Source: Zarea fungicola | Taxonomy: Eukaryota; Ascomycota; Sordariomycetes; Hypocreales; Cordycipitaceae | DNA length: 64,000 nt | Direction: 5' to 3' | Assembly (NCBI GenBank): GCA_900169235.1 | Contig: FWCC01000344.1 | Location: 49,253-113,252, forward strand | Shown: piece by piece, positions 1 to 64,000 of the stretch | Layout: every line of letters starts with the position of its first letter | How positions within the stretch are numbered: position 1 is the first letter of the stretch | The notes under the pieces: model-generated | Databases searched by the model: none | What the model was told of the DNA's origin: nothing | What the model saw: only the letters and a program-made list of their open reading frames with translations | Position numbers and translations under genes: made by a program

Positions 1-21
1 CACAAACTAAAATATCATCAG

Positions 22-881
22 GCGTGCACACCTTCCCAGCACCAGGCGTCACATTGACGTATACCGTCAAGGGCTCTGGGCCGCTGCTCTTCATCCAAGC
101 CGCCGGATGGGGCATTTCATCGCGGTACCTTCAAATTGGGCTTGCTACTCTCGAGGAGCACTTTACCCTGATTTACCCAGAGCCGCGCGCCTCCGGCAAC
201 TCGGCGCGACCAGACAATGAGGATGACATGGGCACATCCGACATGGCCGACGACATTGAGCGCCTCAGAGTCCATCTCCAGCTCGACCAAATTGACCTCG
301 TCGGTCACTCCAACGGCGGCACAATTGCGCTCGCCTATGCGGAGCGCTACCCGACCGCTGTGAGGAAGCTGATCCTCGTAACACACTGGCTGGCGGGCTA
401 TGACGACTCGGCGGAGTGGAAGCGGTTTCTAGAAGAGCGCCGCGAGAGGCCAGCCTATGCGAAGGCTCTTGCCGCGTTCAAGGCCACGGCGGACCGGGCG
501 CCTGACGCACCACCCTTGTCAGATGATGAGTGGTATAAGAACTTGGTGGACTCATTGTCGTTTTACGTTGGGGATGTACAGAACCATTATCCTATTTTTG
601 TTGAGGCCATGGGCGTGCCGTCGCGCTGGGTGGGCAAGATGCAAAGCGCGGCCGATAAGAAGAAACCATTAGAGCTGTATGCCGGGCTAGATAAGGTAAC
701 AGCAAAGACGCTGTGCATAGGATGCTCCGAGGACCCCGTTTGTTCAGAGAATGCATCGCGAGTAACTGCAGAAGGCATTCCTGGGGCAAAGCTGGTGGTT
801 GTGCGGGAGGTGGGACACTTCCCATGGATTGAGCAGCCAGATGAGTTTTTCCCGGCAATCAGAGATTTTATTGAGCCGTAA
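22..881 (+). CDS. alpha/beta hydrolase, 3' exon of a gene cut by the window edge
   Basis: This is the last exon of an alpha/beta-hydrolase-fold enzyme of unknown substrate. The open frame has no usable ATG at its 5' end (it would begin on GTG). An ACTAA branch-like motif followed by TCATCAG at 15-21 looks like an intron 3' end, so I start the exon at 22 and infer that upstream exons lie outside the window. About 285 residues are visible. They contain the nucleophile elbow GHSNGG (Ser nucleophile) and a C-terminal VGHFPW that supplies the catalytic His. The fold runs to the expected end, closing on IRDFIEP. The family includes esterases, lactonases and C-C hydrolases, and nothing here separates them. 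It belongs to the hydrolase-rich left part of the window. Confidence 0.8.
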
Positions 882-944
882 TTTTATTTCTTTCCTCGAG
901 TGTACCAAAATGTGCGACCAAGGCAGCTGGTGTCTGAGAGCAAC

Positions 945-980
945 TGTTTCTGCTGTTTCTGCTGTTTCTGCTGTTTCTGC
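945..980. repeat. 9-bp minisatellite, 4 copies
   Basis: Four perfect tandem copies of TGTTTCTGC, followed by a partial fifth, about 65 bp beyond the stop codon of the first hydrolase. Probably within or near its 3' untranslated region. Confidence 0.9.
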
Positions 981-2673
981 TGTTGAGGCCATCAGCTGAT
1001 CAGCAAGTCAGTTACAGCATTTTCAAACGCCTTTCCAGCGCTTTCAAAAGGCCGTTTTCAGGCTTGCCCTAATAAAAAAGCTGACTCACAAGCAGGAAAA
1101 TATACCCTGAAGGGAGCCGTACACTGATCCGTCGCCAGATCTACCTGTAGACATTGAATGTCTCATCGAAGCGGCATGCTGAAGTCATGACAAGTTTGCT
1201 TTGATGAAGTGTTCCCCGCCACGCCATAAGTTATGGAACATTACAGAAGAAAGAGTCCATGATTGGCATGCTACTGGGACTTTTAGACACTGGTGACTGT
1301 GTTTTGTGTGTGTGAAGATGCTATAGTAATAAGTTACCAGAGACTGATTGCGGCTTTCAGCCACAGCCATTACGTAGACGGCGCCATCGGACAAGACTGT
1401 CGCAGTAATCACAAAAATTCCTTCCACATAATATGGCCAGTTCAGTCTCGCAGATCTTTGTTTCAAGGGTGACTAATTTTAGCTGCATTACGCATGGACT
1501 TGTCGCAAACTTGAGGTGCCTCGATGATTGGACGCCGCCTCGCAGGCCAGCACACCTTCTAGAACGACCACCAGTGTAAGTCGTGGCTTAATATTTTGAT
1601 CTGCAAACCATCTAAATGTGCTTAATAGTTTAACTTTTGAACTCAGCATACCAAGTGGAGCGGCTTTCAACCTCGGCCCAGTGCTTGGCAGCATTTTTGC
1701 TCTGTACTTGCAGCGAGGCGGGGTGAAGGCGCATTACCAGACATACGAAGACTTCTGTTCTGAATTTGCCTCCGCATTCCACTTGTAAGCGCTAACCACC
1801 CAATTTTCCATATAGGCTTTAAGCTTCGGACGCATTAACACCCCGATGGTTGCCATTAGAGCGTCGTCTCTGGTTGTTCAATACCATCGATTTCTTTGAG
1901 TGCGCGAAGCTTCCAGCAAGTCAGCCTACCTAGTCTACGTAACAGTTGGAGTAAATTGAGATTGGCTAAATAATCGCTCTATTTAGTTGTAGCGGTTGTA
2001 TGTGTAGATCGAAACAGGACTTCGGCACCTCGGCCCCTAACAGTTGCAACCTAATTAATTGTAAGTGCTTTACCAAGGAAGCGCTTTTAACCGCCGCAAC
2101 GCCTGTAAGTGACTTGCTTGGAGTTTGGTGCACTCAAAAGGGTAAGTTCTGATGACAGGGAATACGGATTGAAGCTTAGGTTGGTAAACACTTTGCATTG
2201 CACAGTGCTGGTGTCCTGGCAATCAGTAGTTGACAGTCCATGAGAAGATTACACTGGAAAATACTCGTCAAGCTTAAAGATACCGGCGAGCCTTGTCATT
2301 ACCTACATGCAAAGAACGCGTTGTGGACTGGATCGCATACCGGACTGCCGATCGCTTGTTCGTGATGTCATATACCACTTCATTGCCAATTATAGCTGTT
2401 GATCCGGACCTCTGTTGGCCCGTACTTTTATAATCCACTCACATGGCAGTAAGATCCAATTTGGCCTATGCTTTGCAATCTACTCGCATGCCTGTAAGCT
2501 TCAATTTGGCATCTGGCTATGTTTGCATGGATATTTCTTCGGGAGTAGAGTCAGAATGCCTCGGCGCATGTCGTAATCTCAGCCCGAAACATCAGCACAG
2601 TTGACTTACCTGTACTAATCAAGGACTGAAAATCATTGCCGTCTTGTGCTAATCCAATTTTCGTTTTGAGAAG

Positions 2674-2682
2674 TATATAAAG
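2674..2682 (+). promoter_or_regulatory. TATA box of the 2802 gene
   Basis: TATATAAAG lies about 120 bp upstream of the ATG at 2802, a normal distance for a highly expressed fungal gene with a short leader. Confidence 0.6.
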
Positions 2683-2801
2683 CCTCGCAAACACCCTTCT
2701 ATTCCGTGATACTCTGCATCAACAGCATCCATACAAAACACAGCAAGATATTACTCAAACATTTCTTTACACTTCAACTCCATAGCCCAATATTCTTCAA
2801 A

Positions 2802-3218
2802 ATGCTCAAATCGATTCCTCTGTTTATTCTTGGTGCTGCCACTGGCACTCAAGCCCTATGGCTAGCCATTGCAGAAATGACCTACCAGACCAACACCAAC
2901 GGAGGCGGCACCTTCCCCTCCCCATTCTGCCAGGTTGGCAGGGGTGATACTATTGATGCTGCCATGGGTGCTGCCGGTAGCACTACCGACGGAACTGCAA
3001 TTGGCGGTATTCAGAAGTGCAGCGAGCTCCCCTCCACGAAGAGCAATCAGCTAGGAGGATTCTGGAATGATCATGGGACCATCAACTACGAAGATGACAA
3101 GACTCACTGGTCCTGCAACCCCGGGTCAGGTTCGTCAGGACAGTGCGACGCCGGCGACGGTGCGCCTAAGAGGAAGAGATCCGGTGCCAATATGGCGGCG
3201 GTAGAGTTCTCAGCTTAG
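2802..3218 (+). CDS. small secreted protein, 138 aa, four Cys
   Basis: Not recognised as a known family. I use the ATG at 2802 (MLKSIPLFIL...) because the frame upstream opens only on GTG and because this start gives a signal peptide of about 19 residues (hydrophobic core IPLFILGAATGTQA). The mature part is glycine-, serine- and threonine-rich and has four cysteines (FCQ, KCS, SCN, QCD), enough for two disulfides. The C-terminal part carries a basic KRKR run that could be a Kex2-type processing site. A TATA box sits about 120 bp upstream, so the gene looks expressed. No intron is needed. The size, secretion signal and cysteines fit an effector-like or surface protein, but no function can be assigned from sequence alone. 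Confidence 0.6.
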   Translation: MLKSIPLFILGAATGTQALWLAIAEMTYQTNTNGGGTFPSPFCQVGRGDTIDAAMGAAGSTTDGTAIGGIQKCSELPSTKSNQLGGFWNDHGTINYEDDKTHWSCNPGSGSSGQCDAGDGAPKRKRSGANMAAVEFSA

Positions 3219-4803
3219 ATACAGAACTGGGTGGGCATTGCAGAAGGAGCCAGCACATAGAATCGAACGAATAAATTCTAGACACACCGTATGGATCAAT
3301 CCAACTGAAAGCCCCCCAAAACTGAACGCTAACAATGGTGCAGGAATTTGTCATATGCTGGAGCGCCATTACCAATAAATCCATGCTAGTTTGTCCTATA
3401 CTGGGGCTGCAAGAGTGAGATTAGGTAGCTGTTACTGGCGGCATGTGATTTCCTCTGCTACTACACATCTAGACTTGTGAGTCTCTTCCACCATCTTTCT
3501 AGTTAAGGTTGTTATATGAGGTTTGAATACCAACGTGCCTTCCCCCAATAGCACCAATCCGCAGCAGAAAAATAGTTAGGCGGAGTTCGTAGTCTATTTT
3601 AAATTTCCCAATCCTACATTTTCTCAGTCTACATAGTTCAGTTGCTCGATGCTGACGAGTGTGCCTTCCTGCCGACGTCGTGGACTAGCAAATCATCAGA
3701 GGTCATGCCAATCGCAGCTCTAATTCTCCTCACCGGCACCGTTACTAGACGGATTATTTGCTGCATTGGGTCTTCTCACCACTACCGTACAGCGCGAATG
3801 AGTGGAAAAAGCTGATAAGTTGCATCAGTTGCCCCCTAACAGTTGCCCCCTCGGCGCCGAGATGATGTGATAACTTTGTAGTCTCGAGGCTCATTAAATC
3901 AAGCACCTTGGAAAGTCTCCGATTGGCGGATCCGGAGGACGGGTGAGCGATCACTCCCGGCCGAAATTGTCGTTCCTTGCTGCTTAACCACCAGGTGAAA
4001 ACGGCCCCAGGATACACTTCTCGCGTGACCTTGTTACCCCTTTCTACTACCTTGAGCTTACACACCGGCAAGCTGAGAGGCAATGTGGTGCCAATGGTTA
4101 TAAAACTACAGTAAAAAAGGTGCCCGCTGTACGTTCATTTAGGTCGAATTGTACGGTGCTCCTCACAGTAATACGCCGACGCAAGTTACTGATCCTGTTC
4201 AAGCTGAAGGAAATCTTTGTCAGTATAAAGGGGCTATTGAATACTTCTTCACCCGATAATGGCGCTTTGATTATTTACTTCATTCAAAAGCGGGATGTCA
4301 TTTGTATATACGGGGACGTCCAAGGGCGACTATGGCCGATATATCAAATTGTCAAATTGCTCAGTGCCCTTCTGTTTATAACTACTTTCACATAGTGAGA
4401 CATGGAATAGCGAGTCACAGTATATTCAGACAAAAATGACGCTAATTTGCCCGTCACGCATGCGAGAGCAGTGAGGGACCTTAGTCCGTGAAGGGTAAGA
4501 CATCCGTCTCCCCATCAACTAGTCTATTTTGAAACCTTCGCATACCGCAGCGACGATCGCACAGTATTATTGGGAGGGTGACTGTTTATTTCTGAAATTG
4601 TTAGTATATCCATAAATAGGAATTTATGTCCTAGGCTTCAAAACTTTACAGCTTAAAAACCTCGTACCACCACATTTACCGCTGAACATTCACTGCCTGT
4701 CCTGCCACCAAAGACTCCTACACCCATCCACGGAAGATTTGTTCGTGCGTATAGTCCAATACTTATGTCTTATCTCCCAAAATGTATTAACATTCGACAG
4801 AAG
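3219..4803. other. gene-free stretch, 1.6 kb
   Basis: AT-leaning sequence with only short unsupported frames (for example 3754-4083 minus and 4120-4395 plus, which has no ATG start). A local direct repeat of GTTGCCCCCT occurs near 3830-3851. Possibly decayed mobile-element sequence, but no element can be named. Confidence 0.5.
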
Positions 4804-5028
4804 ATGCGGTATGCGATTGCTTTCCTCTTTGTGGCTTCAGCCCTCGCCCAGGTTAATAGGCGTACCTGCATAATGGACGACTATCCATATCCGAACATTC
4901 GCGATAAGCATCACATCGTAAAATGTGAGAAAGGATATGAAGTATTGGAGGAGTGCAAGAAGGGGGCTATTGCAATAATGGATGAGAAGAGTGGGGAGGG
5001 TGCTAAATGTGTTGCTGTTCTGAATTAA
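4804..5028 (+). CDS. very small secreted protein, 74 aa, four Cys
   Basis: No family recognised. The frame extends upstream to 4765, but I choose the internal ATG at 4804 because MRYAIAFLFVASALAQ is a textbook signal peptide (about 16 residues, cleavage after ALA-Q or nearby). The mature peptide of about 58 residues is strongly charged and has four cysteines (TC, KC, EC, KC) spaced across its length, so two disulfides are likely. No intron is required. It stands alone in AT-rich DNA between two long gene-free stretches, a setting typical of fungal effector candidates. A role in host or microbe interaction is inference from size, secretion and cysteines. Confidence 0.6.
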   Translation: MRYAIAFLFVASALAQVNRRTCIMDDYPYPNIRDKHHIVKCEKGYEVLEECKKGAIAIMDEKSGEGAKCVAVLN

Positions 5029-5771
5029 GTCGGTGAATTCGATTCGCCTTGGAATATACTACAGCTCTAAACGACTGTCTTGCCGGGAAGCATGTGCAAT
5101 GCATTATATATAGCAAATATTCCGCTTTATTAAAAGATAGAAGTTATTATTCTCATAACTTCACTATATTTGTCAGGGACATAGCAGGTACATATTGGAT
5201 GCTAGGGATACCTGGCACGGCTGGTTATTGCTGGATCTTTTTAGATCTCTATGGCCGAGTAGCTACCTAGCACCCTCGTCCTCACAAGAAGGTACAGAGC
5301 TAAACCTAAAGCATAGGTAAAGACAACATGGATTCCCCAAAATGTGGCCTGCATATCCCGAACTCTAAAAAGGTAAGCCGTTATCTTTGTGCCCACTTTG
5401 ACCTAGTTAGTTTCCTTTACTGAATATGACAGATCCTGAGTCGCCGCATGCTTAACGGGAAAGCCGGTCTTGATCTCCCGAAACGCAGAATACGCGGTTC
5501 GTTCAACGGGAACTCAACCAGCGAAATCAGCTTATTTGTGGAGCTGCTTCGAGCACCCGGCAGAACATGGAAGAACATGTCTTCAAAAATGGGTATTGCA
5601 GACTATTTTCCTTGATATTATTGAACAGGTTCTTGATTTGCAGTGGATTTGCTGTCATGCCAGCCTTCGTGTTGTCCTCTTTCCTGTCTAGGACTGCGAC
5701 TTTCAAGTCCGGTACTGGTGGTTCTGTGTAGAATTGTGGCTGCTTCTAAGCGACTATGGCCATTGCAGCGC
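5029..5771. other. gene-free stretch with repeat copy A
   Basis: Contains the first copy of the ~105 bp dispersed repeat (5171-5275). Otherwise no gene supported; the frames at 5470-5953 are shadows or random. Confidence 0.55.
5171..5275 (+). repeat. dispersed ~105 bp repeat, copy A
   Basis: From TGTCAGGGAC to TAGCACCCTC this matches 16101-16207 over its whole length with scattered substitutions, many of them C/T or G/A transitions, and small gaps. The shared central block includes CACGGCTGGTTATTGC. Both copies are in the same orientation, and each lies within about 150 bp downstream of a gene's stop codon. No clear terminal inverted repeats are visible, so element class is unknown. Confidence 0.75.
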
Positions 5772-6587
5772 CTATCTAAGTATTTCCTCGACAAATTTTG
5801 TGATTTGGTCAACATGAGTAAGGAAAGGCGCATGCCCAGCATCCTCCAGACTAAGCACTTTCCACTCAACGCCGCTGTACTGTAGCATTGCCTCCTGGCC
5901 CGCGACAGGAATCGCATTGTCAAGATGGCACTTGATGTACCCCCTCCTCCCATTAAATTCTTTGTCCGGCCAAGCTGGAGACGGACTGGGCGTGATCAAT
6001 GTAGTGAAAGCCTGCTGTTCCATTCCGGCAATGGCTTGCGCCGCTTGTTCTTCAGTCGCACCATTGTAGAAGACGTGTTCAGGGCCGTCCACATCGAGAT
6101 AGCCGGTGGATTTCTAACAACTTAGTATCATAATCCATAAAGAAAGTATCTTCACATAGAGAGTGGCGGCAGTACTTACATTCAGCACAGCCCAAGGAGC
6201 AGGTTCATCCCCAGGCTTCACCATGCTGTCGCCCTCGTTCATCACGAATGCGGATATGAATAAAAGGCCAACAACGCCACCCCGTTTACCATCAGCACGG
6301 CGCTCAGATATGCTTAGACCCTTGGCAGCGGCAGCGCCAGGAATCCCGCCATATGAATGCATTACAAGCAAAACTTCACTACCGCGCTCTAGCTCTGGCA
6401 TGAGAAGCTCTCGCACATAGGCAGCGTCCGTCGCGACATCTTTATCCCGTGGATCCAGCGCGCCAACAGAAGGCAGTCCGCCAGACAAAGTAGAGTATCC
6501 GGCCTCTTCGAGAGACTCTAGGAGTGCCCCATAGTGCTGGGGTGTATGCCATGCACCCGGAACAAGAAGAATAGTTGGCTTTGACAT
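5772..6587 (-). CDS. alpha/beta hydrolase (esterase-like), 249 aa, one intron
   Basis: A small alpha/beta-hydrolase of the Abhydrolase_6 type, similar in layout to plant and fungal esterases that begin ILLVPGAWH. Two exons: 6587-6180 and 6113-5772, joined across a 66-nt intron (GTAAGT donor, TACTAAG branch, TTAG acceptor), phase 0. The splice is needed because the first frame stops shortly after the donor while the second resumes the fold. Catalytic features are the nucleophile elbow HSYGG (Ser78) and the late GHAPF (His230). The oxyanion turn is in VPGAWH near residues 9-14. No signal peptide, so cytosolic. Its substrate cannot be read from sequence. It runs away from the S9 peptidase upstream, with about 980 bp of gene-free DNA between. 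Confidence 0.85.
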
Positions 6588-7569
6588 TGTTGTGAATGAT
6601 TTCGCGTAATACCACGTACAACGGTTTCCAGTTACGGCGTCTATTCACAAATGCATACATACAACACACACGCAAACATATATATACATATTTTCTATGA
6701 TGGTAGGATGAACAATCCATATACTACGAAAGTCTGAAGCTTGGTACACTGTTGTGTCTACTGACCTAAAACGGATTTGATCCTTACATAATGTAGGGCA
6801 GGGTTGCTTTCTCTACTACCCAAAAACGTAATGTACCGAATAGCCGAACCGAATAACCTCCTGACATTCTAGCATTTGGTAACTAGTTGCATTATTAATC
6901 TGCGGGAATTAGATCCACAGTCAGCTTTGCCTACTGGCTTACAGCGTGGCAGAATCCACCATGTCACGAGTCAAGATATACAGCAGAATAGTACGTTTGA
7001 CATAAGCAGCCGTGGATGAATTTAATTTAATTTTAAAGCAGAATGTAGCCCAGAAGTGAAAAATTGCTCGTTGTAGATGTGGCTGGTTCATTTTAGTCTT
7101 TGGCTTGTAGTGCATAAGTCGTTGGCTTGGTAGGCTAGACTTGCATTAAATGGTCTACTCATCCATCATCTAAGTTAGCATTCTGCATATATGGCACCCG
7201 GTTCAACGGCCGAGCTAGTGCGCCTCCGCAGGGTGCTCTTCTTTTAGATCTTAACTGACTTGATTTAGTTATTATTAATTATCGCGCCTCTGTTCTCTCA
7301 CAGTGCTATCTGTCAACAGGAAGGTGTGACTATAGACACTTCACCAATATCATACATGAGTAGAAGTAGCTAACCGTGTGTTAATCGTGTCAGCCTAGTT
7401 AGTAGCAACTACAGAGCTACATATTCCTACAACCTAGTATGTGCGAGGGGCCGGGCCAGGCCGCATTATTGAATACGCAGCAGTACAACGCTCATGCCGT
7501 CGGTAGTATATAGCACCAAAACCACCAAAACTACTATTCTGGATCAACCCTCACGTCTTATTGCTAGTT
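6588..7569. other. gene-free stretch, about 1 kb
   Basis: AT-leaning sequence with no supported frame. It holds the promoter of the hydrolase to the left and the 3' flank of the S9 peptidase to the right. Confidence 0.6.
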
Positions 7570-9651
7570 TTACATCCGTTCAGTTAAATAACGCTTCCAC
7601 CAGTCCTCCTTGCGTATAAATGACTGATGAATGGTATTTTCCCCAACCCATCCATGACCTTCATTCGGGAACACAACCACCTCGGCGACTCTTCCCTTGG
7701 CATGCATCGCGGAGGCCATCATCTGCGCTTGAGCTACAGGAACGACCATGTCAATCTCTCCCTGTAATAGCAACAGAGGTGCCTTTACATCGTTGGCAAA
7801 ATGACATGGGCTGCGCTCTACCAATACACGTTCTCTGTCCTCAGGCTTTGTCTTGCTAAGCATTATTCGATCCACATCTTGGCTTTCAAACTTGTACGAA
7901 TCAGCCTGAAGTGCTTTGACGTCACTAATGCCGTAGGAGCTGATCCCCGCGGCCCAAACATCCGGATACATTTGTAAGGCCCGAAGTGTCAGATATCCAC
8001 CTGCACTGCCTCCATAAATTCCAACGCGTTTTTCATCGATCAGGTTCCTGTCCACGAGAAAATTTACAGCACTGACAGTATCAAAGACATCAACAAGGCC
8101 CCAGTAGCCTGAGAGTCGCTCACGGTATTCTCTCCCGAAGCCAGTGGAGCCAGTGTAGTTGACAGCACACACGGCAAAGCCACGCGTGGTCCAGTACTGA
8201 ATTTCCAAATCCAGGGCGGGAGACGTATGTCCATTGGGCCCGCCATGAACTTTGACAAGGAGGGGAGGGAGAGTTTTGCCAGGTGCCTGGAAGTTGGGAT
8301 TGCGAGGAGGGAAGTAGAACATGTGCACAACGCCGTCAGCTTGAGGCCCACAGACCTGCGGCGCAGTGTAACTTATTGCCCGCGAGACAAATCCAGGTGC
8401 TAGGTCAAACGATGCAGTTGCCATGAGAATAGCCTTTTCCGTTTCAAGGGATGGGGCAATTGTAACCAATGCGAGTTCCTGTGGTGATGTCGCAGAGGAA
8501 GCGACAATTGCAAAAGAGTTGCTTGACACTCGGTAGATTCCAGTTTCTGGGCTTCCAATATCAACGTACGGGAGGTCAAGTTCTCGACCTGTGCAAGTTG
8601 TGGTATCAATGAGCATAAGTCGACTTGTGGCCTCAGTAACCGCTGTGGCCACGATGGTCGTCTCTGTCAGGTGAATGTATGTAGAACTAGACAGTGTTAG
8701 CCCAGGTGGTGTTGAGAAATTCATCTGAAACGTACCTTCCAAGCAACCATTCAGCACCAGCAAATTCTGACTTCTCTGCGCCAGTTATAGTCAACGCTCG
8801 TATTTGATGCGCCTGGGGGCAAAAGGAATACAATTGCCAGTAGCCTGTTCGATCGCTTGCAAAATAGAGCAGTCCATCGAGTCCCCATTTTGGCTGTGCT
8901 ATACTTTCTTCAAGCGCCTTGCCGGCTATGTGAGTAGGATTTTCACATGATCCGTCCTTCCACTCCGCAAAACATAGTCTAGTTCCAGTCCAGGGCATGT
9001 CTGGGTGAGACCATTGAATCCAAGAAACAACACTGCCATCATTATTGAACTTGGGATGAGAATAGAAGTCGTCTCCCTGCGCAATTGCTTTTTCCTCTCC
9101 AGAGTACACGTTGATCGCTACCAATGAATTGTGAACATGGGTTGATTGAGTCTCCGGCGTAGCCTCTCGATGGTCCTCTTTAATGGCAATCACCCACTGT
9201 GGGCTTGTAGGATGGCTGCAGAAATCAGCATAACGAATGTCTGGATTGCCCAGGCAAACAGTCTTAGTTTGCCCGGATGCGGGATCCAGTGTGTATACCC
9301 CACGCGACTTGTCGTCCGCGAAAATAATGTGTCCATCCGGCCGCATGGCAACAGAGCCACCGCCGAGCTCCTGGACGGTAGCGTGAGCACTCATCTCTCT
9401 TGGCAGAACATCTCGGCTTTGTCCATTGAGGTGCTGCACAATGGCAAAGCGGCCATCCTCCGTCGGCCGGCATTGAACCGAGTAAATGGCACCCGAGGCT
9501 TCCTGAGGTGGATTAGCAGTTGACCCTGCAAACTTATCAATCGGACAGGACAAACATCAACAACTACTTCATTGAGCGAGATGCTACATGTTGCTAGACG
9601 TTCCGCGGTGAGCGGGCTATCCCACTGGCCGTACGGGGCTGTTTGAATCAT
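7570..9651 (-). CDS. S9 family serine peptidase (dipeptidyl/acylaminoacyl peptidase type), 659 aa
   Basis: A prolyl-oligopeptidase-clan peptidase: an N-terminal beta-propeller with a C-terminal alpha/beta-hydrolase domain. Three exons: 9651-9556, 9502-8736 and 8686-7570. The introns are 53 nt (GTTTGT donor, GCTAAT branch, CTCAG acceptor, phase 0) and 49 nt (GTACGT donor, GCTAAC branch, TCTAG acceptor, phase 2). The ATG at 9651 starts MIQTAPYGQWDSPLTA, the usual opening of this fungal group. Catalytic Ser515 sits in GGSAGGY, Asp600 in GEIDMVVP and His632 in NEGHGW. HGGP near residues 435-438 is the expected oxyanion element. There is no signal peptide, so it probably acts in the cytosol, trimming oligopeptides. 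The length is normal for the family and the gene looks intact. Unspliced, it appears as three overlapping broken frames. Confidence 0.9.
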
Positions 9652-10720
9652 ACTGTGACAACGCGGAGACACTGAGGTTGAGAAATTAATCACAAACTCG
9701 ACGATACCTTTCTGCGATTCCTGATCGGCAATTGCGGTAATCTCGTTCAACTGAAAAGGATGGGAAAAAGTCGACTGTCCATTCAGTTGGGACTGGAGCG
9801 AGGGCCGGTTCCGAAGCAGTGGAGTTGATGACTCAATGTTGCGGTTCTCGGAATACCTTAGGTTCAACTAGTGGCGGTGTCAAATTACCCACACTACAGA
9901 TTTCTCTAACCAATAGATCTTTGTATTTGCTTTATTAAGTTGAGTTGTCTATTCTTAATGTGTGAATTGACGAAGCTGAACCCACAGGCTGTTGGCTGAA
10001 AGTTTGCGTATTGCCAAGGTTCTCGCAAATGGTCCATAACCTCGATAATAAATCCACAATTCGTTTGAAAACATAAATGAATCTATTACCACCTATTTTA
10101 TTGTGAAATGTGCTGAAGATGGTAAGGCTGTACTATGTCATTTGCGTGCCCGTTTGGAAATACAGAAAGCACGCTTTGGTTTCCTAGGTTATAAGTATTT
10201 GCATTCAGAGAAGTTTGCTGCCAATGTTCTTTCACCAATGCAGGTAGTGGTTTATGGTTTTTGGTTGACTCAACAGATGCTGCGTTCTATGTTTCACCAA
10301 ATATTTTGGTGGTGCAGGCGCATAGACGACTGTATTGATGGCACATCCCGCTCGCCGGTCGTATGTGTGAAAGAATTGGGGCTGTATCCAACCTTAGGTA
10401 TCTTGTAAAAGAAAATACAGACAACTAAAACATTATGATTACATCGCGCTCTCTTGACCTTCTGTGCCGGCTGAGCTGTTTCTACTATTACTACTATTAC
10501 TACTNNNNNNNNNNNNNNNNNNNNNNNNNNNNNNNNNNNNNNNNNNNNNNNNNNNNNNNNNNNNNNNTACTACTATTACTACTATTACTATAAAGATCCG
10601 ATGTAGCTTGAAAATGCATGGTAGACTGACATTTCGATTGTGAGAGTGTCCTATTATGACGAAGAGGCTCAAGAGATAACTCATTAGCTCTTTGCAGCCT
10701 TTCTGTCTCCTGTTGCTGTG
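9652..10720. other. gene-free stretch with microsatellite and assembly gap
   Basis: Contains an unsupported frame at 10103-10408 (no ATG start, no recognised family), and the interrupted triplet-like microsatellite at 10486-10590. No other gene is supported. Confidence 0.5.
10486..10590. repeat. TAC/TAT microsatellite interrupted by 63 N
   Basis: A run of TACTATTACTAC-type units on both sides of 63 undetermined bases (10505-10567). The gap lies entirely inside the repeat, so it is a collapsed or unsequenced microsatellite of unknown true length rather than missing unique sequence. Confidence 0.9.
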
Positions 10721-11556
10721 CTACCGCAGCGACCACGAGCCGCCTGCGCTTTCTCTTCTTATGCAACACCACCAGACAAACCATCCTGCCACAAATATTA
10801 AGATTAAAGGCAGACCAATCAGTATAAACCAGTCAATAGAACCGTGTTCCATGCTCTGACTTGGATCATAATGGGCAACACAGTCTGTTGTACGCCCGAT
10901 GATGGCATTAGCTGTCGCGTCTGGAACCCAAGTTTGTATCTGGATATTGCCACAGTGGCTGCGCAGCGAAGGCGGCGCCGGGGTAAGGGAGATTACACCC
11001 GAGGCTTGCCACATAGTTTTCCAAGCTTTATGTACTAAAAGTATAGTGGACGGCGATAGCATGGGATGGGGACTGATAGATGAACTCTCCGTCGTTGCTG
11101 GAGCACCAGAGTCAGAAGCATCAAGGGTGCTGCTCTGAGACGATTCGATAGCTTGACCACAATATTGTTCCGTTAAGCTCTCATCGAGAATAGTACTCGG
11201 TGTAAACCTGCTGTGTGGAAATGCTTCCGCTATTAGTGACGGTAGCCAACAAAGAGAAGCGAGGCAAAGCTGGGAGGGGATTATGCATGCCTGGAACAGC
11301 AATAAGCGGATGTAACAAAGGTGGCCTTGTCCATGGACGAGACCAGCATGATATACGCCGTCCACTGCGCAGGACAGACGCCCGGTTCGAAACTTAGGTT
11401 GCTTGTGGCTGACGCGTTGTATCCGGGCGGCTGGCAAGTTGGGAAGTTGTGCGGATCCGACAAGAAGGCTGAGTATGTCACTGTAGGAAAGAAGCCATCT
11501 GGACCATAGGGACCGACACTTATGACAGTTGTAGAGACAGGGAATGCCCTCCGCAA
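10721..11556 (-). CDS. probable single-pass membrane protein, 5' end unresolved
   Basis: Resembles a common fungal type of surface protein: a secreted part with a CPAxW...CC pattern, a Ser/Thr-rich stalk and one membrane span. Exon at about 11556-11291 encodes FEPGVCPAQW...TSAYCC. The next exon, 11210-10721, encodes the stalk, then the membrane segment WFILIGLPLILIFVAGWF and a short basic tail. They join in phase 2 only if the 80-nt intron uses a GC donor (AG|GCATGC) with acceptor CACACAG. No GT donor fits. The upstream frame has a TGA just before 11556 and no ATG, so a 5' exon with the signal peptide is missing from this model. Near the end, a second frame carries a more basic tail (KKRKRRR) that runs on into the microsatellite, so a frameshift is possible. 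It may be a decaying gene. Confidence 0.5.
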
Positions 11557-12641
11557 TCAGATGGTTGACTAAACGCGGTAGTCATTGCAATGCCATAATT
11601 TTTTGCACGTGGCAGCAAGGGTGCCAACGACGTTCGGCGGCATCTTGTTGGACACCTAACGCTGACTGCCAACAACGCCAATGTCGATAATGCAGAGTGC
11701 GACCAGCACTTTCAGTAGAAATAAATAAGGAACCTGTCACCGCTGCTTGGCGTTGAAGATTCAATTTTGTTCCAGGAGAATATTACAGGATGCAAGAAGA
11801 GATAAACTTAAGGAGGCGCGCAGGACTATGATTTGGGTAGATGAGGCGTCAAGTACTACGCTACCTATCGACCTGGCGGGCAGAATTTATGTATGTGGAG
11901 CGGACAATTTACCCCTGCCAGCCCTATAAAACAACTCTAATAACCTAAATGCTAGTTAAATAGGCAGACAAGCGATGGATGCGCCAGTAGTGCAATCCTT
12001 CATGCATCAGTGTCACGAGTAGACTGCGCAGCGCCACATCATGGGGTACAAGATGGAATGCCAAAGCCCTGGCAATGTGATTTTGCGCCATAACTTGCGT
12101 ACGTCGGTCGACTAATGTGCAAAGAAACAAGTATAGCCAGCGCGCCGTGTTACCATGGATCGTTTTCGACATGCGAATGGCGACTAGCAATGCCGGAGAA
12201 TTCTGGGCTTCGCACGCTAATCCGGAAACTGCTGGTTGCCGAAGGAGAAGGTTATAGACAGACATCCGTTTGCTATATACATAATTTTGTTCCATCGCTG
12301 TGTGGTATATGTAGATTGGCAATTGTATTCCACCAAGTTGACTGACTGGTTATCTGGTGAATAATGTTGCTTCAAAAAGCAGACATCTACTGGTGATCTA
12401 ACATCTGTGTCAGTCCCACCCAGTGAAGCTAATCATCTGGCTGTTCTATTTTTATGCAGACGTTTAATAATCCCGGTAACCCCGCGTAAGCTGACGCCAA
12501 ATAGTTACCAGTTAACGGGTAGTTCGGAATTAATATCTGCAAACGGCTTCTAATGATGACACTGCATTCAGTTGGGCGACATTGTATTCTCATACAAAGT
12601 CAATTTACTGTCTCAATTGAAAGGTCAGTCGTAACCGCAGG
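11557..12641. other. gene-free stretch, about 1.1 kb
   Basis: Probably holds the missing 5' exon and promoter of the membrane-protein gene to the left, and the promoter of the hydrolase at 12642. Open frames here have no recognisable features. Confidence 0.5.
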
Positions 12642-13703
12642 ATGGAAGGCACGGCAATATCATCTCAGTCCTTCACTGGATCAAAGGGAACCATCCACTA
12701 CCTCTCGGCAGGTCCGGAAACTGGCCCTCTCATCATTTTTGTCCACGGCTGTCCATTCCCCGCCATAACATGGCGGCCGCAGCTGCAATGCTTTGCGAGC
12801 CTGGGTTTCCGGGTTGTTGCCGCCGACACAACTGGCTACGGCGATAGCTACAATTCAGCTGACGTCGCCGACTACTCCATGGAGTCGCAGGTATCCGACC
12901 AATTGGAGCTGTTATCACATGTCGGGCGCGAAAAAGCGGTCTTTATCGGGCATGACTGGGGCAGCGCAATTGTCTGGTCCATTGCGGCTCATCACCAAGA
13001 CAAGTGCCTGGGCGTGGCAGCGCTGGGGATACCCTACCGGACGGTTGAGCTCGGGCTGGAGAAGCTCGTCGCCACCGTCGACCGGGACCTGTATCCCGAG
13101 GATAAGTACCCCTACGGCCAGTGGGACTACATGGTCTACTACAACCAGAACACGAAAGACGTGGAAGCGTACCACGCCGAGCACGGTGATAGGCTGGCTA
13201 AGCTCTTTACAATGCCGTACGACGGGCCCATTCCTCCCGTCCAGACACCAGCGGCCACCGCGAACTTAACAAAGAGCGGCGGCTTCTTTGGCGGCCAGGC
13301 ACCGCCGGATGTGCCGTTGGAAGCCTCACTCTTGGACGCCGCCATGTACGAGGCAGTCATCGCCAGTCCGCGAAAGCATGGCACCTTCGGCCAGGTTGCT
13401 TACTATCGCAACGATGCGGCAAATGCAGCATACAACGATGCAAAGAACTGCCCCAATGGGGCCAAACTCGACGTTCCGTGTTTCTATTTGGACTGCAGCG
13501 CGGACTTGTGTTCCGTAAGCAACTGCTCCCCGGCCTGGACGGCAGATATGCGTGAGCTCTGCTCAAATCTCTTTGAAGCGCAGCTGGTAACGCGTCATAT
13601 GGTTGCACTGGAGAAGTCAAACGAGACGAATGCACTATTAGCTCGCTGGCTTTGCGAAAGGACGGAGGCTTGGCCTGTTGATCGAAGCAGTGGAAGGGTG
13701 TGA
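12642..13703 (+). CDS. epoxide hydrolase-like alpha/beta hydrolase, 353 aa
   Basis: An intronless alpha/beta hydrolase of the epoxide hydrolase / haloalkane or fluoroacetate dehalogenase branch. The ATG at 12642 begins MEGTAISSQSF. Features in order: oxyanion HGCPFP (residues 35-40, the HGxP motif), nucleophile elbow GHDWGS with Asp105 instead of Ser, a lid region rich in Tyr (YMVYYNQN near 163-170 and AYYRN near 254), then TRHMVALE with the likely catalytic His319. An Asp nucleophile forms an ester with the substrate, which water then hydrolyses. No signal peptide. The substrate could be an epoxide or another small electrophile. No clustered biosynthetic partner is visible, so detoxification is as likely as biosynthesis. 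Confidence 0.85.
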   Translation: MEGTAISSQSFTGSKGTIHYLSAGPETGPLIIFVHGCPFPAITWRPQLQCFASLGFRVVAADTTGYGDSYNSADVADYSMESQVSDQLELLSHVGREKAVFIGHDWGSAIVWSIAAHHQDKCLGVAALGIPYRTVELGLEKLVATVDRDLYPEDKYPYGQWDYMVYYNQNTKDVEAYHAEHGDRLAKLFTMPYDGPIPPVQTPAATANLTKSGGFFGGQAPPDVPLEASLLDAAMYEAVIASPRKHGTFGQVAYYRNDAANAAYNDAKNCPNGAKLDVPCFYLDCSADLCSVSNCSPAWTADMRELCSNLFEAQLVTRHMVALEKSNETNALLARWLCERTEAWPVDRSSGRV

Positions 13704-14661
13704 TCTTCTTTGACAGTTTTACGGTTGAGAATAAATAACTGATTTGCCTAAAATATGGCAGCGGTTGCCTCCCTGAATACTCTGCAACGTACCTGGTGAA
13801 GCACGGATAGTTGATGTGGCTGTCATGGCCCAAGTTCCGTATATGCTCAAGTAGAAGATAATTTATGCATACGATAAACAGCAAAGCCTCCATAATCTTC
13901 TGTTCCAAAACCCAGTCATGTTTGTTGCTGAGCAGAAACTCTCTGGCTGCTGCTGGGGATCCTTGAACAACTTGTCCTGCTGCGTGGTCATTTTTTTATG
14001 TTTTCAATCAGTTTGATTCATTCGGTAACCTCTTTCTTACGCCCCTTGACTTTTCCGGACTTCTCTAACCACTCTAATAAGTTCTGGAACATAGTTCAGT
14101 GCTATGCGCTTTTCAGCTAGAGGCCTGGAGGGAAACTGCGCCGCGCTGATGAACTCCCACATTTGCACTTCATTATCCCGGTAGCGTCGGCCAAATTATC
14201 TGACTGGATGTATACTCACATAGTTTCCCTTACAATTTACAATCAACAGTAAAGGTATAATTTTACCATATATGCCAAAGCAGGATGCACTGACTAGGAA
14301 GCTTCGATATTCGGTAAGCGGCATAGACCTATCCACATGCCAAAGTACCCATGTTCCTAGCTGTCAATCGGATGAACTCTCCGTCGTGTGAATTATCAGC
14401 CACTCAGCTGAGGCAAGTACCATGGAGTGAAACTTAAGGCTGCTGTTAACCGCCAGGCAGCTTCATGGCAGCTTTGTGGAGGTAGGTGTTGCCACATAAC
14501 CTTATTATTTTTAGCTTTGGAAGGCGGAAATCTAGGGCTCAACACTTTTAACTTTTATTTTTTACAGCTCCAGTTTACTCCACTGCCTTTGGTATATAAG
14601 CCGCTACGTAAATTAGTTCTGTACCTTTTGCAGCGTAACTCAATTTTAACTAATCCTTGCC
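13704..14661. other. gene-free stretch, about 1 kb
   Basis: No supported coding frame. It ends with the promoter of the kinase gene, including a TATA box at about 14593-14600. Confidence 0.6.
14593..14600 (+). promoter_or_regulatory. TATA box of the kinase gene
   Basis: TATATAAG lies about 65-70 bp upstream of the kinase ATG at 14662. Confidence 0.5.
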
Positions 14662-16074
14662 ATGGCCTTACCAAGTATGCCACAAAGCAGCTCCGAACAG
14701 AGAGGACCGCGAAGGATAAGCAGAAGTTGGGTGAGTCCCCTGGATCAGGAATATGTGGAGAATCCCGCAATGTATAGTGAGGGAGGATATCATCTTGTGC
14801 ACCTTCATGACCGATTTGACAATGGACGTTATCGCGTGGTAGACAAGCTTGGTTTTGGCCGATCTGCTACGGTGTGGCTATGTCAAGATACCCTCTACAG
14901 CACGCCAAAGTACGTGGCAGTTAAGATAATAATCGCCCACCAAACGGAAATAAGCTGTCGCGAGCTGCGTATGGTTCAACACATGCAGGCTCTTGGTATC
15001 GACAGGCAACCAGCTGCGAACTATATTTGTCTTCCCCTTAGAGACTTCCGTCTTGAGGGCCCGAATGGAACACATATTTGCATAGTGTATCCTGTCTTCG
15101 GCCCGACACTAGAGTCCGCCAGGGAGATACTTCGGGAGAGTCTCGAACCTGAAGATTGTGCGAGAGAGGTCCGACGACTTATGCAACAAGTTGCTACTGG
15201 TCTAGCTCTTCTACATGCAAATGGCATTTGTCACGGAGGTGTGCATACTGCCCAGTCCATATAGTTGCATTTTTATTTACTAATAGGAATTTATCTAGAT
15301 CTTCGGCCGGACAATGTGCTCATGGAACTAAAGCCATTAGATGGTCTGAGTCTTGATGAGGTTTGCGATATATTCGGCGAGCCAAGCGGCACTAAGGTAA
15401 CTTATGTGACCGCCGCAGCGGAAAGAACCACTATTCCTAATGTGCCTAAATACCTGCTGTTTTCACCTCAACAGTTTGATTTTGAGCATCTCTCGTCCCA
15501 GGTCTGCATCAAGAACTTTGGAGAAGCATTTGATATTGCCACAGAAACGAAGCTGTTGACAAGGAGACCGCGAACGTATTATGCACCAGAAGCAATTTTT
15601 GACAAAGAGATGGGTATCGCAGGAGATTTATGGGCATTTGGCTCCTTGCTCTTTGAAACGCGCATGGAAATCAAAATTATCGACCCTCCGAACAGTTTTG
15701 CGCCATCTGACGAGGAGTATATTTTACATACAACCATCATCTTGGGAAAGTTACCAGATCGGTGGTGGAAATCTTGGAATAATCGTAGTAAATTCTTTCA
15801 GGAAACAGACAAAGGTACACACTCTCGTCTGGTAACCCAGCCGGGGCTGGTGATTTACGAGTCGAAGAGTGGTCATCAAGAGCCGCGATCAATTCTGGAC
15901 AAGATCAGGGAGAGTTGCTGCAAGATAACTTTGAAAGAGCATTACAGGTTCCAGGATATTTCCGAGGCAGAGGCGTACGCTATGGCAGACCTTCTTACAC
16001 AGCTACTACAATACGTTCCCGAGAGACGCTTGGGGGCACAAGATGCAATTAATCACGAATGGTTTCTTTTTTAA
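14662..16074 (+). CDS. SRPK-like protein kinase with altered DFG motif, 450 aa
   Basis: Two exons, 14662-15238 and 15299-16074, joined over a 60-nt intron (GTGTGC donor, TCTAG acceptor, phase 1). The join rebuilds the catalytic loop HGDLRPDN exactly, which supports it strongly. The layout is that of the SR-protein-kinase-like group expanded in filamentous fungi: glycine loop LGFGRSATVW (63-72), VAVK Lys88, catalytic Asp193 in HGDLRPDN, then a long insert before the activation segment. Where DFG is expected the protein has NFG (Asn265 in IKNFGEAF), so the magnesium-binding Asp is missing. APE is present (YYAPE), as is GDLWAFG. The rest looks intact, so this may be a pseudokinase or a kinase with weakened activity. 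Repeat copy B lies about 25 bp beyond the stop. Confidence 0.85.
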
Positions 16075-16868
16075 ATTATTAGCAGTGATACTTTATAAAG
16101 TGTCAGGGACCTAGAAGGTATAAATTGGACGCTAGAGATATCCGGCCACGGCTGGTTATTGCTTGATCTTTTAGGTCTCTGTGGTCTCGTTGGTTACCTA
16201 GCACCCCATATTGAAAGTCAAAGATTTAACGATAGTAGCTGAACTCAATGCGGAAATATGCTAGCTTAGATAGCCTCAATTGACATGTAGCAAACGGTAT
16301 TCAACGGCGCAACTGTGTTGACTTCTTTTATTGCTCCCAGATTATGCGGGTTACAAAGGTAAGATGGTAGCTGATAACTGTAGCGTATCAGTGCCACATT
16401 TGTTGGAACTGTTGATGCTTCCGTCAATCCTCCCAATAATAGAGGTCTATTTACCCCTTGTGCATGAAGTTGAGAAACAAGCAATAGAGTCATCGGTTCT
16501 GGTTCAATAATTTGCTACACAGACCCTGTCTTTTTTTAATTATACATCCGCCTATATATAAATAGCGAACAGCCAGCCTACATGTGTTGACTGTGCTGTC
16601 GCTAGCTTACCCTGTATGCGTTCGCCATGTTACCCAGTTTAGCGGACAGAGCCACTAACAGGCAGGGCTAGCAGCAACCCTCACCCAACAGCAACCCCGA
16701 AGCCCGGCCGCCGGCGCTACCTTTTTCCCGAACTGGCCCGGAAATTTCCCCTTGGTGAAGCCTCTCACCAGACGTTGTACATGTCTTGAGATGCACCCAG
16801 CGACAAGCACAACGTCAACGAAGCTCTTTTCTTTCTTTTCTTCCATCAACACCCAAATCACCGCAAAC
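16075..16868. other. gene-free stretch with repeat copy B
   Basis: Holds repeat copy B (16101-16207) and the promoter of bL33m. The minus-strand frames at 16266-16493 and 16655-16978 have no recognisable features; the second is a shadow of the bL33m locus. Confidence 0.55.
16101..16207 (+). repeat. dispersed ~105 bp repeat, copy B
   Basis: Same-orientation copy of the element at 5171-5275; begins TGTCAGGGAC and ends CCTAGCACCC. It starts about 25 bp after the kinase stop codon and so probably lies in its 3' untranslated region. Confidence 0.75.
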
Positions 16869-17219
16869 ATGGCCAAAAAAGGTGCGCCGGATTGATGTCC
16901 CCTTTGCTCCGGGATGTTATCCTTTCCTCCGTCACTCGTCACTAACCGCGTCCAACAGCCAAGGCTCGTCTGATCCACGTCCGCCTCATCTCCATGGCCA
17001 TGACGGGCTTCTTCTACACATTTACGCGACCGCGCACGGCTCTACCCATGGGCATGCTTAAATACGATCCAATTGGTACGACAAGAAGCTGCTTAATTTT
17101 CCTCTCGCCGGCGTTCGCAGACGTGCGGTTGAACAAAGCGTCCGCTGCTAACCACGTTGGACATCTTCACAGTGCGCAAAAAGGTCCTCTTCCTCGAATC
17201 GAAAAAGCGCAGCAAGTAA
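16869..17219 (+). CDS. mrpl39: mitochondrial large-subunit ribosomal protein bL33m, 58 aa, three exons
   Basis: Three tiny exons, 16869-16881, 16959-17075 and 17173-17219, are not visible as one frame. The introns are 77 nt (CACTAAC branch, CAACAG acceptor) and 97 nt (GTACGA donor, GCTAAC branch, TTCACAG acceptor). Spliced, they give exactly 58 codons plus stop: [14 protein letters not shown]..., the hydrophobic-aromatic [12 protein letters not shown] in the middle, then [16 protein letters not shown] near the end. That is the bL33 family pattern (a short basic protein with K/R-rich ends and VRKKVLFLE near the C terminus); the yeast gene is MRPL39. The product sits in the mitochondrial large ribosomal subunit. 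The first exon carries only 13 coding bases, so automated annotation could easily miss this gene. Confidence 0.92.
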
Positions 17220-17653
17220 ATTTTGTACTCGACGACAAGCGCCCCCCTCCCAAAACCAATCGCAATTGCGTGTATTCCTACTGTCTCAACTTACTTCGTT
17301 AATCCCCTCGCGCCCTGCGGTTCGACTCGCGACCGGCATCGCCTCCGACGACAGCGTCAATGGCAGAGAAAACTTGCACTCGCCGACATCACCACCATGT
17401 CGCACTGTATTATAGCACAAGCATACCTGGAGTTAAAGGATCGATCATATAAGCGAATTTCACGCTTTGTATTCATGTGTTGAAACATGATGGGCATCAT
17501 GTAATGGAGACTGAAAGAATACAATACAAATATTCATCATACTCTCTCATTGTTTTCTACCTGACGGTCAATTAAAGCAAAGCTAGGAACAGATCGAAGC
17601 ACATTCGAACAGATCATACCACATTAATCGTCAAATATGTTGGCCGCCACCTT
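17220..17653. other. convergent intergenic region, about 430 bp
   Basis: Lies between the 3' ends of bL33m (plus) and the coiled-coil gene (minus). No coding frame is supported, so it presumably carries both 3' untranslated regions. Confidence 0.6.
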
Positions 17654-20600
17654 TCAGACCACGGCCGCAATAGCTGTAATTGCAACCGAGTTGCCCACCT
17701 CACTCCCCACCTCGGCCAAGTCTCCAATCCGCGCGTGATCCCGTCGACTGGTCATCGCCTTATTTGACACCATGTATTCGGCAATCGAGGTAAAACCATG
17801 CGCTTTTTTTGCTAGCGGTGACTGTACAAAAGTTGAACGAATATTGTCAATGGTATTTTCGTACGCATTGATGCTGCTGCCGGTGGATTTGCACGGTAGC
17901 TTTGTCGTAGGAGCCCTGTCTTGAGAGCCCTTCAGGATTGACTTGGGCTTCCCAGATTCTCGTCTTCTCCGTTGCTCCTGAGCTGTACTGACTCGCAGCG
18001 GTGAATCGACCCGTGGACCTGGGCTATGCACAATCACCTTTCGAGCCTGACTCTCGGATGAATCACTACCCGTGCTTCCCTGACTGCTCGAACTGAGGCA
18101 AACAGCTGGGTAATTCGATGACTGGCTAGTGGATGACAGGCTTGTCGAGCTACCCATCACCTCCACGATGTCCAAGTCTGGCGCGTGCTCCCCTAGTCTC
18201 TTCTTAATCCAGTCCTCTTCCTTTTCCATGTATTTTGAAGTCTCTTGGATTAACAGGCTTAGCTCATAGATCCTCTGGAGCGATGATGGCACATTCTCGA
18301 CCTTGGACAATTGCGACTCCACTCGTTTCAAATCCGCCCGAATTCTTTCAACATCTTGTAGTGTCTTGGTCTCGACCGACTGTTGATTCGCAGACTCCTC
18401 AGGCCTAGTTAATGTGGCATTTCTCGCCAAACCAGCCTCAACCTTCGCCAAGTTAGCCATAAATACCTCCCTCAACTCGTCGAATTTCTCTGTCAAGATG
18501 TCATCGTGGCCGGAAAATTTGGCATTGATCTTCGACAAAAGCACCTCTTCGTTCCTCTGCGCTAGCTTTTGTGTCTGCTCTTGTGCAGCAAGCAGTCTTT
18601 CCCCAACCTCGGAAGACTTATGGGCCATCTCCAAAAGACTTGCCATGTTTGCACCAACGCTGCTGTCGGCTGAAATTGAACCGGCAATGTTTTCCAGACG
18701 ACTATTAACGCTCTCCATCCTGCTAGAGACGTCTGCTTGCCCTGCCCATACTTGAGTGAGTGATTGTGTGATTTGGGCTTGGGTGTCGTCGCTGATGGTA
18801 AGCCTTTTGGTCAACTCAGCGGCACCGACATGAATACGATCGTGTAACTTTGCCAGACCCGATTCAAGCGACTTTGCCAGAGGTTCCATCGTCGTGCGCA
18901 AATTAATCTGGCCAGAAGCGAGGCATTCAATGCTTGGCAGTAATCTATTGAAAATGTCAGAACACTGTGAAAAAAGTAAATATACCAAGCTTCTTACCTG
19001 CTTTCAACCAAGGCTTCGAGGCTGCTCAGCCTGGTAGATGATGCGTGCAGTTGGCTCTTCAGTTCTGCAACATTATCCATGTTTGGTAACTGGCCAATTC
19101 TGTAGCAATGGTCAGCGTTGTTTCGTAGTATAAACGAGAGACAAACCTGGTATTGATACCATGCAGCTCTATGACAACTGCATCCTGTCCGCCATCCAGT
19201 CTACGCAAGTTACGCGATACTTCACCTAAGCGAGAATCAATCCCTTTTACGAGACTGTCCGTTAAACGATTTAACCTCATGTCGTCTTCCATTAAGTCAT
19301 TTCGCTTCTTCTCCGACTCAAATTTCGTGCGATAGTGTTCGGCATCCTTCTCCAGTGATAGAACCATGTGGTCATCTGCAACATTGTGTCAGCGTAAAAT
19401 TGGGACAGGTATGTGCCACTCACATTCAAATTTTTTACGCTCATTGTTGAGCTCCATTTGGCCAATCACGTTTTCAAGCTCTTCACGCTTCTGCTGGCAG
19501 ATTTGAAGTGCATTCTCCACTGCCGCAGTATCATGTTGCCTTTGCTCGTCGTCATGTTTTAGCTGATCTTCAAGACTGCGATAAAAGTCCCTGGACTTGT
19601 TGAAGAGATCACGCTGCTCCGAAATTGCATCATTCAGCTTATCCCTGCACCCGCTGTATTTTGAAGACATTTCCCCCACCTGATTCTGGAGCCTGTCGTA
19701 CTTTGCCTGCAGATCCTCGAGTCGGACCTCCAAGCCTTTTTTGTCCTCCAAGACTTGCGTATCTTTCGCTTTTAGCTCTTTATACTTGCCTTTCAGGCCA
19801 TGAAAGCTCACACTGCCCACCTGCAGTGCTTCCTGGGCCGCGTGGAGATCATCTTCCTGCTGCTGAATTCTCTTCTTCAAGATTTTGATGGTCGATTTTG
19901 CCTGGACAGACTCTTCTGTTGCTATCTGTATGCACTCGTTCCAGTGCCTCACCGCTTGGTCCATGGCAAATCTTTTTCGATCTGGTTCAGAGACAGGATG
20001 GTCTGCACTGGCGAATGCTCTCTTGCGGGAGATGTTGCTCGCACGAGAGTTGGCACGACGGGGCAGCGGGCTGGCCGAAGTAGAAACACCTGTTCCTGAA
20101 CGGCCTCTGCGAGTTAGCCTCAGCTGACTTGGTGGCGCGCGGGAGACTTCAGAGGCTGCGAAAGATCCGTATCCTTCCAAGTCTCCACAGTGCTGAGTAG
20201 GAGTGTGTGAGTTTCGATGATTACTGCGAGAACGTCGCCCATTTCTGGTGCTGGGATGTTCCCGGTGTGTATTTCCACTAGGTGCAGGACTGCTGTTTCC
20301 CGAACAGGAAGATCCATCGATTATCGGGAAGCCAAATTTCTGTCTCCCACAACTCTGGTCAGGCGACGTTTGCATATCAGCGTCAGCCCTAGAAAACGCT
20401 TGGCACGTTTGGACTGGGCGGCATGTAGAGTTGCCCTCATTTTCGATTTCTGCCTCGGCTTCACTGTCCCGCTGGGATGGACGCGACGGAATTGCAATAT
20501 GATCCTCATTATGACTCAGGACCTGGCCATGAACATTGGAAATAGGTACTGGAACTTCAGTGGATTCGTTGTGTATGATACTTGGCAACGGCAGAGAGGC

Positions 20601-20807
20601 AAAGTCGAATTCTGTTCGTAGTAGGGGAGGATTTGCTGGCAGAGAGGGCACTGACGGACCGGCTGCTTGCACGACAGGAAATAAACTCCTTGGTATTGGT
20701 CCGGAAAACTGGCCCTCTGTATTTGCTTGTCGAGCTTGGAACGAGAAGCCCTTGGAAAATCCGTCTTCAGGTAATGTCTCCAGCTGAGCTTCAAAACGGA
20801 GAGCCAT
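17654..20807 (-). CDS. large coiled-coil protein, 1001 aa, four exons
   Basis: Exons 20807-19424, 19375-19147, 19099-18998 and 18944-17654. The introns are 48, 47 and 53 nt, all GT-AG, and they join in phases 1, 2 and 2 to a single 1001-codon frame. The protein has three parts. Residues 1 to about 290 are Ser/Pro/Arg-rich and probably disordered. A long heptad-rich coiled coil follows, about 290-780, interrupted by a few loops. The C-terminal tail is Ser/Thr-rich and contains KPKSILKGSQ and basic RRRRESGK patches. No enzyme motif, membrane span or signal peptide is visible. Basic stretches (SRKRAF, DRKRF) could be nuclear localisation signals. The architecture fits a structural nuclear, chromosome-axis or spindle-pole component, but I do not recognise a named family. 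Confidence 0.75.
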
Positions 20808-21409
20808 GGTTCTGCGCAATTAGCCGGCGATTGGTTGCGGAATTGGCGTATCGAATACCGGTAGCAAATTTGCAACGACTTGCTGCCATGTACCAAACGG
20901 ACAATTGGCAGGACATGATGATGTTTGCGATAACTCGGAGAGACCATTTAAATGCTGGGTTGCTGTTGTCCCAAACACAGGCGCGACTGCCCAGGCCAGT
21001 AACACATTCAGGCAGGTGGCTGCAGCTGCACCTGGCAAGCGACTCTGCCCATTGAATTTGTGCATTCTGCCGAGCAGGAAGAACACCACGCTTCTTCTGA
21101 GAAATGCCCGTACGTAAGCATTTTTCGAAATTTCTCTAAGCTTTATGCATCTGCGTTTTCGAGGCAGCTCGCTCTGGTTTCTTGCGCGAGATGATTTAGT
21201 TGGGCCATTCCCCCCACTAGCAAGTGATCCTGGTTTCAGCTCGTTGACTTCGTTTGACAGAATGAGTCACGATGTGCTTCATGGCGAAAACGAGAGGCAA
21301 TGAAAACGAGTAAAGCAAATCTGAAAATTGCAAAATCACTTCATCTTGAACAACTCTCGCCCCTGACCGATTTATTTTATTTATTTTTATTTTATACTGA
21401 ATTCTTACC
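20808..21409. other. divergent promoter region, about 600 bp
   Basis: Lies between the 5' ends of the coiled-coil gene (minus) and the acetyltransferase gene (plus). Open frames here are shadows. An AT-rich TTTATTTTATTTATTTTTAT tract at about 21370-21390 precedes the acetyltransferase ATG. Confidence 0.5.
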
Positions 21410-22120
21410 ATGCCTGTAGAGACACAGGTTGCGCGGGGCGAGGCTGAGCTTGTCGCCGTTAAGTCCAGGCTTCCGGCGCTGCCATATCCTCCGCCCGAGC
21501 AACGAGAGGCAATTATGACGGAGCGCTTGCTCCTTCGACCGGTGCGAGAATCCGACTTGCAGGCCATTCACGAGATGAGGTCTGATCCGGAGGTGGCCCA
21601 ATGGACTGCGACAGGGATTCCCGACGCCGACATTGAAGTGACGAGGCAGACGCTAGCGAAAAGCAACGAAAATAACCTCGAGAAGCATGACTGCGCCATA
21701 TGCCTGGCGTCGACTGGTCAGGTCATCGGTGTTGGTGGCCAACACAGGCGCTGCGGGATGTTGGGATGGCCCGAGATTGGATACTCCCTAAAGAGGGAGT
21801 TTTGGGGCCAGGGTTACGGCACCGAGTTTCTCCAAGGTTTCTTGGCATGGTACTGGGTGCAGCCCCGCGCCGAAGTCGACGTCAACGTTGACAAGGCTAC
21901 TATTCTTGACCCGGACGCCGCTGCAGGGGGCGCCATTGTCCCAGACTGTGTCGTGACCACCACGGTTGAAGAGAACACAGCCAGTCGCCATGTCATGGCC
22001 AAGAGCGGCCTGCAGCTGATCCGACTCTTTCCCGTCACAGATCTGCGGGACAATAGTCGCAAAATAGACCTTTTGTGCCATATCGCACGTTGCCCCAAGG
22101 AGCAACTACCAGTAGCCTAG
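21410..22120 (+). CDS. GNAT family N-acetyltransferase, 236 aa
   Basis: An intronless gene whose ATG at 21410 follows an ACC context. It belongs to the Acetyltransf_3 (RimJ/RimL-like) branch of the GNAT superfamily. The sequence ERLLLRPVRESDLQAIHEMRSDPEVAQW near residues 37-64 is the classic N-terminal strand and helix of that branch. PEIGYSLKREFWGQGYGTE around 120-138 is the acetyl-CoA-binding motif A region with the Q/RxxGxG-like signature (GQGYGT). The last part carries strands that normally close the fold (ENTASRHVMAKSGLQLI, the Asn/Ser-containing helix before strand 6). It transfers an acetyl group from acetyl-CoA to an amine, but protein and small-molecule substrates are both possible. 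No signal peptide, so probably cytosolic. Confidence 0.85.
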   Translation: MPVETQVARGEAELVAVKSRLPALPYPPPEQREAIMTERLLLRPVRESDLQAIHEMRSDPEVAQWTATGIPDADIEVTRQTLAKSNENNLEKHDCAICLASTGQVIGVGGQHRRCGMLGWPEIGYSLKREFWGQGYGTEFLQGFLAWYWVQPRAEVDVNVDKATILDPDAAAGGAIVPDCVVTTTVEENTASRHVMAKSGLQLIRLFPVTDLRDNSRKIDLLCHIARCPKEQLPVA

Positions 22121-22656
22121 TGTCTGTTGGGGGTCTTAGGAGCTGTGACATCCCATCTCTTGCATGCTATTGGCTGGATTCGAATGTGACAACCGCCGAC
22201 CTCAGCGCTTCGCGATGATGTGGATCACCATCACACCAATCAGGCAAACCGCAGTGTGCCACAGCGGTCAGGGCCCTGTCGAATGCCCGCAATCATTGTC
22301 TTGCCGGTGTATCGTTATTGGTGGTATTCTTTTTCTTTCCGTGTCTTGGCCTAGCTATGTGCCGGCATTGCACTATGCAGGAACGTCACTTCGTGTGAGG
22401 GGGTCTCGCCCACATACTTACACGGGCTTGGCACAAAGTGGGCAGGCACTGATGGAACGATTGAATATATGTATCGTCGTCTGCGTCGAATCTGTTTTAG
22501 TTCTATTTTTAATTTACCCTCTTGCATTATCTCAACGTTGAAAAAGTACCTAAAACTCCTTGGATCATTGCGCCTAGAATATATACCCATGCATTTTTCG
22601 CAACTCGACATCGTTTAAGACATTTCCTTCCAATCTCGCACCAACCCCGAAAAACC
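22121..22656. other. intergenic region, about 535 bp
   Basis: The open frame at 22164-22541 has no family features or coding-like composition and I do not call it. The region holds the acetyltransferase 3' end and the promoter of the small membrane protein. Confidence 0.5.
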
Positions 22657-23172
22657 ATGGCTTCTCCCACTGCTACAGGCGCGCCTAGCGATTACTTTGG
22701 AGATTCCGGAAGCGGCCTTGCGCCTTCGGCGACGGCGGTCTCAGGTACTGACGCTGGAGCCGCTGGAGACAGCTCCAAGAACTCCATTAGCCTTTCCACT
22801 GGAGGCATGGTTGCCATTATTGTTGTTGTTGTTGTCGTAACTCTTATCGGAAGTAAGTTGAAACTCATCCAAACAAACGATTGAGACAACGCTAACAAGC
22901 TCGGTACAGTTTCCACTGCTACCCTGTTCTTCATCGCCAAGAAGCGAGAATGGAAAGTTCGTGAGACGATTCGGCGATCGGCCCGCAAAGTCGCCGCCGC
23001 CCTCACGCCCCGCAGGTCTCAGTTTCCAGACTCGGTCAAGCGGTCCATGGCAGCGCCCCGACCCAGTCGCTCACAGACAGGTGGCAGCAGAGATGGCATC
23101 CTCAAATCGTCCGGTGAAGACTTGGAAAAGGGCTATTCTCGGAGTGAGCAGGGAAAGAAATTGCGTAGATGA
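22657..23172 (+). CDS. small single-pass membrane protein, 152 aa
   Basis: Two exons, 22657-22852 and 22910-23172, joined across a 57-nt intron (GTAAGT donor, GCTAAC branch, GTACAG acceptor, phase 1). The ATG at 22657 (MASPTATGAPSDY) is in a good ACC context. The first 48 residues are Ser/Thr/Ala/Gly-rich and uncharged. One strongly hydrophobic membrane span follows, about residues 50-72 (GGMVAIIVVVVVVTLIG, then ISTATLFFIA), with the splice falling inside it. The tail is basic (KKREWKVRETIRRSARK) and then Ser/Arg-rich with SQTGGS and possible phosphosites. This pattern, a small-residue lumenal or extracellular N terminus with a basic cytoplasmic tail, is common among filamentous-fungal small membrane proteins. 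The biochemical role is unknown. Confidence 0.75.
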
Positions 23173-23323
23173 ATCGGTTGGACAATGGACTTTTGATGAA
23201 ATGGCTTCGCTTCTGGCGCTCATGGTGATGAAATGGTTAACTGGGATGAAGAATAGTCGCAAATGCTTTTTTTTGAAATGACAAAATGTACATGTATTTT
23301 TAATTGCAAGTGTTGAGATTCAA

Positions 23324-25258
23324 TCACATCTTGCGGAATGTGTTGGAGCTGGCACTCCGCCTTCCGGCATTGGATCGTCTTTGGGGTGCCTCGGCCTCCT
23401 CTTCCTGGCTCTTCTTTTTTGACTTTGGTACAAATGACACCTCACGATCGCCAAGAACCTCGCGACGCGACTTGACGGCTCGGCCAGGCCCGGCCTGCCT
23501 TGATCCCAGGTTGGTATCCTTCAGAGGCCGGCCCTGATTTTGTGTAGAAGAGACGCGCATGGTAACCTCGGCAGTCTTCTTGGGAGCTCCGCGAATTTCT
23601 TCCTCATCGCTAGAAGATTCTTCATCAGAGTCCTTTCCTTGGTATCGTTTAGGCCCATTGGGGTCTGGTTCCAGGGCTTGCTGGACGGCGGTACTGGGGT
23701 TGAGGACCTGGAATTCTCGGCTTGTTTCGTCAACCTGGAAGTCCTCATCCTCGAACAGCTTGCTGAAACGAGAATCGCCCAGCAATCCGGCACTGGTATC
23801 GACCTGGCCTCTGTTCTCCTGCTTCTTGAGCAGTCTGTCAACGACTCTCTGGTTGACCTTGACCTTTTTACTGCCTCTAATTCTGCTGGCACGTTCCTTT
23901 TCAATCTTTTCCTTAACGCGTTTTGTCCTCTCTTCCTCGAAAGCATAAGGATTGGCAATGAGTCTGGCTTGCTCATACAGCTTGGAAGCAACAAAGTAAC
24001 CATGCATATAGGGGCGAAGCAAGTTGCTCTTTCCAACCAAGTGATCCAAGCTCAGCTGCTTCAGCTCTGGCAGTGACAAGAACTTGTAGTTGTCGTATGT
24101 TTCCGTGCGAACCTCCTCTGCCATCTCTTCCACCATGTTGTCCAAGAAGGAACACCACTTTGGGGCGGGACCAAGTTGGGGCACAAAGAAAGCATGCTGC
24201 TGAGGGCCTTCGTTGGCGGTAAGAAGCATGCCGCTATTTTTGCACCACTGCACATCGTTCAGATCCACCGCAGGCTCGACCGATGTCCAAGGCTCGCCGT
24301 CCTTGTCGTCCCAAATCTTGATGATGCGCTTATCGGCCGACATGATTTTCTTTTCCTGCGAGGCAGTCGTCATGTGTTTGAGATTTTGCACGGGGAAACC
24401 ATATCCGTGGTCCTTTTTCAGCATGGGCGTGGGTCGGCGGAGATCGAAGAGCTGAACCATGCCGGTGCTTGATCCGGTTGCCAGCGACAGCCCAGAGTCG
24501 TTGAAATCGAGTGCAGTAACTTCTCCATCATGTCCGGCCAGAAGTGCAATTCTCGATTTGGAGCGGGGGTCCCAAAACTCAACGGTACCTATCGAGGTAC
24601 CAAAAGCGAGGAGGCTGTGCGAGCCCTCTGCGATGGCGACAGTATTGACGCTGCCGACATGGATGCCGCCTTGCAGACCGCCACCTGTAAGCTCGTCGTC
24701 ACCGCCGACTTCGACTTGATATGACTTCATGAATCGGCCGGCCTCGAGGTTCAAACGGAAAACTTCGCCTTTGCCGTCGGCATCGATGCCTACTGCAGCC
24801 ACGAGTGCCTCGGTCGAAATACGATCGTACTTGATGTCTCGGCCATATCTGGGCAGGCGGACGTCATAGTGACAGCCCATGGGCGTATGAAACTCGATTC
24901 TGCGGTCGGTCTGCAGGTGCAGGGACTTTGAGTAGTCGGACGAGAGAAGCTCGAAGCTGTGGTTGAGAGAGTTGGTGTGGCGTGCAAAGGAAAGGCCGAG
25001 CTGCGGCAGGTTGTGGACATGAATCTGAGGCTTGTATGTACCGGTACTCATGACCCATTCACCGTCCTCACTGATTCGAATACAAGAGCTGGCTTCCTCA
25101 AACTCGAAGTCCTGTAGCAGTTCGACTCGGCTTTGGTAGTCGGCGTCCGCCTTTAAGCTACGTTTTCTGCGTCGGGCAAGCCATTCTGGGAGCTGTCTGG
25201 CTGTGTTGGAGCCCGAAATGGTATACACGGGGACCGTGCCCGGATTGGTGAGCTTCAT
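23324..25258 (-). CDS. ENP2: ENP2 / NOL10-type ribosome biogenesis WD40 protein, 644 aa
   Basis: An intronless gene. I use the ATG at 25258 (MKLTNPGTVPVYTISG), the conserved start of this family; the longer open frame upstream lacks an in-frame ATG and would add unrelated sequence. Residues 1-350 form the WD40 beta-propeller with the family signatures ARQLPEWLARRRKRSLK, FEFEEASSCIRISEDGEW and YKPQIHVHNL. The NUC153/Enp2 middle domain follows, with DHLVGKSNLLRPYMHGYFV and RLIANPYAFEEERTKRVKEKIEKERASRIRG. The C-terminal tail is acidic (SDEESSSDEEEI) and then basic. ENP2 acts in the nucleolar small-subunit processome for 40S maturation. It is divergent from MED13 with a 645-bp shared promoter region. 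Confidence 0.95.
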   Translation of the reverse strand: MKLTNPGTVPVYTISGSNTARQLPEWLARRRKRSLKADADYQSRVELLQDFEFEEASSCIRISEDGEWVMSTGTYKPQIHVHNLPQLGLSFARHTNSLNHSFELLSSDYSKSLHLQTDRRIEFHTPMGCHYDVRLPRYGRDIKYDRISTEALVAAVGIDADGKGEVFRLNLEAGRFMKSYQVEVGGDDELTGGGLQGGIHVGSVNTVAIAEGSHSLLAFGTSIGTVEFWDPRSKSRIALLAGHDGEVTALDFNDSGLSLATGSSTGMVQLFDLRRPTPMLKKDHGYGFPVQNLKHMTTASQEKKIMSADKRIIKIWDDKDGEPWTSVEPAVDLNDVQWCKNSGMLLTANEGPQQHAFFVPQLGPAPKWCSFLDNMVEEMAEEVRTETYDNYKFLSLPELKQLSLDHLVGKSNLLRPYMHGYFVASKLYEQARLIANPYAFEEERTKRVKEKIEKERASRIRGSKKVKVNQRVVDRLLKKQENRGQVDTSAGLLGDSRFSKLFEDEDFQVDETSREFQVLNPSTAVQQALEPDPNGPKRYQGKDSDEESSSDEEEIRGAPKKTAEVTMRVSSTQNQGRPLKDTNLGSRQAGPGRAVKSRREVLGDREVSFVPKSKKKSQEEEAEAPQRRSNAGRRSASSNTFRKM

Positions 25259-25903
25259 GGCGGTCCTGGTATATTGCGACGGGAAGGTTGACAGCAAACG
25301 GCCAAGACACAGAGACAAGAGGCAGAAAAAAAAAGTCACCCAGCCAGTTTCCTTATCGACAAGGTTTTGGAAAAAAATCCGAGACCCACATTTCCGAGGT
25401 CCGTCGAAGCCCCCCACAGTTCCAGCACAGTTCCAGGGTAGCATCGGGGCTCCTTGCGCCGGACTCCGCTGAATCAGGGCCCCTGCCAGCTGCCAATTCG
25501 TAACGTCCACCCCGACCTGGCCGACCTATCTCGCGAGCCTTGGCTGTGCCTGATTGTTACCCCGTGAATTCGAATCAGCGACTGGACCGGAAAAGGCGAA
25601 AGGAACAAGGCGTTTCTAAGCCGGTGCCATTGCCCCTGACGCAAATCCCCGCGCGACGACCTGCTTCTGGCTCCCTTCGCAAAGCGGCGGTGGTGCAAGG
25701 TGCGGAGATGGAGCCGAGCTTGCAAAGGTGACGACGAGTGCTATATAATTTCTTCTGTGGTCATCGCCATCACCGACCTGAGCACAATCTGGCTGCTGCT
25801 GTGTCACCTTGCCTCGCCTTGCGCCGCCGGCGTCCCACGTCGCATACATACGCTCCTCGGTCGTCCGCCAGGCTTACGGCAGTCGCTATAAGCGCTGGTT
25901 AAT
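25259..25903. promoter_or_regulatory. shared divergent promoter, ENP2 and MED13
   Basis: 645 bp between the ATGs of ENP2 (minus, 25258) and MED13 (plus, 25904). GC-rich blocks and a purine-rich AAAAAAAA stretch near 25327 are present. No coding frame is supported. Two conserved genes probably share promoter elements here; no specific binding site is called. Confidence 0.5.
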
Positions 25904-28900
25904 ATGGACACCGTGGATGTTGAGACTAATGTTCTCCTCATTGTGAGTGTTGGGGAGGATGCTGCTGGAGTAATCGCTGCCCGGGGGTTTCGGCTAACTG
26001 GTAACTAGAGCAACATTGCGGCCATCGACTATCGCTTCTACGAGCCCTCTACAGAATCCAAGGCAACCTTCTACTCAAACGCACTCGAAATCGAAACATG
26101 GCTGAGAGATCAAGGGCATATTGTATCTTTCGATGCCACGCGACGGGGCCTGTGGTATTTTCGTATTCAACGCAGCGATGAAGCCGACTTGGGCCAACTC
26201 CCAGCCCTCGATGCCAGCTTTACTGCAAGTGGCCAATCTCTCGTCTCAATCAGAAATGGATCCATGGAACCATTGTCATGGCACAAGGCCTTGGCCCCAG
26301 AGCCTCCAAATGTGCAGAAACCCAATGGCGCCTCAACCGCACACCAGGCCTCACAACTGCATCCACTGAGCCAGCAAGATCATGACGGTGCAGCTGTCGT
26401 GGAGCAATCGGATGCCCAACTGGCAGATGTATATTCACCGCAAGCTCTTTACGAAGCATTTATTGGCGCATTTCTTCTTACGGCATCTTCAAGCTTCTGT
26501 GCTCGCTCAGAGGCGGTGCCGCTCAACTTCCGAACCGTCCTTCTCCCAGCCAAAACTCCCGCAACCAGCGCCTCAGACCGATGGGTGGGCAGTCAATCTC
26601 AAGCACTGGGAACTTTTACATGCTCCCTGCTAGGTACCGGGCATCTCATACTTACTTTCTCCATCACATTCTGTCCTGGCCTGGCGAGCTTGGAGGATAT
26701 TTTAAGCACCAGTGTCGGTGCTGTCGGTAACAATATACTGGCAGCACCATTTGGAGTCATGACAAACGAGGAGCAACACTCCCCTACACACTCTAACAGT
26801 GGCCATGCGGCCTATACTCCAAACAACCAAGCTTTGTCGCTGCGTTCGCCCTCCGATGTGAATACCTCCCTCTGGAAGCAGGCATGCCTCACTGTCCTCC
26901 AGCTGCGAGGTGTACCCGCTGCCGCACTCCGTAGTTGCTCGTGGGTGAACCTGCTTGTGGCAAAGCCCAAACTCCAAGACCCCAAAACCGAAAATGGACG
27001 CAACGCATCCTCAACAATTAGCATACCATGGCCTGGATCGTTGTGCTTTCGCAAAAAAGTTGTGGCACTGTCGGCTTCGAATCGGATCAGTGACACCATT
27101 GGATCAGGTCATGACGAGTCTCATGACCCGCTTGGAGCTGCTTATACCTGGCTCAGCACGTCAAATGAGAGGGAAGGAAAGATTTCCAAGCGCCGTGCAG
27201 ATCGTTCCGCGTCCGGGCCTAAAGAAAACTTGGCAGCTGATGTTCGCATGTCTAGGATGAATGCGCCATCACCAATAACAATGCGACAGCCTGGCGCAAC
27301 AGGCGGAAACGCCGTCTATCCCACCCCACCAGATGCCATCCACAATCTAAACGGTGTTACTCCATCCATGGACGGAAATCTCTCAAGTCCTGGACATCCG
27401 CTCTCTGCCGTGGTAGATGTTGATATCGACCTTGAGCCACCTGGTGGGACAAGCTCGATAAATCAGAATGACGATGAAATGGGGGACAGATCCGACGCCA
27501 AACCACTCCGCTCGGATAATAACCTGCTGAGTGAGGCAGAAAACATGTTTGATGATATGGGGGGAGACATGTTTGGCGACAATGACATTACGGAAGCCGA
27601 CTTTAATTTCTTCGACGAGGATGATGTAGATGAATTGGAGATGGACATGACAATGGATAGCATGAAAGTTCCAGATATCATCACCCCGACAGCAGCTGTG
27701 CAAGAGGAGCCACAGGAGACCGCGACAGCGTCTGTGCCTCCTGTGCCTGAAGTGCCTGCCGTGCCCCCCGTGGCTCCTGTGTCAGAGCCCGTTGTGTTTG
27801 CGAAGCCAGAACTCAAACACGCACGAAGCTCACAGCTGGAGGAAGGCCCGCAGCGAGGTCGTGACGTACAGTCACGATCTATCAAACGAGGATCAAGCCC
27901 CTTCGACCCGGACAGCGTTTTTAAGCGGCTCCGAGCTGTCACTCCACAACAGAACCGCCATGCCGGGTCCAATAGCGCCGGACCGAGCAGAGGAAGCAAA
28001 GTCTTTGGCAGGGTTTATTTCGATTCCAAGATGCCAATGCTAAATAAAAAATATGAGCATGGCGGGCTCTTTGACTTTGTACAACCAGACAAGGGTACCA
28101 CGAAATCGGAGTCTGGTACGGTGCCGAAAACGGACTATTTAAAACGCCTGGGCAACTCCAAAACTAAGCCACAGGCTCTTTCACGCCGATCATCACTAGT
28201 GAAGACTGGCATTGATTCTGATGGCAAGTTGCTGCACCAGCAGCTCTTGAATCTGGATGGAGACGTGTCTGATGGAGACGACTCAAGTAGCTCGTCTGAC
28301 AATGGCACCAGTGCGTCCATCAGAGAGCCAATCTCGCCGGTAAAATCAACGCTAAGGCAATCCCTACTCGGCGACGACGATGCGGTATCGTATGTCGCCT
28401 CAGCCCGAGACCAAGAGCTGGTCGAAGAGCCTGATGAGCAGCTTGCTCTGGAGCTGCCCCGCCTTTCTCTTCTAGATGGCCCCGACGCATCACTTTTTAA
28501 ATACTTTTCCGATCCTGAGCCTTTGTCTCTGGACATTTCCCTCAGCGATGACGATACGATACAGGTGGCTCAGCTTGTTGCGGAACAAGCAGCTACGGGG
28601 GCGCTCTCGATCTTCGACGCTCGTCACGATGCGCCGTTGAGCACCACCACGGATGAGGATGTGCGAATTGAGCAACTCACAAGTGCCCGGAATGCGCTGC
28701 AGGCACTTCGTGACTCAATCGCCCCCATTATTGGGACAGCGTCCTCGGTTGGCCTGAAAAGTTTACTCGAAATCCCCGATGGCTCACAGCCAGGACTGGG
28801 AAATCGGGTGCAGCCACGTCCGGTCCCCGCAAGAGACTCCAATACGGAGCCAATCAAGCCCAGCAATCTCTATCAGATCCCGTGTCCGCATTTGGAAGTC

Positions 28901-30520
28901 CGCCGGGCAGATGTAAAGCTCTCATTGCTTCCCACGGCCGTGACCTTTTGGGAAAACCTGGGGCTTGCCCCTTCTTCTGGAAGCAAAGACATAAACGCAG
29001 TTTGCGTGTGTCCTAAATGGGCTGGCATGATTGACAATGCGCAGACCTTTCTAGGGCGCCTGAAGAGTGTCTATGAAACGTTGAAGCTCGGTACTTTTGA
29101 AAACATGCCCCTATCTGCGGATGTAGATGATGGTGTACTTTTGTATGGAGTTGATCGAATCTCAACTGCCCCGGATGCTACGATGATGGGCCATGGCTCC
29201 GCTTTGGTGGAAAGCATGGAAACGCTTAGCGACGCCATGCTGAACTTGACTGCAGTAGACACAAATGTGGTCGTCTACTTCATGTACTCTCCAAGCAACC
29301 CCGGCACTATAGTCGAAGCGTGTACTGCGTTTCAGCGATTTTTCGAATCGTTTAAAAAGGCTCTTTCCAGCAAACGCGAGACGGCCAAGAACGACCTTGT
29401 TTTGCAGCTAGTATCTGCCGATGCGATTTCCAACTCCAGCGCCATGGTCGTCACGCCCTCTTCTGAGCTTGTCAAGCTCTGCATGGAGACGTACGACCGC
29501 TGCACCCTCTTTGGCGGCAATATGCCCGCGCCTGCGATTCGACTCGAACAGCCACTGCCCCGCATCATTGACTTCAAGCTGTCAGCCGCGCCGTCCTCGT
29601 CCCTGATCCGAGAAAACTCATGCATCCACATTGCGTACACGCGCAGCGTCGACGGTCGGTGGGTCACGGCCGCCTGGACAGACGACCGGGGCAACGAGCA
29701 GGCGACGGCCGCGTACTGTCTGGGCCGCAAGGGCGAGCCGTGCTCGCGGACGATGAACGAGGTCGCCAACGAGATCTGGGAGACGACGGTAGAGCTCATC
29801 TCAGCGTGGAAGGTGCACTACCGCATCATCATGACCAAGTGCGGGCCGACCGAGGACGGCGAGGTGGACTTTTGGAACGACCTGGCACGGACGGAGATCA
29901 ACGCCAGCGTCACCATGATTGTCATGACAGTCGACACGAGCCCGTCCCTGCAGCTGCTGCCGCCCGCCGTCCGCATCCCCCTGCAGCCGCTGTCGTCCAT
30001 GTACACGACGCCCGTGTCGACGCCGCAGCCCAACAACAATAACAACATCGTCTCGCCCGAGGCCGGCGGCGGTGGCGCGACGCCAGCCACACCCGCGCGC
30101 GATGCCGCCACGGCCGCGGCAGGCACGCCTGGCGGCGAGAGCACCACCGGCGCCGGCGATGCGGAGGTGGACTCTGTGCTGGCAGACGTCATGGACCAGA
30201 CGTGGGGCGCCGTCGTCAACCACCGCCTCAACAACGCCGTGGGCACGACGAGCATACAGCCGGCGCTCATCAGCGGGTACCTCATCAAGCGCACGGGTCC
30301 CAAGGCGGAGGATGTCCCCGCCGTCATGGAGGTCAATCTCGTGTACACGGAGGCGGCGCCGCGGACGTACGAGCCGCTGCTGCGGGAGATGCTCAGCTAC
30401 TTTCGAGGGCTGGGGACTCTGGCGCGGGCAAGGGGCGTGGTGGACCGTGATGCCGATGTCCGGCCGTGGCATGTGGCGGCGGCGGAAAAGGCCATGCGTG
30501 CACTGTATTTATTGATGTGA
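25904..30520 (+). CDS. SSN2: Mediator subunit 13 (SSN2/SRB9), 1516 aa
   Basis: Exon 1, 25904-25942, encodes only 13 residues (MDTVDVETNVLLI). A 66-nt intron with GCTAAC branch and ACTAG acceptor leads to exon 2, 26009-30520, phase 0. The N-terminal Med13_N region follows directly (SNIAAIDYRFYEP, then LRDQGHIVSFDATRRGLWYFRI). The middle is long and disordered, with a strongly acidic stretch (DDMGGDMFGDNDITEADFNF, near residue 500) and proline-rich VPPVPEVPAVPPV. The C-terminal Med13 domain carries DGRWVTAAWTD and KVHYRIIMTKCG. MED13 links the CDK8 kinase module to core Mediator and mostly represses transcription. Length is normal for filamentous fungi. The first exon is easily missed because the long frame appears to begin downstream. 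Confidence 0.93.
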
Positions 30521-30909
30521 GAGGACAATCTAGTCGAGTATACGAGATGGCAGAGAAAAATAAGAGACGAGATGTACATGTCCTTTTTTTTTTAGCCTTG
30601 GTGAAAAAGCTGCACCTTGTTTATTTACACTATGAACGTTTTGTGGTGCATAGAGCTGGGAGTTTTATATTGTTGGTCAGCGAGCGAATGCGTTTTATGA
30701 AGTTTTCAAGTTTCGGGGGAAGGGGGGATGTCATGAGATGATGTTAACAGGGGCCAAAATGGCGTTTAGGCCTCTTTTTCATTATATATTTCCACATATT
30801 CTTGTATTTCCAGTCACAAATACTATCAATTCTCTCTTGTAACGCAATACGACTTTCCCTTTTCATCTTTTTGATAGAATACAGCCTTGACTGTTTATGC
30901 CTTGAGAGT
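30521..30909. other. convergent intergenic region, about 390 bp
   Basis: Between the 3' ends of MED13 and acetolactate synthase. AT-rich with T-runs near 30583-30593; no coding frame. Confidence 0.6.
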
Positions 30910-33269
30910 TTATTTATGAACACCAGAGGTTCGCTGGCGCATGAGCTCCCGGCGTTTCTTATCCGTTTCTAGTTTCGAATAGTTAGCATAATGGGCCTTA
31001 CATTCGAAGCGTCTCGGATCAGAATCACACGCAGGCCTCATCTTGCTCGTAAAGGGCGACGGTGAACTTACCACCATCATATGTAATAAACTCGTGCAAT
31101 GCCGCACCACCTGGAACCATCGGCAAGACGGGCACTTTCTTCTCCGTCAGCACCTCCAGAAACGCCGGCCCGTTAGAGTCAATCAACCACTGCAACGCTT
31201 CCGTGAGCTCATCCGGCGCCACCGCCCTCCGGTGCTGAATACGCATCGCGTCCGCCAGCATCATAAAGTCCGGGTTCGTCTGGTGCGTGTGGGCGTAGCG
31301 GTCCTCGTAGAAGAGGTTCTGCCACTGCGTCACCATGCCCTGCTCCTCGTTGTTCAGCACAATAATCTTAACGCCAATGTTATACTGCGCCGCGGTGCCC
31401 ATCTCCGTCAGCGTCATGGCCAGTGAGGCGTCGCCGTCGATATCAATCACCAGCGCGTCCGGCCGGGCAACCTGAACGCCAATGGCAGCGGGCAGGCCAA
31501 AGCCCATGGTGCCGAGGCCGCCAGAGCTAATCATGGTTCGCGGGTGGCGCCAGCGAAAATGCTGCGCCGCCCACATCTGGTGCTGCCCGACGCCAGTCGT
31601 GATGTAGGTACTCTCCTTGCGGTGGGCTGTGAGGCGGCTGAGCTCCTCCATGACGGCCTGCGGCTTGATCAGGCCAGACTCTGTCGACCTGTCGTAGTGC
31701 GTGGCCGGCCATTTTGCTTTCCATTCGCTGATCTTGCCAAACCATGCCGCACGTGCTTCTGTGCCGGTGGCCTCGACGAGCGGCAGCAAGGCTTTCAAGT
31801 TTTCAGCCAGATCACCCTCGACGGCTTCAGCGGCTTGAACGACCTTGTTGATGTTTTTCGGCTGAATTTCAAAGTGAATGATGCCACCACGGCCCTGTGC
31901 TGCTGCCGCCGCCGCGCCTGGGGCGAATCTGGCCACGTTGAGAGTGACGCGCTCGTCGAAGCGTGCGCCGAGACTGATAATCAGGTCAGCGTTCTGGATG
32001 GCCATGTTGGCATAGGCAGCGCCGTGCATGCCCACCATGTGCAAGGCCCTCGAATCGAGCTCGTCAAAGGACCCTAGGCCATGCAGCGTCGTTGCGACGG
32101 GGATCGAGGCTTTTTCGGCCAGTTCCCGCAGCAGCGCCGGGCCGTCCTTGGCACACACGGCGCCATGTCCGGCGAGAATTACGGGCTGTTTCGAGATGCG
32201 AATCAGCTCCGCGACGCGACGCATCAAGCCATCTGTGTGCTGTTTGTTCAACTCCGCCACGCTTTGCTGCGCTGCGCTGCTCGCGGCATTGGGTATCTCG
32301 GGCCGGACAGGAATCGCTCTGCGGAGCGTGGCAGCCGTAATGTTGCGCGGCAAGTCCACCAGCACCGGGCCCGGCCTCCCGCTCGTGGCGATTTCAAACG
32401 CTTCGTTGATGCGCCGCGGCAGCTCGGCGACGCTGCGGACCATGACGTTCCACTTGGTGCACCCGCGTGAGATGCCCAGCATGTCGGCCTCTTGAAAGGC
32501 GTCGCTGCCGAGCGCCGTGGTGGACACCTGGCCGGCAAACACAATCATGGGCACGCCATCGGCGAGGGCGTCTGCCATGGGCGTCACGACGTTGGTGGCA
32601 CCCGGGCCGGAAGTGACGAGGACGATGCCTGGCTTTCCGGTCGCACGGGCGTAGCCTTCGGCCATGTGGCCGGCACCTTGCTCATGGCGGGCGAGTATAA
32701 AGTCGAATTCTTTTGAGTCGAAGATGGCGTCGAATACGGGAAGGATGGCACCACCGGGATAGCCAACTAATACGATTGGATGGTTAGTTCCGCACTTATT
32801 CTGCTGTGCATTGTGGACTTGCAGATGTGTTTGACGTCTTTCTGCTTCATCATTTCATGAAATACTTGGCCTCCCGTCATTCCGATGAAGCTAGAGAACA
32901 GTTAGAAAAGATTCTTCAACAGCCTGCAGTGCCTACATCATACGAGTCATCTGTCCCTGGCGAATGGGAACCTTGGCCCGACCGAATTGCAGCAGATCTC
33001 CGCGAAGTATCGACAGACGGGGTAGAGGGCGGCCGTAATTGTCTATCATTTGGAAGAGTTAATAACGGAAAGACGCCTGCAGACTCGCCACCACATTTAG
33101 CATGGTATACAAGAGAGACTTACGTAGTATTAGTACCGTCGTTGCCACTATACCTTGAAATGGAATGTTTGTGTGCACGGGCATGTAGAGTGTTTGATAC
33201 GAGACTGGTCTTGTAAATGTTGCGATGATTGCACCGCTGCGCCAAGGCTGTAAGATTTGGCCTCGTCAT
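30910..33269 (-). CDS. ILV2: acetolactate synthase catalytic subunit, 688 aa, five exons
   Basis: Condenses two pyruvates, or pyruvate with 2-ketobutyrate, in mitochondrial valine, leucine and isoleucine synthesis. Exons: 33269-33124, 33042-32944, 32890-32823, 32766-31072 and 30968-30910. Introns are 81, 53, 56 and 103 nt. The third has a GC donor (CT|GCAAGT) with ACTAACC branch and TTAG acceptor; it is required to rebuild KHIFGYPGG. The last intron restores the conserved C terminus ETDKKRRELMRQRTSGVHK, missing from the unspliced frame. Exon 1 encodes a basic, Ser/Thr-rich mitochondrial presequence. Further landmarks are SFIGMTGGQVFHEMM, catalytic Glu133 in ARHEQGAGHMAEGYA, and the thiamine diphosphate motif GDAS...NNEEQG. 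The gene looks complete and functional. No regulatory-subunit gene is nearby. Confidence 0.95.
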
Positions 33270-33968
33270 TGTCAAAAATGAACCTAATCTGAGATTCATA
33301 AAGTAGCAAGAATAAAATAAATAGACTCGTGCAGCAGTATTGTACATTTTAAATGTGCGAAGCTCGGCGATCCCTGTGTCGGGAATAAAACGGCTATAAA
33401 TATGTGACTCGAAGCCAGAAGGGCTGGGCTGGCGATGTCGGAGCTCGACTGCATTTGCTGCGGTGTTACACTGTAAGACGAATTCATAACATAATATTAA
33501 TATCGTATATATAAACATTAGCTGTTAATAAATCCATCATGTCGAGCAACAACACCGGGGAACGTCTCCCAATTGCGCTGTCAGTCAAAGCGTGGATCGC
33601 TACGGAGTAGTTTATGAGTTTCTAGGGAGTGTCCCCAATAAGACCTAATAGCAGTAATGAACTACCGGGAGAGCTCATTGGTTCTTCATTTGACCTCACT
33701 TCATCTCATGTCTATTTTTTGTTTCCAGGACACGGAGCTATAATATCGTGATGGGTACGGTAGCCTGGTCGCAGCGTCGACCTTCCTTGTAGGGCTTATC
33801 TCCTTGCTGACGCGCGGCGCCAAAGGCTACCCTTCTTGTCAATGAAGTTTGATTGCTGAAAGAGGAACGGCTTGGCAAACGTCAAAATTTAACAGTAAAC
33901 GCCAGCCTAAAAGCCAACTAACATCTGCACATTCGGAACAAAGTACGACTGAATATAATCGGCAAAGC
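33270..33968. other. divergent promoter region, about 700 bp
   Basis: Between the ATGs of ILV2 (minus) and the M28 aminopeptidase (plus). No coding frame is supported; frames crossing this stretch are upstream extensions without evidence. Confidence 0.55.
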
Positions 33969-35592
33969 ATGGCTCTCTTTTCATCCAATTGGAGGACCTT
34001 GGCTGTTCTGGTCGCATTGGCTGGGCTAGCCAACACTGGACAGGCCTCTCTGGAGGCGCAGGCGCCACTGGGAGGGGGCATAAAATTCTACCAACATCAT
34101 GTTGACCCGAAGATTCTGAAGGCACTCGAGAGCCATTCGGATCCCGTCGATGCCTATGTCGCTGTGCATCCTGAAGCCGCAGTCCGATTCGGAGAGCCAC
34201 GGCTGCTGTGGGTGGCAGGAGAGTCGGCGGCGCGGTGGATGACGGAGGGCGACAAGCTCAGACTGCAGCGACAGGGCAAGAAATTTACCGACATAACCGA
34301 CCATGAAGGGTATTTGAAGGAGCAGGTCGGCGTAAAAGCTGGAAAAGCTCGTGAGTCGATTTCACAGTTCCTAGCCGTTGACCCTACCCAGCTAACGAGC
34401 AATGAGAAATAAGACGCGCCAAAACTTACCGAAAAGACCAGAGTCAAAGAGGCCATGGCAAAAGTCGTGCCAAAGAACATGGAGGAAAACTTGATTCATT
34501 TTTCGAGCTATTACACTAGACATTATCAGAGTGAAGGCGGGGTTGAAAGCGCGAGGTGGCTGCATGGTGAAATTGCAAAGGTTTGAACTCACTCAACCTC
34601 AGATGTCAAGATCAAGCACTACTAACCTACTGCCGCCCATCTAGATTATCGCGACGGCACCCAAGTCGACACACATCTCGCTTGAGCAATTCCCGCACAA
34701 GGGGTTTGACCAGTTCTCCATCATTGCGCGCTTCGAAACCAAAGCTCGGAACTTTTCGCAGCCTCTCACCATTGTTGGCGCGCATCTCGACTCGTTGAAT
34801 CAGCAGTCGCCACTTCTGCCTGCGCCGGGCGCCGACGACGACGGCTCTGGCACAGTGACTACTCTCGAAGCTTTCCGGGTGCTGGCTCAAAGTGGTTTTG
34901 TGCCTTCTCATGGGCCTGTTGAGTTTCACTGGTATGCTGGTGAGGAGTGCGGCGGCTGCGGCAGTTTCGAAATTGCTCGATACAAGAGGGAGTCTGGTGT
35001 ATCGATTGGAGGGATGCTGCAGCTGGTATGTCTCCCCCATAAGAGCAAGACCAAAACTCAATCGAATTAACGAATAGCTCTAGGATATGACGGGATATAT
35101 TGCTCGAGGCGTCACACCAGCGGTTGGTGTGATTCGCAGTGGAGGCGATGATGCATTGACAGAGTGGACGGTTGCTCTAGCGCGCGAGTACTCTCCGATA
35201 CCTGCCAAGCTGTACGAATTGAGCGAGTAAGTTTATCTGTCTTATATCACTTGGTGCTCTTGTCCTTTTTGAGCTTGGAAACTTACCTGGAGGGGCAGGG
35301 GTCTTGGGTCCGATCATATTGCATTCACCTGGTACGGATTCCCGTCCACGATGGGGGCGGAAGGCAATCCAGCGACTGACGGTCCGGCTTTTGGCGAGTT
35401 TTGCCCTTATATTCATACTGCCAATGATACCATGACTTTGGATGATGAGTTTGGATATTTTTCAGTTGACGTGAGTCTTGTCTTTCGATGGAAGCGAGCA
35501 GAGTCGCTGTTGGTGGCTAACAAACGAATGTGTAGCACATGGCCCGATTTGCGGAACTGGCACTGGCCTTTGCAATTGAGCAAGCCAAGTGA
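33969..35592 (+). CDS. secreted M28 leucine aminopeptidase, 433 aa, six exons
   Basis: Exons 33969-34350, 34414-34580, 34645-35025, 35084-35226, 35299-35470 and 35536-35592. All five introns (58-72 nt) are GT-AG and frame-consistent. The protein starts with a signal peptide (MALFSSNWRTLAVLVALAGLANTGQA), then an inhibitor-like propeptide to about residue 140. The catalytic domain has the two-zinc M28 ligands: His230 (GAHLDS), bridging Asp248 (ADDDGSG), general base Glu283 and ligand Glu284 (YAGEECGG), Asp311 (LDMTGY) and His397 (YIHTAND). It removes N-terminal residues, leucine preferred in the family, from extracellular peptides. No exon is broken. Reading the exons unspliced gives only unconnected fragments. 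Confidence 0.92.
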
Positions 35593-35832
35593 ATTTGAAA
35601 CCAAGATGGGCATTTTTGTGTAATTTTTTTGGTTCAGAGGTGGGTGTCTGCGTAGGAAGATGGCAGGTTGGAATCCAGTGTTGGCATTAGTCCAGCGTCT
35701 GGGCAAGTGTCACGCGAGAGCAAAGGTAAACCACTTGCGATACATGTTAATAATCCAGTTTTAATTTTCCAAGTCATACATTTCATTATGCGGTAATTTC
35801 ATTATGCGGTAATTTCCTTACGTGGTATCTGA
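35593..35832. other. convergent intergenic region, 240 bp
   Basis: Short 3'-3' spacer between the aminopeptidase and the proline-rich gene. The 12-base phrase TTTCATTATGCGGTAATTTC recurs as two overlapping copies of TTCATTATGCGGTAA near 35781-35812. Nothing else seen. Confidence 0.5.
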
Positions 35833-36954
35833 TTAAAATCTTCGCCTTTGCCGTCTCTCGTCTCTCATCTCTCTCCTCAATTCCCTCCTCGACTTGTACT
35901 GTGTCTGGTCATCTGCATCTTTCTCGTCAACCTCCTCGGCTTCATACTCCACCAAGACCAGCCAGAGCGTCCTTTCGGACAGTCCCAGAGTGCTGTCCCC
36001 CGGCACCTGCAGCGCTTCAATGTGATGGTCAAGCGCATGGAGCATGCCCGTGGCGCTGCCCTCCTTTCCGGATCGTGCCACCGCCAGCAGCTGCGGAACG
36101 GGGACCTCGACAAGAAGCGAGAGGCCGGGGGTATCGACCAGCTGCGCATGCAGTCCTCTTGGATGGAACCACTTTTCATTCGCCACGACATTGTACGCAT
36201 TGACACGCTCCGCCGCCGTCTTGGGCTTTTTGGTGACGGCCCCAATGGCAGACGTGGGTAGGCGGGCCGCGGTACCGGCAATACCCACGGCTGTCATGAT
36301 GGGCAGCGTCACTACGCCGGCGATTGCGGTCGCCGCCACGCCAAAGATGTTGCCCCTCTTGGCATGGCTGGCGATTTCCTTGCCAAAGGTCACGCTCTGG
36401 CTGGCGATGCTCTTGCCAAGATGCGTCGTGTCCGAGGCAAAGTGCTTGGCCATGTCGCCGGCGTGGCTAATGGCCCGGTCGCCAATCTTGGCCGTGAGGA
36501 AGGCCGAGACTGTGCTGAGAAAGGACGTCCACGACTGCTCGGGGATGCCGCGCGCGAGGAGACATGGCGGGTACGCTGTGAGAAAGGGCGAGGAGTCATC
36601 GGGGACGACCTGGGGAATGGCAATGGGCTTCAGCGCTGGTCGGCCGCCTGGTGGCGGGCCTGGAGGAGGCGGCACATTGACGGCGCCGCTGATGCGTTTG
36701 TCGTCTGTTATGGACGAGGAGGATGCCGCCACGGGCGGCGGCGGCTCGTCGATGGCTTGTGCTGAGTAGGCGGGCAACGGCTCATCTGTTGGAAAGTTGA
36801 ACGGGTCGTCGATGGTGGGCATGCCACCCGCAGCAGGTGCCGACGGCCCAGGCTGGGCATTGTGTTGATCTGATACTGGATATGCCTCGGGAGGTAGCTC
36901 GTCCGCAGTTGGCGGCGGCTGCTTAAAGTGTGACTTTTCTGAAGGCATTGCCAT
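35833..36954 (-). CDS. proline-rich protein with one hydrophobic segment, 373 aa
   Basis: I choose the ATG at 36954 (MAMPSEKSHFKQPPP) because the longer frame upstream begins on TTG. The first 130 residues are proline-rich and probably disordered, with repeated PPPP runs and an LPAYSAQ tract like the PY motifs read by WW-domain proteins. Residues 130-200 are predicted helical (ISHAGDMAKHFASDTTHLGKS). One hydrophobic, small-residue segment follows at about 204-231 (FGVAATAIAGVVTLPIMTAVGIAGTA), which may insert in a membrane. The C-terminal part is a folded-looking mixed domain ending in a highly basic tail (SRRELRREMRDERRQRRRF). Not recognised as a named family. A membrane-linked adaptor role is possible but is inference. 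Confidence 0.7.
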   Translation of the reverse strand: MAMPSEKSHFKQPPPTADELPPEAYPVSDQHNAQPGPSAPAAGGMPTIDDPFNFPTDEPLPAYSAQAIDEPPPPVAASSSSITDDKRISGAVNVPPPPGPPPGGRPALKPIAIPQVVPDDSSPFLTAYPPCLLARGIPEQSWTSFLSTVSAFLTAKIGDRAISHAGDMAKHFASDTTHLGKSIASQSVTFGKEIASHAKRGNIFGVAATAIAGVVTLPIMTAVGIAGTAARLPTSAIGAVTKKPKTAAERVNAYNVVANEKWFHPRGLHAQLVDTPGLSLLVEVPVPQLLAVARSGKEGSATGMLHALDHHIEALQVPGDSTLGLSERTLWLVLVEYEAEEVDEKDADDQTQYKSRRELRREMRDERRQRRRF

Positions 36955-37539
36955 CGTAATGGGGCCGGGCTCAATTTGACCTGTAGATGGCCGGTATAAT
37001 CCAAGCTGTAGGAGATGTAGTAGGAGAAATGGCACAACCAGTGGCAAGATTCACACGGTGGGGTTATCGCACACTTTAGTATCAAAGAATTGAGATGAAT
37101 TTGATGATGATTTGAAGAAGACGCGTATGAATCGCGGCTGGTGCAAGCCTTGCGATTGTTCGTAGCCTTATCCAGCAAGTGTTTGCTGCTGCGCCTCAAG
37201 CGAGAGCAGGAGGCCCATCAGCGGCTGGACATGGTGGGGAGGCGGTGCCTGGCTTGCCCAGTGCTGGGCCTGCTTCCAGTGGATGTTGTAGCGGTGGCGC
37301 AGTAGATGGCGGCTTGATACCAGCCTGTAGCCCCAGTGCTAACGCCCACTTGGTTACTGTTGCGTAGATGGGCAGCCCTTGGCACAACTGCACTTTTGCA
37401 GAGCCACATGGTAAATTACAATAATCACATCCTGCACAACAGTAACCCAACGGGCTTGTTAAGCTGGTTACCTAGGGCCGTTGGAACTATGCGACGTAGC
37501 TCTGCGTGACAGTGACTGATTCGGAGTTTCACAAAAGTA

Positions 37540-37615
37540 CAAGAGTAAAGAAAAAGAAGAGTAAAGAAAAAGAAGAGGAAGAAGAGGAAGAAGAGGTGGA
37601 AGGGAGAGAAGAAAA
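37540..37615. repeat. purine-rich low-complexity tract
   Basis: An almost uninterrupted A/G run built of AAGAGTAAAGAAA and GAAGAGG units. Simple-sequence tract with no coding evidence. Confidence 0.75.
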
Positions 37616-38704
37616 TTTCAGGAATTTGATTCGTATTTTTATTCTATATACGGTGTACGAACTATATAGTTAGATCATTATAAACGAGGTTGTGTTATTG
37701 ATGCACGCCTTTTGCCGCTGTTCCACCTTTCCCCTTGTCCGCCATCTTGCACCAGCCATAGACAGTAATTAGTAGTTAGTTACCCATTGCCAGTACTAGT
37801 TAGTTACGCAGTACGTCATTGTATCTGCGTGCATTGCCTCCAGCGGCCTCACGAAGCGAGAGTGGGGGATGGTCTTCATTGCCTAGTTCGGACTACGGTC
37901 GCCCAAATATGCCAGAGTCTGGACCCCGACACTGCCAAGTCTAGATTATGAGCTTTGACGTGGAATCTAAAACTAGAAAGCCTTTGATTATTCTAGAATG
38001 ATTTCATTGATAATACTCGAAAACATGCCAGGCCCTCTCTGCCTTGCCGCTCTTTACCTACCCTCCAAGCACCGTCCATCCAGTACACTCCATTCCAAAA
38101 AGGTAACTGTTGGCCCGGATTTTTTCAAGACAACAATCATTGATTTGTAAAGATCAACCACACGCGAGGGATTCAACAAGTTCATCCAATTCCTTTGTGG
38201 AAGAAAAGCCGACTCTAGGTCCCAGTGTAATTCCTCCTCTGCGGCAGCGCCAGCCAATACAGCTTCCGCGCCGAAAAAAAGGACTTCACAAATGTCCAAT
38301 ATAGGGACCAATTAATGAGAATATACGAGATCAAAGTTGAACAGTGAATAAATCAAGACAGCGAAAAGCTGCCTCTACAATTTTCGGGTTAGACTGCTGG
38401 TCTACGTACGCTCACGGCCACCCCGAACGTCTATTATACCCTGGCCAGACACAATAATTGTTTTCAAAAACCATCGCCAAAGTATTTTGCACTCAAATTG
38501 ATCGTTTAATATTAGATCGGAATTGACATGCCCGTTGCACCATAGCTGATCGTCTGGGAATCTGCCATCGTGTCTAATGCCATTCATTTCCTAGCCCCTG
38601 TCAGTAACAAGGTCCTCTTCCATTTCGCCAGACCAATAGGCCGCTCACCAAGGTGCCACTGCACGGGATCATTCATGATCGGCTAGCTGTCAACGCGCGT
38701 CACA

Positions 38705-38746
38705 CTATTCTACATCAGGCTATTGCTATTCTACATCAGGCTACTG
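38705..38746. repeat. 21-bp tandem duplication
   Basis: Two adjacent 21-bp copies, CTATTCTACATCAGGCTA plus TTG or CTG, differing at one base. Confidence 0.85.
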
Positions 38747-39167
38747 CAGCCACCAATTCGGCTTCTCGCAGTACATTCCCTTTTCAAATCCGATTAGTTG
38801 CTTCTTTTGAACCACGGAAATGTCGCTCAGCACTGCTTCAATATCTATGCCGAACAAGCTTCAAGGAGGCATGCAAGAGACTTGAAAGACGTTTTCCGCC
38901 CAAATCGCTGACGCGGCAATAATAATCTTGTACGAGAGAAGATGCTGTAACAAAAGTCAAAAATGCATAAATAGGATAGAAGAACCATGTTTTAAAGACT
39001 CTATCAAAATACTGCACCAAGAACTTCCACTGCTTTATCCAACTAGCTCATCTCGACACCTTTTATATACTACTTACCGGCCATCCAATTCTCTCCGCGC
39101 TCATCTTTCTGCTAATACATACCATACTATACAAAACATCAAGAAACAATTCGTTTTACAAAGAAAC

Positions 39168-40338
39168 ATGATTGACGCAAGAGCCATCATCTGCACCGCC
39201 ATTGGCCAACTTCAGGTTCAATCCGTACCGGAGCCCATTGTGTTCCCCGGATGTGTCATCGTAAAGACAAAAGCCGTGGCCTTGAACCCGACCGATTGGA
39301 AGGCCATTCACAATCCAGCAGGCTTTGCCGTGGGGACGCGCCCCGGTGTTGACTTTGCAGGTGTCATTGAGGAAGTTGGACCGGATGTGGCAAAGGACAT
39401 TAAGAAAGGCGACAGAGTATGTGGTGTCACCTTTGGAGGGTATGTTCTGATCCCAACCGCCTTGTTCCTTTTCTTTCCGATATAAGAGGGCCGTTTTTAC
39501 CAGCAGCAAGAGCCCGATACTGACTTGCATCTTCATTTATAGAAAGAACCCGCATCTGGGTGCCTATGGAGACTATGTCTTGACCCTGGCACACCTTGTC
39601 ATCAAAATTCCGGACCATCTCAGCTTTGAGCAAGCTGCCACCCTGGGTGTCGGCGTGTTAACCACCGGGCAGACTCTCTACCAGCTTCTCGACCTCCCAC
39701 TCCCATCCGCACCAGCATCGGAGTCCTCTCCCTTCATCTTGATTGGCGGCGGAAGCACGGGAACAGCGGTCCTTGGCATCCAATACGCCAAGCTCTCCGG
39801 CCTGCGTGTCATTGCCACCGCGTCTCCCTACAACTTTGGCTACCTGCAGTCCCTCGGCGTCGATGTGCTCCTAGACTATCACGAAAGCAACGAGGAGCTG
39901 GTACGCAAGATCAAGGCCGTCGCTGGCGAGAATCTGACTCTCGCCTGGGACTGCTGTCCGAATGAAAAGTTTCCTCAGGTCGCTGCGCTCTCCATGAGCA
40001 CGACCCAAAAGGGCATCTACGCGACCGTGAGTCCGCTTACGCCCGCAGACTTCCTCAGGGAAATGAATCCCATGGTCGAAACCAAGTACCAGCTCGCATA
40101 CACGGCATCTGGTATGACATTCACCCGCGGTGACCACACTTTCCCTGCGTCCGAAAAGGACGCTGACTTTGCTCGCCGCTTCTTTGAGCTGTCGGCGCAG
40201 CTGCTTCTGGAAGGCAAAATTCAGCCTACGCGACCTACCATTAACAAGTATGGACAGGGGCTTGAGGGCGTCATGGTTGGCTTGGATGAGCTCTATCAGG
40301 GCAGGGTGGCTGGCACGAAGCTGGTGTACACAATGTAG
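39168..40338 (+). CDS. MDR-superfamily zinc-independent reductase (trans-enoyl reductase type), 355 aa
   Basis: Exons 39168-39439 and 39543-40338, joined over a 103-nt intron (GTATGT donor, TTATAG acceptor, phase 2) to give VTFGGKNPHLGAYGDYV. The medium-chain dehydrogenase/reductase fold has the N-terminal catalytic domain with NPTDWKAIHNPAGFAVGTRPGVDFAG. The nucleotide-binding domain carries LIGGGSTGTAVLGIQYAKL, a GxGxxG-like NADPH site. The zinc-ligand cysteines of classical alcohol dehydrogenases are absent. This is the branch that includes ToxD-like and stand-alone enoyl reductases working with polyketide synthases, and it also contains many quinone reductases. No synthase is in the window. 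It precedes the regulator and the dialkylglycine decarboxylase-like gene on the same strand, about 490 bp from the regulator, so it may be co-regulated. Confidence 0.85.
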
Positions 40339-40829
40339 CTGGCTGTGCACATGCGCTCAACTCTGCAAACTGTCACCTTTTTCAGTTGATTCAATCGTTT
40401 CTATTTGTCATGTTATTGTATCTATTTCTTATTTGTTACAAATTAGAGCTATTAAATGCTTTTTTAGTGAACCCGTGAAGTTCTATGCTAGACTCAGGCC
40501 ATCGTTGCCGCTACCCTATGCCGTGGCAATGCCAACATCTAGAAACCATTATCTGAGAATCATTCCAATTGATGAGAATTTTGACTGATTTTGATACATC
40601 TCCTCAAATAATTTCCATTCCGAAAGTAGCTATCTCGGCCCCCAAAATCTGGCTCGCGCTGCTGCCCAACCGTGGGTACCAACGCTACGGGAAACTCAAA
40701 ATGAGCCCGCGGCAAACTTCTCCGCGGCAAACTAAGAGCTCCATCACCGAAGACTCTGACCTTCTGCTTCCGGCAATCGCATGCCCAGAAATAACGAGAA
40801 ATTGAGAGTGGCATAATAATCAACTCTTG
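40339..40829. promoter_or_regulatory. intergenic region with tandem CCGCGGCAAACT elements
   Basis: About 490 bp between the reductase stop and the regulator ATG. Two identical 12-bp CCGCGGCAAACT elements, 15 bp apart, lie at 40707-40718 and 40722-40733, 97-123 bp upstream of the regulator start. A related CGGGAAACT occurs at about 40688. Confidence 0.6.
40707..40733 (+). promoter_or_regulatory. two tandem candidate Zn2Cys6 sites, CCGCGGCAAACT
   Basis: Two perfect copies, start-to-start spacing 15 bp, contain the CCG and CGG triplets favoured by Zn(II)2Cys6 dimers. The same core with one change (CCGCGGGAAACT) lies upstream of the aminotransferase at 42935-42946. Autoregulation by the encoded factor is inference. 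Confidence 0.55.
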
Positions 40830-42873
40830 ATGGAGGCGCAGGAGTCGTCTGAGCGGCCATACCGGTCGCATCTCCGGCCGGCATGCGTTCCCTGTCGGCG
40901 GCGAAAATCACGATGTCAAACGGAGCCAAATTCGGACACTTGCTTGACCTGCAAAGCGCACAAGTCAGATTGCTATTTTCCAGGTACTCCTGGGAGACAG
41001 ACCTCACCGGCCCTGAATACGCGCACACAACCGCGAAACACCAATCGTGGCCGCAATTCACCTGCTGCTAAGCGAGCCAGGCGAACTGCAGCGCCGCGGG
41101 CGAGGCGGCATAGCCTAGATGTAGCTCAGTCGGGAGTGATACCCTCGTCTTTACTCCAGCAATCCCAGCCGCCGGTTGCTGCACAGCCTGAAACCACATC
41201 ATTACAGCTTGACGCTGGTGACGATGAAAATCTCAATCCACACATCGTCGGCCCGGCAGTAACCAATGACAGTCAGGTGCTCGCAGACTATCTCTCCGGA
41301 ATTCCGGGCATGACAAGAAGTACACGCATTGCGATTCCCGAATCGGCCAGCAGAACTAAGCCAGTGCTCTTTACCATGGTCCAGAAGCGACCGTTGGGTA
41401 TACCGATTCACCAAAGTCCATCCGCCGAGAAGCTGGAAATCATCGAGAAGCTGCTCGAGCCAGATTCGGCCACCATCATTGAAGAGTTTGTCAAGCGCGC
41501 AATGCCTTATTAACGGTAGTAAAACTAAAATATTTCAGCTACTTCGCACGAATCAACCCCTGCATGCCAATTCTGGACGAGATATCATTTCGACGACAGT
41601 TTCAGAATTACAAGGACAAGATATCTCCCGCACTGCTCGCCTGCCTCTATGCACACATGGTCACGTATATGAACAACTCCCGGCTAATTTCACGTCGCCC
41701 CTGTATCGATGGAAGGTTCATCTGGAACCTAGCAAGCAAGGCCATATATTCGGAGCTTCATTTGTCGCCCGGAGTATCAATCATTACCGCTATCCTGCTC
41801 AATGTCGGCGGTCGTCCAACAACCTCACTAATAGGGAACGGCGTGCTACTTAGTTCAGCAGTATCGATGGCGCATTCACTTGGACTAAATCACAACCCAC
41901 TGGATTGGGATATTCCCAAATCAGAAAAACATCTTCGAATAAAGATTTGGTGGTCGCTGCTAATTCACGACAAGTGGTACGTTTTGTGCCTCTCAGCCCT
42001 ATGATGAGTTGCTAACAGTCTCGACAAAGGACCAGCCTGGCTCATGGGACACCCCCACGTATCTCACAGCTGCAGCAAGATGTTCCAGAACCAACGCTTC
42101 AGCATCTGTGCGAGCCTAATCATACAGAGAAGCAGTTGCAAGTCTCGTCCGTCTTTATCGCATTGGCTGGCCTGACGAGCGTACTGGACCGATGTCTCCA
42201 GCAAATATACACAATCGGCCGTGACAAGAACTGGAGCACCCCGGATCTAGACTTGGCCATACATACGTGGGTAGACTCTCTGATAGGACCAACGCGGCAC
42301 ATTGTCGTTCGCGGCACGAGCTTGGAGATACCGGGGGCGGCAAACCTCCGCCTGGCGTACTTGACCATTAAGCTGCTCGTGCAGCGCATCAGCCTCGAGG
42401 TCATAAAGCAAAAGCCAGACGGCTCCGTAGATCACGTCCAGGCCTGCTATCTACAGGCCAGGCAGTCCGCTGAGGAAATCCTCCTATTTACCCAGGACCT
42501 GCAGACGCCGCAGCTCAATGACTTTTGGCTCCCCGTAGGCGCTTTCGCGTACCCAACCACTATCAACTTTCTGCTTCGGCACGCGCTCGAAACGGAAACT
42601 TCGCCTTCCAAGCTTGCACAGAGCACATCGTTTCGCATGGCACGAGAGCTCATTGACACGCTGCGACGGCATAAAGAAACACATGGTTGGGAAATGGGTG
42701 ACGTTTGCTTGGCACAGCATGCGGAGATTGTGGACAAGGTGCTCGCCAATGTCGCGCCAGAGGGATTTGACCCCGACGACATGCTGGACTCTAATGATTT
42801 TGTAATGCCAGATGCTTCCGTATTGGACCAGCTCTTCCCCAGTCTGTGGGATCCGCTGCAGAATGTATGGTAA
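40830..42873 (+). CDS. Zn(II)2Cys6 transcription factor with fungal_trans domain, first junction problematic
   Basis: The ATG at 40830 begins MEAQESSERPYRSHLRP. The N-terminal zinc cluster is CVPCRRRKSRC...CLTCKAHKSDC, followed by a basic linker (AAKRARRTAAPRARR). Exon 2 (41539-41976) starts YFARINPCMPILDE, the fungal_trans-domain start that in relatives follows directly after FVKR. Exon 3 is 42030-42873, after a clean 53-nt GT-AG intron that rebuilds HDKWTSLAHG. The junction between exons 1 and 2 does not fit a normal intron. The frame requires a donor at 41497, where the sequence is CG|CG rather than GT or GC. Unspliced, translation stops at TAA 41511-41513 after FVKRAMPY. A rare GC donor two codons earlier would give FVNYFAR, with poor consensus. 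It may be a damaged gene or a sequence error. Otherwise it looks intact to its end at about residue 640. Confidence 0.7.
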
Positions 42874-42934
42874 ATCAGCAATGGCAAGAAGGGGTCTAGA
42901 CCGGTTCGATGGCGGTTTTCCCGTGCAAAGTTGC

Positions 42935-42946
42935 CCGCGGGAAACT
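42935..42946 (+). promoter_or_regulatory. candidate Zn2Cys6 site CCGCGGGAAACT in a palindrome
   Basis: It lies inside AGTTGCCCGCGGGAAACT (42929-42946), which reads AGTTnCCCGCGGGnAACT on both strands: perfect dyad symmetry apart from the two n positions. It sits about 160 bp upstream of the aminotransferase ATG, and shares its CCGCGGnAAACT core with the pair upstream of the regulator. Confidence 0.6.
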
Positions 42947-43009
42947 ACACCGCGCCACTTAATACCACGATAAGGGTTCATTGGTCACGGTATCGGAGCT
43001 GAATTAAAG

Positions 43010-43016
43010 TATATAT
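43010..43016 (+). promoter_or_regulatory. TATA box of the aminotransferase gene
   Basis: TATATAT lies about 90 bp upstream of the ATG at 43103. Confidence 0.5.
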
Positions 43017-43102
43017 GAAATGAATGCCATCCTCTTGTGTTCAAACTGTCATCACTTGATTCATTCTCATCGTTCACATTATTCTACTGTTAGTCTGTCA
43101 CT

Positions 43103-44497
43103 ATGGCGCCCGCACTCACCACAGGCACAGCAACGGAGGCTACTTCGTCAAAGGCAGACGTCGCACCAACACTTTATCAAAATGAAGATCCCAAAGCTCT
43201 GGTCGAGAAATGTAACAAGTATCTCTTGACTTTTGGAAGCCCAGTTCATGACGAAGTCGTAGTCGGGACAAAGGGATTGTACTTTTACACTGCCAGCGGC
43301 AAAAAGATTCTCGATTGGACATCCGGCCAAATGTCCTGCTTACTCGGCCACGGCCACCCAGAAATCGTCAAGACCATTGCCGACCATGCCCAATCTCTCG
43401 ACCACACCTTTTCAGGCATGGTTTCCCCTCCCGTGGTGAACCTGGCGGAGCGGCTGTGCAACATGCTCCCCGAGGGACTCGACCGCACCTTCTTCCTCTC
43501 GACGGGCGGCGAGAGCAACGAGGCCGCCATCAAGCTCGCCAAGGTCGTCACGGGCAAGTTCGAGGTCGTCGGCCTCGGTGCCTCCTGGCACGGCGTCACG
43601 GCGCAGGCCGTCGGCGCGCAGTTTCACTTTGGCCGAAGCGGCCACGGCCCGCTCATGCCGGGCTCCCTGATGCTCCCCGCGCCCAACGCCTACCGCTCCG
43701 TGTTTCGCAAGGCCGACGGCTCGTACGACTGGGAGGCCGAGCTTGACTACGGCTGGCGCCAGATCGACCTGCAGTCGTGCGGCTCGCTCGCCTGCTGCAT
43801 CGTCGAGTGCATCCAGAGCTCCGGCGGCATGCACGTCCTGCCCGCCGGCTACCTCGCGGCGCTCAAGAAGCACTGCGAGGCGAGGGGAATGCTCCTGATT
43901 GTCGACGAGGCGCAAACAGGCGTCGGCCGCTGCGGCGACTTCATGGCCATCCAGCACGAGGGCGTCGTGCCGGACATCCTCACCCTCTCCAAGACGCTCG
44001 GCAACGGCCTGCCCCTGAGCGCCGTGGTGACGAGCGAGGAGGTCCACAGCAGGGCCGTGCAGAACAAGTTCTTCTTCTACACGACGCACCTCAACGACCC
44101 GCTCGTCGCGGCCGTCGGCGACAAGGTCCTCGAGATTGTCGAGCGCGACAACTTGGTGAAGCACGCGCGCGAGGTCGGGGCCCTGCTCCACGAGGGCCTG
44201 CAGAGGCTCATGGCGCGCTACGGCTGCATCGGCCAGGTGCGCGGGCGCGGGCTCATGGCTGGCGTCGAGATTGTGGCCGACAGGGCGTCCAAGGCGCAGG
44301 ACGTCGAGTTTGCGGGCGCGCTCGGCGACAAGGCGTACGAGCATGGCCTCTGGGCCAACCTGAGCAGTCACCCGAGCTTTGGCGGCGTGCTGCGCATCGC
44401 GCCGCCCATTACGGTCACGGCGGAGGAGATTGAGCAAGGGTTGGCGATCCTGGAGCGGGCTCTGTCCGAGATGGACGGTTCGCTTCCTCTGTACTAG
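43103..44497 (+). CDS. 2,2-dialkylglycine decarboxylase-like PLP aminotransferase, 464 aa
   Basis: An intronless class III aminotransferase. Its motifs run parallel to bacterial 2,2-dialkylglycine decarboxylase: DWTSGQMSCLLGHGHPEIV (72-90), LDRTFFLSTGGESNEAA (126-142), SWHGVT (161-166), LLIVDEAQTGVGRCG (264-278), DILTLSKTLGNGLPL (291-305, Lys297 forms the PLP Schiff base), FFYTTH and RIAPPITV. The Gln in SGQMS that marks the decarboxylating subgroup is present (Gln76); the residue after WHG is Val instead of the bacterial Met. The family decarboxylates 2-aminoisobutyrate and isovaline and transaminates pyruvate. Such amino acids occur in fungal peptaibols, so a role in their turnover is plausible inference. 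The coding part is markedly more GC-rich than its flanks, which could reflect transfer or codon bias. Confidence 0.88.
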   Translation: MAPALTTGTATEATSSKADVAPTLYQNEDPKALVEKCNKYLLTFGSPVHDEVVVGTKGLYFYTASGKKILDWTSGQMSCLLGHGHPEIVKTIADHAQSLDHTFSGMVSPPVVNLAERLCNMLPEGLDRTFFLSTGGESNEAAIKLAKVVTGKFEVVGLGASWHGVTAQAVGAQFHFGRSGHGPLMPGSLMLPAPNAYRSVFRKADGSYDWEAELDYGWRQIDLQSCGSLACCIVECIQSSGGMHVLPAGYLAALKKHCEARGMLLIVDEAQTGVGRCGDFMAIQHEGVVPDILTLSKTLGNGLPLSAVVTSEEVHSRAVQNKFFFYTTHLNDPLVAAVGDKVLEIVERDNLVKHAREVGALLHEGLQRLMARYGCIGQVRGRGLMAGVEIVADRASKAQDVEFAGALGDKAYEHGLWANLSSHPSFGGVLRIAPPITVTAEEIEQGLAILERALSEMDGSLPLY

Positions 44498-45933
44498 GCT
44501 GCTTTACGTGACATGGTTTCTCGCTTAATTATAATAGAATGTTTTTTTTTAAGTCCGACCCGACGGAGGGCGACCTCATTTTTTGCCACTTGCCAACAGG
44601 CACCCTAACTATAAAGCTGAACCTTGGGGTGTAGTAGTCCTCGTTTCGTAATTTTACATTGGCAGGTGAGATGAAATGGCGGGGGATCAGCGCTACCAGC
44701 AAAACAGACCCAACTCGGGTTAGGCAGATCTCTTCATCGATGTCCTTTTGCGGCAGGGTATAATTCCGTCAATAGAGTCCTGTGTTTGCTTTCCGGGGGC
44801 TAGAACGTCGGGGTGGTCCGATTAACATGGTAGGCAGTTCAGCTCCCAGACGCCATTCCGCATATTTCTTGCCTAATACACTCAAAGACTGCATATCTAT
44901 GCAATCGTAGATTGCTCTGCGCCATCCGGTAAACCACGCTGGCTTGGCAAGAACCCAACGTGCCACATTCCTCCTCTCCGTTCTTCAACCGCCATGGCGT
45001 CTGCGGTGGGAAAAGGAGGCGTATGGCACTCGAATGAATGTCGTAAATGGCGACATCAAAGGCCGGAGAAACTGTGTAAAGTAATTGCTGATCCCCGCTG
45101 AAAGCAATGACTTGTCTCGTGGCGAATCCCGGCGTGTGGGCTTTTAAGCCACCGTTATCTCGATAGAGCCACAACGCGAGGGAATGGCATACATAGATTC
45201 CGCCCCCGAACCCCCAAATCGCGAAATCAATAAACCTGATGGCTTTTCTTGGGGGCCTCTTGATCCGTCTGCACCACATCACTAGTCCGTGCCACTTCAC
45301 CTCCCCGCGTTCTGTGGCGGGCGCCTGATACGCACCCAAGCACCCATGCAGGCACTTTTGCTTTTTGGGGTGGTGTAGTCTCGTTCGACGCCAAGTAAAT
45401 TCCATGGCGGTCTTTGTTTCTGTTCTTGTCATGGTGCCATGTTTGTCAGTAGAAACCCATAACTAAGTTCTGGGCTGGCTTGAGATTTTTTGTGCAAGAG
45501 GCGCTCCCAGTGGCAGACCATCGTACGCCACGTCTTGGCTGGCTTTGAACAAGGGCTTCCAGCCAACATTCTGTTTCATGACCGAACAGGTTCGTGGCAA
45601 AAAAGAGCATTGCTGTCCGATCTACCAGTCTTGGTAGCAACTTGGAAAACAGGAGTCAGGGGGCACTAACGGTACTAACATAGGCCAGTCAAATGCAGGA
45701 GATGCATCTTGCCCACGTACTATCTCTCCAATTCTCCGTGCTTGCTGCCGTGTAATGGGGCTTGGTGGCTGGCCCTGGCTGAAGGTGCGAGCCGCCTATC
45801 TGCATATAAATGCAGAAAGTAGACTTGAACCCTTACACAACTATTGATAATTTCGCGACTGCTCCTATGCGATTGTTTTATTGAACCTCTTTTATTTCTG
45901 ATTCTTTCGCCTCTTGCACCTAATACCAGAACA
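44498..45933. other. gene-poor stretch, 1.4 kb
   Basis: Contains one minus-strand frame (44839-45432) described separately. The remainder holds no supported coding sequence. A TATA box (TATAAA, 45805-45810) precedes the next regulator by about 125 bp. Confidence 0.5.
44839..45432 (-). CDS. hypothetical open frame, 197 aa, weakly supported
   Basis: A 197-codon frame with an ATG at 45432 and a second in-frame Met nine residues later. It contains a hydrophobic stretch (FIDFAIWGFGGGIYVCHSLALWLY) and no recognisable motif, signal peptide or homologous pattern. Composition is close to the flanks. It could be a random frame; I list it because the stretch is otherwise empty and it neighbours the peptide cluster. 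Confidence 0.2.
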   Translation of the reverse strand: MTRTETKTAMEFTWRRTRLHHPKKQKCLHGCLGAYQAPATERGEVKWHGLVMWCRRIKRPPRKAIRFIDFAIWGFGGGIYVCHSLALWLYRDNGGLKAHTPGFATRQVIAFSGDQQLLYTVSPAFDVAIYDIHSSAIRLLFPPQTPWRLKNGEEECGTLGSCQASVVYRMAQSNLRLHRYAVFECIRQEICGMASGS

Positions 45934-46656
45934 ATGGGTCATTCTGGGGCTGCTGCCCACTCGTCAGAGCTGAAACGCTCGTGTGAGGAGTGTAGTTCAT
46001 CAAAAGTCAAGTGCAGCCAAGACAGACCTGTATGCAAGCGCTGCCGAAAGCATCGCATTGAATGCACATACACGCCGCCAAAGCGGACGGGCAGGCCTCG
46101 CAAGATCCCAAAGGACGGTAGCGGCTCACAGTCCCGAACCATCCGACCTCTGGCGAGCGCTCCTCCTGACAACATTGGCTGTGTGAGCGTGGCGCTGGCC
46201 GGGGACCATCCCTCTTCTGGCGTCATGGTTGAGCAAGACATGGTAGCAGCGTATCATCAGGCTGCGAATCCTGCAACTGACCTCTTTGGGCTCGGCTGTG
46301 CTGAGCTTGACGGCACCGGCACGAGTGACATCATGGCGCTGCACGGTCCCGGCTACGAGCTCCTCGATCATGAATGGCTGGACCACACACAGACTGCAGA
46401 CATGGTCTGGGGTACAGCGCTAGTTGGACAGTCTTGTGGCCAGGGTGATGTTGACGACGGCCATGCGCAGTTCAGGAACCACAGCCTTGCTGCAGAGCAA
46501 TACGGCAGTGTCCAGGAAATGTGGAGGCAGCAGTTGTCACGATCTAGATCCATCTGCTGGGATGATCAGACCATGTATTCGGATCCTCAACTCTTGCTGG
46601 GGGAACATGCACAGTTTGTTACGTATGACCAAGATGTGTTTGTGGAAACATGGTGA
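45934..46656 (+). CDS. short Zn(II)2Cys6 transcription factor, 240 aa
   Basis: An intronless gene; the ATG at 45934 (MGHSGAAAHSSELKRS) lies about 125 bp after a TATAAA box. The N terminus has the zinc binuclear cluster CEECSSSKVKCSQDRPVCKRCRKHRIEC (residues 17-44). A basic, AT-hook-like KRTGRPRKIPK follows directly, an arrangement seen in aflatoxin-type pathway regulators. There is no fungal_trans domain. The remaining 180 residues are Asp/Gln-rich and acidic, compatible with an activation region. It is convergent with the UstYa-family gene, with a 376-bp spacer, and is the natural candidate regulator of the neighbouring peptide locus. That link rests on proximity only; no shared binding motif was established. 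Confidence 0.85.
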   Translation: MGHSGAAAHSSELKRSCEECSSSKVKCSQDRPVCKRCRKHRIECTYTPPKRTGRPRKIPKDGSGSQSRTIRPLASAPPDNIGCVSVALAGDHPSSGVMVEQDMVAAYHQAANPATDLFGLGCAELDGTGTSDIMALHGPGYELLDHEWLDHTQTADMVWGTALVGQSCGQGDVDDGHAQFRNHSLAAEQYGSVQEMWRQQLSRSRSICWDDQTMYSDPQLLLGEHAQFVTYDQDVFVETW

Positions 46657-47032
46657 TGCGATACCACTGCAGGGAAAGGCTGGGTATTAAACATTAGTTC
46701 TTAGCTTTCTTCTTGTATAAATCATGTAATTATTAGAATTTACTCGTATGAAATCAGATTCGCAAGTGTCAAGGTTATCTAAGAACTGTAGGCCGGGAGA
46801 GTATGGAGGAGGGCAAGGTTGCGCGAGACTAAGCATGAGGCTATTTAATTCATCACTTGCAAATTTCATTGTCATTAAGTTTTCATGTTTTTATTTTATT
46901 TTTTTAATCTTTTTATTTTTTTACTGTTTTGCCTGTTTTCTAAAATTGTGAATAGTAAAACTCCCTCCACACTACACAGCAGAGGCACAGATCGAAAGCC
47001 GCGTTGAATCAATCTCTGGTTACAATGAGAGC
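46657..47032. other. convergent intergenic region, about 375 bp
   Basis: AT-rich 3' flanks of the regulator and the UstYa-family gene, with a T-rich tract at 46886-46922. No gene. Confidence 0.6.
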
Positions 47033-48155
47033 CTAGTGCTCATGATCTTCAATCTTTAGCGAAACTCCTATCCTTGAGGCGTTGTGTTTCCCATTTATAA
47101 AGACTTGCCCTGTAAATTTAATGCATATTAGCAAGGGCAGTCCATGCATCAACTGGAGAAGATGAAGTGTCAAGCTACGGCTTTACTCACCAAAGGTTGG
47201 GTGCACCATTCTACCATCCTTCTTTGCATTTACCCAATTGTTCCTTGTCCAGTCGTCGATACGCGACCAGTCCACGCATGTGCGCGGCGTCGACCAGTTG
47301 GCAGCAGGAATGGGGCTAAAGTCCAACCAGCGCATTGTGAGAATCGTGGTGTCTGCCTGGCACATGAGTGCATTTTTAATGAGAGCCAGACAGTGAACTT
47401 GGAGCGCAGTGTTAGTGGGTAACGTATTGCATGGGAGAAACGGCCAGATGAACTCACTTGTGTGCTGAGACTCCTCTCGACGCTCCTGTTCTGTCATGTT
47501 GGGAAAGTAATAGTCAAGGTTCATGTGTTGATAGAGTCGTTTCTGTTAACGTTAGCAGGATGTATCATAGATTTTCGGGATTAGATTTGTTTCACATACC
47601 AGGCAATGCAGGTTGTGGTGAACCGTCAGCATCCCATAGTACCCTCCGTCGGTGAAGTGAACAGCCTGGTATTCTCGCCCAAGACGCTCGACTTCCGACT
47701 CTGGAATCCTCACATCGGACCCTTTTTGCAATGTTAGACAATTTCGAAATTATAACGGCTTCTTTCTTTTCCATTTTCTTTCTCAACTCACACTTTGTAA
47801 GCTCAAACCAATTGTGATCAAGCTCTTTGCTAGGCTCGCCAAAAAATGGATGATCTGGCTTGTGGTTGTCCTCAAAAGTCTGAAGCTTGTACTCAATGGC
47901 ATCCTCTAAAAGATTGGGATACAGATGCGGCCCGCCTCGACATTCATAGTCAACTTTGCGCAGGGTTGTGACTGTAAGGCCCATGATGGCCAGTGTATAC
48001 ACTGCGACGCCAAAGACCGTCAGGAGCAGATATCGCATGCGCTTTTTTTCAAAGTCTGCGCCAAGCCGATACTTTAATAATGTATGTGGCAGCAGAGATT
48101 CAGACTCAAAGTCATCATCAAGCGACGGTGATGGCAAGTGCTTTTCGGGATCCAT
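47033..48155 (-). CDS. UstYa-family (DUF3328) protein, 284 aa, five exons
   Basis: Exons 48155-47792, 47721-47600, 47542-47458, 47397-47191 and 47109-47033; introns 70, 57, 60 and 81 nt, all GT-AG. The total is exactly 285 codons. The protein has a short acidic N terminus, one membrane span at about 42-64 (YLLLTVFGVAVYTLAIMGLTV), then the lumenal DUF3328 domain. It carries both family motifs, HNLHC (157-161) and HTIHC (189-193); the second is created only by the third splice. UstYa proteins are copper-dependent-type oxidases that cyclise or hydroxylate ribosomal peptides in ustiloxin, phomopsin and asperipin pathways. The final exon (HPTFGQVFINGKHN...) is less certain: without it the frame ends HPTFGE. 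It diverges from the repeat-bearing precursor gene, with 960 bp between starts. Confidence 0.88.
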
Positions 48156-49117
48156 GATGTGTGTGATACAATGGAGGAAAAGAAACAGAGACAAAGGGCA
48201 AGGAAGACGAAAGCGTTATTGATGTGGGATGGCAAGAGCACTGGCAACGAGGATATGTTATAAAATCCCGGACATCTCAGCAGCGAGTTGCTAGCATGAG
48301 TCTTTCCAACGGGATTCCACATGCCAGCTCTGGACAATCTAAACTCCCTCCAGTTATAAATGATCCCCCCAGTTGTGGCGCGCGATGTTACATGCAGCTT
48401 GCACCATTGGCGTTGTTGAGCTCGGCAGCTTTCTAGCCAATTGCGGCTGCAGTGGTTAGCGGCAGGATCGCCAGCCTGGAGACTCAATCGCACACTATTT
48501 GCCACCACGCTTGAGCCGCTTCAGCTCTGTTGTCCAGACTTGGAAGGTCGGAAGGTTTTGAGCCAATCAAAGCATACGTGCCTGGCCACGGCTGCTAAAC
48601 AAGTGCATGGTGGGCATATGGCCAAACCACATCTCAGCATCTGGTGGCACCAGATGCCCACAGGCGGGGGAAGAACAACAATACGCCACAAAAATGTTCA
48701 ATGTCACCATCAACGGGATCTTTCGAGCGAATGAAACGACCTTTGTCCTCTTATCGTTTAAGTTTTCTTGTAGAGTAGAATATAGAGTGTCGGGATAAAG
48801 CATTGTTGTTGCTGCAACTCTAGTGCCGAGATGCATCACGCGAGGTTTCGGGAGCTTTGCGTCCAATAAAGAAGCTTTTTATCCGCTTAATTTGAAGCTA
48901 CAGATGCATCTGTGAATCGATAGCTCTTGGAGACGGAAACAAGCTATGACTGGATTGGGATTCAATGCGAAAGGTGGCTAGTGACTGCTGCCAGGACCTT
49001 TTCCGGCATAAAGACTCAATATATAAAGAAAGCCAGTGTACTTGTCACTATAGCGCTTCATCTCACAGCACCATTCACTCTTACAATATTCATCGTCTCC
49101 AGCCAAAATCACAAAGA
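48156..49117. promoter_or_regulatory. shared divergent promoter of the UstYa-family and precursor genes
   Basis: 962 bp between the two ATGs. A TATA box TATATAAA at 49020-49027 serves the precursor, about 90 bp before its ATG. Short open frames here have no features. Divergent arrangement allows joint control, perhaps by the regulator at 45934. Confidence 0.55.
49020..49027 (+). promoter_or_regulatory. TATA box of the precursor-peptide gene
   Basis: TATATAAA followed by a short leader of about 90 bp to the ATG at 49118. Confidence 0.6.
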
Positions 49118-49587
49118 ATGCGATTCCTTGCCCAGAGTGTGACGGCCATGGCCTTGGTGTCGGCCGCCATTGCCCTGCCGACGAATGTCAAGAGTATGTG
49201 CACTTCGAGGCAAAGAAGCTACACAAAAACATCTACTAACTTTTGAAAGTTTCTACTAATCTCAATCATCGCGAGGCTGAAAAGGCTCCCGAGGAGGGCC
49301 TCGAGCCATACAGCGCGTACGGTAACTGGAAGCGCGCTGATGCGCAAAAGGCACCCGAGGAAGACCTCGAGCCCTATGGCGCTTACGGAAACTGGAAGCG
49401 AGCAGATGCTCCTGACGAGGAGTCTGAGCCCTACGGCGCGTACGGAAACTTCAAGCGGGCAGACACTGAGAAGGCACCAGAGGAAGGCCTCGAACCGTAT
49501 GGTGCATATGGTAACTGGAAGCGTGCGGAAGCCCAGAGCGCTCCCGATGAGGAATCTGAACCTTATGGTGCCTATGGAAACTTTTAA
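49118..49587 (+). CDS. secreted repeat precursor of a ribosomal peptide (dikaritin-like), 137 aa
   Basis: Exon 1, 49118-49193, and exon 2, 49250-49587; a 56-nt intron (GTATGT donor, CTACTAAC branch, GAAAG acceptor, phase 1). Residues 1-20 form a signal peptide (MRFLAQSVTAMALVSAAIA). Five tandem units follow, each acidic and ending in a core. Core positions: 49306-49329 PYSAYGNW, 49372-49395 PYGAYGNW, 49429-49452 PYGAYGNF, 49495-49518 PYGAYGNW, 49561-49584 PYGAYGNF. Units one to four end in Lys-Arg, the Kex2 site, followed by Ala-Asp or Ala-Glu dipeptides; the fifth ends at the stop. There are no cysteines and each core has two Tyr. This matches dikaritin precursors (ustiloxin, asperipin), whose Tyr-containing cores are cyclised by UstYa enzymes, and a UstYa-family gene lies divergently next door. 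The alternative is an unmodified Kex2-processed peptide. It lacks the WCxxxGxxCW core of alpha-pheromones. Confidence 0.9.
49306..49584 (+). repeat. five-unit coding tandem repeat
   Basis: In-frame repeats of about 57-66 bp within the precursor gene. The W-ending cores follow the long spacer xKAPEE(G/D)LE, the F-ending cores follow APDEESE. Synonymous differences between units show that the repeats are not very recent copies. Confidence 0.9.
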
Positions 49588-50248
49588 ACTGTAGTCTCCT
49601 GCGTACCTGGGGCTTTTTTGCGTGTTGGCTGCCGATCTGGTGTCGACTACGATTATTGCGGTGGATATGGTGTCCGCTTGATACACCTGGACACTATTTA
49701 CGCCACCTAGTGTAATTGATTCCAATTTGCTTCTTTGTCATTGTTTTGTTTTATTCCTGTGATGAATGTAATCCATTGTTTGTGAGTAGACGGCCCTGGA
49801 TCATCTCAGCAGATTTTCTACAAATCTGTAGGTGCAAACTATGCATATTTGCAAGCACATATAGTAAATTCATTAATTGTCATGCAAAATAAAGAAGTCA
49901 CTTTGTTCTACTTTCTTTCTGGCCTTTGTGGCGTTTTGCCAAAGTTAAAAGAGTGCGCGCAGGGCAGGGCATATTCTTGCGGGATGAGCGTGCAATAAAG
50001 CCGTCGTACAATGCTCATCTCGCAAACAAAGAAAGCTAAAGTGAAAAGAAAAGTTGCCCTCTTTCCTTTTTTAAGAAGTATTTATACACTGTCCGTTTCG
50101 GTTTTTTTTCTCGTCTGCCACCACACTACACTCCTACCAACGCGAAATTCGCTTCGTCCCAACGCGAAATTCGATTCACCCCAACTGAATTCTATTCGTC
50201 CCAACGCGGATTCTATTCGTCCCAACGCGAAATTCGATTCGTACCAAC
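49588..50248. other. intergenic region, about 660 bp, with tandem repeats at its end
   Basis: AT-leaning 3' flank of the precursor gene. The 20-22 bp repeats at 50136-50257 lead into the next open frame. No gene seen. Confidence 0.55.
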
Positions 50249-50257
50249 ATGCATTCT
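50136..50257. repeat. 20-22 bp tandem repeat, about 5.5 copies
   Basis: Degenerate units of the form CCAACGCGAAATTCGATTCG. They run up to and overlap the ATG at 50249. On the plus strand they can be read in frame as RPNAKFDS-type units, and on the minus strand as SNFALGRIE-type units, but no gene using either frame is supported. Confidence 0.85.
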
Positions 50258-50704
50258 CGGGGTGGTCTCCGTTCGATCGGCGATCAAATATCGGAGAGAA
50301 CAGCATGGGGCAAGGAGAGAATCGCCTTGTGGTACAACCTTAGAAAGCGAATTTTCGAGATTGACAAGGCATGTCACAACCGTCGCAAGGAATTCATCTT
50401 GTATGAGCCAGTGATCTACGGACCCCTTAGCCATTATGCATGTTTCTCTGCCGAGAGATACTTTGAGGACGAGCTGAACCTGCTTGATGAACAAATGTTT
50501 GACATGACAATCCCGGAGTATGTTTTTTTCATTTCAAGAATGTTGCGTGAGACGCAAAGAATATACAGCGGAATTTTTGCCAAGTATTTGAGGCAGTTTG
50601 CTGCTGAGGCTGTGAGGCAGAGGAAGCTCGAAACGGAATTGTATAAAACCTTGAAGGAACGCTTGGATAATATGACGAGTTTTAAGAAGACAATGAGAGA
50701 GTGA
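50249..50704 (+). CDS. hypothetical protein, 151 aa, mostly helical
   Basis: An intronless frame with ATG at 50249, lying immediately downstream of the tandem repeats. The sequence is charged and helix-prone throughout (RYFEDELNLLDEQMF, FAAEAVRQRKLETELYKTLKERLDNM), resembling a small coiled-coil or DUF-type helical protein. No signal peptide, membrane span or recognised motif. Because the ATG falls in the last degenerate repeat unit, the true start could be a later codon or an upstream exon. It lies in AT-rich DNA between the peptide cluster and the conserved block, so it could be a remnant of a larger gene. Confidence 0.45.
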   Translation: MHSRGGLRSIGDQISERTAWGKERIALWYNLRKRIFEIDKACHNRRKEFILYEPVIYGPLSHYACFSAERYFEDELNLLDEQMFDMTIPEYVFFISRMLRETQRIYSGIFAKYLRQFAAEAVRQRKLETELYKTLKERLDNMTSFKKTMRE

Positions 50705-51718
50705 ATGGAGGAGCGCGACAGGTGCGTATCCTGATGGTTTTGTACCAACGCGTTGGGAATGTCACGCGGGTGGGGTTTTTTTTTGTCACCATTTCCTTTT
50801 TTTTTAGATTCAATAAACAAAATCTTTTTGAATTTTGCATGGCATTGCTCAAGTATTACAATATGACCCTTGAAATAATATGGTGTATTACTTACAGAAG
50901 CAGAAGTATAGTAAAAAAAGACCACGAAAAAAACCACATTCAAAAAATGAATATACAAGTAACTATTTTCTCACTAGATGTCTCTTTTTCTCAGTTAAAA
51001 TTAATATCATAGTTATTTTTTTATATTGTTATTAATAATAGGTTAATGAGAATTTGATTTGAAAAGTAGAGTGCTTTTTGGGATATAGAGTGACTTCTAG
51101 CAGTATGGTAATAATCCTGGTTATTTGGTAGTAGATACCTTGTAAGAATCCTAGTCTTCTATATTTTAATTAGTCATTTTAGTATCCATAAAGTACCACG
51201 AGTACACTATTTAAGGGTCATATTGTACGTACAGGTTGGTCCAAAGTCGTCGTCAGGGTGGCAGTCAGCCACTCTTCACATGCCAACAGCCACAGCAGGA
51301 TCAGACGACAGAGGCAGCCTACGACTACGAACGACTGGTGGGGGAACCACTGTGAAGCGACCACCTTGCAAACTTGGAAGTGGTATTTAATTACTAGCCA
51401 CGGCTGAGTTTCTTGTAATTGGTGGTACGCAAGCAAGGGGCAAACAAGCCAGCTAGCTTGGACGGGCAGTGCCCTGGCAGGGGATCAGCACCGCCACATT
51501 TTGGTGGATGACGTCGCGATATCCTGCCCCGCCCCGAATGTATGAAGCTCCAGGTTTCCACCAGCACATGCTTTCTGCTTCTCCCAACAAAAGTAATTCC
51601 TGTGGCAAGAATACCTTCGCTTCTATTTAAACAAAGCACCTGCAGCTCAAGATTCTTTCAAAGGCATTTACTCCCTCAATTTACCAATATCATTGCACTG
51701 CCCGCACGAATAGACATT
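50705..51718. other. AT-rich gene-free stretch, 1 kb
   Basis: Strongly AT-rich between about 50770 and 51230 (long A and T runs); this could be decayed or RIP-mutated repeat DNA. No coding frame is supported. The right end is the VIP1-like promoter. Confidence 0.55.
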
Positions 51719-52678
51719 ATGGCGTCCCCAGCTACCGTGCTTGTCAAGAACATTTCTGCCTCAACCAGCGATGGTGAGGTCAAGGACTTTTTCGTTTTTT
51801 GGTAGGTGCTTTTATAATTTTTTATACAGTTTATACAGTTTATGCAGTTTATGCATGTTGTATTTTGCTTCCTATTTTTCATCTTTTTTTGTTTGTAATT
51901 GCTAACATCTCTCAGCGGTAAAGTCACCGACATCAAAATCACCACAGAGGGCGAGACCAAGTCCGCCGAGGTCACCTTTGAAAAGGACACGGCCATGAAG
52001 ACGGCGCTCCTGCTCACCAACACGCAGCTGGGCCCCAACCACATCACCATCACCAGCGCCAGCGGCACGGCGCCGGCCGACGAGGTGCACCACGAGACCA
52101 AGGAGCGGGGCGACTCGGACGAGATCACGCAGGAGGAGAAGCCCCGCGCGCGCATCCTGGCCGAGTACCTGGCGCACGGGTACGTCGTGGGCGACGCGGC
52201 GATTGAGCACGCCATTGAGCTCGACACCAAGCACAACGTGTCGTCGCGCTTCCTGGGCACCATCCAGCAGCTCGACTCCAAGTACCACGCCACGGACCGG
52301 GCGCGGGCCACGGACCAGAGCTACGGCCTGTCGCAAAAGGCCAACCACTTCCTCACGGGGTTGGGGTCGTACTTTGAGAAGGCGAGCACGACGCCGACGG
52401 GTCGCAAGATTGCCAAGTTCTACACGGACGGGTCCCGGCAGGTGCAGGACATTCACACCGAGGCCAGGCGCCTGGCGGACCTCAAGAAGGAGGAGCACGG
52501 CGGGAGCGCATACAAGGCGGCTGGTCTGGAGCGCGTCTTTGGCCAGCAGAAGCCCAAGGAGGAGGGTGCTGCTGGTGCTGGTGCCGGGGCTGGTACCGGG
52601 GCTGGTACCGGGGCTGGTGAGAAGCCGGCTGCTGCTGGCGCTGCCGCTCCCGCACCGACTGATTCCAAGACTGGTTAA
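51719..52678 (+). CDS. VIP1-like RNA-recognition-motif protein, 281 aa
   Basis: Exons 51719-51801 and 51916-52678, joined over a 114-nt intron (GTAGGT donor, CTCTCAG acceptor, phase 2) to give KDFFVFCGKVTDIKIT. The N-terminal RRM covers about residues 4-75: TVLVKNISASTSDGEVKDFFVFCG (RNP2 region) and SAEVTFEKDTAMKTALLL (RNP1-like region). A helical region follows (RARILAEYLAHGYVVGDAAIEHAIELD), then HFLTGLGSYFEKA. The C terminus is low-complexity AGAGAGAGTGAGTGAGEK and alanine-rich. This is the architecture of the fungal Vip1 group, named for actin or cytoskeleton-linked RRM proteins. Its molecular role is poorly known. The second exon is far more GC-rich than its surroundings. Confidence 0.88.
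51821..51856 (+). repeat. 9-bp repeats inside the VIP1-like intron
   Basis: Four 9-bp units, TTTATACAG twice, then TTTATGCAG and TTTATGCAT, within the intron. The first three end in CAG, so they look like repeated potential splice acceptors ahead of the true acceptor at 51915. Confidence 0.9.
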
Positions 52679-53102
52679 GATTTTTTGAGAATGAGTAATG
52701 TTCTTGTTGTTGGTGACGGGTGGTGGGGGTTGTCAAGCTCCAGATAGCGTCATGATTTTAACGACCAAGGATGAGTACGACGTGGTTATTCTTCAATCAG
52801 CTCACGACCTAAATATAAGTATGTAATTTCACAATGATTCACGAGGCATCGATTGTATTCAGTTATTTTTCATCCAGCAATAAATGTGATGATTGCGCAT
52901 TCAGTGACCAGAGGCAAGAGAAAGAAGGCGCGTAGATTGGGCTGCAGTTGCTCCACAGCAATCGATGGATTAGCCTCGAGCGTTCATCGTTGACCCCTTC
53001 TTGACATCTACACACACCATCTCCTACATTTTTTTTGTTACTTTTTTTTGTCAAAAAAATCCTGTGAGATTGATACAGGCTGCCGCATTTCCTACATTCA
53101 GA
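52679..53102. other. intergenic region, about 420 bp
   Basis: 3' flank of the VIP1-like gene and promoter of the SIMPL gene. T-rich near 53028-53048. No gene. Confidence 0.6.
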
Positions 53103-53891
53103 ATGGCTCCACGGGGTGTCCGGGTCACTGGCGAGGGTGTACTGGCACGTCCAGCCGAGCTGGCCGTCCTGACGGTTTCGATACAAGTACAGAACATGGA
53201 TTCAAAAGAAGCGGCCTTTAGTGCAGCCAGGCTCTCAAGATCAGCTCTCGTTGGCCTTATTCACCAAAACTTTATAGCCGACGAGCGGACTGGCCGCGGG
53301 CGGTTGGACTCGCCCGTTGCCGACTACTCGGTCAAACCATCCGTGGCAAATCTACACAGCGATGTTCAGTTTGACGGGTTGATACACCCAGTATAGAGTG
53401 CCAAAGCCAAGGCTACCGTGAAGCTTCACCCATCTGCTTTGATACATGCATTCGTGGCGGCGGTGTGCAGCATAGACCATGTCACTATGGAGCTGGACTG
53501 GGAGCTCAAGCCCGAGACCCTGCATGAGATGTCCACACTTGCGGGCAATTTGGCGATGCAGGATGCGACGCGACGAGGGCGGGACTTGGCAAAGAAGTAT
53601 TTTGACGTGAGGGATGAGGAGATGCTGTATCGCGTCAAGGCGAGCCAGATGAAGGCGAGCCAACCGCAGCCAAGCAACTTGCCAAAGACGCGGCGCCTGG
53701 AGATTGTGTGCACCTCGGGGTACGGTGGGACGACTATGATTGCCTATGCTCCTGAAGACGTGGTGGTTACAGTTTGTGTTGATGCCGTCTTTGATATAGC
53801 GAGCAGTTCAGCATGGTTTGAGGACATGGCAGGGACAACCACGGAGATGTCCGGGACAACCATTATCAAGGTTGAGGAGACGGGGTTTTGA
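53103..53891 (+). pseudogene. SIMPL-domain (DUF541) gene with one in-frame stop
   Basis: One continuous frame of 263 codons, interrupted once by TAG at 53394-53396. The ATG at 53103 (MAPRGVRVTGEGVL) opens the SIMPL-type start VTGEGVLARPAELAVLTVSIQVQN. The other half continues in the same frame as SAKAKATVKLHPSALIHAFV, DHVTMELDWELKPETLHEM and TRRGRDLAKKYFD. Tyr is usual before SAKA in this family, so TAG looks like a one-base change from TAC or TAT. No GT-AG intron of reasonable length and donor removes it; the best alternative, GTGGCA at 53342 to AG at 53396 (54 nt), has a poor donor. It is a recent pseudogene, a readthrough case or an assembly error. SIMPL proteins are poorly understood interleukin-receptor-signalling-like or periplasmic proteins in other organisms; the fungal role is unknown. 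Confidence 0.7.
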
Positions 53892-54538
53892 GCGGTTTGT
53901 TATTAGCAGGGAGCGTTGTTTTCTTTAAGAAATAGCTATGATTTAACTAATGATTTATTTATTACACGCAAAACTTTTCCTGTCTTGTGTGAGCAGCCTT
54001 GTTCTTTGTCCAAGCCAAGTGATGCCCAGTGGCTTGTCCCCCGGAACTGCCTGTACAGTACTGGCACAAGCCCCGCTGGTGGACAGCATCGACCCACTGA
54101 TTTGATCTGGAAGCCCACACTAAACTCACTAACAAGTCCGCTAACCATGCACTAACCATCGCTAACCATCGCTAACCATTCGCAGGAGCGTACTAACACC
54201 AACTAGCGTTGAATCCACGTCTGGCAGCCAACTTCAGGGCCTGTGCCGACCTTTGCAGGGGCCGTCGCAGGCTTGTAGGGCTGCTGGCTTCCAGGGCGTC
54301 ACGGCCGGGCTGCACCGCTTCATGCCCCGCCTAGTTGTCTCTCCTCTGAGACGTTTCTTCTTCTGGACCATACACTGCCACTGGTCGTCTCGACTCCCTT
54401 ATCAGCGCACGGCTTCCTCCCTTTTCGTCTCTTCAACCTCTTCTCCAGCTACATGCCGTCGATTGTCGTCACTTTATAGCTCGGCGTCCCTCCGGCACGG
54501 CCAATACACGTTGATTGCAAACCAACCCAAGCATCGCC
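53892..54538. other. intergenic region, about 650 bp
   Basis: Holds a short GCTAACCATC-type repeat at about 54129-54182 and the GC-leaning promoter of the next gene. No gene is supported. Confidence 0.55.
54129..54182. repeat. GCTAACCATC-type short repeats
   Basis: About four to five degenerate 10-bp units around GCTAACCATC, between the SIMPL gene and the next coding sequence. Confidence 0.75.
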
Positions 54539-55844
54539 ATGCCAGACTTGAACTCTGTCCCTGCCTCGCCTCATCCATCATCACGCCGCCAATCCGGCAC
54601 TCATCAACAAATGGCCACCGCCGCCGTCGCTGCACAGGCTGCGGCCTCTTCCTCCCCAGGCAACCTGACGCGCACGTCTTCGGTCAACATCCTGCCTTCG
54701 AACCAGACGGCGCTGAGTAGCCAGCCGTCCCAGCACCACCAACAAGCACAGCATGGAAGCACAGCGGTGTCGTCGCTTCCCTCGCCACGGCTCACCTCTG
54801 CACAGCTCTCCCAGCAAGAGACGACTGCTGGTCATGGGCCCCTGCGTCATCCTCGTCCCATGACGGCATCTGAGCTTCACATGGAGCTCGAAAAGGAACA
54901 AGAGGCTCTGGTAGGTTCCCGTCTCTCTATCCTTCTCTCTGCCACGACACACGTCTCCATACAAAGACGACCCCGCGTCTCGTCTCGTCTCGTCTAGTCT
55001 GTCGCTAACGCATTCCATGTAGGTCAATCGCCTTACTCGCGAATTGTCCCTCCTACGAGCCACTCACAACGCCTCTGTAGCCTCCAATGCATCCTCCGTC
55101 TCGGCTGCCACCTCAAGCCACGATCCCATCACAGAGACCTCCCTGCTCTCTGGATCCGGCTTCTCCATACCAACCACACGCCGCCACCAGCGAACTTCGT
55201 CCACTGCGAGTCAGAGCCACCAGTTGGCGTCGTCCTTTGAGGGCCGCGGCACACACTTCCCCCGACCCCCCGCCCCGGTGCCACTTTCGCGACAGGATAG
55301 CAGCGCATCACGATCGAGCCAAGCAGCCCCTGGGGGCGGCGTGCACATCAGCGTCGGCGGCAGCGGCGCAGCGGGCTTGGACCCCTCGAGCTATTTCCAC
55401 CACCAGCGCATACCACCACATCACCAATCGGCCAGCTCCGTCGCCGCCACACCCGGCAGCGGATACGGCGGTGCTGGTGACAATATCAGCCCCGCCCTCA
55501 TGCAGGCGACATCCCGCTACGAGGAGACGGCGTACTACCGAAACGAGCTCGAGACGGCCAAGAAGGAAAATGACGCACTCAAGAAGCGTGTGCGTGAGCT
55601 GGAGAAGATGGTGCGCGAGCGCCGGGAGAGCAGTGCCAGCCGACATACTAGGAGCGAAAGCGTCAGCACCACGGCCAGCGCGAGCGTGGTTCCGACGGGC
55701 GGCACGAGCATTGCCGGCCCTCGCGATAAGAGCCGCGCCAGCGCCAGACACAGTGTTGTCAGCGTGGCTGTTGGTGTTCCCGAGGATGAAGTCAAGTTTG
55801 GTGAAAGCGCCGCCACCTATGCTTCTCGCACCGAGGCCGAGTAA
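54539..55844 (+). CDS. Ser/Gln-rich protein with C-terminal coiled coil, 397 aa
   Basis: Exons 54539-54910 and 55023-55844, joined over a 112-nt intron (GTAGGT donor, GCTAAC branch, ATGTAG acceptor, phase 0) to give EQEALVNRLTRELSLLRA. The N terminus (MPDLNSVPASPHPSSRR) is Ser/Gln/Ala-rich and disordered. The helix MTASELHMELEKEQEALVNRL continues straight across the splice. The middle is Ser/Thr/His-rich. A second coiled coil near residues 280-330 (YYRNELETAKKENDALKKRVRELEKMVRERR) ends in a basic tail and SASVVPTGG. No catalytic motif is visible. The two short coiled coils and long disordered linkers suit a scaffold or signalling adaptor; no specific family is recognised. Confidence 0.75.
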
Positions 55845-56456
55845 ATAAAGAGAACAAGAAGAATACGGTTAGTCCTTGGCATTGATAAAGGACTGGCTCC
55901 ATTATAAAAAGGGAGTGATTTATAATAAAACAGGGATACTGGAAGCTGGCAGATTGGCAATTGGTTTGGTTTTTGGTTTCACTTGGGGTTTACTAGGATA
56001 TTAATGAATTAAGAATGGCAAAACAAGGGCGTTTGGGCAAGTTTATCTTTCTTTTTTTTCTATTTTACATCATGACGATGCTATAGCGTACTTGTATTCT
56101 TTTGTGAATCAAGGATCACAGCATGAGATACTATTTTGTTAATCAAGGACCACAGCATGAGATAATGGTCGCTTTTCCACACTTTAGTGTAGCGTCGATG
56201 AACTTTTTTTTTTTTTTTTCAAAAGTTAGGCTTTATAATACACTCTACTCTTGGCAAGCCAATTCCAGTCTTTCTGGCTTCGTCCCTCTCCTACCAGGGT
56301 AACTGTACCGATTGCAGGTTTCCCACCATTACAGCCATGTGTATCAAATACTAATAATTCCTTCAAATGATTGCCTAAACTGTCAAGTCAAACTTTCAAA
56401 AGCCAGTCTCCTGTGCTAAATGTCATGGACGGACAAAACTCACAACCATGTACATC
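55845..56456. other. convergent intergenic region, about 610 bp
   Basis: AT-rich 3' flanks of two convergent genes. It includes a run of 15 T at about 56205-56219 and a direct repeat of the phrase AATCAAGGA.CACAGCATGAGATA at 56107-56163. No gene. Confidence 0.6.
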
Positions 56457-57488
56457 TTAGTCGAGTAGAATAGGGCTGCCATATTCATTCACACGAGGGC
56501 GATTCGTGGTCGGTGTCTTGAAAATGCCGCCATTCCCACCTTGGGCCGGGGCAGCAGCAGGACTACTCTCATTACCACCACCACCACAGCCATCCAGCTC
56601 CCCTGTCTGCCGATCCAACGACACGGGCGTCTGCGGATACACTGTCCTCCTCCACACTGGTGTTGTCATGCCTCCATCCACTTGCTGCTGCGTAATCACC
56701 GGGTCACCGCTACCCCCCGGTGGCGGTGCGGTGGTGGTAAAGTGCTCCCGGCAGATCTCCAGGATGCGGACCAGCTCTCCCCTCTCGTCCAGCGACCCCA
56801 GCATCTTGTACGTCGCCTGCAGCGCGCAGCGATGAATCTTGGACTCCAGCTCCGCCCGCTCCAGGAGCGCCTGCGCCCCCGCGGCGCTGACGCGCTGCAG
56901 CGCGGCCTCGGCGCTGAGCATGCCGGCGTGCAGCCTCTCCTCCTCGAGCTCCCCGCGGAGGTCCTCGAGCGCGAGCGCGTGGTCCCGCCGCTCCGTCGCG
57001 AGAGTCTCCTTGAGCTCGGCCACGCGCCGCATCTTGCGCTGCAGCTCGCCGAGGAACTTCATCCCCCGCCGGCTGAATCGCTGGCGCTCCAGCTCAAAGG
57101 CCGCCTTCTTCTTGCGGAGCTCGGCCTGCAGTGCGGCGAGTTGGTTGGCGTGGGCGCGGCTGCTGGCGATGTGGGTGGCCTGCTCGTCTTGGAGAATGGT
57201 GTTGGCTTGCTCGAGGAGATGGATTCTCTCGCGGAGGGAGGAGAGTGCTGCTTCGTTGTGCGTTGTTTTGCGCAGTTGTGCTGCTGCGGCAGCAGGGGTT
57301 GCTTGACGGGGTCGGATTGGATAGCGTCTCTTTGTGATGATGCTTCGCTTGGTGAGCATGTCGGGCTGCAGCTGTGGAGGAGACATTGTTCTTGAGCGTG
57401 TCCAATATCGGTCCTGCATAGGCTGATTTGCTTCTCTTGCAGGGTTTGATTGCAATGTTGGGCTTCTGGGTTTCTTTCTATCTGCCAT
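56457..57488 (-). CDS. coiled-coil protein, 343 aa
   Basis: An intronless gene. I start at the ATG at 57488 (MADRKKPRSPTLQSN), because the frame upstream is AT-rich and unlike coding sequence. The basic, Pro-rich N terminus (RYWTRSRTMSPPQ, then KRSIITKRRYPIRPR) could act as a nuclear localisation signal. Residues about 75-235 form a long coiled coil (LRERIHLLEQANTILQDEQ, AALQAELRKKKAAFELERQ, RVAELKETLATERRDHALALEDL). A proline/glycine-rich tail follows, ending in GSPILLD. Heptad spacing is regular. No enzyme, membrane or secretion feature is visible. The architecture would suit a structural or transport-adaptor role, but I recognise no family. Confidence 0.7.
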   Translation of the reverse strand: MADRKKPRSPTLQSNPAREANQPMQDRYWTRSRTMSPPQLQPDMLTKRSIITKRRYPIRPRQATPAAAAAQLRKTTHNEAALSSLRERIHLLEQANTILQDEQATHIASSRAHANQLAALQAELRKKKAAFELERQRFSRRGMKFLGELQRKMRRVAELKETLATERRDHALALEDLRGELEEERLHAGMLSAEAALQRVSAAGAQALLERAELESKIHRCALQATYKMLGSLDERGELVRILEICREHFTTTAPPPGGSGDPVITQQQVDGGMTTPVWRRTVYPQTPVSLDRQTGELDGCGGGGNESSPAAAPAQGGNGGIFKTPTTNRPRVNEYGSPILLD

Positions 57489-58507
57489 GGGAAAGGTGCA
57501 AGATATATATATTGTTGGGAAAATGCATATATGGGTGAGTCGTGGTGTTGCATTGTGAACAATGTGCATGGCTGGGGACAAGTCTGCAAGCTCACATTCA
57601 TCTCACATTCACAACACACTTGCAGGTTGCAGTCTCACGCCCACAACGGAGAGGTTGGGAGTACATGTCCTCTCTAGTGCCTGAGATACGTTTTTACCAA
57701 AAAAAGTAATGCATTCCATGTATTGCACAGTTCCTCTTCACAGACTGAAGCTGGGTACGGTATCACACAGACGAACTCCTGCAATATACACGTGCTCTTG
57801 TATCACAGTATACGCGCCGGTACCAGAACTTGGACTTGTAGTTTTCGTTAAACAGTAGTAATTTGCACAGGATAGTTACATGACTTCTTTGCACACCACT
57901 TGTACTTTTGTAAATGCGGTTGTCATGTCTAGACAGTCAATCTCCTGACTAATTGTCGGACAGTGAATCTTCTACACATGCATTTGATCTACAGAAATGA
58001 ACTAGACACACGACAATGTCTCGGGTGTCTCAGATGCCCAAACTATCATGCAGTTGCACGTTGAGTGTCTCCCCCGCAAACTGTCCGAGACTAGCCGCCG
58101 AGCTAACTCACAGCGGCATGTCGACCCTTTGCATTCCGGTCTAGGAGTGTGCTTATAGCGAAAACGGTTGCTCAATGGATAATAAAGAAACTCTATTGTC
58201 ATTATGGATATAATAGGGTGATTGTATCCCTCTCAGGCGACGGTCTAGTACTGATGATACTGCTTTGTCTTCTTTTCTTTGCATTGCATGCGGCTGCACT
58301 TTACCGCAGCTGAGACTGCAGGCAATAGCTCTTTATTAAACTCACGTTGTCTCAGCCATAGCGGCCGTTTGGAGTATATTCATACCAGTAAATGCAAAGA
58401 CAGCGAAGCGAGATTCATCGAAGAAACAGACCGCAGTTGCCAATCTCTTTCTTTGTTTCTTTTTTTGCTTCTTTCGCCTCTTGAACTGAGCGAAATTTGT
58501 TACCAAA
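57489..58507. other. divergent intergenic region, about 1 kb
   Basis: Between the 5' ends of the coiled-coil gene and the M24-fold gene. Short unsupported frames only. A TATATATAT run occurs at about 57501-57511, upstream of the coiled-coil gene on its coding strand. Confidence 0.55.
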
Positions 58508-60241
58508 ATGGGCAATCCCGATCTAGAGCACAATCCCGTCCCAGATACGCACCACCGCCGCCGTCAGCGACGACAAGATCTCGGCACCGCCTGCACTGTG
58601 GCAGCCATTGCCGTGACCATTTTGGTCACAATTGGGTTTTGGTGCATTGTTGCCGACGGAAGAATTATACGATCCCTCCATCGGCTCCTGTTTACATGTA
58701 TAGGCGGCAGCACCAACAACCTTGAGTTTGCCGATCCTCTCCTTCATAGCGTCGGCGACGTCGACCAGGAAAAGGTATACCGGTGCGCAATTGACAACTT
58801 GCACAAGAATACATCGTTTCTACATGGCGTCCAGGGCATCAGCACACAGGAATTCCTACAGCGCCGCGATTTACTCGCCAGGGTACTCAGCGATGAAGGG
58901 GTCGATGCATTTATAATTGAACCTGGATTCACATTTGAGTAAGTATCCACAACAAGGCACTTGGACTTGTACTTGTTAATTTTTTTTTTATGTGTTTTGT
59001 TAAATAGATATTATGCCAACGTCTCCCAGCATGATTGGGACCCATATGAACCCGAGGACCGGCCTTTTCTCATGATTATCCAGCCCGTCCAGGACCCAGC
59101 CACGGGTACAATCACGGCCCGGACCGCCTTTCTCGCACCGCACTTTGAAGTCGGCCGCGTGCGCATGCTCGCCATCCCGCGCCGCGCGGGGACCGAGCTC
59201 GACATTGTTGTCTGGGAGGAGCACCTGGATCCGTACGAGACGCTGCGCAGATCGCACCTCTTCCCACGAGCTGCTCCCACCACCAAGAATGACGGCAACG
59301 ACTACGACAAAGACTATGACGATTCGCAGCCACCTCCCGTGGCCATGGTCGACGCCGAAACGCGCAGCTTCATCATCAGCGGCCTCTGGTCCGCCGGCTT
59401 CGCCCTGCAAAGCCACAGCCGCGCCGTGCAGCGCATCCCGCAGATCAAGACGCCGGGGCAAGTCGCCATACTCCGCGCCGTCAACACGGCCACGCTGGCC
59501 GTGATCCGCGCCGTGCGGCCCTGTCTCGTGCCCGGACTCACAGAGCGCCACGTCAGCGCAATGGCACGCCGCGCCATGGCTTCCCTGGCCATGACGCCGC
59601 TGATGGATATCGTGCTCTTCGACGCCCACGGCGCCCTGCCGCACGGGGGCATGCAGACCGGGGACGGGGTGCTGGGGTACAACTCCATGGTGACGATGGA
59701 GCTGGGGGCGCACTACCTGGGCCACTCGTCGGATGTAGCGCGGAGTTTTTCCATTCCGCGGCCGTCGTCATCTTCGGGGAGTAGAACGGACAATCTTGGT
59801 CGTAGCGGCGCCGGCGGGAAGAAGAAAATTCCAAAAGATCCATTCGCGCCGGAAAAGGAACTCGTCTTCCAAACCGTCCTCCAGGCACAGGCCGCCGCCG
59901 CAGACGCCATGATATTAACTTCACCACCCAATGATACCGGCACCACCGCCGCGGCAGTGGACATGGCGGCGCGGCGCGTCATTGAGCACGCCGGGTACGG
60001 GTACGCCTTTACGCACCGCCTGGGTCACGGCATCGGCGTGCGGGTGCGCGAGGCGCCGTACCTCAACAAGTTCAACAGGGAGGAGCGGCTGCGGCCGGGC
60101 ATGGTGTTTGTGGACGAGCCTGGCGTGTATCTGGAGCAGCGGTTTGGTGTGCGCCTGGCGGATGTGTACCTTGTCCGTGGGGAGGGGGAGCCGCCGGAAC
60201 TTTTGACGGGTCGGTTGTCCATGGGGTTGGATGATCCTTGA
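58508..60241 (+). CDS. membrane-anchored M24 (pita-bread) family protein with altered metal ligands, 554 aa
   Basis: Exons 58508-58938 and 59008-60241 across a 69-nt intron (GTAAGT donor, AAATAG acceptor, phase 2). The N-terminal cytoplasmic stretch is basic (HHRRRQRRQD) and a membrane span follows at about 28-48 (TACTVAAIAVTILVTIGFWCIV). The remainder is a creatinase/Xaa-Pro-aminopeptidase-like domain. Expected M24 ligands are Asp, Asp, His, Glu, Glu. Present are Asp386 (HSSDVARS), His484 (RLGHGIG) and Glu514 (VDEPGVY). The first Asp is Glu375 (MVTMELGAHY), and the last Glu is Ala528 in GVRLADVYLV, where relatives have a GVRIED-type Glu. The domain therefore probably binds one metal poorly, or none. 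It may be a non-catalytic scaffold, or a peptidase with unusual chemistry. The length is normal for the group. Confidence 0.8.
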
Positions 60242-60631
60242 GCCAAAGTAAAAAGGACACGACAGTGAAGAAGAAGGACAACAAAAAAGAACAAAAAAGA
60301 ACAAAAACACATGTTTTGACCAGGATGAATCGGGTATCATTTATTAAATAATTTACATGGACCATCAAGACAACAACCTACCCACCAAACCATCCAACCA
60401 TCCAACCTAGACGCCCGACATCATCATCCGTCTAACCGTTAAAACCCAAAAGATATAGAGCCATGTAAGCCATGCCGTAAAAGTGCCACGCGGGCCATTG
60501 ACAAAAGAAATGTTTTGGTGCATATGATTCCAGAATCAAAAGAAAAAAAAGGCACGCATTCCAACTCCTATACCCATGACGAGAGAAAAAAGAATGAACA
60601 GTAAGGTTTTTAAAGAAAAATAACGCCTCAA
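60242..60631. other. convergent intergenic region, about 390 bp
   Basis: AT-rich 3' flanks with A-runs; nothing coding seen. Confidence 0.6.
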
Positions 60632-62011
60632 TCATGCTCCTTGTGGTATTGAGAAACCCGATAGGGGAAACCCAGATGCTATTGCTGCACCATGAAATTG
60701 CTCCAGCCATGCCATGCTCTCGCCTTTTTGTACCGGCTTATGTGATAGACGGCAGTCCATGTAGACGGAGCCATTTTGGTAGTCCCAGTCCGAGACTTCA
60801 ATCGCAGCCTCTGAGAGCGAGCCTGGGAATGGGGATGCGCTGAGGGCTGCGCATGTCCAGCACATTTGCTGGAATATCTCAATCAGAGTATGCGTCCATG
60901 CAGACGCGCTGACTCGGATGGCGTTTTCTTCCACCTCGAGGTGGATGAGCCGTAGCCCGGGGCAAAACACCGAGTCCTCCTCGGTGCTATCCCATACGGA
61001 CATTCCTGGGCAGGGGTCGCCTTGCTGGTGCGAGGCGGATGCATTGGTAACGGCTTCTTCCAAGCATTTCAGTAATAGACGGCCGCATTTGGGCCATGTG
61101 TTGTCAATGTACTCGGCGACAGTGGTGTAGACGCAGGCGCCTGCGGTGCCGGTGATGGCAGGTAGTGAGCCGATATTGACTAATTGGGGGTCACCGATGC
61201 CGTCCAAGGGGCCAAAGAGCTGGCAGTCGAATTTGAATTGGATTAATTGATAGCCATCGCACGGCGGGCGAAAGGGTCGCTTGCGGATGACGTCCCAGAT
61301 GGCCGACTCGGCCATGTGAACCTGGACATAGTTTGGAGAGAGGAGGACGCGGTGGATTTCGGTTATTAGGTTTTTCGAGGCCTGGCCTTGGAGAATGAGA
61401 GAATGCAGGGAGCGGGCGATTTGTTCTGGGCAGCCGCCGGGGGAGACTTCTGGGAACTCGCGATGCCAGAAGCCGCAGACGAGCTGGAGGGCTAGGGGCA
61501 GGTCAATCCCGCCGGCATTGGCCGACCAGGTTACCTGGCGCTGTGATAGGCTGGGGCCGATGCGATCGAGGACGCAACGCGAAGTTTCGGGGCCGTTGAG
61601 GATGAGGATGATTTGGCGAATGGGGCCTTCAAAGAGGAGGATGACTTGGCTGGTGGGCTGTTGTGGTGTGGAGGAGTCGCTGTTGTAGAATCGGTAGAGC
61701 TCGTCCCAGATTTGGCTGCAGAACTCGGCAATGAGGCGATCGATTACGCGGTCGAGGTTTATTTTTACTTTTTGGTCTTCGAGGTAGTAGTGTGTGAGAA
61801 GGGCATTATCGAGGCCGTCGGCGAGGGAGGTGGCAAAGGCGGCGACGAGGGCACCAGCAATCAGAGGAGGGACCTGGACCTCGGTGTCCTTGACGTGCTG
61901 GGAGAAGCTGGTCGGGAGGGTGGGCAGCGGCGGCTTGAGCAGCTCAGTCGAGGTCTGAGCTACGGCACCGGGGCTTCTGAGGATGTCAGGGAAGCCATGA
62001 GACGGCGGCAT
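60632..62011 (-). CDS. conserved-looking protein of unknown function, 459 aa
   Basis: An intronless gene with ATG at 62011 (MPPSHGFPDILRSPG). The ATG context is good, and the frame has coding-like composition throughout. The protein looks globular. Helix-rich segments include LIAGALVAAFATSLADGLDNALLTHYYL (hydrophobic but with charged flanks) and VIDRLIAEFCSQIWDELYRFY. Later conserved-looking blocks are LFEGPIRQIILILNG, DGYQLIQFKFDCQLFGPLDGIG and SVYMDCRLSH. Several Cys and Trp occur in the last third (MCWTCAAL, SDWDYQNGS). No signal peptide, zinc motif or catalytic signature. Not recognised as a named family. It ends the dense gene block; further right there is only non-coding sequence in the window. 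Confidence 0.7.
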   Translation of the reverse strand: MPPSHGFPDILRSPGAVAQTSTELLKPPLPTLPTSFSQHVKDTEVQVPPLIAGALVAAFATSLADGLDNALLTHYYLEDQKVKINLDRVIDRLIAEFCSQIWDELYRFYNSDSSTPQQPTSQVILLFEGPIRQIILILNGPETSRCVLDRIGPSLSQRQVTWSANAGGIDLPLALQLVCGFWHREFPEVSPGGCPEQIARSLHSLILQGQASKNLITEIHRVLLSPNYVQVHMAESAIWDVIRKRPFRPPCDGYQLIQFKFDCQLFGPLDGIGDPQLVNIGSLPAITGTAGACVYTTVAEYIDNTWPKCGRLLLKCLEEAVTNASASHQQGDPCPGMSVWDSTEEDSVFCPGLRLIHLEVEENAIRVSASAWTHTLIEIFQQMCWTCAALSASPFPGSLSEAAIEVSDWDYQNGSVYMDCRLSHKPVQKGESMAWLEQFHGAAIASGFPLSGFSIPQGA

Positions 62012-62694
62012 ATCTTTGCATGGCTAAACTGAAAGACGATGGAAGAGATGGAGGGGGGGGAGACGGCGGGGGAGGATGGCTTCTTTTGGATTTGCGATGG
62101 TGCGTCGCGCGGTCGCATGCAGTGGTACTGGCAGTATGGCGAGAGAGGGCGAGAGGGCGAGAGAGCGAGAGAGTAGACGACTGTCGGCGGCGAGCAAGGA
62201 ATCGAAACCCCAGGAAATGAAGCAGAAAGCAGGCAGGGCGACAGCGAGATGAAGGAGCAAGAGAGACGTTGGTGGGCTGGAAAAGGAAAATTACAAAACG
62301 TGTGCTTGGTTCGGTAGTGTTTGGTGGTGTTTGTAAGAGAGTTGGTAAGTGGACGCCCAGGCAGAATCGGGAAGGCAGGCCAATGGGTTTGTTCAGAAGC
62401 ACAAGTCCAGGGGAGCGAGATTTGCAGGGTGCCAGACAATGAGACTCCAGAGTGCCAGGGTCGGCCATAGCGGGAGAGCGGGTGGGTTGAGGGTCAGTCT
62501 CCAGTGTAAAACCTGCGACAGCCAGTGCCAGCGGCCGCAGCGAGTAAGGACAGGCACTGGCTGGCTTGCTGGTTCGGGGTTTGGGGGTGTCGGGGGTACC
62601 TCCTAGACCAATGCAGTTACTGGCAATTGGTGGTGGCTGCTACCTTGCGTCGGGGCGGAGGCCGGTGGAAAGCAGCGGAGGGACAATGCCCGGG

Positions 62695-62770
62695 CTGGTA
62701 TTCGGCGTACTGCTCTAGGTACTGTTGGTACTGCTCAGGTACTGCTCTGGCGTCTGGGAACTGGTACTGG
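62695..62770. repeat. degenerate GGTACTG short repeats
   Basis: Several scattered GGTACTG units (for example TAGGTACTG, TTGGTACTG, CAGGTACTG, CTGGTACTG) within 75 bp. Confidence 0.6.
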
Positions 62771-63099
62771 GTTGTGGGCAGAGTACGTACTACCGACTAT
62801 GGGTGACGTTGCGCTGTCGGCCTGCATTGCGTGGCCCGGCTGACCAAAAAGGCAAAAGCGTGCTGCTCTTTGGCCACTTTGCCGTCTGAGACCCATCTTG
62901 GACCCCAGTCTGGCCAGCATGGTCCCCCTGGCCACGCCAGCAGAGAGCAGCAGAGAGCGATGTTTGCCGAGAATCAAAATGACTTTGCTGTTTTCTGTGG
63001 CTGGATTTGCATCATGTGTAAAGAACCGACTCTGTCACTTTTTTTTTCCTTTTTTTTATTGCACATGTAATTTATTTTCACTGTCCATCATTGTCCATC

Positions 63100-63142
63100 A
63101 CTGTCCACTGTCCACTGTCCACTGTCCACTGTCCACTGTCCA
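63100..63142. repeat. 7-bp minisatellite CTGTCCA
   Basis: About six perfect copies of CTGTCCA in tandem, preceded by degenerate copies (TTGTCCATCA) from about 63080. Confidence 0.9.
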
Positions 63143-64000
63143 GCCGCCGAGACTTCCCGCCGTCCGCCGCGTCGGCAGCAGTGTGGCTTGGGCACACTGC
63201 ACTGTGGCTTGGACTGCCGAGAGGTGCATCACTGGCAGCACCTGATTTGTTCCGAGCGCCACCAAAGGCAACCCGCGCCATTATTTCACTATTAATTACC
63301 AAACGTGCTAGTTAGGTACTCAGTAATGTGAGCTAATGTGCTAATAAAGTACCGCATCCAGTTAACACCTGTATCTAGTCATCTTAATATGCCTGCTTCG
63401 CCGCCACTGCTCATCGAAAAGGGGATAAGAAAAGGCCAAGCTTTTTCTTCCCACGACTGAGCCTCAATCTCGACCTCAAGTATTACATATTTAAAACTCT
63501 ACTTGCTCCCATAGACCAATAGCATTCGTGGACCTGACGAATAAGCTTTTCAACAGTCCCTCCCCTCCCCCTTCCCCCGCTCCCCGGTACCTTTCCGACG
63601 ATGAACCTGTTTTCAATGCTGGGTGACAAATGTGCGTGACAACGAGACGAGGTCATCACACCCACTCCGTACAAACGTCTGCCAATACCCCTGCCCCTTG
63701 TCTCGTATCCCCAATTTGAGTACCAGCTAGCAGCTTCTCCGGGCGGCGCCAGCACATCGAATCACGGCCACAGGGGAAACTCGCTCGTTCATTTCAATAT
63801 TCCGTCTCTACTTATCTTGTACTCCGAAGTAGGTTCGCCACTTTTCTTGACCGAAGTCTCAAGCCAGACAGAAAGAGACGGGGGAAAAAAAAGGCGTGCT
63901 GAGGCTTGTAAGCTCCAGTGTGGATGCAACGGCCGCGCGTTTCCCAGTCTCTGATCGGCCAAGCTTTGCTACTATTTCGGTACTTGTGCCACGCCCCCAC

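Follow-up and report, generated by a model that had tools for sequence, protein, structure and literature searches.

The number of UstYa-type peptides with a known product is very small, five according to a 2022 review (PMC10512285). The asperipin-2a cluster of Aspergillus flavus (aprA, aprY, aprT and aprR) is described as small, with a repeat precursor, one UstYa-type gene, a multi-Tyr core and no tyrosinase (PMC6514808, PMC12048977), and AprY, a single DUF3328 protein, is reported to be essential for the formation of the bicyclic asperipin-2a from this core (PMC6514808). Kex2-type repeats, Tyr cores, UstYa-type proteins and PhomR-like or UstR regulators are also described for the ustiloxin and phomopsin clusters (PMC6514808, PMC10512285). 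DUF3328 is a binuclear copper family, and the reactions reported for its members are hydroxylation, halogenation, isomerisation and macrocyclisation (PMC12435403); such proteins are also found in polyketide and nonribosomal-peptide clusters (PMC12048977). In a survey of 7,878 fungal Kex2-repeat precursors, 22% had a DUF3328 gene nearby, and the mean distance between precursor and DUF3328 gene was 3.09 genes (PMC7329392).

The window, i.e. the whole stretch of 64,000 nucleotides of Zarea fungicola DNA analysed here, carries a Zn(II)2Cys6 regulator, a UstYa-family gene and a Kex2-type repeat precursor, the last two being adjacent and head-to-head (Table 1). All three were found at or near the positions given in a preliminary description made from the letters alone, and its three-gene observation was borne out by splice models, Pfam profiles and tandem-repeat scoring. 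Among the readings weighed, a minimal dikaritin-type RiPP cluster is the best one for this locus: the gene set is likely to produce a peptide that is secreted and enzyme-modified, starting from a Tyr-rich unit repeated five times, and it adds a new representative to an already known class, the dikaritin-type peptides. Profile searches found no second UstYa segment on the rest of the 113-kb contig and no tyrosinase segment on the contig; what had been said of the window in this respect holds for the whole contig. PF03572 (S41-type peptidase) gave no segment in the genome of the fungus, while ten of 14 control genomes were positive. An oxidoreductase, a second Zn2Cys6 regulator and a class-III aminotransferase are encoded at 38886-44497, 2.5-9 kb from the UstYa gene.

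Table 1 Features of the regulator, UstYa and precursor genes and of the DNA around them (window positions)
Feature	Position	Strand	Remarks
GATGCATC palindrome	45701..45708		5' of regulator; lead only
Zn(II)2Cys6 regulator	45934..46656	+	single exon, 240 aa; Zn_clus PF00172 37.4 bits, E 2.8e-9 (cut-off 21 bits)
UstYa/DUF3328 gene	47033..48155	-	exons 48155-47792, 47721-47600, 47542-47458, 47397-47191, 47109-47033; 284 aa; splice model
Divergent intergenic region	48156..49117		962 bp between UstYa start and precursor start
Two GATGCATC palindromes	48830-48837, 48903-48910		inside divergent region; lead only
Kex2-type repeat precursor	49118..49587	+	exons 49118-49193 and 49250-49587 (incl. stop), intron 49194-49249; 137 aa
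Five core units EPY(G/S)AYGN(W/F)	49303..49584	+	four followed by KR; fifth runs to stop

The UstYa protein matched PF11807 with 168.6 bits (E 2.5e-49; curated cut-off 25 bits), residues 37-244 covering profile positions 7-220 of 220. It contains two HxxHC motifs, HNLHC at residue 157 and HTIHC at residue 189, and one hydrophobic span at about residues 40-65 (Kyte-Doolittle), which is a predicted membrane span. It thereby resembles the cyclochlorotine hydroxylase CctR, for which one N-terminal membrane helix and an HxxHC(x)nHxxHC arrangement with one motif per helix are described (PMC12435403); CctR differs in that its substrate, cyclochlorotine, is not a repeat-precursor product. Family, single span and both motifs had been named before, together with the word divergent, which holds only in so far as few close relatives were found; the score is normal and above the threshold. 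LLEC1_01330 of Akanthomyces lecanii is 86% identical to the window enzyme at 100% coverage. The search against solved structures gave no match at E<=1. For the A. lecanii orthologue there is a weak AlphaFold model, with a mean pLDDT of 51.2, in which the HxxHC motifs are in helices 154-169 and 180-202.

The precursor has a hydrophobic N-terminal region, a signal region as judged by hydrophobicity alone, and no cysteine, in agreement with the secreted five-unit protein with four KR sites that had been described. Its 66-base tandem repeat scored 223 in Tandem Repeats Finder, and it was the only ORF flagged in a Kex2-repeat scan of the window, with none flagged in ten mononucleotide shuffles. Two Tyr are present in each of the five cores. 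Over the nine core codons, the ten unit pairs showed 49 differences per 53.3 synonymous sites and 16 per 216.7 non-synonymous sites; the divergence between units is thus mainly synonymous (pS 0.92, pN 0.07). This excess of synonymous change means that the peptide is conserved and not the DNA alone, and by these counts the core codons are under purifying selection.

A second pair of this kind is present in the same genome. The closest paralogue of the window UstYa, encoded on contig C163, is 50% identical, and the two genes have four introns each with matching positions and phases. The C163 enzyme gene lies head-to-head with a repeat precursor, 1,048 bp apart and oriented as in the window pair, and this precursor comprises ten (D/E)YIAYGA units. 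Tyr-x-Ala-Tyr-Gly is common to the cores of both loci, which suggests that YxAYG is the part of the unit on which the enzyme acts. A precursor search of the genome returned the window locus alone and missed the C163 precursor; it is therefore not sensitive for copies. With codon patterns for YxAYG before a basic pair, the 43 Mb yielded only the window, C163, one other single place and C442, where a single copy of the C163 type has decayed. A tree of 66 columns united the enzymes of the window, A. lecanii, Elsinoe and C163 at 93/97, a support that falls slightly short of the program's star mark, and the Elsinoe enzyme, not that of C163, was nearest to the window enzyme (88/84). The precursors of two further loci, C230 and C439, share ILY....GWGKR, and in the same tree their UstYa genes form two sister pairs (93/91 and 99/89); enzyme kinship in the tree agrees here with core type, as it does for the window and C163. 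Since a repeat ORF was found in only five of the 20 other UstYa stretches examined, the presence of UstYa alone implies no RiPP.

The core, which the preliminary description had not recognised from known families, is not isolated: it is common to Cordyceps militaris and C163, the shared part being YxAYG and the last residue W, F or V. Two C. militaris proteins (CCM_04406 / A9K55_004262) are homologous precursors (E 1.4e-30 and 6.3e-29, 56-57% identity) in which all 11 units read EPYGAYGN(V/F); they differ from the window precursor in V or F as last core residue and in QE after KR. The search that returned these two proteins gave no repeat precursor for A. lecanii or Elsinoe, where it is perhaps unannotated. 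A search of the PMC literature, with supplementary tables and most subscription papers outside its reach, gave no paper for the window core strings, and YIAYG strings gave none related by title or abstract. Likewise, no PMC paper outside supplementary tables was found for CCM_04406 and its neighbouring locus tags or for a C. militaris RiPP with UstYa.

In its small size, repeat precursor, single UstYa-type gene, multi-Tyr core and lack of a tyrosinase, the locus is like the asperipin-2a cluster. The cores differ (FYYTGY in asperipin-2a, PYGAYGN(W/F) in the window), and the asperipin-2a cluster as described includes a transporter and a reductase but lacks a regulator gene, whereas the window has a regulator, and no transporter or reductase was identified next to the three genes. 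Unlike the window, the clusters for ustiloxin and phomopsin have a tyrosinase and at least two UstYa-type genes, and their core motif, given as YxIx (PMC7329392), differs from the window core. This subtype was rejected because tyrosinase and second UstYa are missing from the contig and PF03572 from the genome. Since the contig has neither a tyrosinase nor a second UstYa, the product is probably simple, as asperipin-2a is.

In the pathway that we propose, the precursor would enter the secretory pathway, Kex2 would cut after KR and a carboxypeptidase would trim KR, giving peptides such as ADAQKAPEEDLEPYGAYGNW. A lumenal, copper-dependent UstYa would then oxidise the Tyr-x-x-Tyr dyad, ring closure being most likely from Tyr-O to C-beta (or Tyr-Tyr), and removal of the acidic spacer by other proteases would leave a small (P)YGAYGN(W/F) product. 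A modified cyclic peptide had already been proposed as product of the three genes. The dikaritin-type reading behind this proposal gains from the architecture of the precursor, from the full UstYa member head-to-head with it and from the C163 pairing; a modified or cyclic state of the product and control of the other two genes by the regulator are what we infer.

Judged from sequence, modification of the core peptide by the window UstYa is likely, and the chances that it is a crosslink, rather than a hydroxylation or desaturation, are about even. There are precedents for an enzyme that hydroxylates, desaturates or halogenates the peptide and closes no ring, as hydroxylation and halogenation are among the reported DUF3328 reactions (PMC12435403) and phomopsin UstYa proteins also desaturate residues (PMC10512285). 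Nevertheless, we regard this as rather unlikely here, because a Tyr pair three apart is conserved in 16 of 16 units of three YGAYGN-type precursors and in all ten C163 units, and Tyr is the crosslinked residue in known examples (PMC7329392). Far less credible is that the enzyme serves another metabolite pathway and stands beside the precursor by accident. The oxidoreductase, regulator and aminotransferase genes are indeed close, and the family is known from polyketide and nonribosomal-peptide clusters, but no PKS or NRPS was found among the 18 window proteins compared with Pfam, and the pairing with a precursor recurs at the closest paralogue, for which reason membership of the UstYa gene in that neighbouring group was rejected.

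The precursor could also yield unmodified secreted signalling peptides, alpha-pheromone-like or of another Kex2-repeat hormone type, next to an unrelated UstYa gene. Ascomycete alpha-pheromone precursors have the same signal region and Kex2-bounded repeats, 74% of the Kex2-repeat proteins surveyed were not pheromones and also had no DUF3328 nearby (PMC7329392), and Pleosporales alpha-pheromones start with PYG (PYG[LM]P[IV]G; PMC6339444). Moreover, a UstYa orthologue of C. militaris was not returned by searches limited to relatives sharing five-residue words. A separate alpha-pheromone gene was not recovered either: three codon patterns based on pheromone motifs matched the genome at no place, at five scattered places (three in the reversed control) and at one place (none in the control), and none of the matches was a tandem array. 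However, in alpha-pheromone precursors XA or XP follows the Kex2 sites, whereas the four KR sites of the window precursor are followed by AD, AD, AD and AE, and such dipeptides are equally missing after nine of nine sites in C163 and nine of nine in the two C. militaris proteins; the sole XA dipeptide after a basic residue, in favour of a pheromone, is HR-EA at the end of the leader. The core is not of the two-Cys type, and PYGAYGN has only PYG in common with the Pleosporales motif. In the survey, 213 of the 216 putative pheromones of fungi lacked a DUF3328 gene in their vicinity, as did all 227 entries of the yeast alpha-factor type (PMC7329392), and the head-to-head UstYa pairing recurs at C163. 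An alpha-pheromone is thus not preferred, given the lack of an STE13 dipeptide after KR and of cysteine and the UstYa neighbour, and unmodified signalling peptides as a whole are improbable. The pheromone alternative raised in the preliminary description is weakened by the KR dipeptides and by the rarity of DUF3328 near surveyed pheromones.

Going beyond the dikaritin-type reading of this one locus, we put forward only tentatively that there may be a YxAYG subfamily whose UstYa clade and precursor were jointly kept or copied, forming one head-to-head module (window and C163; predicted for A. lecanii and Elsinoe australis). Its enzyme might link Tyr(i) with Tyr(i+3), and possibly also Tyr(i+3) with a hydrophobic residue at i+6 (W/F/V) where present, giving ring types undescribed so far, and the pairs might show co-evolution of enzyme and core. 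Related enzyme-precursor pairs with different cores in one genome, YGAYGN(W/F) and YIAYGA as well as ILYNN(G/P)AGWGKR and ILYF...GWGKR, offer natural comparisons of DUF3328 recognition, and the small size of the window locus makes simple heterologous expression feasible.

The adjoining Zn(II)2Cys6 regulator of the preliminary description was confirmed by its Pfam match and may control the UstYa gene and the precursor. GATGCATC, picked after shared 9-mers had been listed, has three copies in the window, every one upstream of these genes, a number also reached in 15 of 100 shuffles; it is a lead only as a promoter motif. It was not found in the C163 divergent region. The two promoters compared for such 9-mers have no CGG-type pair in common. 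Genome-wide, a GATGCATC pair at 60-90-bp spacing occurs at one place, and a 12-base word is common to the divergent regions of the window and C163, on opposite strands.

The cluster comprises three genes within 3.7 kb, a Zn(II)2Cys6 regulator, an UstYa/DUF3328 gene and a Kex2-type repeat precursor. The regulator and the UstYa gene are convergent, and the UstYa gene stands head-to-head with the precursor gene, with 962 bp between them. The spliced UstYa model has 284 aa, equal to the annotated Akanthomyces lecanii protein (86% identity over 100%), and contains two HxxHC motifs (residues 157 and 189) together with a single hydrophobic span. The N-terminal region of the precursor is hydrophobic; the protein lacks cysteine and has five units, each ending in EPY(G/S)AYGN(W/F); the Kex2 site KR follows four of the five. 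Thus, regulator, UstYa-family protein with one span and two HxxHC motifs, and five-unit precursor, as read in the preliminary description, were all borne out. In a six-frame scan for Kex2-bounded repeat ORFs the precursor ORF was the sole match in the window, and nothing was flagged across ten mononucleotide shuffles of the window, which served as control. Comparison of the nine core codons in ten unit pairs gave 49 differences per 53.3 synonymous sites (pS 0.92) but only 16 per 216.7 non-synonymous sites (pN 0.074), indicating that selection on the peptide maintains the repeats.

Features of the window cluster and of related loci in the same genome (G000). C163 and C442 are contigs, L037 and L047 the stretches examined on them; bare coordinates refer to the window.
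Feature	Coordinates	Strand	Description
Zn2Cys6 regulator	45934-46656	+	240 aa, single exon; PF00172
UstYa/DUF3328 gene	48155-47033	-	five exons; 168.6 bits against PF11807
Kex2-type repeat precursor	49118-49587	+	two exons
C163 UstYa/precursor pair	L037 4276-6877 = G000:C163:52775-55376		head-to-head
C442 precursor copy	L047, G000:C442:22862-25884		decayed, three units

A search of the precursor against ~5.8 billion protein sequences yielded 688 candidates, two of which were homologues, both from Cordyceps militaris (CCM_04406, E 1.4e-30; A9K55_004262, E 6.3e-29). All 11 of their units read EPYGAYGN, with V as the next residue in nine and F in two; the two models differ slightly right after the signal region, at the intron position of the window precursor model. 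The core had been called unfamiliar and its strings have no match in the PMC article texts searched, but the C. militaris proteins carry EPYGAYGN(V/F). The UstYa protein matched four proteins at E<=1e-20 among 321 candidates, one being its own unspliced reading, and a profile search found eight at E<=1e-8 among 3,359. Besides A. lecanii, relatives were found in Elsinoe australis (46% identity to the window protein), a Cladorrhinum (37%), Immersiella caudata (36%) and Claviceps digitariae (30%). No C. militaris protein appeared in either search, which counts against a fixed precursor-UstYa partnership within the reach of these searches, i.e. relatives sharing five-residue words.

The fungus, probably a member of the Cordyceps family, has 55 UstYa segments, in our grouping ~40 genes at 35 places. 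The nearest paralogue of the window UstYa, for which the C163 place was picked, is 63% identical over residues 183-262 and 50% over 40-163; its four introns match those of the window gene in aligned position and phase. From its ATG at C163:53698 (minus strand) 1,048 bp separate it from another repeat precursor, placed head-to-head with it and beginning at C163:54747, which has a hydrophobic start, a short intron for which two acceptor sites fit, and ten (D/E)YIAYGA units with KR after nine. Since Y-x-A-Y-G is common to both cores, the shared motif is, on sequence grounds, narrowed to YxAYG. As a codon pattern in the whole genome, YxAYG plus one residue plus K(R/S) occurs at 10 places, nine on C163 and one on C442 (reversed control, 1), and YxAYG plus two residues plus a basic pair at five, four in the window and one elsewhere (control, 1). 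The copy at C442 is of the C163 type but decayed, its middle unit being interrupted by an in-frame stop, and the UstYa segment scan found no segment on contig C442. The predicted paralogous cluster on C163 gives independent support for the window reading.

The preliminary description had named a pheromone family as one alternative. In its favour, Pleosporales pheromones also begin with PYG (PMC6339444), and three codon patterns did not recover a separate pheromone gene. In alpha-pheromone precursors, however, Kex2 sites are described as being followed by XA/XP dipeptides (PMC6339444), and such dipeptides follow KR in 0/4 cases in the window, 0/9 on C163 and 0/9 in the two C. militaris proteins; the only one, EA, follows HR in the window precursor leader. 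Furthermore, a survey of 7,878 Kex2-repeat proteins reports a DUF3328 gene within 15 genes for 22%, over a thousand precursors, but such a neighbour was lacking for 213 out of 216 putative fungal pheromones and for every one of the 227 yeast alpha-factor-type entries (PMC7329392), which argues against an alpha-pheromone precursor next to the window UstYa gene. Clusters with one UstYa homologue and without tyrosinase are treated in a lichen study (PMC12048977), and YIAYG strings occur, among the PMC article texts searched, only in two papers unrelated by title and abstract. Since the kind of cluster is already described, we assign the locus to a known kind and not to a new class. The dikaritin-type, modified-peptide reading is partly supported: the cluster type is well backed, the chemistry unproven.

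Twenty further UstYa stretches, the top of the score list (13 others lay outside the sample), contained a Kex2-type repeat ORF in five cases (L017, L018, L019, L023, L026), or 7/22 counting the window and C163, neither of which was chosen blind. A Lys-rich repeat at L021 was set aside from this count; at L023 and L026 the first flagged frame was wrong and units are quoted from the likely frames. L017 (C230) and L018 (C439) each have two UstYa genes and one precursor, the precursors having ILY....GWGKR in common. Repeat ORFs with VDPHNRFWKK units at L023 (C144) and REFLNILDKKDEDDKW units at L019 (C167) adjoin UstYa genes; both lack Tyr and, if they are real substrates, the UstYa enzymes at these loci act on residues other than Tyr. 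At L026 (C157, contig end) a KRHKYSVSAK-type repeat ORF adjoins an UstYa gene and a tyrosinase segment, a layout closer than that of the window to the ustiloxin/phomopsin layout.

In a tree of the last part of the UstYa domain (66 columns, 29 rows, the C163 gene included twice) the window, A. lecanii, Elsinoe and C163 enzymes grouped with 93/97, slightly below the program's star mark. Within this group the Elsinoe enzyme was closer to the window than the C163 enzyme (88/84), which implies either an old C163 copy or the acquisition of one of the genes from elsewhere. The C230 and C439 genes formed two sister pairs (93/91 and 99/89, the latter starred). Enzyme relationship and core type thus agree twice, for window/C163 and C230/C439, which suggests that the UstYa enzymes act on the cores encoded beside them.

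DUF3328 proteins are described, for CctR, as membrane-associated, binuclear-copper, O2-dependent enzymes in which paired helices within the organelle lumen carry the two HxxHC motifs (PMC12435403); in a low-confidence model (mean pLDDT 51.2) of the orthologue from A. lecanii the motifs lie in neighbouring helices 154-169 and 180-202. In asperipin-2a biosynthesis a single DUF3328 protein, AprY, is essential for both ether rings of a multi-Tyr core and has been put forward as the enzyme that forms them (PMC6514808). By analogy, Kex2 would free peptides of 17-20 residues from the window precursor, KR would be trimmed off and UstYa would oxidise the Y-x-x-Y dyad; crosslink, step order and final trimming are what we infer from these systems. 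The last core residue is probably tolerant, since W, F or V occurs there.

In the surroundings of the cluster, an oxidoreductase (ADH_N), a second Zn2Cys6 regulator and a class-III aminotransferase lie in series at 38886-44497, possibly a separate metabolic gene group. A 22-bp tandem repeat of about five copies (50137-50257) directly precedes a hypothetical ORF of 151 aa that matches no Pfam family. Palindromes GATGCATC are located at 45701, 48830 and 48903, all three window copies upstream of cluster genes.
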